This document shows positions 1 through 64,000 of a stretch of 64,000 nt of DNA, one piece after another. Under the pieces are notes generated by a model that saw only the letters and a list, made by a program, of their open reading frames with translations, was not told the origin of the DNA and did no database searches. A program made the translations under genes and the position numbers. Position 1 is the stretch's first letter. Each line of letters begins with the position of its first letter. The stretch is from Aquiluna borgnonia (GTDB taxonomy: Bacteria; Actinomycetota; Actinomycetes; Actinomycetales; Microbacteriaceae): assembly GCF_013283855.1 (NCBI RefSeq), contig NZ_CP054056.1, positions 1,116,001 through 1,180,000 on the forward strand. Reading direction: 5' to 3'.

Positions 1-779
1 GAGCTAAGAATGACATAACTTGGCTAATCGATCACTTGTCTCGCTCCATGGAGAGAACGGTTGGGGAATTCGGGGTTCCCGAAGACGCCGCTAAATCAAA
101 TGCTGAGGCCGAGGATCTAATTCATGAAGTTGTGCAAAAGAGATTTGAACAGCTTGCGGCGGGAGCGGACCCGAATGTTTCAGATGTCATAACGCAAGTC
201 TCCACCGCTCTCCAGAGGGGTAAAGTCGATGCAGACGAAGTTGTCGGCCTGACTCACCTTGTCTATTCAGCCTCTACTGATGCTCCTTCAGCTCTGTTGA
301 CAAACTGCGTTGCAGTGTTGGATAAGTTTCCTCAACTGCAAGTTTTCTTGCGAGAGCACCCAGAGATGATCACCAATTTCATCGAGGAAGTACTGAGATA
401 CGACACCCCTGGTCAAAACGTTTCCAGACAGACAACGGTAGAACTGACTTTCTCGGGAGTTGCTATTCCCGCGAACTCAAGAGTCATGCTTCTGCAGGGA
501 TCGGCTAACCGGGATGAGAGAGTGTTTGAGAATCCAGATCTGTTTGATGTGACCAGAGATTTCACTAAAACGCCAAAGATTGCCTCTTTCGGAGACGGGA
601 TACATGCCTGCATGGGAGCTCCACTCGCTCGCTTGATGGCGAGAATAACTGTTGAAGTCTTGTTAGAACAACCAGATGAAATTCGAATCGTGGGCTTCCC
701 TGAACGCTGGGTCAAGCAATTAGTTCGAGGTTTCTCCAAACTGCCAATTAAGTTCGTATCCCCAGGTACCAAGTTCTAG
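1..779 (+). CDS. Cytochrome P450, C-terminal part (5' end outside window)
   Basis: The reading frame is open from the first bases of the window (frame of position 3), so the N-terminus lies outside; an internal TTG at 36 is not a credible start. P450s are haem-thiolate monooxygenases. The visible part carries the I-helix region (ASTDAP in place of the usual AGxDT), the K-helix ExxR motif (EEVLR), and the haem loop FGDGIHACMG with the cysteine ligand, followed by a normal C-terminus. No redox partner gene is seen nearby. The gene ends 7 bases before the convergent creatininase-like gene. Substrate unknown. The family call is firm. Confidence 0.93.
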   Translation, partial: AKNDITWLIDHLSRSMERTVGEFGVPEDAAKSNAEAEDLIHEVVQKRFEQLAAGADPNVSDVITQVSTALQRGKVDADEVVGLTHLVYSASTDAPSALLTNCVAVLDKFPQLQVFLREHPEMITNFIEEVLRYDTPGQNVSRQTTVELTFSGVAIPANSRVMLLQGSANRDERVFENPDLFDVTRDFTKTPKIASFGDGIHACMGAPLARLMARITVEVLLEQPDEIRIVGFPERWVKQLVRGFSKLPIKFVSPGTKF

Positions 780-786
780 CCAAAAA

Positions 787-1524
787 CTAGTCTGCCAAGG
801 CCGAACCTACAGAAAGTTCAATAGCCTCGCTCAGTTTCAAAGCTAGTGCGTGTGCTTCAGCAGGTTGGTATTTCCTGGGATCCTCACCAAAAACTCCCCA
901 AAGGACATGAGAAGGGTCATGTCGATGCAACCCATATGAATCCCCGTCCGGGTCGATGGCAGGCACCTTGTCAATGCTTGGGAGTTGAGAGAGGTCTATG
1001 GTCAAAGGTTCAAACCGAGACAATACAGTGGTCTCAAAAACGCCAGCGTGATCCGGACTCGGGGTAGAGTCAAGGGGCATATTTATCGCCAGATCAATGA
1101 CCTTCATGTAATTCGCCCCCTGGCGCCAACGCTCCGCAATAGAGGAGATCATTTCGAGTTGCTCTGGCGCAAAATGGCCCGAAAAAATAACCGCAACCTT
1201 GACGCCTAGCTCCTGGAGACGTGTCAGCGTTTGCTCTAACATCCCCCTAATTTCCACTTCGTCGTTCATCATGATCGTCCACGGATAAGATTTATGACTG
1301 CCGCCGGTGCCGTAGTAAAGAGGTGGAAGCACCGCCCCACCAAATCTATGGGCCGTGAGGCAGGTTAGACCATGAGCGTTGAGAGCGTCGAGTCCAAATG
1401 GGAGATGCTCCTGGTGAAACTCAAAGGCACCAATCGGAATAAATACAACTGACCTTTTGGCCAATGCGTCTCGTAGCTGACCTGGGCGCATTAGTTCCAT
1501 TTGCACATTGCGAAATTCAGTCAT
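787..1524 (-). CDS. Creatininase-family amidohydrolase
   Basis: A protein of about 245 residues of the creatininase / MftE-like fold, a metal-dependent amidohydrolase family. The metal-site pattern is visible: IGAFEFHQEHLPFGLDA (family form PxGxxEQHGxHLPxxTD), SGHF where NGHGGN is usual, and a downstream FETT glutamate. The frame is open further upstream, but ATG at 1524 is preferred: GAGGAG lies directly before it and it starts 13 bases after the aldo-keto reductase stop. It is probably co-transcribed with that reductase. The substrate is unknown; in this setting a lactone or amide of a sugar or cyclitol derivative is possible, but that is inference. Confidence 0.85.
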   Translation of the reverse strand: MTEFRNVQMELMRPGQLRDALAKRSVVFIPIGAFEFHQEHLPFGLDALNAHGLTCLTAHRFGGAVLPPLYYGTGGSHKSYPWTIMMNDEVEIRGMLEQTLTRLQELGVKVAVIFSGHFAPEQLEMISSIAERWRQGANYMKVIDLAINMPLDSTPSPDHAGVFETTVLSRFEPLTIDLSQLPSIDKVPAIDPDGDSYGLHRHDPSHVLWGVFGEDPRKYQPAEAHALALKLSEAIELSVGSALAD

Positions 1525-1537
1525 TTTCTCCTCATGC

Positions 1538-2530
1538 CTAGGCGGGGCTACTGATTTTGTAATAGTTGCGTGGCCAGTTGAACTCAGCAATTTTCTCCAA
1601 CAATTCTTCGGGAAACTGCTGGCCGTCGGAATACGCAACGTTTCTATCAACGCTCTTAATATTGCTCATGCCAGGAATGGTCGAAGATACGCTTGGAGAG
1701 CTAAGCGAGTAACGAATCGCCGCTTCAGCCAAAGACTCGAAGTAAGGCCTCACGACCCCTTTGAGGCGCTCGATTCTCTCAAGGGTCACAGCGAATCTAT
1801 CCCCACCAAAAAGTTGAGATTGAACAGAATTCTCCATCCAAGTGGAAGGAGTACTCTCAGTCCACATCCCGGACAGCGAGCCGGAATCCATTGGAACTCT
1901 AGCAATTGCTGCCGTGTTGGTTTTGGCACAAGCCTCAAAGAGACCCTCGGTTGCTGGTCTTTGTTCAAACAAATTAAAAATGACCTGAACCGAGGAAACT
2001 AATCTCAATTCGGCTGCAACAATCCCTTCATTGGGCCGGTAGTCGCGAAGGGATACTCCGACCTGGTCAATTTTCCCTTCCAGCCGAAGTTCATTTATGG
2101 TTTCAAGCCAGTCCAGAGAGGTTGCTAAATCTGGTGCCCAGCAGTGAAGCTGAAGGAGATCGAGTCTTTCCACTCCGAGCCTTCGCAGTGAGCCCTCGAT
2201 GTTCTCGCGAAGATACCACCTTGGGTAACGCCCGCGCATTTCCGGACGATCCTCGTCAGGATCTGGCCATCGGATAGGCCGTACCTTCGTAGCGACGTAA
2301 ATCTGGCCACCATCCCACTTCCTGAGCGACTGACCAATTACAGACTCACTTCGACCGTCGCCATAGAGTTCTGCAGTGTCAACGAAGTTGATCCCCTGCT
2401 CGTATGCGTGCAGTAGAGTCCTAATGGACTCGCTGTCATCCACAGGGCCCCATGTCCCACCAAGTTGCCAACCACCGAAGGCAATTTCGCTAACTTGCCA
2501 ATCGGTATTGCCAAAATTCCTGTATTTCAT
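1538..2530 (-). CDS. Aldo-keto reductase
   Basis: A 330-residue NAD(P)H-dependent aldo-keto reductase. The catalytic tetrad context is readable: FVDTAELYG (Asp and Tyr), YVATK (Lys) and LLQLH (His), within an (alpha/beta)8 barrel of normal length. Proteins of this subfamily often act on sugars, deoxy sugars or small aldehydes. GGGAG precedes the ATG. A perfect 16-base palindrome (2569-2584) sits 39 bases upstream, between this start and the stop of the Gfo/Idh/MocA gene, so it may have its own regulated promoter. Substrate is not predictable from sequence; the sugar-catabolic context is suggestive. Confidence 0.9.
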   Translation of the reverse strand: MKYRNFGNTDWQVSEIAFGGWQLGGTWGPVDDSESIRTLLHAYEQGINFVDTAELYGDGRSESVIGQSLRKWDGGQIYVATKVRPIRWPDPDEDRPEMRGRYPRWYLRENIEGSLRRLGVERLDLLQLHCWAPDLATSLDWLETINELRLEGKIDQVGVSLRDYRPNEGIVAAELRLVSSVQVIFNLFEQRPATEGLFEACAKTNTAAIARVPMDSGSLSGMWTESTPSTWMENSVQSQLFGGDRFAVTLERIERLKGVVRPYFESLAEAAIRYSLSSPSVSSTIPGMSNIKSVDRNVAYSDGQQFPEELLEKIAEFNWPRNYYKISSPA

Positions 2531-2568
2531 TAGACAACTCCCAGAATTTTTACTCCACCTGCCACAAG

Positions 2569-2584
2569 ACTAGCACGTGCTAGT
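2569..2584. promoter_or_regulatory. Perfect 16-base palindrome, candidate operator
   Basis: ACTAGCACGTGCTAGT is its own reverse complement with no loop, so it fits a dimeric repressor site better than an RNA hairpin. It lies in the 70-base gap between the oxidoreductase stop (2601) and the aldo-keto reductase start (2530). No regulator gene is adjacent. Confidence 0.5.
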
Positions 2585-2600
2585 TCTTCAAGATTCGAGT

Positions 2601-3638
2601 TCACTTAATTTGAGCGCCTATTAGCTGCACGATTTTTTCACACACTTCTAGGTTTGCAATTGAGTCTGCATGAGATTCGAAAGGCGACTCGACTAACCCT
2701 TGGTCAATGAACTTTGCCATTGCCGTGGCCTGATAGCACAGCCCGTCATGGCCTTGTACATTCGACTCATCCTGCCAAGTCGATACTTCTCCATAAAATT
2801 CTTGAGGACTGAGATCGATTCGACTTGGGATGCAGAATTCTGGGCCGACATTCATCTTCGCTCGAGTTCCGCTCACTTGACCGGTTGCCGGAATTCCGGA
2901 TCGGCCCGACACTAAAACGTAGGCTCGAGAGCCGTCTGGATACCGCAGTTGCGCGGAAACTTCTTCGTCGATTCCGTCAAGATTTAGGACTGCCTGAGCC
3001 GTTATTTCCTCAGGGTTTCCTAAGAAAGTCTGGCAGAAGCTAATGGCATAAATTCCCATGTCGAACAGCGGGTCGCCGCCGTTTTTTGTGAATAGCCGCT
3101 TCATGTCCAAGTTGGATTGACACATAGAGACATTGACCATCTCTATTTTTCCAAAAGTTCGGTCTTCAAGGAGCTGGCGAATAATGTCGTACTGGGGCAG
3201 ATACCTCGTCCACATGGCCTCCATCGCAAGCAGCCCGTTTGACCTAGCGACTTCGAAGATTTCCCGTGCTTCAGAGGGTTCCAAGGCGACGGGTTTCTCA
3301 ATCAACACGTGCTTACCTGCAGCAATTGAGAGCATTGCGTGTTCGAAGTGTTGACTGGGAAGCGTAGCGACATAGATTATGTCGACATCATCTCGCGATA
3401 CCAGAGCTTCGTAAGTGTCATGGGATTCAATTCCAAATCTTTGCCCATAATCCCTCGCTCTGCCGTGCGTTCGGGACGCAACGGCAACGATTTTTTGAGT
3501 TGTGTGTTTTTGAACCGTTCCGATGAATTGCGCGGCAATACCGCCGGCTCCAATTACACCCCATCGGTAAGAGCCAACGCTGTGGGGGTCAATGATTCGA
3601 GGTGAGGGAATACGAATCCTGTCTCCTGGAATTTGCAT
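2601..3638 (-). CDS. Gfo/Idh/MocA-family oxidoreductase
   Basis: A 345-residue NAD(P)-dependent sugar/cyclitol dehydrogenase-like protein. The N-terminal Rossmann motif GVIGAGGIA, the EKP motif (LIEKPVAL) with the catalytic lysine, and the MEAMWTRYLP segment place it in the dihydrodiol/xylose dehydrogenase-like branch, the same branch as the gene at 48865 and unlike the IolG-type gene at 7288. An upstream TTG at 3653 is in frame, but ATG at 3638 has AGGAG five bases ahead and is chosen. A 17-base palindrome (3651-3667) lies just upstream of the ribosome binding site. Substrate unknown. Confidence 0.88.
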   Translation of the reverse strand: MQIPGDRIRIPSPRIIDPHSVGSYRWGVIGAGGIAAQFIGTVQKHTTQKIVAVASRTHGRARDYGQRFGIESHDTYEALVSRDDVDIIYVATLPSQHFEHAMLSIAAGKHVLIEKPVALEPSEAREIFEVARSNGLLAMEAMWTRYLPQYDIIRQLLEDRTFGKIEMVNVSMCQSNLDMKRLFTKNGGDPLFDMGIYAISFCQTFLGNPEEITAQAVLNLDGIDEEVSAQLRYPDGSRAYVLVSGRSGIPATGQVSGTRAKMNVGPEFCIPSRIDLSPQEFYGEVSTWQDESNVQGHDGLCYQATAMAKFIDQGLVESPFESHADSIANLEVCEKIVQLIGAQIK

Positions 3639-3650
3639 TGAACTCCTATT

Positions 3651-3667
3651 CAAAAATTAAATTTTTG
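3651..3667. promoter_or_regulatory. 17-base perfect palindrome, candidate operator
   Basis: CAAAAATTAAATTTTTG has 8-base perfect arms around one central base. It lies 13 bases upstream of the ATG at 3638 and just before its AGGAG ribosome binding site, where a bound repressor would block transcription start. It is AT-rich, so chance occurrence cannot be excluded. The rest of the gap to 3901 shows no gene and no clear promoter. Confidence 0.4.
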
Positions 3668-3901
3668 TCGGCTGATTTGTGTGCAAAAGAGTGAAAACTT
3701 CAGGTCAGTCTCCAGAAAAGACCACTTCCCTCTGCAGTCATGACTCGTGCGTGCGAAAACTCGAAAACAAAGTGCCGTTTTACAAAAAAATCGACTTGGG
3801 AGCCTCAATGGCGTCATGACAACTTCCTCATACCGATTTCCAGGACCCAAATAATTGAGGTACGCCAGATCGTCTCAGATCTGCTAGTGAAAGTCTTGGA
3901 C

Positions 3902-4717
3902 CTAGTCCAGTACCTGCTTGATGTTTCCAGTCAAGCTGGCCAATTCAGCCTCGAGTTCGGCCATTGCCTCACCACCGGCCATCAGGTCGGTGATTTGCTC
4001 CCTGGTCCGCTCGCCCTTCGCGAAGTCATCAGCCTTTTCACCGTGAATCAGAACGGCGAAGTGGTCTCCAACTGTCAGAGCGTGGGAAACGTTGTGAGTG
4101 ACCAGTACCACAGCAATGCCACGGTGCTTAGCCTGCATAATGATTCGAAGCACGTGGGCAGCTTCTTTGACACCCAGTGCTGCCGTTGGTTCATCCAGAA
4201 TCAAAATCTTTGCACCGAAGAAGACTGCGCGAGCAATCGCAGATACCTGGCGTTCACCACCGGAAAGGCTTCCAACTAAACGGTCGCCATCTGTAACGCG
4301 AGTAATCCCCATCTGCTGCATTTGCTCAACAACGACGCCGTTTGCAAACTTTCGATCGAAGCGCTTGAACGGACCCCAACCTTTTGTTGGCTCAAGACCA
4401 ACAAAGAAGGAGCGCCCTAGCGACATAAGAGGAAAGGTGCCGCCGAACTGGTGAACAGTTGAGATGCCTCGATCAGATGCGTCACGAGGGCTTTCAAAAC
4501 TCACCTTGTCACCATCGAATTCAATTTCCCCAGATGTTGGACTGTGGAAACCAGACAACACTTTGATCAAGGTGGACTTTCCCGCTCCGTTGTCGCCAAG
4601 TAGGCAAAGTACCTGTCCTGGGTGAATGTCTAGTGAGACATTCTTGAGTGCTGCGTAGCTGCCGAAGATCTTTGAAACGTTCTTTAGGCTCATCAATGGA
4701 TGCGATTTTGCAGACAT
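3902..4717 (-). CDS. Sugar ABC transporter ATP-binding protein (CUT2-like)
   Basis: A 271-residue single-domain ABC ATPase. Walker A is GDNGAGKST, the signature is LSGGERQ, Walker B is ILILDEPTAAL, and the H-loop lies in VTHNVSHAL. This is the short, one-cassette form of the RbsA/FrcA type, half the length of classical RbsA. It energises the permease at 4717-5736 and the binding protein at 5843-6895; its ATG shares one base with the permease stop. Next to inositol catabolic genes it is a good candidate for an inositol importer (compare Caulobacter IatA), which is inference. Confidence 0.92.
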   Translation of the reverse strand: MSAKSHPLMSLKNVSKIFGSYAALKNVSLDIHPGQVLCLLGDNGAGKSTLIKVLSGFHSPTSGEIEFDGDKVSFESPRDASDRGISTVHQFGGTFPLMSLGRSFFVGLEPTKGWGPFKRFDRKFANGVVVEQMQQMGITRVTDGDRLVGSLSGGERQVSAIARAVFFGAKILILDEPTAALGVKEAAHVLRIIMQAKHRGIAVVLVTHNVSHALTVGDHFAVLIHGEKADDFAKGERTREQITDLMAGGEAMAELEAELASLTGNIKQVLD

Positions 4718-5736
4718 TATTTTGTTCCCTTCGGTGCGATCTTGTCCTTGACTTTCTTGACGCTTGACATTGCTAGTTTGCGGTAGGAATTGTTTGCGAG
4801 CACAGCCAGCAGGACCAAGATTCCAATGATTAGGTTGGACCAGTCACCACCCCAATCCGTTGAATTAACACCTGTAACCACAATGGCAAAGGTGATAGTT
4901 CCGAGAATTACACCAATTGGTGAGCCGTAACCTCCGGTAAGCAGCACGCCACCAATCACAACAGCGATGATTGTGAAGAACACCTTGTCCTGACCTGCAG
5001 AAACTTGGGCACTGCCGTACAAGGCAACAGTGGTGACACCGAATACTGCCGCACCAAATCCAGATGCTGTAAAGAGAGCAATCGTGGTCTTCTCCACCGG
5101 AACTCCTGCGGCGCGAGCCGATTGCTCATCTCCTCCGATGGCCCAAATCCAGTTTCCGTACTTGGTCCGGTACATAATCCATGAAATTACGAGTGAAAAA
5201 ATAATTGCGATGTAAATAGCATTTTCAAAAGTCAGAAAAATGCGTCCACCGATGGTGTCCTTCACCCATTGATCGGGCTGGTGAGCCTGTTGGACGTTAC
5301 TCACGATAAGTTTCGTGACACCAAAGATGAGTCCTCGGATAAAGAACGACATTCCCAGAGTGACGATGAAGGACGAGAGCTTAACCCGAGTGATCAACAC
5401 ACCGTTCAGAAATCCGAAAAAGGTCCCAGTCAGCAAACCTGCTGGCAAAGCGATCCAGTCTGGAAGACCGAAATGCCCTCCCAGCAAAGCGTATGTCATG
5501 GCAGAAGCCGCGATGTTGGCACCTACGGATAAATCCAAATGCCCAGCAATCATCACCAGGGCGATGGGGAGCGCCACAATCGCTAGTTCAGCAGCGACGT
5601 TGACCCATCCGGCGGTGACAAGCACAGATGGGAAGATCGGCCATCCAAAGTAAAGGAAGAAAAAATAAACAACCACCGCTCCAACAAATGCGGCAAACTC
5701 CGGCTTACGCGGAATGGACTTCAACTTATCTAACAA
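4717..5736 (-). CDS. Sugar ABC transporter permease (CUT2-like)
   Basis: An integral membrane permease of the RbsC/XylH/BPD_transp_2 type, about 339 residues, with many hydrophobic helices and the conserved segment GGYGSPIGVILG near the C-terminus. Two TTG starts are possible: 5760 has no visible ribosome binding site, while TTG at 5736 has AGGAG nine bases ahead, so 5736 is preferred with moderate confidence. The gene follows the binding-protein gene after a strong hairpin (5778-5815) and overlaps the ATPase start by one base. It forms the membrane channel of the putative inositol/sugar importer. Confidence 0.9.
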   Translation of the reverse strand: MLDKLKSIPRKPEFAAFVGAVVVYFFFLYFGWPIFPSVLVTAGWVNVAAELAIVALPIALVMIAGHLDLSVGANIAASAMTYALLGGHFGLPDWIALPAGLLTGTFFGFLNGVLITRVKLSSFIVTLGMSFFIRGLIFGVTKLIVSNVQQAHQPDQWVKDTIGGRIFLTFENAIYIAIIFSLVISWIMYRTKYGNWIWAIGGDEQSARAAGVPVEKTTIALFTASGFGAAVFGVTTVALYGSAQVSAGQDKVFFTIIAVVIGGVLLTGGYGSPIGVILGTITFAIVVTGVNSTDWGGDWSNLIIGILVLLAVLANNSYRKLAMSSVKKVKDKIAPKGTK

Positions 5737-5777
5737 GTCTCTGCTCTCCTGATTGATCAAACTCTACAGCTGTGAAG

Positions 5778-5815
5778 GAACGGGTGGGTGAACCCGGAGG
5801 CGCACCCACCCGTTC
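5778..5815 (-). terminator. Intra-operon hairpin after binding-protein gene
   Basis: Arms GAACGGGTGGGTG and CACCCACCCGTTC (13 bp, perfect) enclose a 12-base loop. It lies right after the binding-protein stop (5843) and before the permease. No T-run follows on the minus strand, so it more likely stabilises the upstream mRNA or slows polymerase than terminates fully; excess binding protein over permease would result. Confidence 0.65.
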
Positions 5816-5842
5816 ATTTGCTTCTTATTGAGTCGACTCGAT

Positions 5843-6895
5843 TTAACGGTAACCCTCAGCAACGCCGGTTAGAACTGCATCGGCATTGTCCGCGGTGATT
5901 AGCGATGGGCCGGTCAAAATGACTGGGTTAGCAGGAAGGATTGCGTACTGGTCGTACATCCATGCCTGAGAAACAGCCAACCATCCCTGGTACCAACCCT
6001 GCTGGTCTACAGCAAATAGGGTTTCTCCAGACTTGATTCTGTTAATGATGTTCTCCGAAACGTCCCATCCGCCTGTTGCAGCGCTGATGCCCGCAGCCTT
6101 GAGGGCAGCATCAACGGCATCGGCGTCGGCAGCTGAACCAGTTGCGAAACCATCAATCGATGGATCCTTTGCTAGCTCTGCCTGAACCGCAGCGGTGATT
6201 GCTGCAGCGTCACCGAATGACTCTGGTGGAAGGATGATCTGGTCAGCCTGGATGCCAGCGCCAGTGGCGCCGTCAACTAGACCGCCACAGCGCTGCTGCC
6301 AGTTAATTGCACCAGGCTGGGTGTTCACGCAACGAACGTTCTTGTAGCCCTCGGAGGCGAAGTACTCTCCGGCGCGGACGCCAGCCAAGTACTCGTCGGT
6401 ACCGTAGTAGCCGTATGCCTTGATGCTTCCGTCTTCAAGGGTGGGTAGCCCCGAGTTGTACATGAACACCTTAACGCCAGCTGCGGTGGCTGCCTCTAGG
6501 GCAGGACCCTCTGCTGCTGCATCCCAAACTGGAACAGCCAACGAGGTGCACTCCTGAGCAACAGCTTGCTCAATTAGCTTCACCATGTCTGGGCCGATGT
6601 TGTCGTAGTTCGGTAGTGAGATCCAGGTGTACTTGCTCCCAGCCTGGGTGACTGCCTGACCAGCTAGATCTGCACCATTCTTCAATACAGCGAAAAATGC
6701 ATCAGCACCACCAATCGCACATACGTGGCGAGGGTTCGCAGATGATCCGGTGGCAACTGAAGATGCGTCTTCGGTTGATCCGGCGTCGGTGGTGGATGCA
6801 GTTTCGGTGGTGGCAGCGGAGCTGCAACCAGAGACCACGAGGGTTGCCGCTGCAAGGGCAGCCCAGAGGCCTTGCTTCTTAAGGGTAACTTTCAC
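5843..6895 (-). CDS. Sugar ABC transporter substrate-binding lipoprotein
   Basis: A 350-residue RbsB-like periplasmic-binding-protein-4 family lipoprotein. The signal peptide ends in the lipobox VVSGC (Cys24), followed by an Ala/Ser/Thr-rich linker that tethers it to the membrane. The start is GTG with AAGGA nine bases ahead. It is the first gene of the binding protein-permease-ATPase set. A TTGT-N4-ACAT motif (6983-6994) lies 88 bases upstream and matches sites before the inositol genes, which supports inositol or a related cyclitol as ligand. Ligand assignment is inference; the family is clear. Confidence 0.92.
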   Translation of the reverse strand: MKVTLKKQGLWAALAAATLVVSGCSSAATTETASTTDAGSTEDASSVATGSSANPRHVCAIGGADAFFAVLKNGADLAGQAVTQAGSKYTWISLPNYDNIGPDMVKLIEQAVAQECTSLAVPVWDAAAEGPALEAATAAGVKVFMYNSGLPTLEDGSIKAYGYYGTDEYLAGVRAGEYFASEGYKNVRCVNTQPGAINWQQRCGGLVDGATGAGIQADQIILPPESFGDAAAITAAVQAELAKDPSIDGFATGSAADADAVDAALKAAGISAATGGWDVSENIINRIKSGETLFAVDQQGWYQGWLAVSQAWMYDQYAILPANPVILTGPSLITADNADAVLTGVAEGYR

Positions 6896-7287
6896 TTCGT
6901 TGTGTCCTTACTTCGTCGAGTAGTTCGCGAATGGAACTTGCGAACCGGTTGCAGCTGCAACCTGGGAAAGAGCATACATAGTTTGTAAGCACATAAATAC
7001 ATAAATTCATAACGGTCTCGTAACCATGAATTTACGCTCATCACTAAATTTCAAAACGGGAAACAGGCCAGGAAATAACCTGTCTGTCAGGCGAAAGGAC
7101 ATAAAGTTCCTGTTTTGTTTCGTGGATGTAGAAAGTTGAACCCGCAGGGGAAACCACCAAAAATTTGGACAAACCACCTAGGAAGTGTTAACAAATTGTG
7201 ACCAGCAAACAGCGGATCAGGAAGTGGCTTCAAACACGAAGCCGCTCTTACGTCTTGAGAACGTGGGCGGACCCCACTGTCCCCTAT
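6896..7287. other. 392-base gene-free region upstream of sugar transporter
   Basis: No credible gene. It separates the IolG-like gene from the transporter operon. It holds the candidate GntR site TTGTAAGCACAT (6983-6994) and, overlapping it, a tandem repeat of ACATAAAT (6991-7006). The 8-mer ATTTATGT recurs at 9341-9348 in the divergent iol promoter region. The transporter promoter should lie in the AT-rich part between about 6960 and 7030 on the minus strand, but no convincing -35/-10 pair is visible. No terminator was recognised after the IolG-like gene. Confidence 0.6.
6983..6994. promoter_or_regulatory. Candidate GntR operator before sugar transporter
   Basis: TTGTAAGCACAT fits the TTGT-N4-ACA(A/T) pattern shared with 9323-9334, 10551-10562 and 18904-18915, and matches the 10551 site at 10 of 12 bases. 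It sits 88 bases upstream of the binding-protein start. Confidence 0.5.
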
Positions 7288-8304
7288 CTAGCTGACCTGA
7301 TAAAACGCTGGCATTGGCTGATAAGCAGCAGGGACCTTTTTGCCGCTGCGCAGTGCTTCCAGCCCTGCCTCTACGGCAGCGGCGGCTAGGTAGCCATCCC
7401 AAGCGGAAGGTCCATCAATTTTGCCTGCTTTGGCAGCGTTCACCCACCGTTGAATCTGACTGTCATATGCGGCGGCAAAACGGGGCTTGAAAGACATGTT
7501 TTCGTCCATTGAAATCTTTGCCGAAAAATTGGTTAGCATCCCCGAGGTGCGTCCTATCTCAGCCAAGCCCTCCTCGAATATCGCCTCGGTGCGAACCTGA
7601 TACCCAAATTGCGCTGAAACGTTCATTTCAACGACCGCCAGGACCCCTGACTCAGTCTCTAGCATCACGAGAATTGGTTCATTGAGGTGGACCGGGGATT
7701 TTGAGTTGCGCTTGAAGTGCCTCACCTCAACCGACGCAATTGGTGAATCGGTCAGGAATCGAACGACATCGATCTCGTGCACGACTGAGTCAAATATCAA
7801 CATGTCGTTGTGGTAGCTTTCGGGCACCGTTGGGTTTCGATGAGCACAGTGCAACCCAAGCAATTCACCTTGGTTTTTACTAACGATTAGCTCACGCAAC
7901 TGCATGTACCCGGAATCAAACCTTCTCATAAATCCAACTTGAACGAGATTTCGGCCAGTGGCCATTTCAGCTGCTACCACGCGCAGAGCAGAGCTCGAGT
8001 CTGGAGTTAGTGGCTTTTCGCAAAGAATAGGCAGATTGGCAGCCAGGGCAGGAATTAGAACTGACTCATGGAACTGGCCAGGGGTTGCAATCAACACCGC
8101 ATCCATGGCGCTGGCCTGGAGGGCTTCTTCTATGTTTGAAAACCACTTAGCCGAGGGAAGATTGGCCAACGCGGCTTTGGCTCGATTTTCGTCTGGTTCA
8201 ACGACAGCGCTTACTACGGCACCAACTATTCGAGAAGAAATTCGAATAATGTGGTCGGCGCCCATGAGCCCTGCGCCAACAACGGCAATTCTTAGATCTG
8301 GCAT
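7288..8304 (-). CDS. iolG: myo-Inositol 2-dehydrogenase-like (IolG family) oxidoreductase
   Basis: A 338-residue Gfo/Idh/MocA dehydrogenase. The Rossmann motif is AVVGAGLMGADH, the catalytic-lysine motif is CEKPLT, and the histidine/aspartate segment VVHEIDVVRFL matches inositol dehydrogenases. The expected role is NAD-dependent oxidation of myo-inositol to 2-keto-myo-inositol, the first catabolic step. It follows the IolE-like gene at 8320 by 15 bases on the same strand, and the remaining iol genes are divergent from that pair. Related dehydrogenases for scyllo- or chiro-inositol cannot be excluded from sequence. Confidence 0.82.
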   Translation of the reverse strand: MPDLRIAVVGAGLMGADHIIRISSRIVGAVVSAVVEPDENRAKAALANLPSAKWFSNIEEALQASAMDAVLIATPGQFHESVLIPALAANLPILCEKPLTPDSSSALRVVAAEMATGRNLVQVGFMRRFDSGYMQLRELIVSKNQGELLGLHCAHRNPTVPESYHNDMLIFDSVVHEIDVVRFLTDSPIASVEVRHFKRNSKSPVHLNEPILVMLETESGVLAVVEMNVSAQFGYQVRTEAIFEEGLAEIGRTSGMLTNFSAKISMDENMSFKPRFAAAYDSQIQRWVNAAKAGKIDGPSAWDGYLAAAAVEAGLEALRSGKKVPAAYQPMPAFYQVS

Positions 8305-8319
8305 GCTTTTTTCCTTTTC

Positions 8320-9231
8320 TTAAACGAACCTTGCCGCGTGGGTGCAAGAAGCAATGTGGTCACGCGTGCGCTTTGCTATGGGGTATGGGAAGTCAACCGA
8401 ACAGCCATACATGTCCTGCTCAACTATTGCGAACATCTCTGGGTTAATTTCCAGAGCCTTTTCGATTATCGGGGCGAATTCGGGAACGCCCACTCCGCCC
8501 GGCTCTGTCATGACACCGTTGGCCACAGCCTCAACGAACGGCAGGTCATTCTTTAGCGTTTCGGCAAGGATGTCAGGGTGAACCTGCTTCAGGTGAAGGT
8601 AGCCAATCCGCTCAGGGTAGGCATTCATAAGCTTCACGTTGTCGCCTAGGTAATAAGCGAAATGCCCAGTATCAAGGCAAAGATTCGTAAATTCCGGGTT
8701 CGTCTCAACAAGAAAACGTTCAACTTCGGCGTAGGTGCCAATGTGACTATCCGCGTGGGAATGAAATTGTTGACGAATACCGAATTCTTCCCAAAGAGCC
8801 TGCCCAAGTTTGTCATGACCAGCGGCTAGTTTTTTCCACTGCTCGTCGTCAAGCACCCTGGACTCAAGCACCTGCGCGGTCGAGTCAGACCGCCAGAGGT
8901 CAGGAATTACTACTAGATGCTCAGCACCTAACTTGGAAACTAGGCCGGCAACGTCCAGCGCCTGATCCCAAGCACGCTTCCATTGGTCATCACCCTTGTG
9001 GAACCCTGTGAAGACAGTTCCGGCGGACAAATGCAGGTCATGGGCAGCTAGGGCATCGGCAAGTTGATTAGGGTCAGTGGGCAAGTAGCCGAAGGGGCCG
9101 AGCTCGATCCAGTGGTATCCAGCTGCCTGAACCTCCGCTAGGAATCGCTCCCAAGGCACCTGGCCCGTGTCATTAGGGAACCACACGCCCCATGAATCTG
9201 GTGCCGTGCCTACCCTAATTCGTCCCGACAT
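8320..9231 (-). CDS. IolE-like TIM-barrel isomerase/dehydratase
   Basis: A 303-residue protein of the sugar phosphate isomerase/epimerase (AP endonuclease 2) fold. Metal-site features include FHSHADSH and LCLDTGHFAYY. It opens with GTAPDSWGVWF and carries LGPFGYLPTDP, a pattern I associate with inosose dehydratase-like proteins of actinobacteria. ATG at 9231 is preferred over upstream in-frame codons because GAGG stands seven bases ahead. In this operon 2-keto-myo-inositol dehydration (IolE step) is the most economical role, since no other IolE is obvious; an epimerase is the main alternative. Confidence 0.7.
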   Translation of the reverse strand: MSGRIRVGTAPDSWGVWFPNDTGQVPWERFLAEVQAAGYHWIELGPFGYLPTDPNQLADALAAHDLHLSAGTVFTGFHKGDDQWKRAWDQALDVAGLVSKLGAEHLVVIPDLWRSDSTAQVLESRVLDDEQWKKLAAGHDKLGQALWEEFGIRQQFHSHADSHIGTYAEVERFLVETNPEFTNLCLDTGHFAYYLGDNVKLMNAYPERIGYLHLKQVHPDILAETLKNDLPFVEAVANGVMTEPGGVGVPEFAPIIEKALEINPEMFAIVEQDMYGCSVDFPYPIAKRTRDHIASCTHAARFV

Positions 9232-9322
9232 TCGCGTACCTCTTCTTCCCTTGCGATGCACTTTTGCTGCAGGCTTTTGAATCTTCCTTTACCTTCATAA
9301 TTTAGTGGATTGAAGCAATTAT

Positions 9323-9334
9323 TTGTCAGTACAA
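9323..9334. promoter_or_regulatory. Candidate GntR operator in divergent iol promoter region
   Basis: TTGTCAGTACAA (minus strand TTGTACTGACAA) has perfect TTGT/ACAA arms. It lies in the 286-base gap between the divergent starts at 9231 and 9518, so one site could serve both operons. AATAACATT at 9336-9344 is also shared with the 10551 site region. Confidence 0.5.
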
Positions 9335-9517
9335 AATAACATTTATGTAAACGAGATTCTATTTGACAGTCTCCGTTGCTAACTTGGTGCCTATCTCGAC
9401 GAGAGAGATCTTCAAAAAGTATTGAAGCGGAAGGCACAAAGTGGGGTTTGAGAGGGTCTGTTTTGAAACTAAATTACCTAACCCGAGCCCTTGCTCCGGC
9501 AACCCTAGGAAAGACTG

Positions 9518-10519
9518 ATGAAATTTGGTGTTTACAACGCAATTTTGCATGACCGCCCACTGACCGAAGCCCTGAAAGTCATCAAAGATCTTGGTTTAGA
9601 TGGTCTCGAGATAAACACCGGTGGGTTCCTACCTGCGGTGCACGTGCCCAACATGGAAGAGATCCTCCATTCAGATTCAGCAAGAGATGACTTTTTGGCC
9701 ATTTTTGATGCTGAGGGACTCGAAATCTTGGGCCTCAACTGTAACGGCAATCCCCTTCATGCAAAATCTGTCATCAGGGCTGCACACTCCCAAGATGTAA
9801 TTCGCTCCGTCAAGTTGGCAAATCGTCTAGGCCAAAACAGGGTGGTTACAATGTCTGGCCTGCCTGGAAGTGAACCCGGCGCTGCCAATCCGAACTGGAT
9901 GGTTAACGCCTGGAATTCCGCCCACCTCGACGTTCTTGACTACCAATTCGAAATTGCTAGCAGTTTCTGGCGAGAGGTAGATGCTCTCGCTCGTGACCTT
10001 GACGTTGTTGTCGCACTGGAGCTTCACCCGCAAAACCTGGTTTTCAATCCAGCGTCAATGCGCGAATTGGTTAGGCGAACAGACTCGACCAACATTGGAG
10101 TCGAACTGGATGCATCGCACTTATTTTGGCAGCAAATGGACCCAATTGCCGTTGTCGACAATTTGGGTGAACTTGTCGCACATGCGGCTGCTAAGGACGT
10201 GCGGATAAACCCGCATTCTGCTATCGAGGGAGTCTTGGACAATAGCTTTCGGAGACTCGGCCCAGATGAAGCTCGAACCAACCTCGGCGGTGATGAGTGG
10301 GCAAATGAATGGCCTAAGCCATCGGCCTGGGATTTTGTGGCGGTTGGCAAAGGCCACGACTCAGATTATTGGGCTGGGTTCCTAGCTGCACTGCACCGAG
10401 TGGATCAGGGAATGATTATCAACATCGAACACGAAGATGTTTCAATGGGACGGGAAGAGGGTTTGAAATTTGCCGCCGAAGTTTTGCTCGATGCCGCAAG
10501 AAAATCAGGAGTTAGATAA
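9518..10519 (+). CDS. Sugar phosphate isomerase/epimerase (TIM barrel)
   Basis: A 333-residue AP endonuclease 2-fold protein, the first gene of the plus-strand iol operon. It begins MKFGVYNAILHDRPL with AGGAAAG as ribosome binding site. Metal-ligand candidates are in ALELHPQNLV, VELDASHLFW and NIEHEDVSM. At 333 residues it is longer than typical IolE or IolH. Possible roles are inosose isomerase (IolI-like) or epimerase that brings other inositol isomers into the pathway. The sequence alone does not decide between them; the fold and operon position are secure. Confidence 0.75.
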   Translation: MKFGVYNAILHDRPLTEALKVIKDLGLDGLEINTGGFLPAVHVPNMEEILHSDSARDDFLAIFDAEGLEILGLNCNGNPLHAKSVIRAAHSQDVIRSVKLANRLGQNRVVTMSGLPGSEPGAANPNWMVNAWNSAHLDVLDYQFEIASSFWREVDALARDLDVVVALELHPQNLVFNPASMRELVRRTDSTNIGVELDASHLFWQQMDPIAVVDNLGELVAHAAAKDVRINPHSAIEGVLDNSFRRLGPDEARTNLGGDEWANEWPKPSAWDFVAVGKGHDSDYWAGFLAALHRVDQGMIINIEHEDVSMGREEGLKFAAEVLLDAARKSGVR

Positions 10520-10520
10520 C

Positions 10521-10562
10521 TTGCAATAATAAATTTGCAGTCTTCAACATTTGTAATAACAT
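10521..10562. promoter_or_regulatory. Paired candidate GntR sites before iolC
   Basis: TTGTAATAACAT (10551-10562) fits TTGT-N4-ACA(A/T). A weaker copy, TTGCAATAATAA (10521-10532), lies exactly 30 bases upstream, about three helical turns, on the same DNA face. Both are in the 68-base gap before iolC, which suggests an internal regulated promoter there. Confidence 0.5.
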
Positions 10563-10587
10563 TAGGTCAAATAGTCCAAGGAAGGGC

Positions 10588-11565
10588 GTGTGGAGAACCA
10601 TGGCTCAAGGTAACGCTCCTTTCGACCTTGTAACGATTGGGCGAATCGGCGTTGACATTTACCCGCTCCAAAACGGCGTTGGTTTGGAAGATGTGACCAG
10701 CTTCGGCAAATTTCTAGGCGGCTCACCAACAAACGTGGCCGTAGCAGCTACGAGACATGGACTGAACTCCGCAGTGATCACAAAGGTTGGCCAGGATTCG
10801 TTTGGTCGCTACCTCAAACAAGAACTAAGCAGGCTTGGAGTGGACAATAGGTACGTCGGTGATGTCCCAGATCTGATGACTCCGGTTGTCTTCTGCGAAA
10901 TCTTCCCGCCAGATGATTTCCCCCTTTACTTCTATCGCAAACCAACTGCTCCTGACATGCAGATCACCGCTGGTGAGCTTGATCTAGATGCCATCGGGAT
11001 TGCTGGAATCTTCTGGTTTACGGTTACTGGACTTAGTGAGGAACCCTCGCGGTCTGCTCATTTAGCGGCCTTGAGGTCTAGGAAGGGAAAGCGACACACC
11101 GTCGTAGATCTCGATTATCGACCAACGTTCTGGTCCTCCCCCGAAGCTGCCCGCAGGGAGATCGATCAAATCTGGGGCAATGTGACGGTCGCAGTTGGCA
11201 ATAAGGAAGAATGCTTTGTTGCCGTCGGCGAGACTGAGCCTGAGCGCGCAGCCGATGCACTTTTGGAGCGCGGTGTCGAGATTGCCATTGTGAAACAAGG
11301 CCCGAAGGGTGTTATGGCTAAGACCAAGAATGAAATGGTTGAAGTCCCGCCTTACTTTGTCGACGTAGTCAACGGGTTAGGGGCGGGGGATTCATTTGGT
11401 GGCTCCCTTTGCTATGGCCTCAGCCAAGGCTGGGACCTAAAGCGAATCCTGCAATTCGCAAATGTCGCGGGAGCCATAGTGGCGTCGCGTTTGGAATGCT
11501 CAACAGCTATGCCAACGACGGCAGAGGTGGTTGAGGTATTGAAAGAGAAGTTCTCATGGAACTAA
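10588..11565 (+). CDS. iolC: 5-Dehydro-2-deoxygluconokinase
   Basis: A PfkB-family kinase of 325 residues, phosphorylating 2-deoxy-5-keto-D-gluconate in inositol catabolism. The N-terminus FDLVTIGRIGVDIYPLQ is characteristic of IolC; the PfkB signatures GGSPTNVAVAAT near the N-terminus and NGLGAGDSFGGSLCYGL (GAGD catalytic Asp) near the C-terminus are both present. GTG at 10588 follows AAGGAAGG; ATG at 10600 with GGAG is an alternative start four codons later. It overlaps the next gene by 10 bases. It is preceded by paired candidate GntR sites. Confidence 0.93.
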   Translation: MWRTMAQGNAPFDLVTIGRIGVDIYPLQNGVGLEDVTSFGKFLGGSPTNVAVAATRHGLNSAVITKVGQDSFGRYLKQELSRLGVDNRYVGDVPDLMTPVVFCEIFPPDDFPLYFYRKPTAPDMQITAGELDLDAIGIAGIFWFTVTGLSEEPSRSAHLAALRSRKGKRHTVVDLDYRPTFWSSPEAARREIDQIWGNVTVAVGNKEECFVAVGETEPERAADALLERGVEIAIVKQGPKGVMAKTKNEMVEVPPYFVDVVNGLGAGDSFGGSLCYGLSQGWDLKRILQFANVAGAIVASRLECSTAMPTTAEVVEVLKEKFSWN

Positions 11566-12452
11566 CTAAGTCAGCATCCTTCGAATCCATTAAGGACGTT
11601 AGGGCTGAAAACCCTGGCGCCATTCGGACTGCCCTAGAAAATCGTCAACGACGGGAGCTGATTCGTGGCGATGGTCGTCTGCTCATAATCGCCGCCGACC
11701 ACCCGGCGCGTGGAGCGATAGCGGTCGGTAAAAACCCAACCGCCATGGGATCCAGACGGGAACTGCTCGAGCGCTTTGCGGAGGCGTTATCTCGACCTGG
11801 AGTTGATGGAGTGCTTGGCACCCCTGACGTAATTGATGATCTAGCCCTAATGGGACTTCTGGACGACAAAATCGTCGTTGGTTCCATGAATCGAGGAGGG
11901 TTACGCGGTTCAACGTTTGAATTCGATGACCGCTTTACTGGGTACTCGATCGAGGCTCTCAAGAACCAGGGATTAGATTTTGCCAAGACGCTCCTCCGAA
12001 TCAATCTGCAGGACAACACTTCCGTTGCCACCTTGGAAGCCAATGCCAGAGCTGTCGATGAAGCTTGTAAGCACGAAATCCCAATCATGTTGGAGCCCTT
12101 TATGGCCGAATGGGTGAATGGGAGAGTGGTGAACGACCTTTCCACCGATGCTGTGGTCTTATCGGTCGCGATAGCCCAAGGTTTGGGTCACTCTTCGGCC
12201 TACACCTGGCTGAAACTTCCAGTCGTGTCAGAGATGGAAAGAGTGATGGAGGCCACGACGCTTCCCACCCTCCTTCTCGGTGGCGACGTCGATGGGGACC
12301 AGGAGAAAGCTTTTGAATCATGGAATGGTGCCGTCTCTCTCCCGGGTGTTAGAGGCCTGGTGGTAGGGAGAAGCCTGCTATACCCAACTTCAGGAGATGT
12401 GTCCCAAGCGGTCGACATTGCCGCCAAGATGGTTCATGGATCAAGTCTGTGA
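11556..12452 (+). CDS. Deoxyribose-phosphate/fructose-bisphosphate aldolase-like protein (iol operon)
   Basis: A 298-residue (beta/alpha)8 aldolase-like protein of the family found in actinobacterial iol operons (Cgl0159 type). Recognisable segments are LIIAADHPARGAIAVG, DVIDDLALMGLLDDK, MLEPFMAEW, YTWLKLPVV (probable Schiff-base lysine) and LLLGGDVDGD. It most likely performs the IolJ step, cleaving 2-deoxy-5-keto-gluconate 6-phosphate to malonate semialdehyde and dihydroxyacetone phosphate. It is not a close match to the class II IolJ of Bacillus, so the reaction is inferred from context. ATG lies inside the end of iolC. Confidence 0.75.
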   Translation: MELTKSASFESIKDVRAENPGAIRTALENRQRRELIRGDGRLLIIAADHPARGAIAVGKNPTAMGSRRELLERFAEALSRPGVDGVLGTPDVIDDLALMGLLDDKIVVGSMNRGGLRGSTFEFDDRFTGYSIEALKNQGLDFAKTLLRINLQDNTSVATLEANARAVDEACKHEIPIMLEPFMAEWVNGRVVNDLSTDAVVLSVAIAQGLGHSSAYTWLKLPVVSEMERVMEATTLPTLLLGGDVDGDQEKAFESWNGAVSLPGVRGLVVGRSLLYPTSGDVSQAVDIAAKMVHGSSL

Positions 12453-12466
12453 GTAAGGAAAAGAAT

Positions 12467-13954
12467 ATGACAGTCGTTCCACACTTTATTTCCGGTAGCG
12501 AGTACCCAAGCAGATCGGGTCGCACTGCTCCAGTTTTCGACCCAGCACTGGGTAAGCAAACAAAAGAAGTGGCGCTGGCAAACCAGGATGAAATCAAGGC
12601 AGCGATTGCTTCGGCCAAGGCAGCATTCCCAAAGTGGCGTGACATGTCGCTAGCAAGACGTCAGGCCATTATCTTCAACTTCCGCGAACTGCTGAACGCC
12701 AGGAAGGGGGAACTCGCTGCAATAATCACCGAGGAGCACGGCAAAGTCCTCTCCGATGCGCTTGGAGAAATCACTCGCGGTCAAGAGGTGGTTGAGTTTG
12801 CGTGCGGCATGCCTCACCTTTTGAAAGGCGAGTACTCAGAAAATGCGTCAACCAATGTTGATGTTTACTCCACTAAACAGCCACTAGGTGTCGTGGGCAT
12901 CATCAGCCCCTTTAACTTTCCTGCAATGGTTCCGATGTGGTTCTTCCCGGTAGCACTAGCGGCCGGCAACACAGTGATATTGAAGCCAAGCGAGAAGGAC
13001 CCCAGCGCCGCCATCTGGATGGCCAAGCTATGGAGCGAAGCTGGCCTGCCAGATGGCGTCTTTAACGTTCTCAACGGTGACAAAGAAGCCGTTGATGGGC
13101 TGCTCACTCACCCGGATGTTGCCTCAATCAGTTTTGTAGGTTCTACCCCAATTGCTCAATACATTTACGAGACGGCTGCCAAGCACGGGAAGCGGGTGCA
13201 ATCACTCGGTGGAGCAAAAAACCACATGTTGGTGCTACCCGATGCTGATTTGGATCTGGTTGCAGACTCAGCAATCAATGCTGGGTTTGGCTCTGCGGGA
13301 GAGCGCTGCATGGCTATTTCGGTTGTCGTAGCCGTTGAGCCCATAGCAGATGCTTTGATTCCAAAGATTGTTGAGCGCATTGGCCAGATCAAGGTTGGAG
13401 ACGGCCGCAGATCATGCGACATGGGGCCGTTGGTGACAAAAGTTCACCGTGACAAAGTTGCCTCATACATCGACATTGCAAAGACAGATGGCGCAGCCGT
13501 TGTGGTGGATGGCCGAGAAATCAATCCGGACGGGGATGCCAATGGATTTTGGCTGGGGCCAACCCTGATTGACAAAGTGCCAACAACTTCAAAAACTTAC
13601 CTTGAAGAGATTTTTGGGCCCGTGCTGTCGATCGTCCGAGTAAAAAGCTATGAGGAGGGGTTGCAGCTAATCAACTCGGGAGCATTCGGAAACGGGACTG
13701 CCATCTTTACCAACGACGGTGGTGCCGCACGACGCTTTCAGAACGAGGTCGAAGTTGGAATGATTGGAATTAACGTTCCAATCCCTGTTCCGGTTGCCTA
13801 TTACTCCTTTGGGGGCTGGAAGCATTCACTATTTGGGGACTCTCGAGCCCACGGTGAAGAGGGCTTCCGTTTCTTCACTCGCACCAAGGTGATTACCTCT
13901 CGCTGGCTGGATCCCAGCCACGGTGGTCTAAACCTTGGTTTCCCGCAAAACTAG
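12467..13954 (+). CDS. iolA: CoA-acylating (methyl)malonate-semialdehyde dehydrogenase
   Basis: A 495-residue aldehyde dehydrogenase-superfamily enzyme that converts malonate semialdehyde to acetyl-CoA with NAD and CoA. Key segments are GIISPFNFPAMVP, the SLGGAKNHMLVLPDADLD stretch typical of the MmsA/IolA branch, and GSAGERCMA with the catalytic cysteine near residue 281. GTG at 12449 is also in frame and overlaps the upstream stop, but ATG at 12467 has AAGGA seven bases ahead and is chosen. It is the classical last step of inositol breakdown, in the same operon as a possible decarboxylase for the same substrate (17706). Confidence 0.93.
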   Translation: MTVVPHFISGSEYPSRSGRTAPVFDPALGKQTKEVALANQDEIKAAIASAKAAFPKWRDMSLARRQAIIFNFRELLNARKGELAAIITEEHGKVLSDALGEITRGQEVVEFACGMPHLLKGEYSENASTNVDVYSTKQPLGVVGIISPFNFPAMVPMWFFPVALAAGNTVILKPSEKDPSAAIWMAKLWSEAGLPDGVFNVLNGDKEAVDGLLTHPDVASISFVGSTPIAQYIYETAAKHGKRVQSLGGAKNHMLVLPDADLDLVADSAINAGFGSAGERCMAISVVVAVEPIADALIPKIVERIGQIKVGDGRRSCDMGPLVTKVHRDKVASYIDIAKTDGAAVVVDGREINPDGDANGFWLGPTLIDKVPTTSKTYLEEIFGPVLSIVRVKSYEEGLQLINSGAFGNGTAIFTNDGGAARRFQNEVEVGMIGINVPIPVPVAYYSFGGWKHSLFGDSRAHGEEGFRFFTRTKVITSRWLDPSHGGLNLGFPQN

Positions 13955-13962
13955 GTTCGAAA

Positions 13963-14853
13963 GTGAAATGGTTCTATCGGCAGGGTCGCCTCCACAACGG
14001 TCCATTTGAGACAGTTGTGGACGGTAGCATTCCAGGTTGGCGCCATACCGGCTTGAGGGTTGCGAGCCTAAAGCAGGGCATCGTAGCAACTTTGAATGAA
14101 ACCCACGTTGAGCGAATCGTTGTTCCGCTGAATGGTTCTTTTGTTGTTGAATACACAGTTTTAGGTAAGACCGAAAAGCAGACTATGAGGGGCAGGCAGT
14201 CCCCCTTTCATGGGGCGACAGACACTCTCTACCTTCCGATGGGCTCTACCGCAAACATCACTGGTATTGGTCGAGTGGCTATTGCCGAGGGACCGGCGTC
14301 AAGAGTGAAAGATCTTAAGTACTCACCAGCATCCGAAGTTCCCTTAGAGCTGCGCGGTGCTGGAAGGGCCACACGACAGGTGCATAATTTCGGCACCCCT
14401 TTTGCTCTTGATGCCGATCGTCTAATTGTGTGCGAAGTCATTACTCCGGCGGATAACTGGTCGAGTTATCCGCCGCATAAGCACGATGAGTACATTCCCG
14501 GGGTTGAGTCAAACCTAGAGGAGATTTACTATTTCGAGGTGGCGAACGCCAGGGGCACCAAGGCACCCAGGGGAACTGACCCAATTGGTTTCTTCCGCAA
14601 TTACGGAACTGAAGCTAGAAAGATTGACACGCTCACCGAAGTGCGAACAGGTGATGTTGCGCTGGTGCCATTCGGCTGGCATGGGCCAGCGATGGCCGCG
14701 CCTGGCTATGACCTCTACTATCTAAATGTCATGGCTGGACCAGATCCAGATCGATCTTGGAACATTTCCGACGATCCACACCACAGCTGGGTTCGATCGA
14801 CCTGGGCTGTGCAACAACCCGACCCACGACTTCCTTACACATCTCAGGAGTAA
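13963..14853 (+). CDS. iolB: 5-Deoxy-glucuronate isomerase
   Basis: A 296-residue double-cupin isomerase converting 5-deoxy-D-glucuronate to 2-deoxy-5-keto-D-gluconate. Typical segments are WRHTGLRVASL near the N-terminus and WSSYPPHKHDEY with EEIYYFEV, which supply the cupin metal ligands, then FGWHGPAMAAPGYDLYYLNVMAG near the end (only part quoted). GTG start, eight bases after iolA. Its last codons supply AGGAG for iolD, so the two genes are translationally coupled. Confidence 0.93.
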   Translation: MKWFYRQGRLHNGPFETVVDGSIPGWRHTGLRVASLKQGIVATLNETHVERIVVPLNGSFVVEYTVLGKTEKQTMRGRQSPFHGATDTLYLPMGSTANITGIGRVAIAEGPASRVKDLKYSPASEVPLELRGAGRATRQVHNFGTPFALDADRLIVCEVITPADNWSSYPPHKHDEYIPGVESNLEEIYYFEVANARGTKAPRGTDPIGFFRNYGTEARKIDTLTEVRTGDVALVPFGWHGPAMAAPGYDLYYLNVMAGPDPDRSWNISDDPHHSWVRSTWAVQQPDPRLPYTSQE

Positions 14854-14855
14854 CC

Positions 14856-16775
14856 ATGGCAACGCGCAGAATGACGGTTAGTCAAGCTCTAATTGAGTTC
14901 CTCGCTAATCAGTGGACCGTTGACGCAGGCACTAGGGTTCGAACGATAGCGGGAACCTTTGGAATTTTCGGTCACGGCAACGTAGCGGGCGTTGGGCAGG
15001 CTTTAAAGCAATTTTCAGTGGATGCGCCAGAGATGATGCCCTACTACCAGGCACGCAATGAGCAGGCCATGGTTCACGAGTCGGTTGCCTACGCTCGAAT
15101 GAATCGAAGGCTTTCAACCTTTGCGTGTGCGGCCTCTGTGGGTCCAGGCGCTTCTAACATGCTTACTGGTGCGGCGTTAGCTACGATCAACCGGCTCCCA
15201 GTTCTGCTCTTGCCATCGGACACGTTTGCGAACCGTGCCCCAGACCCAGTTTTGCAACAACTTGAGGCTTTTCACGACGGCTCAATCTCGGTAAACGATG
15301 CCTTCAAGCCACTTTCAAAATACTTTGACAGGGTTCAGCGTCCTGAGCAGCTTTTCTCAGCTTGCCTAAATGCCATGCGGGTTCTAACCGATCCAGTTGA
15401 GACCGGTGCCGTCACCATCGCCCTACCTGAGGACGTGCAGGCCGAGATCCTTGACGTGCCCGAGGAGTTTTTGGCGCCTCGTGAGTGGCACATCAGACGT
15501 CCACGTCCAGAGGCAAGAGACATTGCTGCGGCGGCCAGGGCGATTAGAACAGCTTCCAACCCAATGATCATTGCTGGCGGAGGTGTTATTTATTCCAACG
15601 CCCATGACTCTTTGAAAGCATTTGTTGAAAAAACAGGCATTCCTATTGGTGTAGCCCAGGCTGGTATGGGCTCCCTTCCCTGGGACCACCCCCAAAACCT
15701 TGGCGCTGTGGGCGCCACGGGTACCTCAGCCGCTAACCGAGCCGCCGCGAAGGCAGACGTCATTATTGGCATTGGAACCCGCTACTCGGATTTCACCACT
15801 GCGTCTAGGACAGCTTTCCAGAATCCTGCCGTGAAGTTTGTAAACATCAATGTCGCCGCATTTGACGCCTACAAACACGGAAGCGCCATACCGATCGTTG
15901 CAGACGCACACGCCGCTTTGTTGGAACTGATTGATGCCGTCGGGGATTTCAGGGTGAATGATCACTATCGAAGTGAGTACACCGGTAATAAGGCTCACTG
16001 GGAGGCCCTCGTCGATGAGAGCTTTGTAGACAAAAAACTCGCCGAGCCGTCTCAAGCAGAAATAATTGGAGCGGTTCAGCAGACCTCGGACCCTCGGGAC
16101 GTTGTGATATGCGCAGCCGGTTCACTTCCAGGCGACCTCCACAAGCTGTGGCGGGTCCGAGACTCCCTGGGGTATCACGTGGAATACGGCTACAGCTGCA
16201 TGGGATACGAGATAGCCGGGGGCCTTGGCGTAGCGCGTGCTGACAAATCCAGGGATGCGATTGTCATGGTTGGTGACGGTTCCTACCTGATGATGCACAC
16301 CGAAATGGTTTCAGCGGTCGCCGAGGGCATCAAGTTCATAATCGTTCTAATTCAAAACCACGGATATGCGTCCATCGGGCACCTATCCGAAGACCTTGGC
16401 TCACAGCGCTTCGGAACCCTTTACCGATTTAGAAATGATGAGGCAAATAATTTCGAAACCGGAGACAAGCTTCCAGTTGACTTAGCGGCAAATGCTGAGT
16501 CCCTGGGTGTAAATGTCATTCGTGTGGAGCCGACTACAAATGCGATCCTGGACCTCAAAAATGCACTCAAGGAGGCGAAGGCCTCCAAGACTGCGACCTT
16601 GATTCACATTCACTCCAATCCCCTTCTGTATGCACCTGATGGAGAGGGCTGGTGGGATGTGCCAGTGGCTGCCGTTTCGACGCTGGACAGCACGATTAGA
16701 GCACGAGAGAGTTACGAAAAAGCATTAGCCAACCAAAAACCACTCTTAGGAAAAGGCGCCGTCGAGCGCGCGTAG
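14856..16775 (+). CDS. iolD: 3D-(3,5/4)-trihydroxycyclohexane-1,2-dione hydrolase
   Basis: A 639-residue thiamine diphosphate-dependent ring-opening hydrolase of inositol catabolism. The N-terminal pyrimidine-binding domain has the conserved glutamate in ARNEQAMVHESVAYA; the C-terminal pyrophosphate domain has GDGSYLMMHTE and IVLIQNHGYASIG (GDG...N motif). The frame is open 99 bases upstream into iolB, but ATG at 14856 follows the iolB stop by two bases with AGGAG overlapping it. Length matches the family. Confidence 0.94.
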   Translation: MATRRMTVSQALIEFLANQWTVDAGTRVRTIAGTFGIFGHGNVAGVGQALKQFSVDAPEMMPYYQARNEQAMVHESVAYARMNRRLSTFACAASVGPGASNMLTGAALATINRLPVLLLPSDTFANRAPDPVLQQLEAFHDGSISVNDAFKPLSKYFDRVQRPEQLFSACLNAMRVLTDPVETGAVTIALPEDVQAEILDVPEEFLAPREWHIRRPRPEARDIAAAARAIRTASNPMIIAGGGVIYSNAHDSLKAFVEKTGIPIGVAQAGMGSLPWDHPQNLGAVGATGTSAANRAAAKADVIIGIGTRYSDFTTASRTAFQNPAVKFVNINVAAFDAYKHGSAIPIVADAHAALLELIDAVGDFRVNDHYRSEYTGNKAHWEALVDESFVDKKLAEPSQAEIIGAVQQTSDPRDVVICAAGSLPGDLHKLWRVRDSLGYHVEYGYSCMGYEIAGGLGVARADKSRDAIVMVGDGSYLMMHTEMVSAVAEGIKFIIVLIQNHGYASIGHLSEDLGSQRFGTLYRFRNDEANNFETGDKLPVDLAANAESLGVNVIRVEPTTNAILDLKNALKEAKASKTATLIHIHSNPLLYAPDGEGWWDVPVAAVSTLDSTIRARESYEKALANQKPLLGKGAVERA

Positions 16776-16790
16776 GTCGAGGAGGACCAA

Positions 16791-17666
16791 ATGGTAAAAA
16801 TCGCACTGGATCCAACCCCGTTTCACCACACCCACAAGCTCCTTGAATTCCCAAAACTCGCTGCGGATTTGGGATACAAGTACTTGCAAATGACTCCACA
16901 CGCGGACTTTATTCCTTTTTTCAATCACGCCCGGGCTGACGATGCCCTGGTGAAGGAGCTGAAAAAGGCGTGCAAGGATGTCGGGGTAGAGATCGCTTCT
17001 ACCCTCCCAGTTTTGCGCATTTCATCTCCCGATCCTGACGCTCGCGAGGCTGCAGTTCGAAACTTCAAGAGAGTTATTCAGATCACCCGGGAACTTGGCG
17101 TGAACACAATCGGCACAGAGTTTTCTGGCCGGCCTGAAAAAGCCGAGGAATCAGAACGGGCTTTTTACCGGTCGATGGAGGAACTTCTTCCAATTATCGA
17201 GAAGGAAGGAATCAACCTTTTCATTGATCCACATCCAGATGATTTTGTCGAAGACGGGATGCAGGCGTGGCGAGTGATAAGGGGCCTGAACTCCAAGCAC
17301 GTTGGAATGGTTTACGTGGCTTCACACACCTTCCACATGGGGAACAATGCGCTAGAAATCATGCGGACCGTCGGGTCGAGAATCGGCATCACCCACATCT
17401 CAGACACCATGGATCACAAACGGAGCCACGGTTTGAGGTACATCACTAATCCCCCAGGAAACGCGATTCGAGTCCACCAGCACCTAAAACTGGGTGACGG
17501 TGACGTGAACTGGGACGAGTTCTTTGGTGGCCTGAAAGAGATCGGCTATCTAGACAACCCGAATGCCATCATGTGCTCGTCAGTGTTTGCTGAGAATGAG
17601 AAAAACGTTGAGACGGCTGTTTTCCAGCGTGAGGCAATCGAGAAATACATTGCAAAATTTGGTTGA
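16791..17666 (+). CDS. iolH: IolH-like TIM-barrel protein
   Basis: A 291-residue sugar phosphate isomerase/epimerase-fold protein. The opening IALDPTPFHHTHKLLEFP and DFIPFFNHARAD resemble IolH of Bacillus and corynebacterial iol clusters; FIDPHPDDF, SHTFHMGNN and ITHISDTMDH hold likely metal ligands. GAGGAGG precedes the ATG. The function of IolH is not settled; isomerase or aldolase-type roles have been suggested for the family. It is the third protein of this fold in the locus, with 8320 and 9518. Confidence 0.7.
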   Translation: MVKIALDPTPFHHTHKLLEFPKLAADLGYKYLQMTPHADFIPFFNHARADDALVKELKKACKDVGVEIASTLPVLRISSPDPDAREAAVRNFKRVIQITRELGVNTIGTEFSGRPEKAEESERAFYRSMEELLPIIEKEGINLFIDPHPDDFVEDGMQAWRVIRGLNSKHVGMVYVASHTFHMGNNALEIMRTVGSRIGITHISDTMDHKRSHGLRYITNPPGNAIRVHQHLKLGDGDVNWDEFFGGLKEIGYLDNPNAIMCSSVFAENEKNVETAVFQREAIEKYIAKFG

Positions 17667-17705
17667 TTCTTTAGCGATCAATTGGTGAGGCTATGAGGAG
17701 GAATT

Positions 17706-18110
17706 ATGCCGCTCGTAAGAATTGACCTTGTCAAGGGTCGAGCCACTTCAGACGTGCAGAAGATAGCCGATGCCATTCACGAAGCCCTTGTTGAAGTAAT
17801 GGAGATTCCGGTTCGTGATCGGTTCCAAGTTGTAACTCAGCACGATGCGTTCGAGGTAGTTGCGGAAGATGCGGGCCTGGGCTTCGAACGAGATGATTCA
17901 AAAGTAATGATTCAAATCATTACCCAACGTGGCCGCACTCAAAACCTGAAGCAACGGCTCTATCAGCGGATAACTTCGAAGCTCACGATCACAGGCGTTA
18001 CTCCAAATAATGTGTTCATCAGCTACACGGAAAATACCCCCGCGGACTGGTCGTTTGGGTTCGGAAAAGCGCAGTTTTTGCTCGGCGAGCTAAAAAGCTA
18101 CGCGAGTTAA
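17706..18110 (+). CDS. Tautomerase-superfamily protein resembling malonate semialdehyde decarboxylase
   Basis: A 134-residue protein that starts Met-Pro, exposing the N-terminal proline used as catalyst in this superfamily. Compared with my memory of Pseudomonas pavonaceae malonate semialdehyde decarboxylase it keeps Pro1, Asp37 (PVRDRF), the Arg-x-Arg pair (QRGR, positions 74/76 here, 73/75 there) and the ENTPADWSFGFGKAQFL tail with its tryptophan. Malonate semialdehyde is a product of inositol breakdown, so a decarboxylase giving acetaldehyde and CO2 fits. It is the last gene of the iol operon (AGGAGGA ribosome site) and abuts the convergent gntR. Confidence 0.75.
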   Translation: MPLVRIDLVKGRATSDVQKIADAIHEALVEVMEIPVRDRFQVVTQHDAFEVVAEDAGLGFERDDSKVMIQIITQRGRTQNLKQRLYQRITSKLTITGVTPNNVFISYTENTPADWSFGFGKAQFLLGELKSYAS

Positions 18111-18872
18111 CTATTTTTGAACCAGCGTTGCCTGGAAAGAATAAAGTTCGGGAGAATAGCAGTGGTGGCCGTATTCAATGGCCCGGCCCTCATCGTCATA
18201 AGCCGTGCGGTCCATTGTCAGCAGGGCAGCGCCATTTTCAAGTTCAAGAAGGTCAGTCTCTTTGTTCGAGGCTTTTCTGGCGGATATTTTTTGCTTAGCT
18301 ACCCGGATTGTAATCCCTTGAAGCCTGAGCCACTGGTACAAACCTAGTTCCTCCAGGTCTGACACGCTTATCCCCCTGAATTGACCAGGTAGGTAGTTAA
18401 CCATCACCGAAACAGGAATCGAATCGGCATACCGCAAACGCTCAATCCTGATGATTTCTGTACCCGGGGCTACGGCCAACTCCTCTGCGACTTGAGAATC
18501 GGCCTTCAATACCTCAAGGGACAAAAGTTTCGTGGAAGGCTTTTTACCCGAGCGGATAAGGTCATCATGTAGCGAGGTCAACTCAACTCCTCGAGTAACT
18601 TGACCGTGCACAACCTGTGTTCCGACTCCGCGTCTTCTTACCAAAAGCCCTTTATCGACCAGTTCTTGTATGGCTTTTCTTATGGTCGGACGCGACAAAC
18701 CTAATCGATCGCCGAGGGCGATTTCATTTTCCAAACGCGAGCCCGGGGGGAGCTGCCCACCCAAAATTGCCTGCTGAATCCTTTGAGAGACCTGGTAGTA
18801 GAGGGGAACAGGTCCAGTGCGATCTAGGTCGGCAAAAGTGGACAGCGGGAGAAGAACCTCAGTTTTTCGCAT
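18111..18872 (-). CDS. GntR/HutC-family transcriptional regulator
   Basis: A 253-residue regulator. The N-terminal winged helix (PLYYQVSQRIQQAI, LGLSRPTIRKAIQELV) spans roughly residues 22-90, and a C-terminal UTRA ligand domain follows (IIRIERLRYADSIP). It stands at the end of the iol operon, convergent with it, and GAGG lies five bases before its ATG. A TTGT-N4-ACAA site 32 bases upstream (18904-18915) recurs before the iol and sugar transporter operons. It is therefore the best candidate for the inositol-responsive repressor. The effector is unknown. Confidence 0.9.
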   Translation of the reverse strand: MRKTEVLLPLSTFADLDRTGPVPLYYQVSQRIQQAILGGQLPPGSRLENEIALGDRLGLSRPTIRKAIQELVDKGLLVRRRGVGTQVVHGQVTRGVELTSLHDDLIRSGKKPSTKLLSLEVLKADSQVAEELAVAPGTEIIRIERLRYADSIPVSVMVNYLPGQFRGISVSDLEELGLYQWLRLQGITIRVAKQKISARKASNKETDLLELENGAALLTMDRTAYDDEGRAIEYGHHCYSPELYSFQATLVQK

Positions 18873-18903
18873 CTAAACCTCACTTAAGCCTGAGTTTGAA
18901 AAG

Positions 18904-18920
18904 TTGTAATAACAATACAA
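18904..18920. promoter_or_regulatory. Candidate autoregulatory GntR operator
   Basis: TTGTAATAACAATACAA contains TTGT-AATA-ACAA and wider TTGTA/TACAA arms, an imperfect palindrome typical of GntR-family operators. It lies 32 bases upstream of gntR, in the 71-base gap after the GH43 stop. Confidence 0.55.
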
Positions 18921-18943
18921 CAAGTGACTCCCCCGACCGAGCA

Positions 18944-20248
18944 CTATTTGTTCTGGGGCTTTAGGATCACCATGTCCACCAAAAACTCGCTGTGAAACAC
19001 TTCGGCGTTCAAGCTTGCCGAGAACCTGATCTGGTGGCTTCCGGGGGCAATTGCGGTCGTGCCAATGAGAATCTCCTGCCAACCTGAGGTGTTTGGGAAG
19101 ACTGTTCCTCGCTTCACATACTGGTCATAGGACTGATTTTGATTTCCGTCATAGAACAGGTGGTTTCCAAGTAGCACCCGGCCGTGAAAATCTGGCCCAG
19201 AGTTTTGATACCGAACCCAAAGCTCCCAGACCTGCTCCCTGCCAAAGTCAGCTTTGACACTGAAGCCACGCTCCTGCTGAGAAAAGCCGACCACGCAACC
19301 GTGTCCAGTGGAGCCGGGAACTGAGCTCTCAACCCTGGTTTCCCAGAGCTTGCCCGCTGCCGCATCGAGCTGAATTTCGACAGTGTTTGCCTCGGGGATC
19401 GCTCCTTGAGAAGAAGGAGTGATCGGCAGAATCCGCCCGTCTTGGTCATACTCAAGCCGATCGATCATCAGGGAGCGAGATGTGGGTCGATTCGAAACCC
19501 AAGCGGAGTGGTAGAGGGCGTACCACTGACCCTTGAACTCAACGCATGAACCATGAATCGTGCCGGAGTTGCCCGGGTACTCGGGGATGAATACTCCTTG
19601 GTTTTTGTAGGGTCCGAGTGGATGATCGGCAATCCCGTAGCACATCCGCTGCGGCCAACGCTCTTGATCGAGGGCTGGAAAGGTTAGGTAGTAGCGGTCC
19701 TTGTAGCGGTGCAAAAATGGGCCTTCGTAGCCCCCGAGATCATTGCTCAGGTTGGTTATGGTCTCGCTCTTTACCGAGAGTAAGTCATCTTCTAGTTCAG
19801 CTATGAAAATCTCTCCGCGGCCGCCCCAAACCAGATAGGGAATATCCTCATCGATGAAGAATCCGGGGTCTTGACCCCACTCGACATTTGCAATTTTCCC
19901 AAGGTCTTTGAAAGGACCCTCCGGCCTGTCGCTGACAGCAAGGCCGGTTTTGAAAAAACTGGTCTCTCTGTCAATTGCGCAGTAGGTGAGGTAGTAGCGA
20001 CCCCTGAAGTAATTTGCGTCGATGGCCCACATCTGACTGATTGCCCAGGAGACCTCGTCGAGGTGGAGGATTTGGCCGTGGTCAACCCAGTGTTTCAAAT
20101 CAGCAGTTGAAAGGCAGTGGTAGGACACCATCGAGTCATGGGTGTTGGTGTCGGGCTGGTCGTAAGAGACATAGACGTAGAGCCGATCCCCGAAAACGTG
20201 GGCGGAAGGGTCGGCGAAATAAGCGTGATCGACGGCAGGGTTTGACAT
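18944..20248 (-). CDS. Glycoside hydrolase family 43 with C-terminal beta-sandwich
   Basis: A 434-residue GH43-type beta-xylosidase/arabinofuranosidase. The five-bladed propeller holds the expected acids: Asp13 in FADPSAH, Asp127 in WGQDPGFF and Glu175 in GYEGPFLH. Residues from about 300 form a carbohydrate-binding-like beta-sandwich (CBM6-like: WELWVRYQNSGPDFHGRV, APGSHQIRFS). No signal peptide is present, so it acts inside the cell. The ATG directly follows the xylB stop. It is the last gene of the xylose operon. Whether it prefers xylose or arabinose side groups cannot be read from sequence. Confidence 0.85.
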   Translation of the reverse strand: MSNPAVDHAYFADPSAHVFGDRLYVYVSYDQPDTNTHDSMVSYHCLSTADLKHWVDHGQILHLDEVSWAISQMWAIDANYFRGRYYLTYCAIDRETSFFKTGLAVSDRPEGPFKDLGKIANVEWGQDPGFFIDEDIPYLVWGGRGEIFIAELEDDLLSVKSETITNLSNDLGGYEGPFLHRYKDRYYLTFPALDQERWPQRMCYGIADHPLGPYKNQGVFIPEYPGNSGTIHGSCVEFKGQWYALYHSAWVSNRPTSRSLMIDRLEYDQDGRILPITPSSQGAIPEANTVEIQLDAAAGKLWETRVESSVPGSTGHGCVVGFSQQERGFSVKADFGREQVWELWVRYQNSGPDFHGRVLLGNHLFYDGNQNQSYDQYVKRGTVFPNTSGWQEILIGTTAIAPGSHQIRFSASLNAEVFHSEFLVDMVILKPQNK

Positions 20249-21547
20249 CTATTTACCCAGCAATTCCGCTGCCTGCTTGGCAGCACCCAACGCAACGTAT
20301 TCAGCGGGTTCGGGAACAAAGACCTCCGCGCTAAAAACCTCTTTTGCTATCTGCTGGACAGCTGGATTGGCAGCTGCTCCACCAATTAGCGAAATGCTCT
20401 TGATCTCCAGACCCTGTTTCTCAATGACCTCGCCGCCAAAGGCAAGCCCTCGGAGCATGCCCTCAATGCAAGCCCTGGCAAAGTTTTCCCTTGTTCCATT
20501 GGCCAGGGTGATTCCAGTTACGCTCGCGGTTGCATCTGGGAGGTTTGGTGTTCTTTCACCCTCCAGGTATGGCGTAACCCTTACTCCCCCGGCACCTAAG
20601 TCAGCTTTGAGGGCGAGCTCACCAAATTCAGTCAGCCCAACACCCAGCAGCTGCGCGCCCCACTCGATAACCCGGGCGGCATTTATGGTGCAGACCAGCG
20701 GCAGAAAGTATCCCTGAGCATCGGCAAAGCCAGCTACGCATCCGGAGGCGTCACTGGTGGCGCTTGCCGTCGCCCCAAATACAGTTCCACTGGTCCCAAG
20801 CGAAACAGCAAACATTCCCGGTGAAAGCTCGAGACCCTTGGCCGCTCCGGCGTTGTCGCCCATGCCCGCACCGATCCTAATTTCGTGCGAGGCGAGATCA
20901 GATCGTACTTTTGCAGTGCTCTCCCGGGGCCCTAGAACGCGAGGGAGAAGAACTTGGTGCCCCAGGCAGAATGCAATTACCTCACTGAGGTACTCGTTGG
21001 TACTGGGGTTGAAATACCCGGTACCGGAGGCATCCGACCGATCGGTAAACAGGCCCGATAGGTTGGGGTAGTTTTCCGAGAGCCGCCAGCTGAGGTAATC
21101 GTGCGGCAGGCACACTGCCGCCACCTGTTTTGCAATCTCCGGTTCGTTGTTCAATACCCAGCGCAGCTTGGTTGCCGTAAAGGATGCAACCGGCAAACTG
21201 CCAGTTTGTTTTGCAAGCCAGTCAGCGCCAAAGTGCTCAATAAGCTCACCCGCCTCGCCCGAGCTCCTGGTGTCGTTCCAGAGCAGGGCTGGCCTGAGTA
21301 CATTGCCGTCCTGGTCCAGCAGCACCATGCCGTGCTGCTGTCCTGCGATGGAAATGGCCGATACATCGCTGAGTCCTCCAGCCGACTCGATAGCTTCGAG
21401 CAGCGCATCCCACCAGTGCTGCGGATCAACCTCGGTTCCTGATGGATGTTTGGCTCTGCCCTCTCGAACTATTTGCCTAGAGTTTGGATCCCAAATCAAT
21501 ACCTTGCAGCTCTGGGTCGAGGAATCAACACCCGCGACCAGCGCCAC
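20249..21547 (-). CDS. xylB: Xylulokinase
   Basis: A 432-residue FGGY-family kinase that phosphorylates D-xylulose with ATP. N-terminal GVDSSTQSCKVLIWD is the phosphate-binding start, AISIAGQQHGMVLLD and LLWNDTRS are classic XylB segments, and the C-terminal ISLIGGAAANPAVQQI completes the nucleotide site. Somewhat shorter than the E. coli enzyme. It lies two bases after xylA and directly before GH43, so translation is probably coupled. Confidence 0.95.
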   Translation of the reverse strand: MALVAGVDSSTQSCKVLIWDPNSRQIVREGRAKHPSGTEVDPQHWWDALLEAIESAGGLSDVSAISIAGQQHGMVLLDQDGNVLRPALLWNDTRSSGEAGELIEHFGADWLAKQTGSLPVASFTATKLRWVLNNEPEIAKQVAAVCLPHDYLSWRLSENYPNLSGLFTDRSDASGTGYFNPSTNEYLSEVIAFCLGHQVLLPRVLGPRESTAKVRSDLASHEIRIGAGMGDNAGAAKGLELSPGMFAVSLGTSGTVFGATASATSDASGCVAGFADAQGYFLPLVCTINAARVIEWGAQLLGVGLTEFGELALKADLGAGGVRVTPYLEGERTPNLPDATASVTGITLANGTRENFARACIEGMLRGLAFGGEVIEKQGLEIKSISLIGGAAANPAVQQIAKEVFSAEVFVPEPAEYVALGAAKQAAELLGK

Positions 21548-21549
21548 GT

Positions 21550-22722
21550 CTACCTGGCTCCCATAAGGTGCTCGAGAGCAATTTGGTTTAGCTGAACGAA
21601 GCCGGCACCTCGCCCATTGAAATACTCATCTGGTTCAAAGGAAGACCACTCGGAGGAGTTGCGCAAGTCTGAAGCACTCTCGCCAGAGTTGATGGTTGGC
21701 AACGCTAGCTGGTCCAACTTTGCACGCTGCTTCAGGGCCTTCACCTCGGGGTCATTCTCGAAACGCTCTGCGCGCTCAAGCAGCAGGTTATACATCCGGA
21801 TATTTGCTCTCGCCGACTCCCAAACTCCAGTCCAGTCCTCGGTCCTCGAAGGCTTGTAGTCAAAATGACGTGGTCCGTCATAGGCGCTCTTACCCTCCTT
21901 ACCAAACTCCAGAAGGTGAACCAGGGCGAACGCGTTCGCCAGGTCGCCGTGACCAAAGACCAGATCCTGGTCGTATTTGATGCCCTTTTGACCGTTGAGG
22001 TCGATGTGGAAAAGCTTTCCAGCATCAAGAGCCTGAGCGATGCCCGCAGTGAAGTTAAGTCCTGCCATCTGCTCGTGACCAACCTCGGGGTTAAGCCCAA
22101 CCAGCTCTGGGCGATCCAGGGTCTGGATGAAGCCCAAGGCGTGACCAACGGTCGGTAGCAAGATGTCGCCGCGCGGTTCGTTTGGCTTGGGCTCCAGCGC
22201 AAAGCGGATCTTGTAGCCCTGATCTACAACATAGTCTCCGAGGAAGTTAATGGCCTCGCGGTAGCGAGCTAGCGCATCAACCACGTTCTTGGCACTGTCG
22301 TACTCGGCGCCCTCTCGACCACCCCACATCACAAAAGTCTCAGCACCCAGCTCATTGGCCAAGTCAAGGTTGCGCAGCACCTTGCGAATTGCAAATCTCC
22401 TGACCTCCCTGTCGTTGGAAGTGAAAGCACCGTCTTTGAATATCGGGTGGCTGAACAGGTTGGTGGTGAGCATTGGCATCTTTAGGTGGGTGGCTTCAAG
22501 CGCCAATTTCAAACGATCGATCGCTTCGCGTCGCTCAGTTTCGGATGCGTCAAACGGGAAAATGTCATCGTCGTGGGCAGTGATGCCATAGGCACCTGCC
22601 GCTTTGAGCTGCTCGAGAGTTTCCTCGACGGAAATAGTTGCCCTGGTTGCAGAACCAAAAGGGTCGGCTCCAAGCCAGCCCACGGTCCAGAGCCCAAAAG
22701 TAAATTTGGTTTGCTTAGCCAT
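21550..22722 (-). CDS. xylA: Xylose isomerase
   Basis: A 390-residue enzyme of the short actinobacterial class I type, converting D-xylose to D-xylulose with two divalent metals. The catalytic His50-Asp-Asp-Asp53 set is in [33 protein letters not shown] (metal ligands), [16 protein letters not shown] and [16 protein letters not shown] are all conserved (segments partly quoted). It sits between the alpha-xylosidase and xylB. The complete active site makes a functional enzyme likely. Confidence 0.97.
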
Positions 22723-22731
22723 TTCGATACC

Positions 22732-24873
22732 TCATTCTGTTGTTTTGTAAAAAAGTTGCAGACCGGAAGGGTTTTGCCTCGAGTAAACCCAGACCGAGTC
22801 ATTGACCGACACCGGTCCAAATTCCTTCAGGGTCGCGGTCTTGGTGAAATCAGCCTCGAAATCGGCCGGTCCTTCATTCAGCGGCAGAAGCGAACCTGCT
22901 CGAACGAACATGGGGAGGCTGAAGTAATCGTGAGTTTCACTCAGCCAGACACCACCTGAGACCTGCTCGCCGGTTTCAAATCTGACCCACTCTCCCTTGG
23001 GGAGGTAGAACTGAACTGTTCCGTCAGCTCGCATGACCGGGGCAATCAACACTTTTGAACCAAGCATGTATTGGCGATCCAGATACCAGCTGGTTGGGTC
23101 TTCTGGGTGTTCCATAAAAATCGGGCGCAACAGTGGCAGTCCCAGTTTTGAACACTCCACACTCTCCGAGTAGAGGTAGGGCATGAGCTTCGCTTTAATC
23201 TCCACAAAACGCTTTGTCACCGCAACGGATTCTTCATCGACCGACCAAGGAACTCTCACCGACTCGTTTCCGTGCAGCCGGCTGTGGGAGCTCATCAACC
23301 CAAATGCCAGCCAGCGCTTGAAGACGTCTGGGTTTGGAGTTCCCTCAAACCCGCCAATGTCGTGCGACCAAAAACCGAATCCCGAAACTCCAAGACTCAA
23401 CCCGCCACGAAGCGTCTCAGCCATTGAGTCAAAGTTTGAACTGTTGTCTCCGCCCCAGTGGACCGGCATCTTCTGACTTCCCGCCGTTGCACTGCGGGCA
23501 AAGACCACCGCATCCTGACCACGCTTGCGCTCTAGTAATTCAAAGACCGTTTGGTTGTACCAGTAGGTGTAGAGGTTGTGGGCCTGCATCGGATCTGAAC
23601 CATCGTGGTAAACGCAATCGGTCGGGATGCGCTCACCAAAGTCGGTCTTGAAGCAGTCCACTCCCATGTCAATTAGTGGCTCCAGCTTGGACTGATACCA
23701 GGCTCTGGCCGCGGGGTTGGTGAAGTCAACAATGGCATTACCGGCCTGCCACAGATCCCACTGCCAAACAGTTCCGTCAGGGCGAGTGAGGAAGTAGCCG
23801 TTCTGTTTAGCCTCCTCAAATAGCGGTGAAGCTTGGCCGATGTAGGGGTTGATCCAAAGACTGATCCTCAAGCCCTTGGCCTTAAGCCGCTGCAGCATGC
23901 CCGAAGGGTCCGGGAAGACCCTCGGGTCCCACTCGAAATCACACCACTGGTACTCCCGCATCCAGAAACAATCGAAGTGGAAAACCGACAGGGGTATTTG
24001 GCGCTGCTGCATTTCATCAATGAACTTGGTGACCGAGGCCTCGTCGTAGTCCGTGACGAAAGAGGTTGACAGCCAAAGCCCAAAGGTCCAGGGCGCCGGA
24101 AGGGCAGGTTTCCCGGTTAGGTCTGTGTATCGGGAGAGAACCTGCTTGGTATCCGAACCCGGAATAAAGAAGTATTCAAGTTCTTGACCTGCAACTGAAA
24201 ACTGCACTTGATTTACAGTTTCTGAACCAACCTCGAAAGAAACCTTCCCGGAGTGATTCACGAAAATTCCATAGCAGCGATTGGTTAGGTAAAAAGGAAC
24301 GTTTTTATAGGCCTGCTCGCTCTGCGTTCCACCATCCTCGTTGAAGCACTCAACCGATTGGCCATTCTTTATAAATGCCCCGAATCGCTCACCGAGGCCA
24401 TAAACCAACTCACCTACCCCCAGCCCAACTCGGGCTGCGATCTGAGATCCCTCCGGAGTCTCGGCGTAAAACAACCCTCTGGCTGACTGCTCGGTTTTTA
24501 GTTCTCCCCCGTAGTACCAGCGCATGGCAAAGTTCTGCGAATCTATTTCCAGGGTGGTATCCCCCGAGTGAATCCGAAGCAGGGATTCCGTCTCAACAAC
24601 CTGTAGCGGTTCAGGATCGCGCGTTAGATCAAAGCCCGATACCGGTTTCCCGCCGCTGTGATGGAGCAAACGAATACCGATTACCGACTCTGCCGGCGAG
24701 GATACCTCGACCGTCACTAAGCCGCTATTTAGAGTTTGCCCGCGGTGCTCAACTTTTCTGGTTGAAAAAAGTAGTTTGACCAGGTGCTCAGAGGTTTCGA
24801 GCTTTTGCAACTGAACAGCAGGGAAAAGCGAAACGCCAGGACGGAGCAACCAGAATCCATTTGTGAATTTCAT
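22732..24873 (-). CDS. yicI: GH31 alpha-xylosidase (YicI type)
   Basis: A 713-residue GH31 enzyme releasing alpha-linked xylose, for example from isoprimeverose of xyloglucan. The nucleophile Asp411 is in FKTDFGERIPTD and the acid/base Asp476 in PVHWGGD, both closely matching YicI Asp416/Asp482. ARSATAGSQKMP and GFWSHDIGGFEG are further YicI-type segments. No signal peptide, so it works in the cytoplasm on imported oligosaccharides. Adjacent to xylA-xylB, which take the released xylose. The alternative, a GH31 alpha-glucosidase, is less likely given the motifs and context. Confidence 0.92.
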   Translation of the reverse strand: MKFTNGFWLLRPGVSLFPAVQLQKLETSEHLVKLLFSTRKVEHRGQTLNSGLVTVEVSSPAESVIGIRLLHHSGGKPVSGFDLTRDPEPLQVVETESLLRIHSGDTTLEIDSQNFAMRWYYGGELKTEQSARGLFYAETPEGSQIAARVGLGVGELVYGLGERFGAFIKNGQSVECFNEDGGTQSEQAYKNVPFYLTNRCYGIFVNHSGKVSFEVGSETVNQVQFSVAGQELEYFFIPGSDTKQVLSRYTDLTGKPALPAPWTFGLWLSTSFVTDYDEASVTKFIDEMQQRQIPLSVFHFDCFWMREYQWCDFEWDPRVFPDPSGMLQRLKAKGLRISLWINPYIGQASPLFEEAKQNGYFLTRPDGTVWQWDLWQAGNAIVDFTNPAARAWYQSKLEPLIDMGVDCFKTDFGERIPTDCVYHDGSDPMQAHNLYTYWYNQTVFELLERKRGQDAVVFARSATAGSQKMPVHWGGDNSSNFDSMAETLRGGLSLGVSGFGFWSHDIGGFEGTPNPDVFKRWLAFGLMSSHSRLHGNESVRVPWSVDEESVAVTKRFVEIKAKLMPYLYSESVECSKLGLPLLRPIFMEHPEDPTSWYLDRQYMLGSKVLIAPVMRADGTVQFYLPKGEWVRFETGEQVSGGVWLSETHDYFSLPMFVRAGSLLPLNEGPADFEADFTKTATLKEFGPVSVNDSVWVYSRQNPSGLQLFYKTTE

Positions 24874-24903
24874 GGTTGCCCGCCCTGACGCTGTTTGGCT
24901 TAG

Positions 24904-26136
24904 CTAAATTCGCATGCCCGGGGCTCGCCTGCGAGCCAGGGCATCGATGGTGGCAGCCAGAGCTAGCACAGCTCCGGTGACAATAAAGCTCACACCGGCT
25001 GGGAAGCCCAGCAGACCCAGGCCATTGTCGATAATGGAAATTACCACCGCACCGATAGCAGCGTTGAAAAGCTTTCCGCGACCACCGAAGAGGCTCACGC
25101 CACCCACCACTGCGGCAGCAACGGCGGAGAGCACGATGGTCTTTCCAGCGGCGGCCTCAACGGCACCGATTCGGCTGATGTGCATAAGACCGCCCAGGGT
25201 GGCCAGTGTTGAGGTAATCATGAATGCGTAGATGCGAATGCGTGCAACGTTGATGCCGGCGCGACGAGCAGCCTCAGGATTGCCACCTACCGCGTAGATG
25301 TAGCGTCCGAACTTGGTCCTGGCAAGCACAAAAGTTCCGATGAACATGACAACCACAACCATGGGCACCACGATTGGCACACCTTGAATTGGGTTAGCAG
25401 CAACCAAGCTTCTAGGAAGATTCAGCACGTAAACCGCTGCACCGCCAAAGACCAGGTATGCGGCAACCTTGGCGACCAGGAACACGGCCGGTCTAGTAGG
25501 CAAGCCTTCCTTGACTCGGCGTCCACGATCCCAAAGTGACATAGCGAGCGTAACAACCACAGATAGCGCAAGAAATGCCCAGCCTCCCCAAACCGGAAGG
25601 TTGGCGTTCATGATGGCCTTGATTGGCTCAACCTCGAGGCGCAAAATTCCACCGGCGCCAAGGATGATCAACATCACACCCGGAAACCCTAGGAAGAATG
25701 CCAGAGAAATAACGAACGAGGGGACACCGATTTTTGCTACGAAGTAACCAAGCACCCAGCCGGTTAGAAGTCCGACGCCGAAACCAAGGGCCAGCGCAAC
25801 GGGCCAGTCCCAACCAGAGTTACTCAGCTTGACGAACAAAGCCATTCCGGTGGCAGCGGTTACACCTGCCGAAAGGTCAATTTCGGCAAGCAGGATAACA
25901 AAGACCAGTGCCATGGCAGTGACCATCAAAACGGCAGACTGAACAAACAGGTTAGAGATGTTCAACTCTGTGAAGAAAAACGGGGAGAGGTTTGAAAACA
26001 AAACCATCAGGGCGATCACTGCAGCGACCGCTGGAAGCGCACCCATGTCACCGGCTTTGACCCTGGAAAAGTAGGCCGATACCTGCTCTGAGATGCCGCC
26101 TTCGTGACCGGTGTTAATTGTGACTTTCTCGCTCAT
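24904..26136 (-). CDS. xylH: Xylose-type ABC transporter permease
   Basis: A 410-residue CUT2 permease of the XylH type, with many hydrophobic helices, the FVILLAEIDLSAGVTAATGMA stretch (start shown in part) and GGVSLFGGRGKLFNAAIGAV near the C-terminus. XylH-type permeases are longer than RbsC, as here. It follows the ATPase by two bases and precedes the alpha-xylosidase. Xylose is the probable substrate because xylA and xylB are in the operon; transport of short oligosaccharides is possible but less typical for this class. Confidence 0.9.
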   Translation of the reverse strand: MSEKVTINTGHEGGISEQVSAYFSRVKAGDMGALPAVAAVIALMVLFSNLSPFFFTELNISNLFVQSAVLMVTAMALVFVILLAEIDLSAGVTAATGMALFVKLSNSGWDWPVALALGFGVGLLTGWVLGYFVAKIGVPSFVISLAFFLGFPGVMLIILGAGGILRLEVEPIKAIMNANLPVWGGWAFLALSVVVTLAMSLWDRGRRVKEGLPTRPAVFLVAKVAAYLVFGGAAVYVLNLPRSLVAANPIQGVPIVVPMVVVVMFIGTFVLARTKFGRYIYAVGGNPEAARRAGINVARIRIYAFMITSTLATLGGLMHISRIGAVEAAAGKTIVLSAVAAAVVGGVSLFGGRGKLFNAAIGAVVISIIDNGLGLLGFPAGVSFIVTGAVLALAATIDALARRRAPGMRI

Positions 26137-26138
26137 GA

Positions 26139-26888
26139 TTAGTCCTCCTTCACGTTCGCAGTGGCACCGGTGATGTACCCGATGACTTCATTGGTGTTGG
26201 TCTGAGAAGTCTGCAGCTGAGCGACCATGTTGCCCAGGTAAAGAACTGCAATGTTGTCCGCCACCTGGAAGATGTCTTGCAGGTTGTGGCTGATCATCAA
26301 AACACCGTAGCCCTTTTCGGCTAGCCGGCGAACCAGGTTCAAAACCTGCTCGGTCTGAGCCACACCGAGAGCCGCGGTTGGTTCGTCCAAAATAACCAGC
26401 TTGGCCTCGCGAAGCACGGTCCTTGCAATCGCAACGGTTTGACGCTGCCCACCGGACAGAGATGACACGGTTTGCCTTACGGACTTCACGGTCTTTACAG
26501 AGAGTGACTGCAGGGCACGGGCGGCGGCGGCTTCCATCTCCGCTTCGCTCAAGGTGCCTGATTTCAAGGTCTCTCTGCCCAAGAACATGTTTTGAACAAT
26601 GTCTAGGTTTTCGCACAGGGCGAGGTCTTGATAAACCACCTCGATGCCTAGCTCTGAAGCCTGCTTGGGGGAGTTTAGGTCAACGGGATTACCTTCAAAA
26701 AGGACCGTTCCCTCGTCATAGGGCTGAACTCCTGCCAGGCCCTTGATCAACGTGGACTTACCGGCTCCGTTGTCACCAACCAGTGCGGTGACCTTTCCGG
26801 CGAAAACTTGCAAATCGACACCCTTGAGAACATCAACGGGGCCAAAGCTCTTTTTAACGTTCGTGAGCTGAACGAGCGGCTGCGACAT
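26139..26888 (-). CDS. Xylose-type ABC transporter ATP-binding protein
   Basis: A 249-residue single ABC cassette with Walker A GDNGAGKST, signature LSGGQRQ, Walker B LVILDEPTAALG and an ISHNLQDI switch histidine. As in the transporter at 3902, this is the one-cassette form rather than the double-cassette XylG of E. coli, so it presumably works as a homodimer. It is separated from the binding-protein gene by a 14-bp hairpin (26909-26940) and lies just before the permease. Confidence 0.92.
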   Translation of the reverse strand: MSQPLVQLTNVKKSFGPVDVLKGVDLQVFAGKVTALVGDNGAGKSTLIKGLAGVQPYDEGTVLFEGNPVDLNSPKQASELGIEVVYQDLALCENLDIVQNMFLGRETLKSGTLSEAEMEAAAARALQSLSVKTVKSVRQTVSSLSGGQRQTVAIARTVLREAKLVILDEPTAALGVAQTEQVLNLVRRLAEKGYGVLMISHNLQDIFQVADNIAVLYLGNMVAQLQTSQTNTNEVIGYITGATANVKED

Positions 26889-26908
26889 TGCCTACCTCTT
26901 TCTGAGAG

Positions 26909-26940
26909 TGATTCCCGGGTGGCGAGCCACCCGGGAATCA
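26909..26940 (-). terminator. Intra-operon hairpin after binding-protein gene
   Basis: Fourteen perfect base pairs (TGATTCCCGGGTGG with CCACCCGGGAATCA) enclose a 4-base loop, in the 70-base gap between the binding-protein stop and the ATPase start. No T-run follows on the minus strand. It probably protects the binding-protein mRNA or causes partial termination, giving more binding protein than transporter. It mirrors the hairpin at 5778-5815. Confidence 0.75.
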
Positions 26941-26958
26941 TCTTTGTTTCAGTTGTTT

Positions 26959-28035
26959 TTACTCAACGCCGTAGGTTGCACATGCGTCAGCTACCTCTGC
27001 GGTGCAGAGGTCAGCGGCGCTTGCGTCACCGTTAGCAACAACGTCCTTGACCTTGTCAGCGGTAACGATGATTGGGTCAACGGCGATGTAAGGAGTTCCA
27101 TCCTCAAGGGTCTTGTTTGCCTCAACGGTGCCACCGGTTAGTAGCGCGTTGATAACGGTCAGTGCAGCGTCAACCTCAACCGAGAATGGCTTGTAGACGG
27201 TTCCGTACTGCTTGCCCAGAAGAACGTTCTGCAGACCTGCGGTCGATGCGTCCTGGCCAGAAACTGGAACGGTTAGACCGTTCTTGTCCAGGATTGCAAT
27301 GATCGAAGCTGCGTTGTTGTCGTTTGGCGCTAGAACTGCGTCAACCTTGCCACCAACAGCGGTGAATGCCTGCTCGAACAAAGTTCCAGCCTTGGCACCA
27401 TCCCAGGTTCCCTCCATGGTGAAGGCAGCCTTGGCACCAGCAGCGTCAAGAACGCTCAGTGCGCCGTCTAGGAACATAGCTGCGTTGCCGTCAGCTGGGT
27501 CTCCAGAGGAGTAGATGATGCTTGCGGTGGTGATGTCCTTGCCAGCAGCAGCTAGACCATCAACGATCATCTGGCCCTGTAGGGCACCAACGGTGAAGTT
27601 GTCGAATGATACGTAGTAGTCAGCGCCAGCAATTGGGCGGTCGTAAGCGATAACTGGAACGCCAGCTGCCTTTGCCTTCTCAGCAACAGCAACACCAGCA
27701 CCCTGGTAGTCAACTAGAACCATAACTCCACAGCCCTGTGCGAGCTGAGCGTCTGCGATGGTTGCGAACTTAGCGGTGTCAGCTAGAGCGTTCTGGATGT
27801 CAGCCTCGAAGCCAGCAGCGGTTAGGCCTGCCTCTAGAGCTGGACGGTCACCAGTCTCCCAGCGAGTACCGGCATCTGCGTCAGGCAGAATTACACAGGC
27901 GCGAGGAGCAGCTGCGCTGGTCTCCTCGGTTGCTGCGCTGGTTTCCTCGGTGGTAGCGGTGGTTGAAGCACAGCCTGCGAGCAGCAACGATGCTGCTGCG
28001 ATGGCTGATAGTGAAGCGACGTGAATCTTCTTCAT
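26959..28035 (-). CDS. xylF: Xylose-type ABC transporter substrate-binding lipoprotein
   Basis: A 358-residue periplasmic-binding-protein-4 family lipoprotein with lipobox LLLAGC (Cys22) and a short repeat-rich linker (TEETSAATEETSAA). The body has VILPDADAGTRWETGDRPAL, VDYQGAG and APNDNNAASIIAIL, matching XylF/ChvE-like sugar binders (segments in part). ATG preceded by AGGGGA. First gene of the minus-strand xylose operon, divergent from the ROK regulator, with a TAATTTGTT...AACAAATTA operator in the shared region. D-xylose is the probable ligand. Confidence 0.9.
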   Translation of the reverse strand: MKKIHVASLSAIAAASLLLAGCASTTATTEETSAATEETSAAAPRACVILPDADAGTRWETGDRPALEAGLTAAGFEADIQNALADTAKFATIADAQLAQGCGVMVLVDYQGAGVAVAEKAKAAGVPVIAYDRPIAGADYYVSFDNFTVGALQGQMIVDGLAAAGKDITTASIIYSSGDPADGNAAMFLDGALSVLDAAGAKAAFTMEGTWDGAKAGTLFEQAFTAVGGKVDAVLAPNDNNAASIIAILDKNGLTVPVSGQDASTAGLQNVLLGKQYGTVYKPFSVEVDAALTVINALLTGGTVEANKTLEDGTPYIAVDPIIVTADKVKDVVANGDASAADLCTAEVADACATYGVE

Positions 28036-28220
28036 GTTTCCCCTATCGAGATTGGATTAGTGGCCGGAGCCACCTGGCTCGTTCGAGCTAGTGATTATGT
28101 TTCCACAGAAAACAAAAGAATTAGGCACAAATTGATAAGGATTCAATAACGAATCTATTTCAGCTGGGAATCTGCTCGTCAAAAGTAATTTGTTGTCCCT
28201 AATGTTGTTTCACACAAGCA

Positions 28221-28247
28221 TAATTTGTTGCTCATCGAAACAAATTA
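28221..28247. promoter_or_regulatory. Candidate XylR (ROK) operator
   Basis: TAATTTGTT and AACAAATTA form perfect 9-base arms around a 9-base spacer, 11 bases before the ROK ATG and between the divergent xylose operon and rok. A second half-site, TAATTTGTTG, lies at 28186-28195, 35 bases upstream. The arms resemble known XylR operators of the ROK family. Confidence 0.65.
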
Positions 28248-28257
28248 GGAATAAGAC

Positions 28258-29448
28258 ATGGTGACTCAACCCCCGTCGGCGCTCGAAGCTAAGCCCACAG
28301 CTAGGGGCAGCCTCTCGCAGGTGCTAGATCTGGTGCACCAGCACCGCTTCCTAACAAGGTCGGAAATTTGTCGGTTAACGGGCCTGACCCGCTCCACCGT
28401 GGCAAAAATAGTGGCTCAACTCTGCGAATTAGGGCTGGCCAACGAGGGAAAAGTTGGCTCGCTGGACCGTGTCGGGCGCCCAAGCCTAGGAGTAAGTGCG
28501 GCAGATAACGTGCTGGCAATTAGCGTTCACCCCGAGGTCGACTACCTCGAAGTGAAGGCGGTGGCCTTCAACGGCCAAATTGTTCAAAGCACCAAGCGGC
28601 TCTATCCCAAACCCCGAGACCCTGCTCAAGCGGTAGAAGACATGGTCTTTGAAATTCGAGCCCTGGTTGCCAGTCTCGAACGAGCCGATCACAGCTATCG
28701 AGTCATGGGGGCCGGCGTAATTGTCCCGGGTCAAATTGACTCTGGTTCTGGCGTGGTGCGACAGGCTCCCCACCTGCAGTGGTTTGAAGTCCCCATCAAG
28801 CAGCAGCTTTCTGAGCGACTACCCATGCGAGTGCTGTTAGGCAACGATGCCTCGCTGGGCTGCAAGGCTGAGATCACCTACGGCGCAGCCAAGGGCTCTA
28901 GCGAGGTCGTTTACTTGCACGGCTCATCGGGAATTGGCGGCGGTATCTACATGCGGGGCATGGAGCTGAAAGGTCACGGTGGTTACGCCAGTGAACTTGG
29001 TCACGTTCGGATCAGCTCAAGTTCGGACAATGATTACAGCGGAATCCCGGGGACTTTGGAAGCACTGGTTCGCCGCGAGGACCTCGAGAAGGTGCTGGGA
29101 CTAAATCAGGTGTCGGATGATGTATTGGAAAATGCTCTGCTGGAGGCACGGACTCCGCATTCAACCGCACTGGCCAAGCGTCAAATTGAAGCCCTGGGCA
29201 TCGGGGTGGCCAATCTGGTCAACATATTTAATCCGCAAACCGTGGTCCTAGCCGGATTTCTCTCCAGCCTCTACCGCTTTGACCAAAAGTACTTTCACCA
29301 GGTGGTCAAAAGGCACGCCATCCCTGCTGCGCTCGAGGAGCTCGAGGTATTCGTCGGAGAACTCGGTGCCAACGCGCTGGCAATTGGCGCCTCCGAGCTG
29401 GTCTTTGAAGACCTCATCTCAAACCCAATTGCCTACATGAAGGAGTAG
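28258..29448 (+). CDS. xylR: ROK-family transcriptional repressor (XylR-like)
   Basis: A 396-residue regulator with an N-terminal winged helix (RSEICRLTGLTRSTVAKIV, about residues 36-55) and a ROK sugar-binding domain. The sugar-contact segments LLGNDASLG, SSGIGGGIYM and SELGHVRI remain, but the zinc motif CxCGxxGC that normally follows ELGH is absent, replaced by a Ser/Asp-rich stretch, and the N-lobe phosphate motif is also lost. It probably represses both the divergent xylose operon and itself, with xylose as inducer; that is inference from position and operator. Confidence 0.88.
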   Translation: MVTQPPSALEAKPTARGSLSQVLDLVHQHRFLTRSEICRLTGLTRSTVAKIVAQLCELGLANEGKVGSLDRVGRPSLGVSAADNVLAISVHPEVDYLEVKAVAFNGQIVQSTKRLYPKPRDPAQAVEDMVFEIRALVASLERADHSYRVMGAGVIVPGQIDSGSGVVRQAPHLQWFEVPIKQQLSERLPMRVLLGNDASLGCKAEITYGAAKGSSEVVYLHGSSGIGGGIYMRGMELKGHGGYASELGHVRISSSSDNDYSGIPGTLEALVRREDLEKVLGLNQVSDDVLENALLEARTPHSTALAKRQIEALGIGVANLVNIFNPQTVVLAGFLSSLYRFDQKYFHQVVKRHAIPAALEELEVFVGELGANALAIGASELVFEDLISNPIAYMKE

Positions 29449-29450
29449 CA

Positions 29451-30368
29451 GTGCCGAGGACCAAACTGATTATTGACAATGACTTTGGTGGTGACCCAGA
29501 CGGGCTTTTTCAACTGGCTCACCATCTACTCTCCCCAAGTGCTGAAATCTTGGGTGTCGTCCACTCCCACGTCATGCCCAATGATCCAAACTGGCCAACT
29601 CATGGCGATTCGGTTGCCAAATCGATCGCTGACACTGAGGCAATTTATGACCTCTCCGGGAGATCGGTTCGCAACTTCCCTGGACTTAGCGAACACCAGA
29701 TTCAGCACGACAGCGTTATCTCCGATCAAACGCTTGACTTTTTAGTTTCGGCGGTGGAGTCAAGCACCGAGGAGCTGGTTTACGCCTGCGGTGGCCCGAT
29801 GACGCAGCTGGCTAGGTTAGTGAGGGCAAACCCAAAGAACCTGGAGAGTCTGCGGGTGCTCTGGATTGGCGGCAGTGAATACAGCGGCAAGTATCCGCCC
29901 GGTGGCTCAAGTTTTGAATACAACTTGGCTGCCGACCCCGAGTCCGTCTCAATAGTTTTCGCCAACCCGAGCCTGCAGCTTTGGCACATTCCGAGGGACA
30001 GCTACAGAAACTGCGTGGTTTCATTTTCAGAGCTCAATGCTCGCCTCTCAGAATCAACTCCGCTGGCAAAGCATCTGCTGGAGACTATTTCTCAGGTGAA
30101 GATCCGCACGGCAGCCAACGGAATCGACATTGGTGAAACCTATTGCCTGGGTGATTCCCCACTGGTGCTGCTCTCTGTTCTGGAAAATCCATTTGAGCCA
30201 ACTCCGGGCGGCTCAGAGTCGCAGGACTTACCCCGCCGCAGCGTGGGCCTGAGCGGTGAGTACGGCCCAGAGGTGTCTGGAAGGACCAAGGTCTTCTCTA
30301 GACTCGACACCAGATTGATGTTTGAAGACATGTTTGCCAAATTCGGAGGTTTCAATGGCTCGCTTTAG
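29451..30368 (+). CDS. Nucleoside hydrolase-like (IunH-fold) protein
   Basis: A 305-residue protein with the IunH fold. The N-terminal DNDFGGDPDG replaces the usual DTDPGxDDA calcium-binding motif, and EYNLAADPES matches the conserved NxxxDPE region. Nucleoside hydrolases cleave N-ribosides, using the N-terminal aspartates to hold calcium and ribose. The N-terminal motif is altered, and the gene sits between a xylose repressor and a beta-glucosidase, so a glycoside or pentoside substrate other than a nucleoside should be considered. GTG start two bases after rok; its end overlaps the GH1 gene by 14 bases. Confidence 0.75.
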   Translation: MPRTKLIIDNDFGGDPDGLFQLAHHLLSPSAEILGVVHSHVMPNDPNWPTHGDSVAKSIADTEAIYDLSGRSVRNFPGLSEHQIQHDSVISDQTLDFLVSAVESSTEELVYACGGPMTQLARLVRANPKNLESLRVLWIGGSEYSGKYPPGGSSFEYNLAADPESVSIVFANPSLQLWHIPRDSYRNCVVSFSELNARLSESTPLAKHLLETISQVKIRTAANGIDIGETYCLGDSPLVLLSVLENPFEPTPGGSESQDLPRRSVGLSGEYGPEVSGRTKVFSRLDTRLMFEDMFAKFGGFNGSL

Positions 30369-31752
30369 TGATGACTTTCTATTCGGTGTCGCCACCGCTG
30401 CCTATCAAATTGAGGGTGGACACGATCTAGACGGCAAGGGGGAGTCGGTTTGGGATCGCTTTTCTCACACCCCAGGCAAGGTTGACCGCGGGGAAACCGG
30501 TGATGTCGCGGTTGATCACTATCACCGCTGGCCCGAGGATTTAGATCTGATGAAGGGCCTTGGCATGCAGGCCTATCGGTTCTCAGTGGCCTGGACCAGG
30601 ATGTTTCCGAACGGTGATTCAAAGCGCGAGCAGCGTGGGTTTGATTTCTACGACCGACTCATAGACGGCATGCTGGAGCGCAACCTGAAGCCTTTCCCCA
30701 CTCTGTTTCACTGGGACCTACCCCAGGCACTTCAGGATTTAGGTGGCTGGGAAAACCGAGAAACCGCTCTTAGATTTGGGGAGTTTGCCGGGGCGTTTGC
30801 TGAGCACTTTGGCGACCGGGTAAGCGCTATCGCAACCATCAACGAACCCTGGGTGTTTGCCTGGTTGGGCCATGCCCTCGGTTACCACGCTCCGGGTTTG
30901 ACCTCGCAGGATGCTGCTATCCGAGCCAGCCATCACACTGTTTTGGCACACAACCTTGCCTACCGAGCCATAAAGGCCGTCAAGCCCGACCTACCTGTTG
31001 GCATGGCGCTTAGCCAGTCGCTACCGGACGTTGATGACATCTTCGACCCGGCTCAATTGCAGGCGGCAAAGATGTTTGACGTCAACCAGAACACCTTCTG
31101 GATGGATGCCTTCATGAAAGGCAAATACCCGGAACTGGCAACCGAGGTTTACGGCTCAGCCCTGGCCGAGGTGATGCGAGAGGGTGACCTACAAACCGAG
31201 ACACTGGACTGGATCGGAATCAACTACTACTTCAACACCCGCATCGGTCCCAAGGTCAGCATGGAGGATCCCGCCAGGGTCCGCGTTATCGACAAGCTCT
31301 TGGGCTTTGGAAATGACAGCAACCCAGTCGGAGAGCTAACCGACATGAACTGGCCGATCACTCCCCCGGGACTGTCGGGATTGCTAATGCGCTGGACCAG
31401 AGAGTATGGCGACGCCCTGCCCCCGCTCTACATAACTGAGAACGGACTGGCGAATGACACCGAGCTTTCCTCAGACGGCAAAGTTCACGACCAAAAGCGA
31501 ATCGACTATCTAAACCTCCACCTGCTGGAGGTCGCTAAGGCAATTGAGGCTGGGGTCGACGTCAGGGGCTACTTCCTGTGGTCGTTCTTGGACAACTTTG
31601 AGTGGGCGGTTGGTTACGCCAAGCGCTTTGGGATTGTGCACGTGAACTACGAGACCCAGGTTCGAACCCCCAAAGACTCTGCTTACTTCTACAGTCAGGT
31701 GGCCGCCACAAAGGGCGCCAATCTGACTGCTAGATCAGCCGCGGTCGCCTAA
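30355..31752 (+). CDS. GH1 beta-glucosidase
   Basis: A 465-residue GH1 enzyme. Acid/base Glu164 is in ATINEPW and nucleophile Glu362 in YITENGLA; AAYQIEGG at the start and FLWSFLDNFEWAVGYAKRFG near the end (in part) are family hallmarks. The frame is open further upstream, but ATG at 30355 has CGGAGG four bases ahead inside the end of the preceding gene, so translation is coupled. No signal peptide: it hydrolyses imported cellobiose-, xylogluco- or similar oligosaccharides. Convergent with the iron transporter genes. Confidence 0.95.
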   Translation: MARFSDDFLFGVATAAYQIEGGHDLDGKGESVWDRFSHTPGKVDRGETGDVAVDHYHRWPEDLDLMKGLGMQAYRFSVAWTRMFPNGDSKREQRGFDFYDRLIDGMLERNLKPFPTLFHWDLPQALQDLGGWENRETALRFGEFAGAFAEHFGDRVSAIATINEPWVFAWLGHALGYHAPGLTSQDAAIRASHHTVLAHNLAYRAIKAVKPDLPVGMALSQSLPDVDDIFDPAQLQAAKMFDVNQNTFWMDAFMKGKYPELATEVYGSALAEVMREGDLQTETLDWIGINYYFNTRIGPKVSMEDPARVRVIDKLLGFGNDSNPVGELTDMNWPITPPGLSGLLMRWTREYGDALPPLYITENGLANDTELSSDGKVHDQKRIDYLNLHLLEVAKAIEAGVDVRGYFLWSFLDNFEWAVGYAKRFGIVHVNYETQVRTPKDSAYFYSQVAATKGANLTARSAAVA

Positions 31753-31754
31753 AC

Positions 31755-32786
31755 CTATTTTGCGGAGGGGTAGAAATTTACTGCCCCTCTAACCCAAACC
31801 GTGACGCGCATGCCAACTTCAGGGGCAAACGGGCCGTTACTTCTTGCCCGAATCGTCAGGTTAGGAGTTCTCACCTCGACGACAGCGTCATGGCCAAAGA
31901 AGACTCGACCAACCACTTCTGAGTCTCCGGCCGGGTTTGGCTGAAGGTAAAAGTTTTCGCTGCGAATTGCAACCACGCCCTGCTGGCCATTTTCGATGTG
32001 ATTGAGTGCCGAGAGCCTACCCAGGCTGGTTTGGACCTTGCCATCGACGACCTCGCCGTCCACCAAGATCGAGTCGCCCAGAAATGTCGCAATCCCAAGG
32101 TCCGCGGGAGCGTTATAGATTTCAGCCGGAGAGCCAACCTGAACAATGTGCTGATCTCTCAGCACTGCAACCTTGTCTGCCAGAGAAAGAGCTTCCTCTT
32201 GGTCATGAGTGACCAGGATTGCCGTTGCGCCCTCGCGGCGAAGGATCTCAATTACCTCGGAGCGAAGCTGCTCCCTGAGCTCGGCATCCAAAGCACTGAA
32301 GGGTTCATCCAGCAGAATCAGGGCCGGTTTTGGAGCCAAGGCCCTCGCTAAGGCAACTCGCTGAGCCTGCCCGCCAGACAACTGATCCGGCATTCGATCG
32401 GCTAACCCTGAAAGCTTGGTGAGGGCCAAAAGCTCGGAGACTCTGGTCTTGCGCTCTGGTGCCGCTAGCTTTTTGATGCCAAATTCGACGTTCTGAAAAA
32501 CGTTGAGGTGAGGGAAGAGTGCGGCCTCCTGGGGAACTATTCCAACCCCGCGCTGCTCGGGATTCACCAGGCTGTCGGTCGAAGAAATCACCTTGGAGGA
32601 GAGCACAACCTCACCCGAGCTGGGGCGCTCAAATCCGGCAAGGACTCGAAGCAGGGTTGATTTACCAGCGCCCGAAGAGCCCAAAACGGCAAGTATCTCG
32701 CCCTTCTCCAGACTTAGATTTACGCCCTCTAGAACGACCTCAGCACCAAATTTCAGACCTAGGTTGCGAAGCTCAAGGTATGTCAT
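31755..32786 (-). CDS. fbpC: Iron(III) ABC transporter ATP-binding protein
   Basis: A 343-residue ABC ATPase with a C-terminal TOBE-like domain. Walker A is GSSGAGKST, signature LSGGQAQR, Walker B LILLDEPFSALD, switch VTHDQEEAL. This set and the LRSEV D-loop neighbourhood fit the FbpC/PotA class. The start overlaps the permease stop by four bases (ATGA). It is the last gene of a binding protein-permease-ATPase operon under a DtxR-type iron box. Confidence 0.9.
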   Translation of the reverse strand: MTYLELRNLGLKFGAEVVLEGVNLSLEKGEILAVLGSSGAGKSTLLRVLAGFERPSSGEVVLSSKVISSTDSLVNPEQRGVGIVPQEAALFPHLNVFQNVEFGIKKLAAPERKTRVSELLALTKLSGLADRMPDQLSGGQAQRVALARALAPKPALILLDEPFSALDAELREQLRSEVIEILRREGATAILVTHDQEEALSLADKVAVLRDQHIVQVGSPAEIYNAPADLGIATFLGDSILVDGEVVDGKVQTSLGRLSALNHIENGQQGVVAIRSENFYLQPNPAGDSEVVGRVFFGHDAVVEVRTPNLTIRARSNGPFAPEVGMRVTVWVRGAVNFYPSAK

Positions 32787-34297
32787 TTGCTCGCCACCTC
32801 CGAAATCAGCTTTCTGGCCTGCTGATTCAAAACCAGTGCCGGCACACCGGCAATGATAACCAGCGCAAGCGCATAGGGCGCGGCCTTGGCATAGGAGAGG
32901 TTCTCGGTCGCCTGCCAGAGTTCAGTGGCTAGGGTGTCCATCCCGGTCGGGTGCAGCAGCAGGGTCGCTGGCAGTTCCTTGAGGACCGCTAACGCGGCGA
33001 GCGCTGCACCTGCTATTAGCCCGCTTCGGGCCGCCGGCAGCAGCACCTTGACGATCGTGCTGTTGCGACTTTGCCCAAGAGATCTCGCCACCTGCTCCAA
33101 GCTTGGTGGAACCTGCGCAATCGGTGTGCTCATCGCTGAGAGCGCGTTGGGCAGAAACAAAATTAGATAGGCAAACATCAGAAGCCAAATGGTTTGATAA
33201 AGATTCGGAAGCCAGTTGGCACCGAGAAACACCAGTGCCAAACCAACCACCACCGCTGGCAATGCGTGGGCAACCCATACTGAGTCCTCAACCAGACCGG
33301 ACCAACGGGACCGGAATCGAAGGTTCCAAACCGCTATCGCAACCGCAAACACCGCAATCAGAGCGCCCGCGGCTGATGCGACCAAAAGTGAAGAGCCCAG
33401 TGCGGCCAGAAGTTCGGACCAGTTTGTTTCCGAGCTTCCAACCACGCTCCAGTAGGTGATCGCGCCGGCAGGAACCAGCACTGCCACCACTGCGATTACC
33501 ACTAGGAACCCAGCCGCAAAAAAACGTGCGCCACCAAGATCAATTCGGTTTCGGCGCATGGCCTGCGGGACTGTGGTGTAAGAGCCGCGATATCGGCGTT
33601 CAAAGTAGAGCACCAGCAGGGTGATCAGCACGAGCACCAGGGCGAGTGCGGCGGCGGCGGTGCGGTCAAAGGAACCTCGATACGCGTTGTAGATGGCTCT
33701 GGTAAAGGTGTCGTAGCGCAAAATCGCCACCGCCCCAAACTCGCTCAGCGTATACATAACAACCAGGAGCAGTGAGGCGAAAGCGGCTGGCCGAACCTGG
33801 GGCCAGGTGATGTCCCTGATCACTCGCCAGCGTCCCGCACCCAGGGACCTAGCCACCTCCTCATTGGTGACGTTTATCCTCACCAATGCCACCGAGACTG
33901 CCAGGAAGACGTATGGTGCGGTGGCAATGGTGAGGGTCAGCCACGAGGCGAAGAATCCCTGAAATCCAGGGAAAGCAGTGGTGAAGGCAAGTGCCAGCAC
34001 ATAGCTGGGAAAGGCAAGCGGCAAGGTTGCCAGCACCGCAAAAAATCCGGTGAAGGGAAGGTTGGTTCGGGTAGTGAGCCAGGCCTGAGAAAAACCCACC
34101 AGCAGTGCGCTTAGGCCAACCGCAATTGTGAGTAGGACGGTGTTGCCAAGCAGTTGAAAAGTGCTGGGTCTAGTCAGCTCTAATGCTGCCGACTCCCAAC
34201 CCTCACTGAGTCGAACCAGTAAATATGCAATTGGTATCAGAGCCGCAAGGGACGCAAAGACCCCCAATGCCACGATAGCGATTGGGGGTCTTTGCAT
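32783..34297 (-). CDS. fbpB: Iron(III) ABC transporter permease
   Basis: A 504-residue FbpB-type permease made of two fused membrane domains, each with a binding-protein-dependent transport signature: EVARSLGAGRWRVIRDITWP in the first half (in part) and QVARSLGQSRNSTIVKVLLP in the second. About twelve hydrophobic helices are visible. The internal duplication is normal for ferric iron permeases. It starts seven bases after the fbpA stop. Confidence 0.92.
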   Translation of the reverse strand: MQRPPIAIVALGVFASLAALIPIAYLLVRLSEGWESAALELTRPSTFQLLGNTVLLTIAVGLSALLVGFSQAWLTTRTNLPFTGFFAVLATLPLAFPSYVLALAFTTAFPGFQGFFASWLTLTIATAPYVFLAVSVALVRINVTNEEVARSLGAGRWRVIRDITWPQVRPAAFASLLLVVMYTLSEFGAVAILRYDTFTRAIYNAYRGSFDRTAAAALALVLVLITLLVLYFERRYRGSYTTVPQAMRRNRIDLGGARFFAAGFLVVIAVVAVLVPAGAITYWSVVGSSETNWSELLAALGSSLLVASAAGALIAVFAVAIAVWNLRFRSRWSGLVEDSVWVAHALPAVVVGLALVFLGANWLPNLYQTIWLLMFAYLILFLPNALSAMSTPIAQVPPSLEQVARSLGQSRNSTIVKVLLPAARSGLIAGAALAALAVLKELPATLLLHPTGMDTLATELWQATENLSYAKAAPYALALVIIAGVPALVLNQQARKLISEVASK

Positions 34298-34304
34298 AAC
34301 TTTC

Positions 34305-35306
34305 CTAGAGTAGTCCAGCAGCGCGGATTAGCTCTAGTGTCTGCTCAAGAGCATCGAGGTCACTCAAGTCAATTTGGGGCGAAGGAATTTCACTCAGCGG
34401 AGTCAGATCATCGGCCGGGGCCACGTCTCCCACCAGCGGGTACTCCCTGGTCTCCTCGGCAAAGTAGCGCTGCCCGGTTTCGCTCAGCAGGTACTTCACG
34501 AATTCCTGAGCGGCGGACGAGTCCTCAACTATGCCCACTCCAGCCGCATTGATCAGGTTTCCAACATCCTGCGAGCCAAACTGGCCGATCTTGGACTTCA
34601 TGTTTTCAGCACCCATTTCCTTGGCGCGAGCGAACCAGTAGTAGTGGTTGATCAGACCTGCATCCACCTCACCGGTCTCAACGGCCTCAAGGATTGCGGT
34701 GTTCTTCTCAAATATCACGGCGTTGGCCTTGATGCCGGCTAGCCACTGGCTAGTTGCCTCATCACCGTGGAGGACGCGCATGGCCGTTACGAAGGCCTGG
34801 AAGGAGGCGTTGGTTGGTGCAATTCCGATTCGGCCAGCCCAGCTCGGGTCGGCGAGATCAAAGACTGACGCTGGCAGCTCGGTAACTTTTTCAGGGTTGT
34901 AGCTCAAGACTCGAACTCGACCTGAGACTCCAACCCATTTCTTGTCAGCTGCCGAGAAGGCGGCAGGAACCAGATCATAGATTTCGGCTGGGAGCTCAAC
35001 GAGCAGCCCGGCCTTGGCCACCGCTCCGAGAGCACCCGCATCCTGGGCGAAGAACACATCGGCAGGAGAGTTCTCTCCCTCCTCCAAAATCTGGGCCGCT
35101 AGCTCAGCACTGCCCGCGTAGCGAACCTCCACCTCAATACCAGTCTCCTGGGTGAATTGATCAAGGAGCGGCTGAACCAGCTCCTCTGACCTGCCGGCGT
35201 AAACCACTATTGATTGCGCTTCGGTGGACTCAGTTTCGGCTGGAGCGCAGCCGGTGAGAGCAAGTAAAGAAAGCAGTGAGACTGCGATTGGGGTTTTGAT
35301 ATTCAA
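34305..35306 (-). CDS. fbpA: Iron(III)-binding lipoprotein
   Basis: A 333-residue FbpA-type binding protein with lipobox LALTGC (Cys20). IVVYAGRSEELVQPLLDQF is the typical start of the mature domain (in part) and LINHYYW supplies the adjacent tyrosines that bind iron in this family. It captures ferric iron outside the membrane for FbpBC. Upstream lies a TTGACA/TAACCT promoter overlapped by an iron box (35353-35368), so expression should rise under iron limitation. Confidence 0.92.
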   Translation of the reverse strand: MNIKTPIAVSLLSLLALTGCAPAETESTEAQSIVVYAGRSEELVQPLLDQFTQETGIEVEVRYAGSAELAAQILEEGENSPADVFFAQDAGALGAVAKAGLLVELPAEIYDLVPAAFSAADKKWVGVSGRVRVLSYNPEKVTELPASVFDLADPSWAGRIGIAPTNASFQAFVTAMRVLHGDEATSQWLAGIKANAVIFEKNTAILEAVETGEVDAGLINHYYWFARAKEMGAENMKSKIGQFGSQDVGNLINAAGVGIVEDSSAAQEFVKYLLSETGQRYFAEETREYPLVGDVAPADDLTPLSEIPSPQIDLSDLDALEQTLELIRAAGLL

Positions 35307-35350
35307 AATGTTTCCTAACTAAACGTCACCAATAATCTTGGTGCCTGAAT

Positions 35351-35379
35351 AGGTTAGGTAAACCTAACTAGTTTGTCAA
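35351..35379 (-). promoter_or_regulatory. fbpA promoter
   Basis: On the minus strand TTGACA (35379-35374) and TAACCT (35356-35351) are separated by 17 bases. The -10 lies 45 bases upstream of the fbpA start. The iron box covers the spacer and -10. Confidence 0.6.
35353..35368. promoter_or_regulatory. DtxR/IdeR-type iron box
   Basis: GTTAGGTAAACCTAAC has perfect 7-base arms and matches the DtxR/IdeR consensus core TTAGGTTAGSCTAACCTAA in both half-sites. It overlaps the fbpA promoter. It also lies about 95 bases upstream of the divergent ABC-F gene. Confidence 0.75.
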
Positions 35380-35463
35380 CCAAATACTTTTGCCCCTAAG
35401 TTGGCTGGGCTAGACTGCAAGCTGCTGTGGTCTGAAGATTCATACCGCCCAGAAAGATTTAGA

Positions 35464-37062
35464 TTGATAGCGGTTCAAGACCTAGAAATTCAAATTGGAG
35501 CCAGGACTTTGATGTCCGGCGTGAATTTTCGCGTTCAAAAGGGCGACAAGGTCGGCCTGGTGGGTCGAAACGGTGCTGGAAAAACCACCCTCACAAAGAT
35601 TTTGGCTGGAGACGGACAGCCCACTCTCGGAACCGTATCGGTGCACGGGCAAATCGGCTACCTGCCCCAGGATCCCCGCTCAAGTGACCCCAAAGAGCTT
35701 GTTAGGACCAGGATTCTCAATGCCAGAGGCCTGGGAGACATAGCGGAGCGCATGGCAAAGGCAACCGTAGACATGGCGAGCGAGGACCCCAGGGTTCACG
35801 AGGCTGCCATGAAGAAGTATGCGCGAGCGGAAGAAGAATTTAACTCGGCAGGTGGCTACGCGGCCGAGGCGGAGGCGGCCTCGATCGCCTACAACCTCGG
35901 CATTGGTGAGCAAACCCTCAGCCAAGAAATCGGCACCCTTTCTGGCGGCCAGCGCCGAAGAATTGAATTGGCCAGAATCCTGTTCTCAAACGCCCAGACG
36001 ATGCTGCTTGATGAGCCAACCAACCACCTCGATGCCGATCGCGTGGTTTGGCTGAGAAACTTCCTCAAGAACTACTCGGGCGGGCTAATTGTGATTAGCC
36101 ACGATGTTGACCTGGTTGAAGAGACCGTGAACCGAGTCTTTTACCTGGATGCCAATCGCCAGGTGATTGACATCTACAACATGGGGTGGAAGAACTACCT
36201 CAAACAGCGCGAAGCCGATGAGGAAAGACGCAAACGCGAACGCGCTGGAGCGGAGAAAAAGGCCGCCGTGCTGCAGCTTCAGGCTGCAAAGTTTGGGGCC
36301 AAGGCAACCAAGGCAGCTGCCGCTCACCAAATGCAGCGCAGAGCTGAAAAACTGCTAAGCGGTCTTGATGCTGTGAGAGAGCAAGACCGCGTTGCCAAAA
36401 TTAAGTTCCCAGACCCAGCCCCCTGCGGTAAGACGCCGCTGATGGCTTCAAATCTGAGCAAGAGCTACGGCTCACTAGAAATCTTCACGGCGGTTGACCT
36501 CGCGATTGACCGCGGCAGCAAGGTAGTGGTCATTGGCCTAAACGGCGCCGGTAAGACGACGCTGTTGCGGATGCTGGCGGGAGTGGACAAACCCGACACT
36601 GGAAACATTGAGCCCGGTCACGGCCTCAAAATTGGGTACTTTGCGCAGGAGCACGAGACTTTGGATGTCAACAAAACCGTATTGCAAAACATGCAGTATG
36701 CGGCACCTCAGCTCAACGACACCGACTGCCGAAAGGTTTTGGGTTCCTTCCTGTTCTCCGGGGATGATGTTTCAAAACCAGCCGGGGTGCTCTCGGGTGG
36801 CGAGAAGACCAGGCTTGCTCTTGCCGCTTTGGTGGTTTCCAGCGCAAACGTCTTGCTGCTCGATGAGCCCACAAACAACCTAGACCCAGCCTCTCGCGAA
36901 GAGATCCTCAGAGCACTCGCCACCTTCACCGGCGCCGTGGTTTTGGTGAGCCACGATGTTGGCGCCGTTGAGGCGCTAAACCCAGAGCGAGTTCTAATCC
37001 TCCCGGATGGGGTTGAAGATCACTGGAATCAGGGCTACGCGGACCTAATTTCGTTGAGCTAG
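35464..37062 (+). CDS. ABC-F family ATPase
   Basis: A 532-residue protein with two ABC cassettes and no membrane segment: Walker A GRNGAGKTT and GLNGAGKTT, signatures LSGGQRRR and LSGGEKTR, and DEPTNHLD / DEPTNNLD. The charged linker at about residues 245-320 (QREADEERRKRERAGAEKKA in part) is the P-site tRNA interaction motif region. Such proteins act on ribosomes. The frame is open to 35401, but TTG at 35464 gives the usual MIAVQDLEIQIGARTL start. Translation factor or antibiotic-protection role cannot be decided here. Confidence 0.9.
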   Translation: MIAVQDLEIQIGARTLMSGVNFRVQKGDKVGLVGRNGAGKTTLTKILAGDGQPTLGTVSVHGQIGYLPQDPRSSDPKELVRTRILNARGLGDIAERMAKATVDMASEDPRVHEAAMKKYARAEEEFNSAGGYAAEAEAASIAYNLGIGEQTLSQEIGTLSGGQRRRIELARILFSNAQTMLLDEPTNHLDADRVVWLRNFLKNYSGGLIVISHDVDLVEETVNRVFYLDANRQVIDIYNMGWKNYLKQREADEERRKRERAGAEKKAAVLQLQAAKFGAKATKAAAAHQMQRRAEKLLSGLDAVREQDRVAKIKFPDPAPCGKTPLMASNLSKSYGSLEIFTAVDLAIDRGSKVVVIGLNGAGKTTLLRMLAGVDKPDTGNIEPGHGLKIGYFAQEHETLDVNKTVLQNMQYAAPQLNDTDCRKVLGSFLFSGDDVSKPAGVLSGGEKTRLALAALVVSSANVLLLDEPTNNLDPASREEILRALATFTGAVVLVSHDVGAVEALNPERVLILPDGVEDHWNQGYADLISLS

Positions 37063-37069
37063 TTACCGT

Positions 37070-38302
37070 TTAGCCGAGAAGCGCCAGGGGGATAACGGCA
37101 ACTCCCGAGCTCATCCGCCAGGCCTCGGCACCCGTATTCACCACTGCCAAATCCAACACTCGATCACCCAGTAGATTCTTGAGCCACAGCAAGTGCTTGG
37201 TGTCTTTTTCGGTGACTCTTGAGCCTAATTTGGATTCGATTGCGAGAATTTTGCCATCGGGCCGCTGAAGTATGAAGTCAACTTCCGCCCGAGCGTCCCT
37301 AGTCCGCAGGTGAAAGAGTTTTGCCCCGGCAGTATCTGCCATAACCCGAAGACTCAGAGCAACCAGATGTTCGAAGAGTGCGCCGGTGAGATCGTGAGTT
37401 AGGGCGCCTTTTTCTGTGAAGTTGGTCAGTCGCGCAGCCAGTGCTGGATCTGCAAGGTAGCGCTTGGGTGAAACGGTTAGGCGCTGCAGGCTGGTGCCCT
37501 GGGGAAGCCAAGGTTCCAGCTCATCAATGATTCTCAACCTGGTCAGAGCGTCTAAATAATTACCCGTCGTTATCCGGCTAGGACTGGAATCACCAGCTGA
37601 AGCTGCATCGCGAATAGTATTCAGCGAAGCAGTACTGCCAGTCGAGGCAGCGTAAGCTGCAAGCCAGGAGCGCAAAGTTGCAGGCTTTCTAAGTGAAAGG
37701 CCGAAGTGGGGGATATCGACATCCACAAGTCGGTTTAGATAACCCTCGAGGGCCCTTTGTTGGTTTGACCTAGATAGCTGTCTGATGCCAGGAAACCCTG
37801 ACTGCACAATTTCCGAGATGTAGTCCTCGAGCAGAAAGTCACTGTTTCCTCGCGCCTCAAACTTGCCCTCGTCCATTGCCTGATCGAGGAAAATACTCGG
37901 GGTCGTAACGCCACGTTCCGGAAGGATCATGGGTCGCATCCGAATATCCGTAATGCGACCCGCTCCCGAATGAGTGGAACCGGAGGGCAAGGAGCCGGTG
38001 AGCAGAAACTGACCGCCAGAGGAATCCTCGTCTACCGCGCGCTTGATGGCATCCCAAACCGGCTCAACCCGGTGCCATTCATCGATCAGTACAGGTTTTT
38101 CTTGACCAGTGATCCAGCTGGGCTCTTCGGTTAGCCTTGCAGCGATGGCTGGAGTCTCAACCGCTACGACGGTTTTCACGCGCTGACTGGCAGTGCTGGT
38201 CTTGCCGACCCCTTTGGGGCCATCCAGCAGAATTGCGGGCAAGTCCGGCATTGCTTGGTCAAGGATGCGGTCAACGTAGCGTGTGACGTAGGTGGGGGCC
38301 AT
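37070..38302 (-). CDS. AAA-type ATPase with DUF4143 domain
   Basis: A 410-residue protein of the AAA_14/DUF4143 group. Walker A is GPKGVGKTS (about residues 27-35), Walker B PVLIDEW, sensor-like LLTGSLPSG; the C-terminal half carries the nuclease-like segment EVDFILQRPDGKILAIESKLG (in part) typical of DUF4143. Function of the family is unknown; members are often laterally moved and sometimes linked to stress or defence. There is no Shine-Dalgarno sequence; an extended -10 lies five bases before the ATG, so the transcript is probably leaderless. Two 13-base near-repeats overlap that promoter. Confidence 0.88.
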   Translation of the reverse strand: MAPTYVTRYVDRILDQAMPDLPAILLDGPKGVGKTSTASQRVKTVVAVETPAIAARLTEEPSWITGQEKPVLIDEWHRVEPVWDAIKRAVDEDSSGGQFLLTGSLPSGSTHSGAGRITDIRMRPMILPERGVTTPSIFLDQAMDEGKFEARGNSDFLLEDYISEIVQSGFPGIRQLSRSNQQRALEGYLNRLVDVDIPHFGLSLRKPATLRSWLAAYAASTGSTASLNTIRDAASAGDSSPSRITTGNYLDALTRLRIIDELEPWLPQGTSLQRLTVSPKRYLADPALAARLTNFTEKGALTHDLTGALFEHLVALSLRVMADTAGAKLFHLRTRDARAEVDFILQRPDGKILAIESKLGSRVTEKDTKHLLWLKNLLGDRVLDLAVVNTGAEAWRMSSGVAVIPLALLG

Positions 38303-38307
38303 GACTA

Positions 38308-38316
38308 ATTATACCA
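38308..38316 (-). promoter_or_regulatory. Extended -10 promoter for DUF4143 gene
   Basis: The minus strand reads TGGTATAAT, a TGn extended -10 with a perfect TATAAT. Its end is five bases from the ATG at 38302, so transcription should begin at or next to the start codon. No good -35 is seen. Confidence 0.6.
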
Positions 38317-38345
38317 TTTGCACTCTTTTTACTATACTTTTTGCA
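38310..38345. repeat. Direct repeat over DUF4143 promoter
   Basis: TATACCATTTGCA (38310-38322) and TATACTTTTTGCA (38333-38345) match at 11 of 13 positions and are spaced 23 bases apart, close to two helical turns. The first copy overlaps the -10. This is a candidate pair of repressor half-sites. Confidence 0.5.
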
Positions 38346-38405
38346 CAGCTTCAAGTATCCGTTTCGCACAACCTGCGCTGACTAGATGCACCAACTTATT
38401 TGGGT

Positions 38406-41400
38406 TTAGCCCGCCAAAACTTTCCGGATTCGCTGAACCGAAACCGGTTCGCTTGTCCCGAGCGTTTGAGCGAACAGGCTGACCCTGAGTTCCTCCAGTA
38501 GCCATCTGGCTCTAACAATCTCTGCGCTGGCATGGCTTGGGAGTGGAAGTCTTCCTCCGGCTGACTCATAAGCCTGAAGGGCTTGGTTGAGTTCTGCCTG
38601 GGCAAGTCGGTCCTTGTTCGGATTTTCTTGAAGTTTGTTGACCCTCACCTCAATCGCCCTGAGGTAAACCGGGAGTCTTGGAAGTCTTGACAGACCGGTT
38701 GCGCTGACAAAATTGCCGCCGAGCAGCTGTTCGATGTGCTGTTTCTCAGCAGAGAGCTCCGATAAAAAGTCAATGGCCTTGGCTGAAGAAATTGCCCGCA
38801 GCGCATCCCGATTAGCGTTTGAGATTTTGGCGCAGCTGGACACCGTATCGAAGCAAACCTCCAGCACCTTGGCCTGGACAGAATCGCGAATGGATTCAAA
38901 GTCTGCTCGATTGAAGATCAAGCCTTCGGAGTTCTTGAGCTCTATCTCGCTGAGTGCCAGAGCAACGATCACGTCCTCAACAAACTTGCCAAAGCTCTGG
39001 TAGGAGAGAGCAGAGATGGCCAACTTCTCCTCTGGCTTCAGGTGCGACTCAACATACTTAGCCGGGTTTGGGATTTCACGCTTGACCAGCTCAGCAACGG
39101 CAAAGCGATGCTGGCGAATTTGCTCATCCTTTGAGGACTGAACCACCAGGTCAACCTTGCTCCCGCGCAGCACAAGGGAAGGGTAGGCATTGACAGTGTT
39201 ATTGCCAGATGTGGTGGTCAAGACCTCGGGGAGCTTTTCAAAATCCCAGCCCGGCAAATCTTGTCTTTCGAGTTCGACATGGAGCTTGGTGGCCACCTTC
39301 GCCACCTCGACTCGGCCCTGCTCCCGAAAGCGCTGCTGCAGTTCAGCCAATGAGAGCGAGCTAGCAAGCTGCTTTCCTTTTTGGTCGATAACCGAGTAGG
39401 TCATTCGCAGCGCAGGTGGAAGCTTCTCGAAATCAAAATCAGTCCCCTGAACCCTGGCTCCAATTTGAGCCTGTAGGTCAGCTGCCAGTCTTTCAACAAG
39501 AGACCCCGAGGGCTGCTCGGGAAGCTCCGCCAACAGCTTCTTGGCCCAGTCGGTGGCTGGAACGGCATTCCTACGAATCGCCTTTGGAAGTGAGCGAAGC
39601 AATTCGGTAACCAACTCTAGACGCATTCCAGGAACCAGCCAGTCAAATTCAGCTGCTTCAAGGCTCGGCAGCACTGCAACCGGGATTGAGATGTTGACTC
39701 CATCCTCAATCTCTCCGGGGGCGAAGCGATACTGCAGTTCAAACTGATGTCCCGAGGTTATCCAGCTGCCGGGAAACTCATTTTCATCGGGTGCCTCAAT
39801 GGAAACCTCCTTGAGGTTGGCCCGGGTCATGTTCAAAAGCTGCGGTTTTTCCAACTTGGCCTTGCGCCACCAGCCCTCAAAGCTTCGGGTGGAAAACACA
39901 TCGAGCGGCACTCGGTTATTGAAGAATCTGAACTGGTCTTCCTCATCGGGGATCAGGTCTGGCCTTCGAGCCCGTTCGGCCTCCGATTCAAGCTGCTCGA
40001 GCAGTTTTCGGTTCTCGCGTTCGAAGCCCTGCTTGGAATCCCATTCGCCCGCCACCAGGGCATGCCGGATAAAAAGTTCTCGGGCGTGAAGAGCATCGTG
40101 CCTGGAGTATTGAACCTTCCTTGCCGCAACCAGGGTCAAACCAAAAATAGTGACCCGCTCGGTTGCGATCGCAGCCCCCTGAGATTTCTCCCAGTGCGGG
40201 TCTGAGATTGATCGGTTGCATAGCTCAGCCGCAAGGCTTTCCACCCATGCCGGGTCAATGCTGGCGTTCATTCGTGCAAACAGCTGGGAGGTCTCAACCA
40301 GCTCAGCGCTCATGATGGCAGCCGGTGGTTTTTTAGCGAGCGCCGAACCTGGGAAGACAAAAAAACGTTTGCCGTTGGCCCCCAGGTATTCGCGCGAAGG
40401 CCTAGCTCGCTGCGGCTTACCGTTCACAAATGTGGGCTTCGGATCAACTCTCAAACCAATCTGGCTGATTAGCCCGGAAAGAATGGACTTGTGTATTCCC
40501 TCAGGATTCACCCGCTTGGGACCAATGCTCAAACCCAGCGGCTTGATAACCGACGAAAGCTGTCGCACCAAATCTTGCCACTCCCTAATTCTCAAAAAAT
40601 TCAGGTGTTCGGAGCGGCAGAGTCTTCTAAAAGCGGAGCCAGATAGCTGTTGCTGCTGATCCTCGAGGTAGTTCCAAAGATTCACCAGGGTCAAAAAATC
40701 ACTGCCGGAATCGGTGAATCGGGAATGCAGCAGATCTGCCCGTTCCCGGTTTTCAACCGGGCGCTCCCTGGGGTCTTGAATGGTTAGACCTGCGGTAACA
40801 ATCAACACCTCTCGGGTGATGCCGTGCTGCCTGGACTCCAGGAGCATGCGAGCGAAGCGCGGTTCAATCGGTAGCCGGGCAATCTGCTGGCCAAGCGGGG
40901 TTAGCGAAATCTCACTCTCAGTTGCTTTGATGGCCCCAAGTTCCAGCAGGAGTCCCCTGCCGTCCTTGACCCCCTTGGCATCGGGGGGTTGCAGGAAAGG
41001 GAACTTAGCGAGGTCACCAAGTCCCAAGTTCGCCGCCTGGAGGATGACGGCCGCCAGGTTGGTTCTGAGGATTTCGGGGTCGGTGAACTCCGGCCTTGCC
41101 TTGAAATCCTCTTCGGAGTAGAGCCTGATCACCGTGCCGGGTGAGGTTCGGCCGGCTCGACCAGCACGCTGATTCGCGCTTGCCTGGCTGATTGCCTCAA
41201 TCGGAAGTCGTTGAACCTTAAGCCTTGTGGAGTAGCGGGAGATTCTTGCCGTTCCAGCATCAATCACGTATTTGATGTTTGGGATGGTCAGCGATGTTTC
41301 GGCAACGTTGGTGGCCAGAATAATCCTTCGCTTTACGCCGGGCTTGCTCCGCTGATCGAACACTCTGTGCTGTTCGCTCGCGCTCAACCTTCCATAAAGC

Positions 41401-42212
41401 GGCAAAACTTCAAGCTGCTTCATCAGCGCACCAGAAACCGAGGCTCCGGTGATCACCTCTTGGGCATCCCTAATCTCAGACTCACCAGACAGGAAAACCA
41501 GTACGTCGCCGTCCGGTTCGGCTTGCAGTTCACGAAGTGCCGAAACCACCGCGTCTATGTAATCATCGGCCGTGGTTTCCTGATCCGGGTCGGAAGCCTC
41601 CTGCCGCTCTTGATTCACCGGACGGTAGCGAATCTCAATGGGAAAGGTTCGCCCCGAAACCTCGATGATTGGCGCGTTATCGAAGTGCCGGCTAAAGGAT
41701 TCCGGGTCAATGGTTGCCGAGGTAATGATGAGTTTGAGGTCCGGGCGCCTGGGAAGCAGCTGCTTGAGATACCCGAGCAGGAAGTCGATGTTCAGGCTGC
41801 GCTCGTGAGCCTCGTCAATAATGATGGTGTCGTACTGCTTCAGGTCGCGATCAAATTGCATGGCGTTGAGCAAAATGCCGTCAGTCATCACCTTGACGCG
41901 AGTTCTTTTTGAAGAGGTATCGGTGAAGCGGACCTGGTAGCCGACTTCTTGGCCTAGCTCTACCTTCAGCTCCTCAGCGATGCGCTCTGCGACCGATCTG
42001 GCAGCGATTCGCCTTGGCTGAGTGTGAGCAATTGAAGTTCTTCCAAGCTCCAAGCACATCTTGGGAATCTGAGTTGTCTTGCCCGAGCCGGTGGCTCCAG
42101 CCACCACAACCACCTGATGTTTTTTGATTGCCTCGGTGATTTCTGCCCGAAGCATTGAGACCGGAAGTTCGTCCGGGTAGGTGATTGGCAATGCCAAACC
42201 TTCAGTCTTCAC
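38406..42212 (-). CDS. hrpA: ATP-dependent RNA helicase HrpA
   Basis: A 1268-residue DEAH-box helicase. Walker A GATGSGKTT is at residues 39-47, then IIIDEAHERS, the SATI motif and QRAGRAGRTSPG (motif VI), followed by the OB-fold region and a long C-terminal DUF3418-type domain, as in bacterial HrpA (about 1300 residues). It processes or remodels RNA, including stalled ribosomes in recent work on the family. GTG start with AGGAG five bases ahead. Divergent from the actinorhodopsin gene; the DUF4143 gene follows after 103 bases with its own promoter. Confidence 0.96.
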   Translation of the reverse strand: MKTEGLALPITYPDELPVSMLRAEITEAIKKHQVVVVAGATGSGKTTQIPKMCLELGRTSIAHTQPRRIAARSVAERIAEELKVELGQEVGYQVRFTDTSSKRTRVKVMTDGILLNAMQFDRDLKQYDTIIIDEAHERSLNIDFLLGYLKQLLPRRPDLKLIITSATIDPESFSRHFDNAPIIEVSGRTFPIEIRYRPVNQERQEASDPDQETTADDYIDAVVSALRELQAEPDGDVLVFLSGESEIRDAQEVITGASVSGALMKQLEVLPLYGRLSASEQHRVFDQRSKPGVKRRIILATNVAETSLTIPNIKYVIDAGTARISRYSTRLKVQRLPIEAISQASANQRAGRAGRTSPGTVIRLYSEEDFKARPEFTDPEILRTNLAAVILQAANLGLGDLAKFPFLQPPDAKGVKDGRGLLLELGAIKATESEISLTPLGQQIARLPIEPRFARMLLESRQHGITREVLIVTAGLTIQDPRERPVENRERADLLHSRFTDSGSDFLTLVNLWNYLEDQQQQLSGSAFRRLCRSEHLNFLRIREWQDLVRQLSSVIKPLGLSIGPKRVNPEGIHKSILSGLISQIGLRVDPKPTFVNGKPQRARPSREYLGANGKRFFVFPGSALAKKPPAAIMSAELVETSQLFARMNASIDPAWVESLAAELCNRSISDPHWEKSQGAAIATERVTIFGLTLVAARKVQYSRHDALHARELFIRHALVAGEWDSKQGFERENRKLLEQLESEAERARRPDLIPDEEDQFRFFNNRVPLDVFSTRSFEGWWRKAKLEKPQLLNMTRANLKEVSIEAPDENEFPGSWITSGHQFELQYRFAPGEIEDGVNISIPVAVLPSLEAAEFDWLVPGMRLELVTELLRSLPKAIRRNAVPATDWAKKLLAELPEQPSGSLVERLAADLQAQIGARVQGTDFDFEKLPPALRMTYSVIDQKGKQLASSLSLAELQQRFREQGRVEVAKVATKLHVELERQDLPGWDFEKLPEVLTTTSGNNTVNAYPSLVLRGSKVDLVVQSSKDEQIRQHRFAVAELVKREIPNPAKYVESHLKPEEKLAISALSYQSFGKFVEDVIVALALSEIELKNSEGLIFNRADFESIRDSVQAKVLEVCFDTVSSCAKISNANRDALRAISSAKAIDFLSELSAEKQHIEQLLGGNFVSATGLSRLPRLPVYLRAIEVRVNKLQENPNKDRLAQAELNQALQAYESAGGRLPLPSHASAEIVRARWLLEELRVSLFAQTLGTSEPVSVQRIRKVLAG

Positions 42213-42419
42213 ACCGGCTCCTGTCCCTAGCTAGCAGGTTAGCAAGTCGAACTGGCCAAAATGATGTGATGGAAACGTTATAAGTTTGGGAATTACCTAC
42301 CCCTGCAGCTGTTAAAACCCTGTGAGTCGCGCAAAGTAGCCGATTCGCTGGGCCCACAAGCCCGACGAGTGGACTTCTGACTAACAAGATCAAAGTCATC
42401 GAAAGGACTTTCGAAAAAG

Positions 42420-43193
42420 ATGAATTCAGTAATCAGTGAGGGTGGATACAGCCTCGTATTTAACATGCTGTCGATGGGAATCGCAGCCATGTTGTTCACC
42501 ACCATTTTCCTATTCATGGCCAAGGACCGCGTCCTGCCTCGCTACCGCATGGCGGTAATGATCTCGGCAACCGTTACCGGTATCGCCGCGTATCACTACT
42601 TCCGTATGTTCGAGAGCTTCGAGCACGCTTACGGTCCAGACGCCATTGAAGGCTATGTCTACAACGTGGGTTACCGCTACGTGGACTGGTTCCTAACCGT
42701 GCCACTGCTGTTGGTTGAGACCGTTGCTGTTCTAGGTCTAGCCCGCGCAATGCAGACCTCCCTGCTAGTTCGCCTCGTGCCAGCAGCAGCGCTAATGATC
42801 GGCCTGGGCTACCCAGGTGACGCTCAGCTAGACATCATGGGCATTCCACCATCTGTCTGGGGTCTACTCTCCACCATTCCTTTCCTATACATCCTGTATG
42901 TACTGTTCGTAGAGCTAGGCAAGAGCCTGGAGCGTCAGTCCGCAGCTGTACAGCGCAAGGTGAAGGAACTACGCCTACTATTGCTCGCTACCTGGGGTGT
43001 CTACCCAATCGCCTTCATCGCAAACATGAACGCGGTAGGTTTCGAGGAGTCCAGCTTCGTTCTGCGTGAGACCGGTTACACCATTGCCGACATCTTGGCT
43101 AAGTGTCTATTCGGCCTCGTTATCTTCACCATCGCTCGCATCAAGAGCATGGAAGACGACGCAGAGTTCGCAAAGCACGAAGTTCGCGACTAG
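42420..43193 (+). CDS. actR: Actinorhodopsin, light-driven proton pump
   Basis: A 257-residue, seven-helix microbial rhodopsin. Helix C reads YRYVDWFLTVPLLLVE, giving Asp89 (acceptor), Thr93 and Glu100 (donor), the DTE set of outward proton pumps. Leu97 is at the proteorhodopsin-105 tuning site, so green absorption is expected. His59 matches the His that pairs with the acceptor, and Lys228 (ADILAKCLF) binds retinal. A glycine in VWGLLSTIPF (Gly148) could form the fenestration for a carotenoid antenna. GAAAGGAC precedes the ATG. No carotenoid or retinal genes lie in the window. The 207 bases upstream show no convincing promoter. Confidence 0.97.
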   Translation: MNSVISEGGYSLVFNMLSMGIAAMLFTTIFLFMAKDRVLPRYRMAVMISATVTGIAAYHYFRMFESFEHAYGPDAIEGYVYNVGYRYVDWFLTVPLLLVETVAVLGLARAMQTSLLVRLVPAAALMIGLGYPGDAQLDIMGIPPSVWGLLSTIPFLYILYVLFVELGKSLERQSAAVQRKVKELRLLLLATWGVYPIAFIANMNAVGFEESSFVLRETGYTIADILAKCLFGLVIFTIARIKSMEDDAEFAKHEVRD

Positions 43194-43208
43194 GACGGAG
43201 AGAGCCTG

Positions 43209-43316
43209 ATGAAGAAGATTGATTGGGAGCTCGTGCAGTCCATTGTGCTTGTCGGCATGCTTCCAGCAATGCTGATCATCGGAGCACTTTTCCCTAGTTT
43301 GTTCGCAACTTACTAG
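43209..43316 (+). CDS. 35-residue single-helix membrane peptide behind actinorhodopsin
   Basis: ATG at 43209, 15 bases after the actR stop, opens a 35-codon frame ending at TAG 43314-43316. GGAG lies 8-11 bases ahead of the start (ACGGAGAGAGCCTG). The product begins MKKIDWELVQ and continues with one strongly hydrophobic helix (about residues 11-33, containing a Pro and two Gly) before ending in TY. The actR terminator lies 13 bases after the stop, so the gene would share the rhodopsin transcript. I do not recognise a family. A partner or assembly factor of the pump is conceivable, but this is inference. Confidence 0.65.
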   Translation: MKKIDWELVQSIVLVGMLPAMLIIGALFPSLFATY

Positions 43317-43329
43317 CAAAGCTAAAAAG

Positions 43330-43363
43330 AAACCGGGTCGAGAAATCGACCCGGTTTTTCTTT
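43330..43363. terminator. Bidirectional intrinsic terminator
   Basis: A 12-bp perfect stem (AAACCGGGTCGA with TCGACCCGGTTT, 43330-43357) closes a GAAA loop and is followed by TTCTTT. The minus strand has TTTCTTTTT after the stem. It therefore can end both the actR transcript and the convergent DUF3817 gene, whose stop codon overlaps the T-run. Confidence 0.9.
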
Positions 43364-43826
43364 AATCAAACCACTCGGTGGGTGGTCCAAGAAACAGCAG
43401 AAACGCAAAGATGCCGGGGATTAGAACCACCAGAATCACCAGTAGCACAAGCGGCCGGGCGATGAACCAGCGAAACACGGTGTCGATAAAGCTGGCATCC
43501 CTGAGGTCTGAACCTCGCTCGGTTCGCCAAGGTCCTTCGAGGGCGGCTTGACGCTCGAGACTGCGCTCAAATGGAATCGTTGCAAAGGGAATGATTGCGA
43601 GGAAAACCGCCAAGAGTAACTTTCCAAATCCAAAGCGCTGGTTCATTCCCACTAGCACAGCGGTGACCGCATAACCCAAAAACACCGCGCCGTGGATTGA
43701 GCCCGCCACCGTGACGATGTGGGGAATTGGATCCCCGAACGCCCTGATCACAAGGGCTGTGATCAGAAGCGTCCAGGTGATTGCCTCACTTTTTGCGAAA
43801 AGAGTGAATAATTTTTTGGGGGTCAT
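43362..43826 (-). CDS. DUF3817-family integral membrane protein
   Basis: A 154-residue membrane protein with about four hydrophobic helices. GSIHGAVFLGYA and AIIPFATIPFERSLERQAA are typical of DUF3817, a common actinobacterial family of unknown function. Its stop codon overlaps the T-run of the shared terminator with actR. It follows the DUF-free 15-base gap after nothing on its own strand except the aminotransferase further downstream (43842 ends before it begins), so it is the last gene of that minus-strand set. Confidence 0.85.
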   Translation of the reverse strand: MTPKKLFTLFAKSEAITWTLLITALVIRAFGDPIPHIVTVAGSIHGAVFLGYAVTAVLVGMNQRFGFGKLLLAVFLAIIPFATIPFERSLERQAALEGPWRTERGSDLRDASFIDTVFRWFIARPLVLLVILVVLIPGIFAFLLFLGPPTEWFD

Positions 43827-43841
43827 CTGTTCTCCTATGTT

Positions 43842-45248
43842 CTAGGAGCGCAGCGCCACCGCCATCTCCCTGAAGTGCTCTACGAGCTTATCCATGTCCC
43901 TCTGGGTGTGCATGAGGGAGACTAACCACTGCTCATCAAGCCCCGGAGGGGTGATGATGCCGCGGTTAATGCCCCAGATCCAGCTCAACTCGGCCATCTC
44001 AAAGTCAACTGCCTTGAAGTCCCGGTAGTTTCGCACTGGAGCAGTTGACCAGGTAATTGCACCCTTGAGTCCCATACCCACGGTGTGGGCGGGGAGCTCA
44101 TACTGAGCAATAATTGCGTCAATCTTTTTGAGGGTGTTGACGTTGATCTTCTCAGCTCGGTCCATGGCCTTGTCGGTAACCAGTTCCTCAACAGCCATAA
44201 TTGCCGCCATCACAAGCGGGTTGCCGTTGTAGGTACCGTAGTGAGCCATGCGGCCATCCACCACGGCGTCCATGTACTTCTGTTTGCCGCCAAAGGCAGC
44301 AACCGGAAGTCCACCTCCGATGCTTTTAGCCAGTGTCACCAGATCAGGGATTACCCCTGTGCGGTGTGAGGCACCAGCGATTCCAGCGGTTAGACCTGTC
44401 TTGACCTCATCAAAAATCAGGGCGATGTTGTAGCGATCACAAAGCTCACGCACGGCGGGCAAATAACCCTCATCCGGCAACACAATTGAGATGTTCTCCA
44501 TCACCGGTTCGAGTACAAATGCTGCAATGCGATCAGCGTGCTCGGCCATGATTTTCTCGAGGTATGGCAGGTCGTTGTAGGGAACTACGAAGACTTCGCC
44601 AGGTTCGTTCTCAAATGGGATCTCCGGGATGGGCGCCTCGGCCGGACCGATGTTTTCCAGCTTTGGCTTCACGGAAACCTGCAGCGGGTCATACCCACCG
44701 TGGTAACCACCCTCCAACTTGATGATCGCCTTCTTGCGCGTGACAGCGCGGGCGGTGCGGATTGCATACATCAGTGATTCGGTGCCGGAGTTGGTGAATC
44801 TCACCATGTCCAGCTTGAATCGCTTCTTGAATGCCTCCGCAGCCTCGGTCGCCGACGGCGACGGAGTCACGAACAGGGTTCCAGTTCTGCGTAGTGCGCG
44901 CTGAACACGGCGAACCACCTTGGGGTTTAGGTGACCCACCATCATGGCTCCGAAGCCCATGGATAGGTCTAGTAGTTTTCTGCCATCCACATCTTTGACG
45001 TAGGCGCCTCGGGCGCTAACTACCGAGATTGGGTATGGGTCCCAGTGCTGGAAGCTGGAGGTTACTCCGAGCGGCAGCGACTTAGACGATATTTTGTTTT
45101 CTGTTCCAGATGCCTGGGTGGTTTGTTCAAAACGCTTCCACTCTTGTTCGAGTAGCCGCTTGACGGTGTTCTTATCAATTGCTCGAGTGGTGTCAGGAAC
45201 CACTCTGTAACCAGCAGGATCGTGTTTTGGGTTATGCACTTTGGACAC
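43842..45248 (-). CDS. Class III aminotransferase resembling glutamate-1-semialdehyde aminomutase
   Basis: A 468-residue PLP enzyme of aminotransferase class III. FTNSGTESLMYAIRTARA, GGYHGGYD, LIFDEVKTG and TLAKSIGGGLPVAAFGG (PLP lysine) follow the HemL pattern, but a bona fide hemL is at 61738 inside the haem operon, so this paralogue is probably a different aminotransferase or aminomutase. It has an N-terminal extension of about 50 residues relative to HemL. GTG start with AAGGAG nine bases ahead. The amino donor and product are not predictable. Confidence 0.85.
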   Translation of the reverse strand: MSKVHNPKHDPAGYRVVPDTTRAIDKNTVKRLLEQEWKRFEQTTQASGTENKISSKSLPLGVTSSFQHWDPYPISVVSARGAYVKDVDGRKLLDLSMGFGAMMVGHLNPKVVRRVQRALRRTGTLFVTPSPSATEAAEAFKKRFKLDMVRFTNSGTESLMYAIRTARAVTRKKAIIKLEGGYHGGYDPLQVSVKPKLENIGPAEAPIPEIPFENEPGEVFVVPYNDLPYLEKIMAEHADRIAAFVLEPVMENISIVLPDEGYLPAVRELCDRYNIALIFDEVKTGLTAGIAGASHRTGVIPDLVTLAKSIGGGLPVAAFGGKQKYMDAVVDGRMAHYGTYNGNPLVMAAIMAVEELVTDKAMDRAEKINVNTLKKIDAIIAQYELPAHTVGMGLKGAITWSTAPVRNYRDFKAVDFEMAELSWIWGINRGIITPPGLDEQWLVSLMHTQRDMDKLVEHFREMAVALRS

Positions 45249-45323
45249 GAGTTATCACTCCTTTGTGTCCACCCACTCTCGCACAAAGCCCGAAATAAAG
45301 CCAATCTGGGCACGGTGAGTTCG

Positions 45324-45791
45324 CTATTGGGGAACGGATTTACCCATTTTCATGCCCTGCACCCTGGAGCCAATAACCAAAGCCGAACCAATGATCACAA
45401 GGTTCTTCACGATGTACTGACCCTCCAAAGTAAGGCCGAACGGGAAGATTGTGAAGCACACCTCGGGCAACAGCACCAGCGGTAAAAAGGTACCGGGCAT
45501 CTGAAGCGCGAGTAGCAAGATTGCAATTCTGGTCAGCGGCGGGAACAAAAAAGCCAAACCAATCGCAACCTCCCAGAGTCCTAGCAGCGGCACGATAATC
45601 TCTGGAGTAAGCCAATAAACCGTCGCCGCCACGAGGTCGTATGCGGGACTCAGTTCCCCAATGGTTTTCAGGGCTCCAAACCAAATAAATACGGCTCCGA
45701 TTGCGAACCTTAGAAACGGCAAACCGATTCTTTCCATCAGGTGGATAACCACCGAGTCGTACCTTTGCACCAGTTCATTGAGTTTGCCCAT
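45324..45791 (-). CDS. DoxX/DUF417-like small membrane protein
   Basis: A 155-residue membrane protein with four hydrophobic helices. RFAIGAVFIWFGALKTIGELSP (in part) and LGLWEVAIGLAFLFPPLTRIA resemble the DoxX/DUF417 group, whose members are poorly characterised and sometimes tied to redox or stress. It is divergent from the photolyase gene, 75 bases away, and 75 bases upstream of the aminotransferase on the same strand. Confidence 0.75.
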   Translation of the reverse strand: MGKLNELVQRYDSVVIHLMERIGLPFLRFAIGAVFIWFGALKTIGELSPAYDLVAATVYWLTPEIIVPLLGLWEVAIGLAFLFPPLTRIAILLLALQMPGTFLPLVLLPEVCFTIFPFGLTLEGQYIVKNLVIIGSALVIGSRVQGMKMGKSVPQ

Positions 45792-45866
45792 GCCAAGTTC
45801 AACTCCCTAGAGCGCAAACTAATCCCGATGCGGAAGTTCCCTGCTGAATCCGGGGTTGGATAACCC

Positions 45867-47306
45867 ATGCAGCTTTTACTCGCGGATCAACTGGGGCCCC
45901 ACTTTGAACTGGAGGCCGACTTGCTGCTGCCAATAGTTGATAGCCAGTTTGCCAAGCGCACCTATCATCGGCAAAAGGCACACCTCATTCGCTACGCCCA
46001 GTTGGCCCGGGCAAAAGATGCCAATGTCACCGCTGTGAGGCTAGAGAGTTACCGCGAGCTCAAAGACCACCCCGGCTTGACTTCTGTGGCCTTCCCCTCG
46101 TCACGGGGATTCCTGGCACTTTGCGATTCGCTGGGGCTGGAAAAACTTCCGAACCCTGGATTCTGTTCAAGCTTTGCGGACTGGGAGAACTTCGTTGCAG
46201 GCGCTGGAAAGCGGCTTCGGCTTGAGGACTTCTACCGCAAGCAACGGTTGCGGCTAGGGGTGTTGATGGATGGCCCCGAACCCTCAGGTGGGCAGTGGAA
46301 CTTTGATGCCGATAATCGCCTTCCTCCCCCAAAAGCTGGAATCGGCGTTCCACACCCATTTGTGCCGGTAGAAGATGAGCTTGACGCGCAGGTTCGGGCG
46401 GAACTTGACGAACTTGAAAGATCCGGCAGGGCCAAGTTCATGGGGGTTGATGGCCCGCGAAAGTTTCCAGCCACAAGATCACAGGCTCTCGAAGCACTGG
46501 AAATCTTCATCCGAGACAGACTCGACCTCTTCGGTCCCTACGAAGATGCCATGGATAAAAATGACTGGGCCATGTCGCACTCACTGCTCTCGGTTCCCAT
46601 GAACCTGGGGCTGCTCTCGCCACTAGAGGTGGTGGCAAGAGCAGAACAGGCTTACCGAGCTGGCACCGCAAGACTAGAGAGCGTTGAGGGTTTCGTAAGG
46701 CAAATCATCGGCTGGCGCGATTACGTTTGGCAGCTCTACTGGCACTTTGGTGATGGCTACGAGAAAAAGAATGAGCTCGAGGCTAACGCCCTTCTACCGA
46801 AGGCCTGGGCCGATTTGGACTCAAAGGCGATCTCGGCAAAATGCCTCTCTCACGCGGTTGAAGATGTAAACCAAAATGCTTGGACCCACCACATTCCCCG
46901 CCTGATGGTCTTGGGCAACGCTGCTATGCAGCGCGGCTACAACCCGGGCCAGGTGAATAACTGGTTCATAGATGCCTTTGCCGATGGCACCCCGTGGGTG
47001 ATGCCGGCGAACGTGATTGGAATGTCGCTATACGCCGATGGCGGCATGATGTCGACAAAACCCTATGCGGCCGGTGGTGCTTACATAAAAAAGATGTCCA
47101 ATTTCTGTGGCGACTGCCCGTTTGATCCAGCCAAGCGCGTTGGTGAGGATGCCTGTCCGTTCACCGCTGGATATTGGAATTTCCTGCATCACAACCGGGA
47201 ACGCTTCTCGAAGAACCACCGGATGAGTCAGCCACTGGCAGGATTGAAGCGGCTGTCCGACCTGGATCAGCTGGTTGAGCAAGAATCCAAGCGGGAATCG
47301 CTCTAG
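45867..47306 (+). CDS. phrB: Iron-sulfur photolyase/cryptochrome (PhrB/FeS-BCP type)
   Basis: A 479-residue flavoprotein of the FeS bacterial cryptochrome/photolyase class, which repairs (6-4) photoproducts in characterised members. The four cluster cysteines are Cys326, Cys414, Cys417 and Cys430; their spacing (88, 3, 13) equals that of Agrobacterium PhrB Cys350/438/441/454. QLLLADQLGPHF is the typical N-terminus and HHIPRLMVLGN with NNWFIDAFADGTPWVM forms the FAD/DNA region. GTTGGATAACCC directly before the ATG can fold into a small hairpin; no Shine-Dalgarno is obvious. Confidence 0.94.
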   Translation: MQLLLADQLGPHFELEADLLLPIVDSQFAKRTYHRQKAHLIRYAQLARAKDANVTAVRLESYRELKDHPGLTSVAFPSSRGFLALCDSLGLEKLPNPGFCSSFADWENFVAGAGKRLRLEDFYRKQRLRLGVLMDGPEPSGGQWNFDADNRLPPPKAGIGVPHPFVPVEDELDAQVRAELDELERSGRAKFMGVDGPRKFPATRSQALEALEIFIRDRLDLFGPYEDAMDKNDWAMSHSLLSVPMNLGLLSPLEVVARAEQAYRAGTARLESVEGFVRQIIGWRDYVWQLYWHFGDGYEKKNELEANALLPKAWADLDSKAISAKCLSHAVEDVNQNAWTHHIPRLMVLGNAAMQRGYNPGQVNNWFIDAFADGTPWVMPANVIGMSLYADGGMMSTKPYAAGGAYIKKMSNFCGDCPFDPAKRVGEDACPFTAGYWNFLHHNRERFSKNHRMSQPLAGLKRLSDLDQLVEQESKRESL

Positions 47307-47328
47307 CGAAAAGGTGGTTTTGCATCCC

Positions 47329-48852
47329 ATGTCATCGGAGATAACCAAGGGTCTAACCATCCTCAAGCGCGGCGATCAGCCCGCGCTCTGCTTGGTGACC
47401 GGCGCCACCGGATACATTGGTGGCCGGTTGATCGTAGAACTTCTAAATGCCGGCTACAAGGTTCGAGTGCTGGCCAGAAACGCCCAGCGACTGCGCGACC
47501 ACAGCTGGATTAACCAGGTCGAATTGGTTGAGGGCGATGCCACTGACACTGAGGTTCTAAACAACGCGCTATCCGGTGTTAATGTCGCCTACTACCTGCT
47601 GCACGCCCTGCTGGTAAAGGGTGACTTCGAGCAGCTTGAGCGAAACATGGCAGAGGGCTTTGGCAAAGCTGCCAAAGCAAATGCTGTTGGCAAGATTATC
47701 TACCTCGGTGGCATCATCACCGCTGGCCAGGAGGCCTCTCCTCACCTTCAGGCCAGACTGGACACCGGTCGCATCTTGGCTGAATCGGGAGTGCCAACTT
47801 TTGAACTCAGAGCTGGGGTGGTTATCGGGAGTGGTTCAGCCTCTTTTGAAATGCTTCGCTACCTAACCGAGCGACTTCCGATCATGACCACCCCGAAGTG
47901 GGTAAAAAATCGCATTCAACCAATTGCGGTCAGAGACGTGCTGCGATACCTGGTTGGCACGGCTGGTCTAGACAACAAGCACGCAGATATTTACGAAATT
48001 GCCGGCCCAGAAATTTTCACCTATGCCGAGATGATGCAGCGCTATGCCAAGGCGGCCGGGCTAAAGAAACGTTGGATTATTCCGTTGCCGGTGCTAACCC
48101 CTCGACTCTCTAGCGCTTGGGTTGGTTTGGTAACTCCGGTTCCGGTCACCCTGGCAAGGCGTTTGGTAGACAGCCTGAAGAACGAGGTGGTTGCCACTGA
48201 CAATCGCATCAGGGATCTGATTCCTGAACCATCGGTAGGACTAACGGTCTTTGATCGCGCCGTGAAGTTGGCCCTTGTGAGGATCAAGGAAGCTCGAGTG
48301 GAGACCCGCTGGTCAGACGCGTCTTCACCCGGCACCCCATCCGAGCCACTTCCAACTGATCCAGATTGGGCTGGAGGAACTCTCTACAAAGACATTCGAA
48401 TCGCCCACACCACAGATTCGGTGGCAAAAGTTTTTGAGCGGGTTGAGGCTATAGGCGGTGACAACGGATACTCAACCGCTAGCTGGGCCTGGGAGCTACG
48501 TGGGCTGATGGACCGCATGGTTGGCGGAGTGGGTCTACGAAGAGGAAGACGTGACCCCAAACACCTGATTGTTGGGGATGCTCTCGACTTCTGGCGGGTG
48601 GAGGAAATCATCCCGCAGAAATTGCTCCGACTAAGGGCAGAGATGAAACTTCCCGGCCTTGCCTGGCTGGAATTTGGTGTTGAGCAGGACTACGAGACCG
48701 GTGGTGCAGTACTTACCCAGGTGGCAATCTTTGCCCCCAAGGGTTTATTCGGTCACTTCTACTGGTGGATGGTATGGCCGATGCACGGCCTGGTTTTCCC
48801 ATCGATGGCTCGCTCGCTCGCCAACTCCAATAGAGTGAGCAAGCACCGCTAG
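47329..48852 (+). CDS. SDR/NAD-dependent epimerase-like protein with DUF2867 domain
   Basis: A 507-residue two-domain protein. The N-terminal half is an extended SDR (LVTGATGYIGGRL nucleotide site, YYLLHALLVKGDF, IYLGGI), and the C-terminal part (from about 330: RIAHTTDSVAKVFERVEAIG, then the YWWMVWPMHGLVFPSMA end, both in part) is DUF2867. Such fusions are common next to photolyases in actinobacteria and other light-exposed bacteria, function unknown. The frame is open upstream into phrB; ATG at 47329 is chosen, GTG at 47314 is possible. Probably co-transcribed with phrB. Confidence 0.85.
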   Translation: MSSEITKGLTILKRGDQPALCLVTGATGYIGGRLIVELLNAGYKVRVLARNAQRLRDHSWINQVELVEGDATDTEVLNNALSGVNVAYYLLHALLVKGDFEQLERNMAEGFGKAAKANAVGKIIYLGGIITAGQEASPHLQARLDTGRILAESGVPTFELRAGVVIGSGSASFEMLRYLTERLPIMTTPKWVKNRIQPIAVRDVLRYLVGTAGLDNKHADIYEIAGPEIFTYAEMMQRYAKAAGLKKRWIIPLPVLTPRLSSAWVGLVTPVPVTLARRLVDSLKNEVVATDNRIRDLIPEPSVGLTVFDRAVKLALVRIKEARVETRWSDASSPGTPSEPLPTDPDWAGGTLYKDIRIAHTTDSVAKVFERVEAIGGDNGYSTASWAWELRGLMDRMVGGVGLRRGRRDPKHLIVGDALDFWRVEEIIPQKLLRLRAEMKLPGLAWLEFGVEQDYETGGAVLTQVAIFAPKGLFGHFYWWMVWPMHGLVFPSMARSLANSNRVSKHR

Positions 48853-48864
48853 AAAGAGGATTTG

Positions 48865-49839
48865 ATGGTCACCTGGGCAATGGTTGGAACTGGCCTAATG
48901 GCCGATTTGATTCTCAAGGACTTCGCCCTGGTGGAGAACACCGAACTAAAGGCACTGGTCTCCAGAGACCCGGATCGAGCTGATGCGAAGCTGAAGGAAC
49001 TGGGTGTCGAGGCTAGCTCCATGACCTTTGAGCAAGCTCTGGAAGATTCCGGCATTGACCTGATTTACATCGCCTCCCCGCACTCCGAGCACCACTGGAT
49101 GGCCAAGGCAGCCCTCGAGGCCGGTAAGCACATCCTGGTCGAAAAGGCCTTCATGGAAAATGCTGGGCAGGCTGAGGAGATCTACGCACTGGCCAAATCC
49201 AAGGGGCTATTTTCAATGGAGGCGATGTGGACGAAATTCCTGCCGCTGCACCAGAGGCTCGAAGAAATGGTCAAGTCTGGACGAATCGGAAAGCTAAGGC
49301 TGATCGAGGCAAACTTTGGTTTCCGAAGAACCTTCGATCAGAGCCACAGGCTATTTGATGCTGCGCTGGGTGGCGGTTCTTCGCTGGACCAAGGTGTTTA
49401 CACCACATCGCTAAACCGCTGGTTTGCAGACAGTGGGATTAGATCGATTGCTGCCCACGGCTACAACTACCCCAACGGCACGGATGCCCTTGCCATGACG
49501 CAGTTTGAATTTGCCAATGGTGTGGTCGGCCGCGGCAACTCCTCCCTGGCAACCTCCCTGGGACTGGCCGCAAGATTGGTTGGGGATGCCGGCATTATTG
49601 AAATCCACGAAGCTTTCTGGGCTGCCACCAAGGCGACCATCAAGACCTATGCGGAAAATCATGACGTTCCAGAGATAGAGGAGCTCGAGGTTCCCAAGCT
49701 GGGTGCTGGATACGCACACATGATCCAGGCGGTCAGTGAGAGCGTAATTTCAGGAGAAATTGAGAATCAGCAGCACACTCACCAGTTCAGCCTCGAGGTG
49801 ATGCGAGCGCTGGACGAGATTCGCTCGCAACTAACCTAA
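48865..49839 (+). CDS. Gfo/Idh/MocA-family oxidoreductase
   Basis: A 324-residue NAD(P)-dependent dehydrogenase-like protein. GTGLMADLILKDF is the Rossmann start; the usual EKP is EKA (LVEKAFMENA) with lysine kept; MEAMWTKFLP marks the same branch as the gene at 2601. ATG at 48865 with AGAGGA four bases ahead is preferred over TTG at 48862. It follows the SDR gene by 12 bases and may be in the same transcript. The substrate is unknown; members reduce or oxidise sugars and dihydrodiols. Confidence 0.85.
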   Translation: MVTWAMVGTGLMADLILKDFALVENTELKALVSRDPDRADAKLKELGVEASSMTFEQALEDSGIDLIYIASPHSEHHWMAKAALEAGKHILVEKAFMENAGQAEEIYALAKSKGLFSMEAMWTKFLPLHQRLEEMVKSGRIGKLRLIEANFGFRRTFDQSHRLFDAALGGGSSLDQGVYTTSLNRWFADSGIRSIAAHGYNYPNGTDALAMTQFEFANGVVGRGNSSLATSLGLAARLVGDAGIIEIHEAFWAATKATIKTYAENHDVPEIEELEVPKLGAGYAHMIQAVSESVISGEIENQQHTHQFSLEVMRALDEIRSQLT

Positions 49840-49896
49840 GGACCAGGCGCGAAGCCCGATAGTTACATGGTCCTAGTGAATCCCGCGCTCGGTGCA

Positions 49897-51189
49897 CTAT
49901 CCGGAGAGGCTTGCCCCACACTGGTAAAACCGATAGACCAGATTGTCCATTGCCAAGCGCTGGTTATAGCCCACGCTCGGAGCGAGGTTATAGACAGTGA
50001 AGATCAACTTGGTACCGTCTCGAGCCGTCAGGTAGCCGGCCAACGAGTAGCCGGTTGTGATGTAGCCAGTCTTAGCCACCACCAACCCCTTGGTAGCTGT
50101 TTTTGATCCGGTTGCAAATCTTGACTTCAAGGAGCCGTCGCTGCCAGAGACAGGCAGCCCAGCCTCAAGCACCGCATAGTTTCCGACCTGCTGGTGAACC
50201 AACTCGAGAAGGTCCGTCACGACTGAGGCAGGGACGGCATTTTCACGAGATAGCCCAGAGCCATCAACGATCTTGACCTTGGAGACATCAATTCCTCGCG
50301 CTCCCAAGACCCTCTGGTAAAGAGGTGTTAGCGAAGCCATGCTGCCGTCAAATCCAGCTGCTATCGAGGACAACCGACCCAGCGCCTCGGCCAGTGAGTT
50401 ATCTGAGACTCTGAGCATGTTCGCGATCCACTCACTCATAGGGCGAGAAGATACCGAGGCGATCACAACGGCCCCCTCCGGAAGCTTTCCCTGCTGGGCT
50501 TTGATTCCCTTGGCGAGGCTGCTCTTGTTTAGCGATGCCACAAATAACTCCCCGGCTTGCTTCACAGGAGTTGAAGTTCGCCTTGAGAGCCAGGAGTTTT
50601 TGTACTTGGTTGAGGTCAGGCGTCCTGCGTCAATCTGAAGCGCTGACACCGGGGCCATGTAGCCCTGGGAGAGGCCTTTCTTGCTCCAGGTTTTATGCCA
50701 TTCGGCGTCCGATCCGTAGAGCGAATTATCAATGGTTACGCTGCTGATGGTTACGGCATTCTTCTTGGCCCAGCTCGCAATTTGCTTGGTCAGGGTGTCC
50801 AGCTTTGGTGCCTTGGCGTAGTAAGAGGTGATGTTGCCCGGCATCCTAGAAAGCGTCACGTCCCCCGCACCTACTAGATAAATACTCCCCGGATTAGCCG
50901 GATCGCTATAAACATTCGTGGTCACCACGTGGTCCGGACCAAGCACGTCTAGCGCTACTGCCGCGGTCAAAACCTTCATCACCGAGGCTGTTCGCTGAGC
51001 CTCCTGCTCTGCAACCGAGAACAAAGTTTGACCGGTTTGAGCATTCACCACTTCGGCATGCAACTGCTTGATGTTGCTCGAAGCTAACTGCTTTGCTGGT
51101 GTGCAGCTGGCAGCGTGCGCAGGGGTTGGAAAGGTGGCCGCAAGGGCTAGGGCTGCGGCCAAGATTAGGGTTCTGGAGCGTGAATTCAT
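49897..51189 (-). CDS. dacB: D-alanyl-D-alanine carboxypeptidase/endopeptidase (PBP4)
   Basis: A 430-residue class C penicillin-binding protein acting on peptidoglycan outside the membrane. A signal peptide ends near residue 26 (PTPAHA). The active-site motifs are SVMK (Ser69-Lys72), SDN (SDNSLAEAL) and KTG (VAKTGYITTG). The domain inserted between motifs one and two is present, as in the PBP4/DacB family. ATG start. Divergent from gnd; the short convergent gap to the oxidoreductase at 48865 has no clear terminator. Confidence 0.93.
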   Translation of the reverse strand: MNSRSRTLILAAALALAATFPTPAHAASCTPAKQLASSNIKQLHAEVVNAQTGQTLFSVAEQEAQRTASVMKVLTAAVALDVLGPDHVVTTNVYSDPANPGSIYLVGAGDVTLSRMPGNITSYYAKAPKLDTLTKQIASWAKKNAVTISSVTIDNSLYGSDAEWHKTWSKKGLSQGYMAPVSALQIDAGRLTSTKYKNSWLSRRTSTPVKQAGELFVASLNKSSLAKGIKAQQGKLPEGAVVIASVSSRPMSEWIANMLRVSDNSLAEALGRLSSIAAGFDGSMASLTPLYQRVLGARGIDVSKVKIVDGSGLSRENAVPASVVTDLLELVHQQVGNYAVLEAGLPVSGSDGSLKSRFATGSKTATKGLVVAKTGYITTGYSLAGYLTARDGTKLIFTVYNLAPSVGYNQRLAMDNLVYRFYQCGASLSG

Positions 51190-51239
51190 ACTCCCCCGAA
51201 CCTAACATTGCATACGCCAATCAAGGACTAAACCCGCCC

Positions 51240-51269
51240 ATGACAAGCTTTTGTGGGGTAACCTATAGT
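51240..51269 (+). promoter_or_regulatory. Candidate gnd promoter
   Basis: ATGACA (51240-51245) and TATAGT (51264-51269) are separated by 18 bases, 66 bases upstream of the gnd start in the 145-base divergent gap with dacB. Confidence 0.45.
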
Positions 51270-51334
51270 CAAATTTCCGCCCATTGATGCGCGATTAGCT
51301 TTTATCTTTTCCACCATTTCCCTAAGGAAAAAAC

Positions 51335-52783
51335 ATGTCTGAAAAAGCAAACATTGGTGTTGTAGGTCTTGCCGTGATGGGCTCAAACCTGGCTCGAAAC
51401 CTTGCCTCTCGCGAGGGCAACCGAGTTGCCGTTTACAACCGCTCCGTGGAGCGCACCAATCTTCTAGTTAGCGAGCACCCGGAAGCAAACTTCATCGCGG
51501 CTGCAGATATTGACGCATTTGTCTCATCCCTTGCAAAGCCCAGAACCGCGATCATCATGGTTCAGGCCGGTCCTGGAACCGATGCGGTCATCCACCAGCT
51601 GACCGAGCGCTTTGAACCGGGCGACATCATCGTGGATGGTGGCAACGCTCTGTTCACGGACACCCTGCGCAGGGAAAAGGAAGTTTCCGCCAAGGGGATC
51701 CACTTTGTTGGGGCTGGAATCTCGGGTGGTGAGGAAGGTGCGCTTAAGGGCCCATCGATCATGCCTGGAGGCTCTAAAGAGGCCTACCAAACCCTTGGAC
51801 CGATTCTAGCTTCGATTGCTGCGGTTGCCGAAGGGGAACCATGTGTAACGCACGTTGGCACCGATGGTGCAGGCCACTTTGTCAAGATGATTCACAACGG
51901 CATTGAATACGCGGACATGCAGCTGATTGCAGAGGCTTACGACATTCTGCGCCAGGCAGGTGGGTTCACACCAAGCGAGATTGCGGAGATCTTCGTGCAG
52001 TGGAACAAGGGTGAGCTTGAGAGCTACCTGATTGAGATCACCGCCGAGGTGCTGAAGCAGGTGGACGCCAAGACCGGCAAGCCATTTGTTGACGTGGTGC
52101 TTGATGCAGCAGGGTCCAAGGGCACTGGCGTTTGGACCGTTCAAACCGCGCTGAACTTGGGCACTCCGGTGTCTGGAATCGCAGAGGCGGTTTTCGCCAG
52201 AAGCCTCTCCTCTCAGTCAGCGCAGCGTGCCGGAAATTCGGGGATGGCAAGCCACACCGAAGCCTGGAGCATTGCGGACCGCGATGCCTTCGTTGAAGAT
52301 GTTCGCAGGGCACTTTACGCATCAAAGATCGTTGCCTACGCGCAGGGCTTCGATGCCATTCGCGCAGGCGCCAAGGAATACAACTGGGAGATCAACCTGG
52401 GTGCAGTTTCCAAGATCTGGCGCGGTGGCTGCATCATCCGCGCTCAGTTCCTAAACCGCATCGCGGATGCCTACGGCAAAAACGAGAACCTGCTGAGCCT
52501 GCTGTTTGACGAGTACTTCGCAAACGCTATTGACGCATCGCTCTCTTCCTGGCGCAAGGTGGTTGCCCACAGCTCGCTGGCTGGAATCCCTAACCCGGCA
52601 TTCGCCTCGAGCCTGAGCTACTACGACGGACTGCGTGCCAAGCGCCTGCCTGCAGCACTGGTGCAGGGCCAGCGTGATTTCTTTGGTGCTCACACCTACA
52701 AGCGCGTCGACCTCGACGGTGTGTTCCACACGCTTTGGTCAGGCGACCGCTCCGAAATCGAGACCACCCCCTCCAGCCACTAG
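51335..52783 (+). CDS. gnd: 6-Phosphogluconate dehydrogenase, decarboxylating
   Basis: A 482-residue oxidative pentose phosphate enzyme giving ribulose 5-phosphate, CO2 and NADPH. GVVGLAVMGSNLARNLA is the nucleotide site; the catalytic HFVKMIHNGIEY lysine, ISGGEEGALKGPSIMPGG and the C-terminal QRDFFGAHTYKR are all present. Length is that of the long dimeric form. AAGGA precedes the ATG. It complements the pentose entry through xylose. Confidence 0.97.
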   Translation: MSEKANIGVVGLAVMGSNLARNLASREGNRVAVYNRSVERTNLLVSEHPEANFIAAADIDAFVSSLAKPRTAIIMVQAGPGTDAVIHQLTERFEPGDIIVDGGNALFTDTLRREKEVSAKGIHFVGAGISGGEEGALKGPSIMPGGSKEAYQTLGPILASIAAVAEGEPCVTHVGTDGAGHFVKMIHNGIEYADMQLIAEAYDILRQAGGFTPSEIAEIFVQWNKGELESYLIEITAEVLKQVDAKTGKPFVDVVLDAAGSKGTGVWTVQTALNLGTPVSGIAEAVFARSLSSQSAQRAGNSGMASHTEAWSIADRDAFVEDVRRALYASKIVAYAQGFDAIRAGAKEYNWEINLGAVSKIWRGGCIIRAQFLNRIADAYGKNENLLSLLFDEYFANAIDASLSSWRKVVAHSSLAGIPNPAFASSLSYYDGLRAKRLPAALVQGQRDFFGAHTYKRVDLDGVFHTLWSGDRSEIETTPSSH

Positions 52784-52792
52784 ATTTATCGG

Positions 52793-53671
52793 GTGAAAAC
52801 CCACTGGATTTGGAAGTTTCTTCCATTGGCCCTGATCTGGGGCTCCAGCTTTTTATTCACCGAGTTGGCTCTTAGGTTCCTGCCTTTTTACGGGGTGGCC
52901 TTCTGGCGCACGATGCTCGGTGGAGTGGCCATGTTCGCCATGGTGTTCGCACTGAAACTTGAGCTTCCAAGGGGTAGGCAGTGGTTTCACCTGTGGGTTG
53001 CCGGGCTATTCATGTCTGCAATTCCCTTTTCACTGTTTAGCTTCGCCCAGCAGTCCACCACTTCCTCGCTGGCTGCAATTATCGGTGCCACTATGCCGAT
53101 GTTTACGCTGCTGGCAATACTCACCATCTACCGTTCGGAGAAGGTGGGGCTGCTGTCCGGGATTGGGCTGGTAATCGGGTTGGTTGGCGTCGCCATAACT
53201 CTCGGAGTTTGGGAGGGCTTTGGTGCCAATGACCCGGCAGCCGTGATGGCTCTGCTGTTGGCAGCGGTCTCCTACGGAATCGGAACTCCCTACATTCGAA
53301 AGTTTGTCAGCCCGATGGGCCTGAATCCAACCAGCACCGCAGCCGCTCAGGTAACAACCAGTGCGCTCACTCTGCTGCCGCTCTATCTGTTCAGTGGGCC
53401 ACTGGTGATTGCCGCGCCAACCCCAGAATCTCTCGTTGCCATTTTGCTGCTCGGAGTGTTTGGCTCGGGTCTTGCCTACCGGCTGTTTCACTCGGTGGTG
53501 ACCCAGGCAGGTTCAGCCGTCGCGGCCACCGTTACCTTCACCAACCCGGTGGTGGCAACTGTGTGGGGCATTTTGCTCTTGGGCGAGAGTCTGCACTGGT
53601 ATGAACCAGTAGGCGGAGTTGTGGTAATCCTCGGTGCCTGGCTGGCACAACGCCCAGGATCTAAGCGGTAG
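52793..53671 (+). CDS. EamA-family (DMT) transporter
   Basis: A 292-residue membrane protein with about ten helices in two EamA repeats. LALIWGSSFLFTELALRF starts the first repeat, and GSGLAYRLFHSVVTQAGSA followed by VVATVWGILLLGESLH lies in the second (in part), typical of drug/metabolite exporters. GTG start without a clear ribosome site, nine bases after gnd. Its end overlaps the convergent cpfC by 11 bases. Substrate unknown. Confidence 0.9.
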   Translation: MKTHWIWKFLPLALIWGSSFLFTELALRFLPFYGVAFWRTMLGGVAMFAMVFALKLELPRGRQWFHLWVAGLFMSAIPFSLFSFAQQSTTSSLAAIIGATMPMFTLLAILTIYRSEKVGLLSGIGLVIGLVGVAITLGVWEGFGANDPAAVMALLLAAVSYGIGTPYIRKFVSPMGLNPTSTAAAQVTTSALTLLPLYLFSGPLVIAAPTPESLVAILLLGVFGSGLAYRLFHSVVTQAGSAVAATVTFTNPVVATVWGILLLGESLHWYEPVGGVVVILGAWLAQRPGSKR

Positions 53672-54761
53672 CCTCCGCAACAGTTGGCAGCTCCCTTCTC
53701 AGGTTTGGGCAGCACCCAGGAGCGCAGAAGCTCGGCCAGGGGCCTAGCGAACTCTCCGCCTTCGGGGCTTCGGTTCCCAATCGCTCTGCTATCAAGTTGC
53801 CGATAGCATCAACAAAGGCGGGGTGGATACCTGCTGTGGCGACACGGTAGAAGTTCATCCCCAAACCTTCAGCAGTTTCCTGAGCCTCATTATCGAGATC
53901 CCAGACCACCTCAACGTGGTCTGATACGAAACCGATCGGCACAATCAAAACCCCGGTCCTTCCAGACTCATGCGCGCTCTGGATTGCATCGTTCACATCA
54001 GGTTCCAGCCATGGGACCTCCGGTGAGCCACTTCGCGACTGGTAAACCAGCTCCCATTCCGGCATGGACTCACCCATAGCGACCCCCGCCTTGCTTATAA
54101 CGAGTTGAGCTGCTGCAAGATGCTGCGCTTCGTAAGCACCACCCGGCTTTGCAAATTCTTCACGCCTCGCAGGCGGTCCACTGGTCTCACCCATTGCGTT
54201 TGGAATTGAATGCGTTGCAAACATGATTTTGATTTGCTCGGTCGAAGACCCGGCGGACTTGACCTTACGAATACCCTCGACCAAGTCCTCCACTACCGGC
54301 TCTAGGAACCCTGGGTGATCAAAATAGTGGCGCACCTTGTCGATGGTCATCTTTCCTAGCAAATCGTTCTCAAAGAGGGCCTGGTGGAGGTTCTCTCGAT
54401 ACTGCCGACATCCGGAGTAAGAGGAGTATGCGCTTGTAACCCAAGCCAACACTTTTCTGTGTCCAGCCTCGTACATTTGCTTTACAACGTCTGAAAAATA
54501 GGGTTCTGAGTTGCGATTGCCCCAATAGATAGGTAGGTCAATCCCTAGCTCTGGCAATCTTTCGCGAAGTTTTGCCAGTAGGGCGCGATTCTGCTCGTTG
54601 ATTGGACTCACACCCCCGAGTGCGAGGTAGTGATGTGAGACTTCCTCTAGTCGCTCCTTTGGGACCCCTCTTCCGGCAGTCACACGCTCAAGGTAAGGCA
54701 TTACCTCATCTGGACCCTCTGGGCCGCCGAAGGAGGTTAGCAAAATGGCGTCATAAGTCAT
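53661..54761 (-). CDS. cpfC: Coproporphyrin ferrochelatase
   Basis: A 366-residue ferrochelatase that inserts iron into coproporphyrin III in the coproporphyrin-dependent haem route. LLTSFGGPEGPDEVMPYL is the start; FATHSIPNAMG holds the catalytic histidine. The C-terminal FCAPGCCPN cysteines, with the cysteine in YSGCRQYREN, match the [2Fe-2S] ligands of actinobacterial enzymes. Its ATG overlaps the chdC stop by four bases. Also called hemH. Confidence 0.95.
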   Translation of the reverse strand: MTYDAILLTSFGGPEGPDEVMPYLERVTAGRGVPKERLEEVSHHYLALGGVSPINEQNRALLAKLRERLPELGIDLPIYWGNRNSEPYFSDVVKQMYEAGHRKVLAWVTSAYSSYSGCRQYRENLHQALFENDLLGKMTIDKVRHYFDHPGFLEPVVEDLVEGIRKVKSAGSSTEQIKIMFATHSIPNAMGETSGPPARREEFAKPGGAYEAQHLAAAQLVISKAGVAMGESMPEWELVYQSRSGSPEVPWLEPDVNDAIQSAHESGRTGVLIVPIGFVSDHVEVVWDLDNEAQETAEGLGMNFYRVATAGIHPAFVDAIGNLIAERLGTEAPKAESSLGPWPSFCAPGCCPNLRRELPTVAEATA

Positions 54762-55441
54762 TTGAAGGTTGCTCCGATCTGACTTGGATTGATGGTTTTG
54801 CCTGTAAAAAATGGGACCTCTTCTCGCACGTGCAGGCGAGCTTGCGTGTATCGCAAGTCGCGCATCATGTCCACAAGGTCATGGAGTTCGTCCGACTCCA
54901 AAGCAAGAAGCCACTCATAGTCCCCCAGGGCAAATGCCGCCACTGTGTTAGAAATTACCGAGCTGAACTCGTGACCTTTTTGTCCATGCTCCATGAGCAT
55001 TTCCCTGCGTTCAGCCTCCGGGAGCAGGTACCACTCGTAGGAGCGGACAAATGGATAAATCGTGAGCCACTGTCTTGCGGTCTGCCCAAGCATGAAACCT
55101 GGAACATGGGAACGATTGAATTCTGCTGGACGATGCAATCCCATGCCGGACCAAAAAGGATTGAAGTTAGTCCCGAGCAAACTAAACCTGAATTTTCCCA
55201 AGAACTCTTGAATTAGTTCTGCCGACGCAGCGTGGGTCCAAAAGAGCAAGTCTGAGTCTGCCCTGAAGCCTCTTATGTCATAGGCCCCACGAAGTTCACC
55301 GCCTTGCTCGCTAAACCAAGCGGTCAGCTCCATGAATGCCTCGCTGGCTCTCGCCCCATCCGCCACTTGAGATGTCTGCTTGAAGGCAGTCCAATTCGTG
55401 TATCGAATTTCGGCGTTTAGTTGTTCGAGTTTGCTGTTCAA
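54758..55441 (-). CDS. chdC: Coproheme decarboxylase (HemQ)
   Basis: A 227-residue chlorite-dismutase-fold enzyme that decarboxylates coproheme to haem b. Tyr129 in TIYPFVRSYEWYLLP is the catalytic tyrosine and His112 in NRSHVPGF the distal histidine; both keep the spacing of Corynebacterium ChdC His118/Tyr135. His152 (MEHGQKGH) is the proximal ligand. It overlaps cgoX by four bases and cpfC by four, consistent with tight coupling of the last steps. Confidence 0.95.
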   Translation of the reverse strand: MNSKLEQLNAEIRYTNWTAFKQTSQVADGARASEAFMELTAWFSEQGGELRGAYDIRGFRADSDLLFWTHAASAELIQEFLGKFRFSLLGTNFNPFWSGMGLHRPAEFNRSHVPGFMLGQTARQWLTIYPFVRSYEWYLLPEAERREMLMEHGQKGHEFSSVISNTVAAFALGDYEWLLALESDELHDLVDMMRDLRYTQARLHVREEVPFFTGKTINPSQIGATFK

Positions 55442-56751
55442 GCTGCCCTCCTTTGAATGTGGTCTGTGATGATGCCCATAACTCCGTTGCCCCTAGCAAA
55501 TCCAGATACCAGCTCGAAACTGGAAGCGTTCGAATCAATCGCCTGAAGAAGTGGAGCTATCTGTTCGGGCTTGGATCTTGCTAGGGCCTGGGTCCAGCTC
55601 ACTACTTTGGCCTGCAGGAGATCCACTTCGGTTCCATACAAAAACTCAATCTCGCTCTTCAGGAGTGCATCGAGCCCATCCCCTGATTCTGGAAGTTGGT
55701 TTTCCCCAAAACTCAGGCGGATCAGGTGCTGGCCCAAGGGTAAGGAGTCTGCTATCCATTCCCATTTTGCGCTCAGGTGCGTTGTGGCTTGAGCGAGAGC
55801 AGTCCCGTCTCGAACTATGGCGCCGGATCCCAAAGGCGCGGCGTCCAAGCCAGGAGCATTTACGTGCGCAAATGCGATAGAGGTACTCTTCTGATCCACC
55901 ATCAATGCGGCTCTTCCAATCTCTGAGTCAATGCCGGCTGCCTTAGCCAGGATGAGAGCTGGAGCCGCCCATGTCACCGAATCAAAAAACTTGGACGAAT
56001 CCGCAAACCCGACATCCCACCCGTTTCCCGCGGCTTTGATGGAGCTGACTTGAGACCTTTTGAGCTTGACCTTGTCAGAAACTCGATGAACGAGAGCGTC
56101 AATCATTTGGTGAAGTCCTCCGCGAAGAGAAATCACATTTAGCCCTGGGGAATTGCTTGCTCTGCTCATTTTCTGAACTCCGGCAACCAAAGACCCCGCT
56201 CTAATTGCCTTTTCGGCCAGGTCCGGGAATGTGGCGGCAAAGTCAAGTTCATTAGAAGGTGAGCCATGAATGGAGCGAACAATTGGGTCAACTAATCGCT
56301 CCAGAAAAGCGGCTCCCAGGTGATCGGTGACAACTTTCGCCACGGACCCCGACGGATTGAAGTTTTTGGAATCTAATTGCTGCGCAAGGGCAAGCTCCTG
56401 CTGCGAAAAGGCGTCCAACAGGGTTGGAGTGCTGAGATCCGCGGGAATTCCAAAATAGCCGAAGGGGATATTCCACCTTTTCTCAGAGGAGATGATGCTG
56501 GAGCCTGACGGCTGCGGATAAGCAAACATTTCACCTAGTCCCAGCTCGTGGAGCAGTTGCTCACCGGCCGGGTTTGCAGTCGAGATTGCCTCGGCTCCAG
56601 CATCAACACTGAGCCCCGCTATCTTCACACTCGCGATCTGACCCCCAAATTCAGGGCTTACCAGCGAAACCTCTTCACCGGAATCTGCATGTCGAATTGC
56701 AGCGAGGAGCCCTGAAATACCTCCTCCGATGACGATCCTTGTGCGGCTCAT
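55438..56751 (-). CDS. cgoX: Coproporphyrinogen III oxidase (HemY/HemG type)
   Basis: A 437-residue FAD-dependent oxidase; in organisms with ChdC this enzyme makes coproporphyrin III. RIVIGGGISGLLAAIRHAD is the FAD-binding start and VSLVSPEFGGQIASV with DAGAEAI the following strand region. The frame is open to 56901, but ATG at 56751 overlaps the hemE stop by four bases (ATGA) and gives the canonical N-terminus. Also known as hemY in older annotation. Confidence 0.92.
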   Translation of the reverse strand: MSRTRIVIGGGISGLLAAIRHADSGEEVSLVSPEFGGQIASVKIAGLSVDAGAEAISTANPAGEQLLHELGLGEMFAYPQPSGSSIISSEKRWNIPFGYFGIPADLSTPTLLDAFSQQELALAQQLDSKNFNPSGSVAKVVTDHLGAAFLERLVDPIVRSIHGSPSNELDFAATFPDLAEKAIRAGSLVAGVQKMSRASNSPGLNVISLRGGLHQMIDALVHRVSDKVKLKRSQVSSIKAAGNGWDVGFADSSKFFDSVTWAAPALILAKAAGIDSEIGRAALMVDQKSTSIAFAHVNAPGLDAAPLGSGAIVRDGTALAQATTHLSAKWEWIADSLPLGQHLIRLSFGENQLPESGDGLDALLKSEIEFLYGTEVDLLQAKVVSWTQALARSKPEQIAPLLQAIDSNASSFELVSGFARGNGVMGIITDHIQRRAA

Positions 56752-57818
56752 CGCTTCCCCTGATGGATCAGCTGAACGATTTTGGTGAGGACTTCCGGAT
56801 CGGTTTGCTTTGGGACTCCATGTCCGAGGTTGAACACATGTCCCGCGAGGTTTTTTGCAGAGTCCAAGACCGAGCCAACGGCATGCTCTATGTCGTCCCA
56901 ACTTGAGGAAAGCACTTCGGGATCTAGATTTCCCTGTAGGGCGACCCCTGGCAGACGCCTACCGACCTCTGACAGAGATGAAGTGTGATCAACTCCAATG
57001 GCTGTTGCGCCAACCTCAAGCGTGTCTTCAAGAATTGCATCTGCACCTAATCCAAAATGCACCCTGGGCACTGAATTACTGCTCTCGTCGCGCAGGTCTT
57101 CCAGCTGGGCAAACAGCCTCCTTGAAGCCGATTTGGCATGATCCCGATATTCCTCGGGAGTAAGTTTCCCGGCCCATGAATCAAAGACTTGAAGTGCGCT
57201 AGCCCCCGCCACCACTTGCGCCCGAATAAATGAGGCCGTAACGTCCGCGCACCAAAACAAGACGGCCTGGAATAGCTCGGGATCTCTCATCATCTTGCGG
57301 GTCTCTGGAAGGTCTTTTGAGGGACCGCCCTCAATCAGGTATGAAGCCAAAGTGAAAGGAGCTCCACCGAATCCGATAAGAGGGGTTGGCCCCAGTTCTG
57401 AAACGAGTAACTCAACCGCCCGAGTGATTGGCTCGAGTTCTTCCGGCTGTAAAAGGCGCAGTGACTCAAGATCCTTTCGCGTTCTAACCGGGTTGGCGAT
57501 GATGGGTCCAACTCCGGACCTGATCTCGACCGCCAGCCCCGCCAGTTTGAGTGGAATGACAATGTCCGAGAAGAAGATTGCGGCATCTACTTTGTGACGA
57601 CGAACCGGCTGCATCGTTATTTCTGCAGCAACCTCTGGGGTCAAACAAGCCTCCAGCATCTCGTGCCGCGCTCTGAGGGCACGATACTCAGGGAGAGATC
57701 TTCCGGCCTGTCGCATGAACCAGACGGGAGTGCTCTCGACGGGCTGCGCGCGCAGCGCGCGAACCAGAGTGGAGGAAGCCGTGACTCCTTGGTTGAGAGG
57801 ATGCGTCGGTTTGAGCAC
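56748..57818 (-). CDS. hemE: Uroporphyrinogen decarboxylase
   Basis: A 356-residue enzyme turning uroporphyrinogen III into coproporphyrinogen III. PVWFMRQAGRSLPEYRALR is the signature (MRQAGR), and FSDIVIPLKLAG, GFGGAPFTLASYLIEGG (in part) and VFDSWAGKL follow the family. GTG start at 57818 with no visible Shine-Dalgarno; CACAAT lies six bases upstream and might be a -10 of a leaderless message. First gene of the minus-strand haem operon, divergent from hemA. A CGCGCGCAGCGCGCG run (57747-57761) encodes RALRA. Confidence 0.96.
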   Translation of the reverse strand: MLKPTHPLNQGVTASSTLVRALRAQPVESTPVWFMRQAGRSLPEYRALRARHEMLEACLTPEVAAEITMQPVRRHKVDAAIFFSDIVIPLKLAGLAVEIRSGVGPIIANPVRTRKDLESLRLLQPEELEPITRAVELLVSELGPTPLIGFGGAPFTLASYLIEGGPSKDLPETRKMMRDPELFQAVLFWCADVTASFIRAQVVAGASALQVFDSWAGKLTPEEYRDHAKSASRRLFAQLEDLRDESSNSVPRVHFGLGADAILEDTLEVGATAIGVDHTSSLSEVGRRLPGVALQGNLDPEVLSSSWDDIEHAVGSVLDSAKNLAGHVFNLGHGVPKQTDPEVLTKIVQLIHQGKR

Positions 57819-57852
57819 CGCTTTATTGTGCAGGAGCCAGAGACCTCTGCTG

Positions 57853-57865
57853 TGACACTGTGTCA
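57853..57865. promoter_or_regulatory. 13-base perfect palindrome between hemE and hemA
   Basis: TGACACTGTGTCA has perfect 6-base arms around one base. It lies in the 72-base gap between the divergent starts (57818 and 57891), 25 bases before hemA and 34 before hemE, and so could control both haem operons. Confidence 0.5.
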
Positions 57866-57890
57866 GGTAGGGGGTTTGTATTGTTTCCCC

Positions 57891-59126
57891 GTGACCTTGA
57901 TTTGTGTCGGAATGGACTTCACCAGCGCTCCGCTGTCTCTTCTGGGGCGGCTCGAAGGCCTAGCGGACGAGTTTCAGATGGCCCTGAAAGAGGAAGCCAA
58001 GCTCATTTCAGGCTCGGCAGTGCTGGCAACTTGCAACCGATTTGAGGTCTACGCCGCCGTCGAGGATTTTCACGCTGGAGTGGACAAAATCAGTTCCGAG
58101 CTTTCTAGACGAGCAGGGAAAGAGGTTGCCGAATCTCTGAAGGTGAGATTTGGGCCAGAGCTGGTTGAGCACTTATTTTTCGTTGCAGCCGGACTGAAGT
58201 CAATTGCGATCGGCGAAAGCGAGATTCGCGGTCAGGTCAGAAAATCCATCGCTCGCTCGAGGAATCTCGGAACCGCCTCGGCAGAATTGAATGACATCTT
58301 TGACGCCGCAATTAGCGCTGGTCGAAAAGCTGCGCTAACTTTCAGTCAAGATAAACCCGGCAGGGGTCTAATCGACCTTGCTATCGAGGCCATAAATCCG
58401 CATGAGGTTCTACTAGCCTCTGCCCTGATCGTGGGCACCGGTTCCTATGCCAAAGAAATTGTCACGGCACTTAGAAGATTTGGCATCGTCGAAATCAGCG
58501 TGCACGCGGATTCAGCCAGGGCAGCAAGGTTTGCGGAACTCAATGAGGTGGACCTTGCGAGCTCTTCGGATTTGGCTGCTGAGCTCGCTAAGCACGACCT
58601 AGCGATTCTCGCAAGAGGCGGTTCTGAGTTCACTGTGACCGTTTCGGATTGTCAACGGGCGCTCACTCTCAAAGGCACGGGCAATCCTCTGCGCCTGATA
58701 GATATGGCTGCATCAAACGATGTAGACCCGTTTGCCTCCGACTTGCCTGGGGTGGAGCTGGTTTCGCTCGAGGGATTGCGGGACCAGCCCCAGATTAGGA
58801 ATGGCTCGGCACTCGAAGAGGTGGAAAAAATGCTGATGGAGGAGGCGAAGAGCTTCTCTCGAGCGCAATCAGCTCGTGGGTTTGACCCAATTGTGATTGC
58901 AATGCGCGGTCATGTTGAGCGATGGATCGAGCTCGAAGTTGAGTCTGTTCGCAAGCGGGCTGGAGGTGACACTGCCACCGAGGTTGAGCAGTCGCTTCGC
59001 AGGGTTTTGAACACCCTGCTGCACAAGCCAACCCTGAAAGTCAAGGATCTTACGCTCGGCGAAGATCACAGTGAGTATCTTCGAGCAATTCGCTTGCTCT
59101 TCGACTTGGAGGTGAGCGGGGCTTGA
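57891..59126 (+). CDS. hemA: Glutamyl-tRNA reductase
   Basis: A 411-residue enzyme that reduces glutamyl-tRNA to glutamate-1-semialdehyde, the committed step of the C5 haem pathway. Catalytic Cys48 is in LATCNRFEVY; GESEIRGQVR and the Rossmann segment ALIVGTGSYAKEI are present. The frame is open far upstream into the hemE region; GTG at 57891 gives the canonical start TLICVGMDFTSAPL. There is no Shine-Dalgarno; TATTGT ends six bases ahead, suggesting a leaderless transcript. Heads the plus-strand haem operon. Confidence 0.94.
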   Translation: MTLICVGMDFTSAPLSLLGRLEGLADEFQMALKEEAKLISGSAVLATCNRFEVYAAVEDFHAGVDKISSELSRRAGKEVAESLKVRFGPELVEHLFFVAAGLKSIAIGESEIRGQVRKSIARSRNLGTASAELNDIFDAAISAGRKAALTFSQDKPGRGLIDLAIEAINPHEVLLASALIVGTGSYAKEIVTALRRFGIVEISVHADSARAARFAELNEVDLASSSDLAAELAKHDLAILARGGSEFTVTVSDCQRALTLKGTGNPLRLIDMAASNDVDPFASDLPGVELVSLEGLRDQPQIRNGSALEEVEKMLMEEAKSFSRAQSARGFDPIVIAMRGHVERWIELEVESVRKRAGGDTATEVEQSLRRVLNTLLHKPTLKVKDLTLGEDHSEYLRAIRLLFDLEVSGA

Positions 59127-60049
59127 CCAAGATACGGGTGGGAACCAGAGCAAGCCTGCTGGCAAGGACACAGACCGGTACTGTGTTGGCTGCGCTGGTC
59201 GCGGTCGCGCCCGAATTGCAATTCGAGGAGGTTTTGATTCAAACCGAGGGAGACAGGACGACCACGCCACTCTCTCAGGCAAAGACTCCTGGAGTGTTTG
59301 TTTCAGCGCTTCGTGAGAAGCTACTGGCGGGCGAAGTTGACATGCTCGTCCACTCCATGAAGGATTTACCGGCACTGCCGTTTCCAGGTCTTGTCTCGGC
59401 CGCAATTCCGAAGAGGGAGAACCCTCTCGATGTGCTTGTGTCAAGGGATAATCTGCCCCTACGTTTGCTCCCCTCCGGAGCCAAAATTGGAACCTCTTCT
59501 CCTCGCCGAACAGCGTCAATTCTCCGATCCAGGCCTGACCTGCAAGTCACTGACATTCGCGGAAATGTGGACACTCGAGTAGCTAAGGTGCGGTCGGGTG
59601 AATATGACGCGACCGTAATGGCATGGGCCGGACTCGCCCGAATCGGGCGACTTTCCGAGATCGCAGAAGAACTTTCACCCGTAATGTTCATTCCCGCCCC
59701 CGGTCAGGGCGCGCTAGCTGTTGAAATTAGGAGCGAAAGTGCAGAACTCCTGGGTCTTATCTCAACCATTGATGATGAGGTCACTCGTCTGACCACCACA
59801 GCGGAGCGGAGCGTTCTTGTTGGGCTGGGGGCCAGTTGTTCCACGGCCATTGGAGCCCTGGCAACCCTCGAGGGAGAGCAGCTGCTCCTTACTGCCGAGC
59901 TCGGTGACCCAGCCACAGGCGCCTATGAATCTGTAAGCGAGCGAGTGAAAATCAACCCAAAGCAAATCCAGCTTGCAGAGCAGCTGGGCCTGAGTGTCGC
60001 AGACAAATTACTCTCAGGAGATGTAGCTCGTAAGGTCGGCCTGATTTGA
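59123..60049 (+). CDS. hemC: Porphobilinogen deaminase
   Basis: A 308-residue hydroxymethylbilane synthase. RVGTRASLLARTQT at the start, VHSMKDLPALPF, GTSSPRRTA and APGQGALAVE are family signatures; the cysteine in LGASCSTAIGAL binds the dipyrromethane cofactor. TTG start overlapping the hemA stop by four bases (TTGA), with GGAGG ten bases ahead. Confidence 0.95.
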   Translation: MTKIRVGTRASLLARTQTGTVLAALVAVAPELQFEEVLIQTEGDRTTTPLSQAKTPGVFVSALREKLLAGEVDMLVHSMKDLPALPFPGLVSAAIPKRENPLDVLVSRDNLPLRLLPSGAKIGTSSPRRTASILRSRPDLQVTDIRGNVDTRVAKVRSGEYDATVMAWAGLARIGRLSEIAEELSPVMFIPAPGQGALAVEIRSESAELLGLISTIDDEVTRLTTTAERSVLVGLGASCSTAIGALATLEGEQLLLTAELGDPATGAYESVSERVKINPKQIQLAEQLGLSVADKLLSGDVARKVGLI

Positions 60050-60783
60050 AAGCTCTTTTAATTCGTCCAAGCCGAAATGAGAATGAGGCAACCTGGCTAT
60101 CCAGGCTTGGGTTTCAATGCGTTATTGACCCCTACCTAACGATTCAGCAGTTCCCAAATCCGATGGGCGCCCACCGGATGTTTGGGGCTCTAGAAGATCA
60201 AAGGCCTAAATGGTTTGTAAACACATCAACAAACGCCTTTGAAAATTTTGAGAACCAGCTGCCTCCTCAAGCATTTGATCGGCTTGACCTCAGGACAATT
60301 AGATTCGCAGCCATAGGCGAAGCAACCAAAAACCAACTCCTGGCCATGGGTGCTCCGGAGGTTTTGGTCTCCTCGGATTTCAGTGCTGCATCGCTGGCTG
60401 ACCAAATGTTGAGAACTGCGCCTGTCAGGGCGGTAATTCCAGGGGGCAACCTGGCCATGCGGGCCATTCCAGACGCCTTCACAAAGGCTGGGCTCGAGGT
60501 TGTGAGTGAGGTGGTCTACCACACCTCGATTACAAAGCCTGAACCCGAAAGCGCCTTTCAGCTCAGGGCGGGCGAATTCGATCTGGTGGTGCTTCGATCA
60601 CCTAGTGCGGTGAGGGCGCTTTTCAGCTACGTACCGAAACCCAAGACCAGATTTCTGTGCCTGGGAAAGGCGACCGCTGCCGCACTTCAAGCGCAGGGTT
60701 ACAGGCCTGATTTCCTCACTGAGTCAGGCGATCAAGGCGAAGTAGAAACACAATTGAGGGCGTTTGCCATGGAGAGAAAATGA
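60046..60783 (+). CDS. hemD: Uroporphyrinogen III synthase
   Basis: A 245-residue HemD-type protein. The family is weakly conserved; here FVNTSTNAFENF, IRFAAIGEATKNQLLAMG, VVSEVVYHTSI and VVLRSPSAVRALF match its usual segments. TTG start overlapping hemC by four bases, stop overlapping hemB by four. Position between hemC and hemB makes the call strong. It closes hydroxymethylbilane with inversion of ring D. Confidence 0.9.
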   Translation: MKALLIRPSRNENEATWLSRLGFQCVIDPYLTIQQFPNPMGAHRMFGALEDQRPKWFVNTSTNAFENFENQLPPQAFDRLDLRTIRFAAIGEATKNQLLAMGAPEVLVSSDFSAASLADQMLRTAPVRAVIPGGNLAMRAIPDAFTKAGLEVVSEVVYHTSITKPEPESAFQLRAGEFDLVVLRSPSAVRALFSYVPKPKTRFLCLGKATAAALQAQGYRPDFLTESGDQGEVETQLRAFAMERK

Positions 60784-61751
60784 GACCGAGAAGACTCAGA
60801 AGTTCGTCAGCTGTCAGAGAGCTGGTTGCAGAGAATCATGTCCGGTCGAGTGATCTGATCTATCCAATATTTGTTAGAGAAGGCTTGTCATCGCCGCGAG
60901 AAATTGAATCAATGCCGGGGGTGTTTCAACACAGCGAAGCATCTCTATTGGTGGAGATTGATGAAGTCCTAGCCCTTGGAATTCGGTCGGTGATGCTTTT
61001 CGCCATACCAGAGCATCGAGACGAGGTTGGCTCTGAAGCACTGAACGAAAACGGAATTCTTGCCAGAAGCGTGAGAGCAGTGAAGGAGAGGGTCGGAGAT
61101 CGACTGGTCGTAATCGCCGATCTCTGCCTGGATGAGTTCACCTCGCATGGACACTGCGGAGTTCTATGCTCAAGCGGAGATGTAGATAACGACCTAACCC
61201 TCATGAAGTACTCGGAGATGGCTCGAGTACTTGGCAAAGCTGGTGCGGACATGCTCGGGCTCAGCGGCATGATGGACAACCAAGTGGCAGCGGTCAGGGA
61301 GTCTTTAGACCAGGCAGGCCTGCAAGATGTCGCAATTTTGGCTTATGCGGCAAAATACGCCTCCGCGTTTTACGGCCCCTTTCGAGACGCGGTCGAATCA
61401 CAGCTGACTGGTGACCGCAGAGGCTACCAGCAGGACCCGAGAAACCGAAAAGAAGCTGCGCGCGAGGTGTTGCTCGATATCGAGCAGGGTGCGGACATCG
61501 TGATGGTAAAGCCCGCACTCTCCTACCTGGATATCGTGAGCGACATAGCGTCGCTCAGTAACGTGCCGGTCGCTGCGTATGTGGTCTCAGGTGAGTACGC
61601 AATGGTTGAGCTTGCAGCTTCAGTGGGACTTATCGACCGAGACCGAAGCATTTTCGAAATCTTGCACAGCGTGAAGCGCAGCGGTGCATCACTGATTTGC
61701 ACCTATTGGGCCAAGGACTACGCAAGGAGAGATCACATTGGAAACCTCTAA
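60780..61751 (+). CDS. hemB: Delta-aminolevulinic acid dehydratase (porphobilinogen synthase)
   Basis: A 323-residue enzyme condensing two aminolevulinate molecules. The catalytic lysines are in [14 protein letters not shown] and [13 protein letters not shown]. The metal site reads [14 protein letters not shown], a mixture of the zinc form (three Cys) and the magnesium form (Asp-rich): first and third Cys kept, second replaced by Asp. ATG overlaps the hemD stop by four bases. The end overlaps hemL. Confidence 0.96.
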
Positions 61752-63039
61752 ATCGAATTACTGGCATTCAAGAGCCCAACGCGTGATTCCGGGCGGTGTG
61801 AGCTCGCCGGTTCGCGCCTTCAAAGCAGTCGGAGGAACGCCTCGTTACTTTGTTTCTGGGGCTGGAAGTCGAGTGACGGATGTGGATGGCAACAATTACG
61901 TTGACTTAGTTGGTTCCTGGGGGCCAATGATTGTCGGCCACGCTCACCCCAAGGTTGTGGAAAAAGTCTCAGCGGCCATGAGCAAGTCTTTCTCATTTGG
62001 AGCGCCCCATCCCAATGAATCACTACTTGCTGAATCCATAAGCCAGCGAGTGTCTGCGGCGGAACGAGTCCGATTTGTTTCCTCGGGAACTGAGGCGGTG
62101 ATGACCGCAGTTCGATTAGCGAGAGGGGCAACCGGAAGGGCTCTGATTGTGAAGTTTTCCGGCTGCTATCACGGACACTTGGATTCGATGCTGGTTTCGG
62201 CTGGTTCGGGAGTTGCAACCTTGGGGCTGCCCAACTCCCCCGGGGTAACAGCGGGTCAAGTGGCCGACACTGTTGTTCTTGAATACAACAACTTTGACGA
62301 GCTGAACGAACTTTTTTCGGAGCGCGGATCTGAAGTTGCAGCTGTGATAACAGAGGCCGCTGCTGCAAACATGGGCGTCGTTCCCCCTCTGGATGGCTTC
62401 AATGAGCAGATTGCGAAGTTGTGCGCAATGCACGGAGCGCTGATGATTCTTGATGAGGTGATGACGGGATTTCGAGTTTCACGAGCTGGGTGGTGGGGAA
62501 AGTACGGATCAGGATGGCAACCGGATTTGATCACAATGGGCAAGGTAATCGGTGGCGGCCTACCACTGGCTGCGGTTGCTGGTCGTGCTGAAATTATGGA
62601 CCTGCTTGCCCCCTTGGGTTCTGTTTATCAGGCAGGCACACTCAGTGGAAACCCGGTGGCGACGAGTGCCGGGTTAGCAACATTGGAGCTGCTCGACCAA
62701 GATGCATACGACCTTCTTGATAAGCGTGCTGGAGAAATTGGCGATGCAATTTCTGGTGCCCTCAACGGACACGTCGTTCAGCACAGCTACCAGGTTGCAG
62801 GCAACCTGTTCTCTTTTTTCCTTGGCTGCTCTAGAGTGACAAACTACGCTCAAGCCAGCACTCAAGACCAGACGGCGTTCAAGATTTTCTTCAACAGCAT
62901 GCTCGACAACGGAGTGTCCATACCGCCCTCAGCCTTCGAAGCCTGGTTCGTCTCAACGGCCATAACAGACAGTGATGTGGAGACTATTGCGCTGGCGGCG
63001 GACAGAGCGGCCCGGTCAGTTGCGCAAGCTTTGAATTAG
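61738..63039 (+). CDS. hemL: Glutamate-1-semialdehyde 2,1-aminomutase
   Basis: A 433-residue PLP enzyme making 5-aminolevulinate. [19 protein letters not shown] (in part), [23 protein letters not shown] and [21 protein letters not shown] with the PLP lysine are classic HemL. TTG start 14 bases inside hemB with AGGAG eight bases ahead. Last gene of the hemA-C-D-B-L operon; the promoter of the following tetR lies over its 3' end. Confidence 0.96.
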
Positions 63040-63059
63040 CCACCCGGGCAAATTATGCT
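63031..63059 (+). promoter_or_regulatory. tetR promoter, probably leaderless
   Basis: TTGAAT (63031-63036) and TATGCT (63054-63059) are spaced 17 bases. The ATG at 63069 is nine bases beyond the -10, leaving a leader of only a few bases and no Shine-Dalgarno. The -35 overlaps the last codons of hemL. Confidence 0.55.
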
Positions 63060-63068
63060 TAGAGTGCT

Positions 63069-63635
63069 ATGGCAACCGACACCAAAAGAGACCTCATAAT
63101 TCAGGCCGCCTCTGAAATAATTCAGGAGCAGGGCCTGGAGGCTCTTACCATGAGGGCCCTAGCCCTCAAGCTAAAGATATCTCGGCCGGCGCTCTACCAG
63201 TACGTTGCATCTCGAGAGCACGTCCTATCGGAAATATTGCTCGACGAAATGGCAGATCTTTCTAATGAGCTAGACCGACTGCTGCGTGATCTGAAAGATC
63301 CAATGGAGCAAATTAGAGTTTGGCTCCATTTCTCCTTGGCATTTATGGCGTCCGACCGGCACCGATTTGTCTCCGATATTCCACAGGGTGTCATTCCGGA
63401 GGATCAGCGCGGAATGTTTAGGGCCATGCACGGCTTCTACACATCAAGCCTGATCAGCCCTCTAGCCGAAGTGGGAGTTGAAGACCCCGCTACGACAGCC
63501 AACCTGATTCTTGGCCTCATAGGTGCAACAGCAAAGAAAATTGAATTAGGTGCTGATTTCAGCGCTCAGGCCAAGGCTCTTGAAGATTTCGTCATGGCCG
63601 GTATTGAGGCAGCGCTCTCTAATTTAGCTGACTAG
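63069..63635 (+). CDS. TetR-family transcriptional regulator
   Basis: A 188-residue repressor. The N-terminal helix-turn-helix (DLIIQAASEIIQEQGLEALTMRALALKLKISRPALYQYV, in part: LTMRALALKLKISRPALYQY) spans about residues 8-50, and an all-helical ligand domain follows. It is convergent with an MFS transporter gene ending 16 bases away, a common regulator-exporter pairing, though regulation of that gene is inference. Confidence 0.9.
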   Translation: MATDTKRDLIIQAASEIIQEQGLEALTMRALALKLKISRPALYQYVASREHVLSEILLDEMADLSNELDRLLRDLKDPMEQIRVWLHFSLAFMASDRHRFVSDIPQGVIPEDQRGMFRAMHGFYTSSLISPLAEVGVEDPATTANLILGLIGATAKKIELGADFSAQAKALEDFVMAGIEAALSNLAD

Positions 63636-63651
63636 CTGTATCCCCAAATTC

Positions 63652-64000
63652 CTAATGAGCCTCAGCCTGTAAGTCCCGCCGCAGGTCCGGAATAGTCCAA
63701 GGCCTCACAACAAAAATCATCACCGCCGTGGAGATACCGAATAGCAAAAGGGCCAGCCAGCCAACATCAGCCGTTGAGGTTGTGGAGAGCTGCGAGTAAA
63801 CAAGCGCAAAAATTGAAGTTGCAATGAAGTTTGCCGAACCCATTAGGGAGGCGGCGGTACCGGCCTCAGTTCCGTGATTCAAAAGGGCAATGGTTGGGAT
63901 CGCTGTCGCCGGGGCCCCAAAGGACACAATCAGCAGGATAAAACCAATCTCAGCCAACCAGATATCTCCCCCGCTGGTGACCACCAGGAAAATTCCTGCC
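63652..64000 (-). CDS. MFS transporter, C-terminal part (start outside window)
   Basis: The frame is open to the window edge, so only the last 116 or so residues are seen. They form about four hydrophobic helices: FILLIVSFGAPATAIPTIAL, GTAASLMGSANFIATSIFAL (in part), WLALLLFGISTAVMIFVV. GTAASLMGSANF is typical of the Bcr/CflA drug-resistance group of MFS exporters. It is convergent with tetR. Substrate unknown. Confidence 0.8.
   Translation of the reverse strand, partial: AGIFLVVTSGGDIWLAEIGFILLIVSFGAPATAIPTIALLNHGTEAGTAASLMGSANFIATSIFALVYSQLSTTSTADVGWLALLLFGISTAVMIFVVRPWTIPDLRRDLQAEAH

Follow-up and report, generated by a model that had tools for sequence, protein, structure and literature searches.

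Small single-helix partners of large membrane proteins include AcrZ of AcrB, CydX of cytochrome bd, KdpF of KdpABC and, in yeast, Pmp1 of the Pma1 proton pump; single-helix proteins also belong to light-driven complexes, as PufX and the small photosystem subunits do. Among microbial rhodopsins, HtrI and HtrII serve as transducers of sensory rhodopsins, and to our knowledge the bacterial rhodopsin pumps are regarded as one-protein machines. ASRT is a further partner protein linked to a microbial rhodopsin [according to the available part of PMC2739507]. The peptide described here, encoded directly behind an actinorhodopsin gene (actR), resembles AcrZ, CydX, KdpF and Pmp1 in size (30-50 residues), in its one helix and in the proposed service to a large membrane protein; unlike the role proposed here, none of those four is known to serve a rhodopsin. 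PufX and the small photosystem subunits likewise shape a light-driven complex with a single helix, but that complex is of the chlorophyll type, and no relation to the peptide was found. HtrI, HtrII and ASRT are also partners of microbial rhodopsins, but they act in signalling, are larger or soluble, and belong to sensory rhodopsins, whereas actinorhodopsin (ActR) is a pump. No sequence relation to the AcrZ, CydX or KdpF type was found: at E 10 the peptide profile matched nothing in PDB, and its matches in Pfam and NCBIfam were weak (best E 0.018 and 0.021), none of them below E 0.018. A small partner of a bacterial rhodopsin pump was not found in the open-access literature by title or start of abstract, among the matches listed, and the available parts of two papers on Aquiluna rhodopsins (PMC8113403, PMC12422013) mention no small neighbour of actR. 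Membrane complexes with small helical partners are well known; such a partner of a rhodopsin pump would be a new member of that kind.

The window, that is the whole stretch of 64,000 nt analysed, is taken from Aquiluna borgnonia, whose genome is a single contig of 1,362,706 bases. Its actR gene (42420-43193, plus strand; 257 aa; TAG stop; Pfam PF01036 Bac_rhodopsin, E 2.4e-35) encodes a protein 88% identical to ActR of two relatives, G012 and G017. The 35-residue peptide is encoded at 43209-43316 on the plus strand, with its ATG 15 nt past the actR stop and a GGAG at 43197-43200, 8 nt ahead of the ATG, as likely ribosome-binding site; the product, MKKIDWELVQSIVLVGMLPAMLIIGALFPSLFATY, is present once in the genome (single-sequence search). 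Residues 8-35 are free of charge and the N end is rich in lysine; the peptide fits one membrane helix, and the positive-inside rule would place the N end in the cytoplasm and the helix in the inner membrane. A hairpin with T tracts on either side (43330-43357, both strands) starts 13 nt past the peptide stop and sits between convergent genes, as likely terminator for actR and the peptide gene on the plus strand and for a DUF3817 gene on the minus strand (43362-43826; Pfam PF12823, E 1.1e-17). On the plus strand it comprises 14 pairs (-22.8 kcal/mol) in our own hairpin scan; the consensus terminator scan reported it on the minus strand only, and the plus-strand pairing can extend into the T tract. 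An earlier, sequence-only reading had proposed this start with its GGAG, a 35-codon frame with one transmembrane helix, and a strong terminator at this distance; the coordinates were confirmed, and the helix and the terminator agree with the charge-free stretch behind the lysines and with the hairpin. A G-rich site (GGAG or similar) precedes the peptide in 12 of 15 relatives; the three nearest (L002-L004) have a weaker and farther AAGG or AAAG instead.

ActR was matched in 19 of 22 genomes of the same genus, and a peptide homologue of 35-38 residues lies directly 3' of actR in 16 of the 18 Aquiluna actR loci with 3' flank. One contig (L021/L127) ends within actR; it was excluded from the 18 and scored as peptide-less on the ActR tree. 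Three genomes of 50-70% completeness (G003, G013, G021) gave neither an actR match nor the peptide. All 16 peptide-bearing genomes also hold actR, no second strong copy of the peptide was found in them, and a seventeenth case beside actR (L092) came from an ActR-profile scan of named genomes. Eleven positions are invariant among the 16 aligned homologues (K3, I4, D5, W6, Q10, L14, P19, G25, A26, P29, Y35; the row of L017 begins one residue late, and a further alignment, A3, is without the seven host rows L003, L004, L006, L012, L014, L015 and L016). Departures from the majority base number 110, 52 and 220 at codon positions 1, 2 and 3 (33 aligned codons); pairwise dN/dS ranges from 0 to 0.40, mostly 0.05-0.3, in pairs with unsaturated synonymous sites, and mean pN over mean pS is 0.30 over all 120 pairs. 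The frame at 43209-43316 is a genuine gene under purifying selection. The sequence-only reading had named dN/dS of aligned copies as a check; the synonymous bias and the conserved frame leave its claim of a coding frame unrefuted. Short open frames are common here (77 of at least 25 aa overlap 5.5 kb), which would favour a chance frame in the 3' end region of actR; conservation of frame and stop in 16 genomes, together with the bias over codon positions, rules this out and leaves it a negligible probability.

In 4 of 16, namely the window and the three relatives closest to it (L002-L004), the hairpin follows the peptide gene, with none between that gene and actR. In 11 of the 16 the scan places a strong hairpin, its tail rich in T, between the two genes; in a twelfth, L007, an intervening hairpin with a weak T tract was seen by eye. 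From hairpin to recorded peptide start there are 18-48 nt across the 11 species, and merely 18-22 nt in L005, L006, L010 and L017, which leaves little room for a promoter of the peptide's own. Where the hairpin intervenes, read-through would be the simplest supply of peptide, at less than the amount of ActR. In the window the layout suggests that actR and the peptide gene share one transcript. The earlier argument from terminator position to a shared transcript thus holds for the window and L002-L004, and is limited to them because the other 12 of 16 have the intervening hairpin.

The usual order in Aquiluna is F7, F5 (PsuG-like), F4 (a protein of ~155 residues), actR, peptide, nitroreductase (F3) and P450 (F2); the labels PsuG, hrpA, DeoR and P-type ATPase were assigned by eye. 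Synteny was compared at 21 loci. The peptide is present in 17 and lies directly behind actR in 17 of 17, at a separation of 15-96 nt, in three downstream contexts: the next gene is the nitroreductase in 11, a P-type-ATPase-like gene in 2 (KACHI24, G010) and the DUF3817 gene in 4 (the window subclade; the nitroreductase of G009 is masked by the overlap filter in this comparison and visible in a separate listing). The window subclade has actR and peptide between an hrpA-like or DeoR-like gene and the DUF3817 gene; at the old site in G000 (the window's genome), G012 and G018, F4 and the nitroreductase stand head to tail, 14 nt apart, without actR or peptide, and G017 (84% complete) gave no match for F4 or the nitroreductase. 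Since the usual site is cleanly empty and the pair is together elsewhere, actR and the peptide gene moved as a unit. This joint relocation is to be counted with caution as one event, neighbours 15-96 nt apart being seldom split by chance. G031, G362 and G079 have no such nitroreductase, and either site may be the older. The ~155-residue protein (no Pfam match), nitroreductase and P450 stand around actR in L083 (3387-6854), in the same order in other Aquiluna, and remain together where actR sits elsewhere.

This arrangement bears on whether the peptide belongs with the nitroreductase and P450, in redox or pigment chemistry, and not with actR. The nitroreductase is the next gene in 11 of 17, and in the loci read it starts ~10 nt past the peptide stop, behind the hairpin that follows actR; yet the window subclade keeps nitroreductase and P450 at the old site with the peptide beside actR, and G020 retains the nitroreductase behind actR without the peptide. 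The relocation largely rules such a pairing out, and we consider it very improbable.

A candidate control element lies upstream of actR. GTTACCAAAACGTTA[CT] stands 141-168 nt ahead of the actR ATG in relatives; its best match upstream of the actR ATG in the window, GTGATGGAAACGTTAT (42266-42281, plus strand), has 4 mismatches. Among 11 upstream regions (the window, L080-L083, L085-L087, L091, L093, L095) it is exact in 5, has 1 mismatch in 3, and has 2, 3 and 4 mismatches in one each. It is exact in all three relatives at the new site; in G012 and G018 (exact) and in G000 (4 mismatches) it sits there with actR and the peptide gene. We regard it as a candidate operator or promoter part.

Outside the genus the peptide was not found beside actR in the lineages examined. 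The ActR-profile scan of named genomes covered the best 80 of at least 565 relatives found; 12 of these 80 loci carry the peptide (11 belong to loci already counted, plus L092), and in the other 68 the flanking sequence, up to 4 kb of it, gave no match. The peptide as a general feature of actinorhodopsin loci is thereby rejected. Loci of Rhodoluna, Aurantimicrobium, Nanopelagicales and Mycolicibacterium are among those without the peptide; in the 67 listed, a hairpin (seen by eye) typically comes straight after actR, and no small frame of a similar kind is present. Inspection downstream covered 67 of the 68 (L127 ends inside actR; L108 and L149 reach only 10 and 59 nt past the stop), and only L103 and L143 have a hydrophobic frame (22-70 residues) whose start falls within 220 nt, neither frame resembling the peptide. 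A family sample of 398 genomes gave 8 strong peptide hits (E 1.6e-20 or better), all in the window's genus, and 20 weaker hits (E 1.5e-4 to 0.1), 18 of them inside frames of at least 167 residues. A class sample of 394 genomes, the same for both profiles, gave ActR at E 1e-60 or better in 64, the window's (G000) included; 34 of the 64 belong to a single family with genomes of 1.2-1.9 Mb, presumably acI-type Nanopelagicaceae. For the peptide profile, a threshold of E 0.01 leaves matches only in G000 and, within a frame of 293 residues, in G813, so the window's own peptide is the only small-frame match. Two Aquiluna genomes, G001 (99% complete) and G020 (85% complete), have actR and lack the actR-linked peptide. 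The search for homologues downstream of actR proposed in the sequence-only reading came out in part as expected: the peptide is conserved in Aquiluna, and was not found beside actR of Rhodoluna or of the other lineages examined.

On an ActR tree of 29 rows (L092 not among them), peptide presence takes 5 changes, against 9.9 with shuffled labels (0 of 500 as low); the starred branches force only 1 change. The 98/97 branch separates ActR of G001 and six other peptide-less rows from 22 rows containing all 16 peptide-bearing ones. The six peptide-less rows among these 22 are G020, the cut-off L021, and L088, L089, L096 and L103 from other genomes; absence in G020 looks like a loss (branch support 83/76). 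In G001 (L011/L090), ActR lies across a well-supported branch from other Aquiluna, with nitroreductase and P450 still downstream, which suggests replacement of the rhodopsin gene. Eleven ActR positions separate peptide-bearing rows from the rest (17 vs 15 rows); these are confounded by descent and were set aside.

Homologues also occur in viruses, which the sequence-only reading had not foreseen. Eight IMG/VR contigs encode four different homologues of the peptide between them, e.g. MIKYLWKKIDWTVVQVVILVGMLPVMLVIGALFYQLFSAKYR; three of these share 57-66% identity with the window peptide by alignment and 59-69% by tblastn (L191 unscored). Ten proteins encoded nearby were scanned, and four of them match phage families: an endolysin, a carbamoyltransferase, a 2OG-Fe oxygenase and a protein of unknown function with 55% identity to one from Streptomyces phage Evy. 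Seven of the contigs gave no rhodopsin (a search without positive control; possibly fragments), nor did the eighth, of 11.2 kb (possibly a fragment), in a search that detected three rhodopsin loci as controls. The virus stretches have 37-43% G+C, below the 53.8% of KACHI24 (PMC9583784). In L161 (2876-2983), a second small hydrophobic frame, MDALMRELFGSAWAYYVAFAILGIWFAIERWGKRK, stands just ahead of the virus homologue. A search of known phages turned up 8 records, all at E 5-10 and attributed to chance, and two further searches gave none; the low-complexity filter of BLAST may hide such peptides. PHROG phrog_14464 ('membrane protein', 59 positions) weakly matches 8 of 13 rows over nearly the whole peptide (best E 1.3e-4); with a cutoff of E 0.1 its model finds matches in 8 of 14 control genomes as well and is unspecific.

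Two diverged relatives were seen in cellular genomes. One, in G020 (L067, 1486-1587), is phage-like, has 33 residues and is flanked by hydrophobic frames of 123 and 465 residues, the latter convergent. The other, in G362 (L039; 35-108, 1191-1232, 1350-1466), has 38 residues and lies beside a duplicated tRNA-Lys 3' end that looks like an attachment site; it is not beside actR within 2.9 kb of sequence, and G362 shares its genus, probably Rhodoluna, with G031.

The main rival to an ActR partner follows from these copies. The peptide may be phage-related: a small membrane protein with an independent function, e.g. membrane change in infection or phage exclusion, that was captured behind actR for the promoter this provides and has no contact with ActR. 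The IMG/VR homologues with their phage-family neighbours and no detected rhodopsin are as expected for this, as are the diverged copies away from actR in G020 and beside the att-like tRNA-Lys in G362. Set against them are the position of all 17 strong host copies behind actR, the purifying selection and the clustering on the ActR tree (5 changes vs 9.9), and phages may equally have acquired the gene from hosts. We regard this reading as possible, if rather unlikely.

The reading we prefer, at a probability of about 0.5 for a partnership of some kind, is that the peptide is an accessory or regulatory single-helix partner of ActR. A basic N end, a central proline and the invariant G-A make it plausible, from sequence features, that the helix packs against another membrane protein, and the constant linkage to actR points to ActR as that partner. 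Partnership is favoured by adjacency in 16 of 18 loci, synonymous bias, differing downstream genes, the joint relocation, and G001 without peptide across the 98/97 branch; against it stand G020, L088, L089, L096, L103 and most other ActR lineages, all without the peptide, and the virus contigs without rhodopsin. A helical face of conservation was not significant (p 0.16 with host rows, 0.32 once phage rows are added; two identical rows and L092 omitted). Both the peptide and helix C of ActR contain DW, a resemblance that led the alignment astray.

It is also conceivable that the target of the peptide is the membrane or the respiratory chain at large, and that its coupling to light is through expression only, as a small stress protein timed by the actR promoter. 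Such coupling requires no contact, and small membrane stress proteins of this kind are common, but the tie of the peptide to one ActR group is left unexplained; we hold this to be improbable.

As a partner of ActR, the proline-containing helix would dock on the ActR monomer or oligomer and would tune how ActR assembles, how stable it is, how it binds pigment, or how active it is as light or proton-motive force changes. Most Aquiluna examined would make the peptide by terminator read-through, at a lower amount than ActR; in the window subclade, with the hairpin after the peptide gene, every actR message would carry it. ActR of Candidatus Aquiluna sp. IMCC13023, when produced in E. coli with retinal that is either added or made alongside it, absorbs light, goes through its photocycle and pumps protons, and in native cells ActR occurs with carotenoid [both according to the available part of PMC8113403]. 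Because this ActR pumps in E. coli, apparently without the peptide, as far as that part tells, the peptide is probably not essential; presuming that IMCC13023 has it, it is probably not a required subunit of the pump. As native ActR occurs with carotenoid, pigment handling, assembly and regulation are still possible roles.

A more far-reaching version would make the peptide the first small accessory subunit dedicated to a proton-pumping microbial rhodopsin; its dose would be set by read-through or by where the terminator lies, and actinophage-like environmental viruses would use their own copy to act on the host pump in infection; cyanophages with photosystem proteins offer a parallel for viruses acting on a light-driven pump of the host. 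We consider this version unlikely as a whole. Among cultured relatives, Aquiluna sp. KACHI24 is an isolate (PMC9583784), and the related Rhodoluna lacicola reportedly undergoes natural transformation (PMC11577799). If the selected and linked helix peptide is indeed a partner, at least one widespread group would tune its rhodopsin pump with a partner, and cultured Aquiluna would provide a testbed; if the virus copies share its target, rhodopsin phototrophy would prove to be under viral influence as well.
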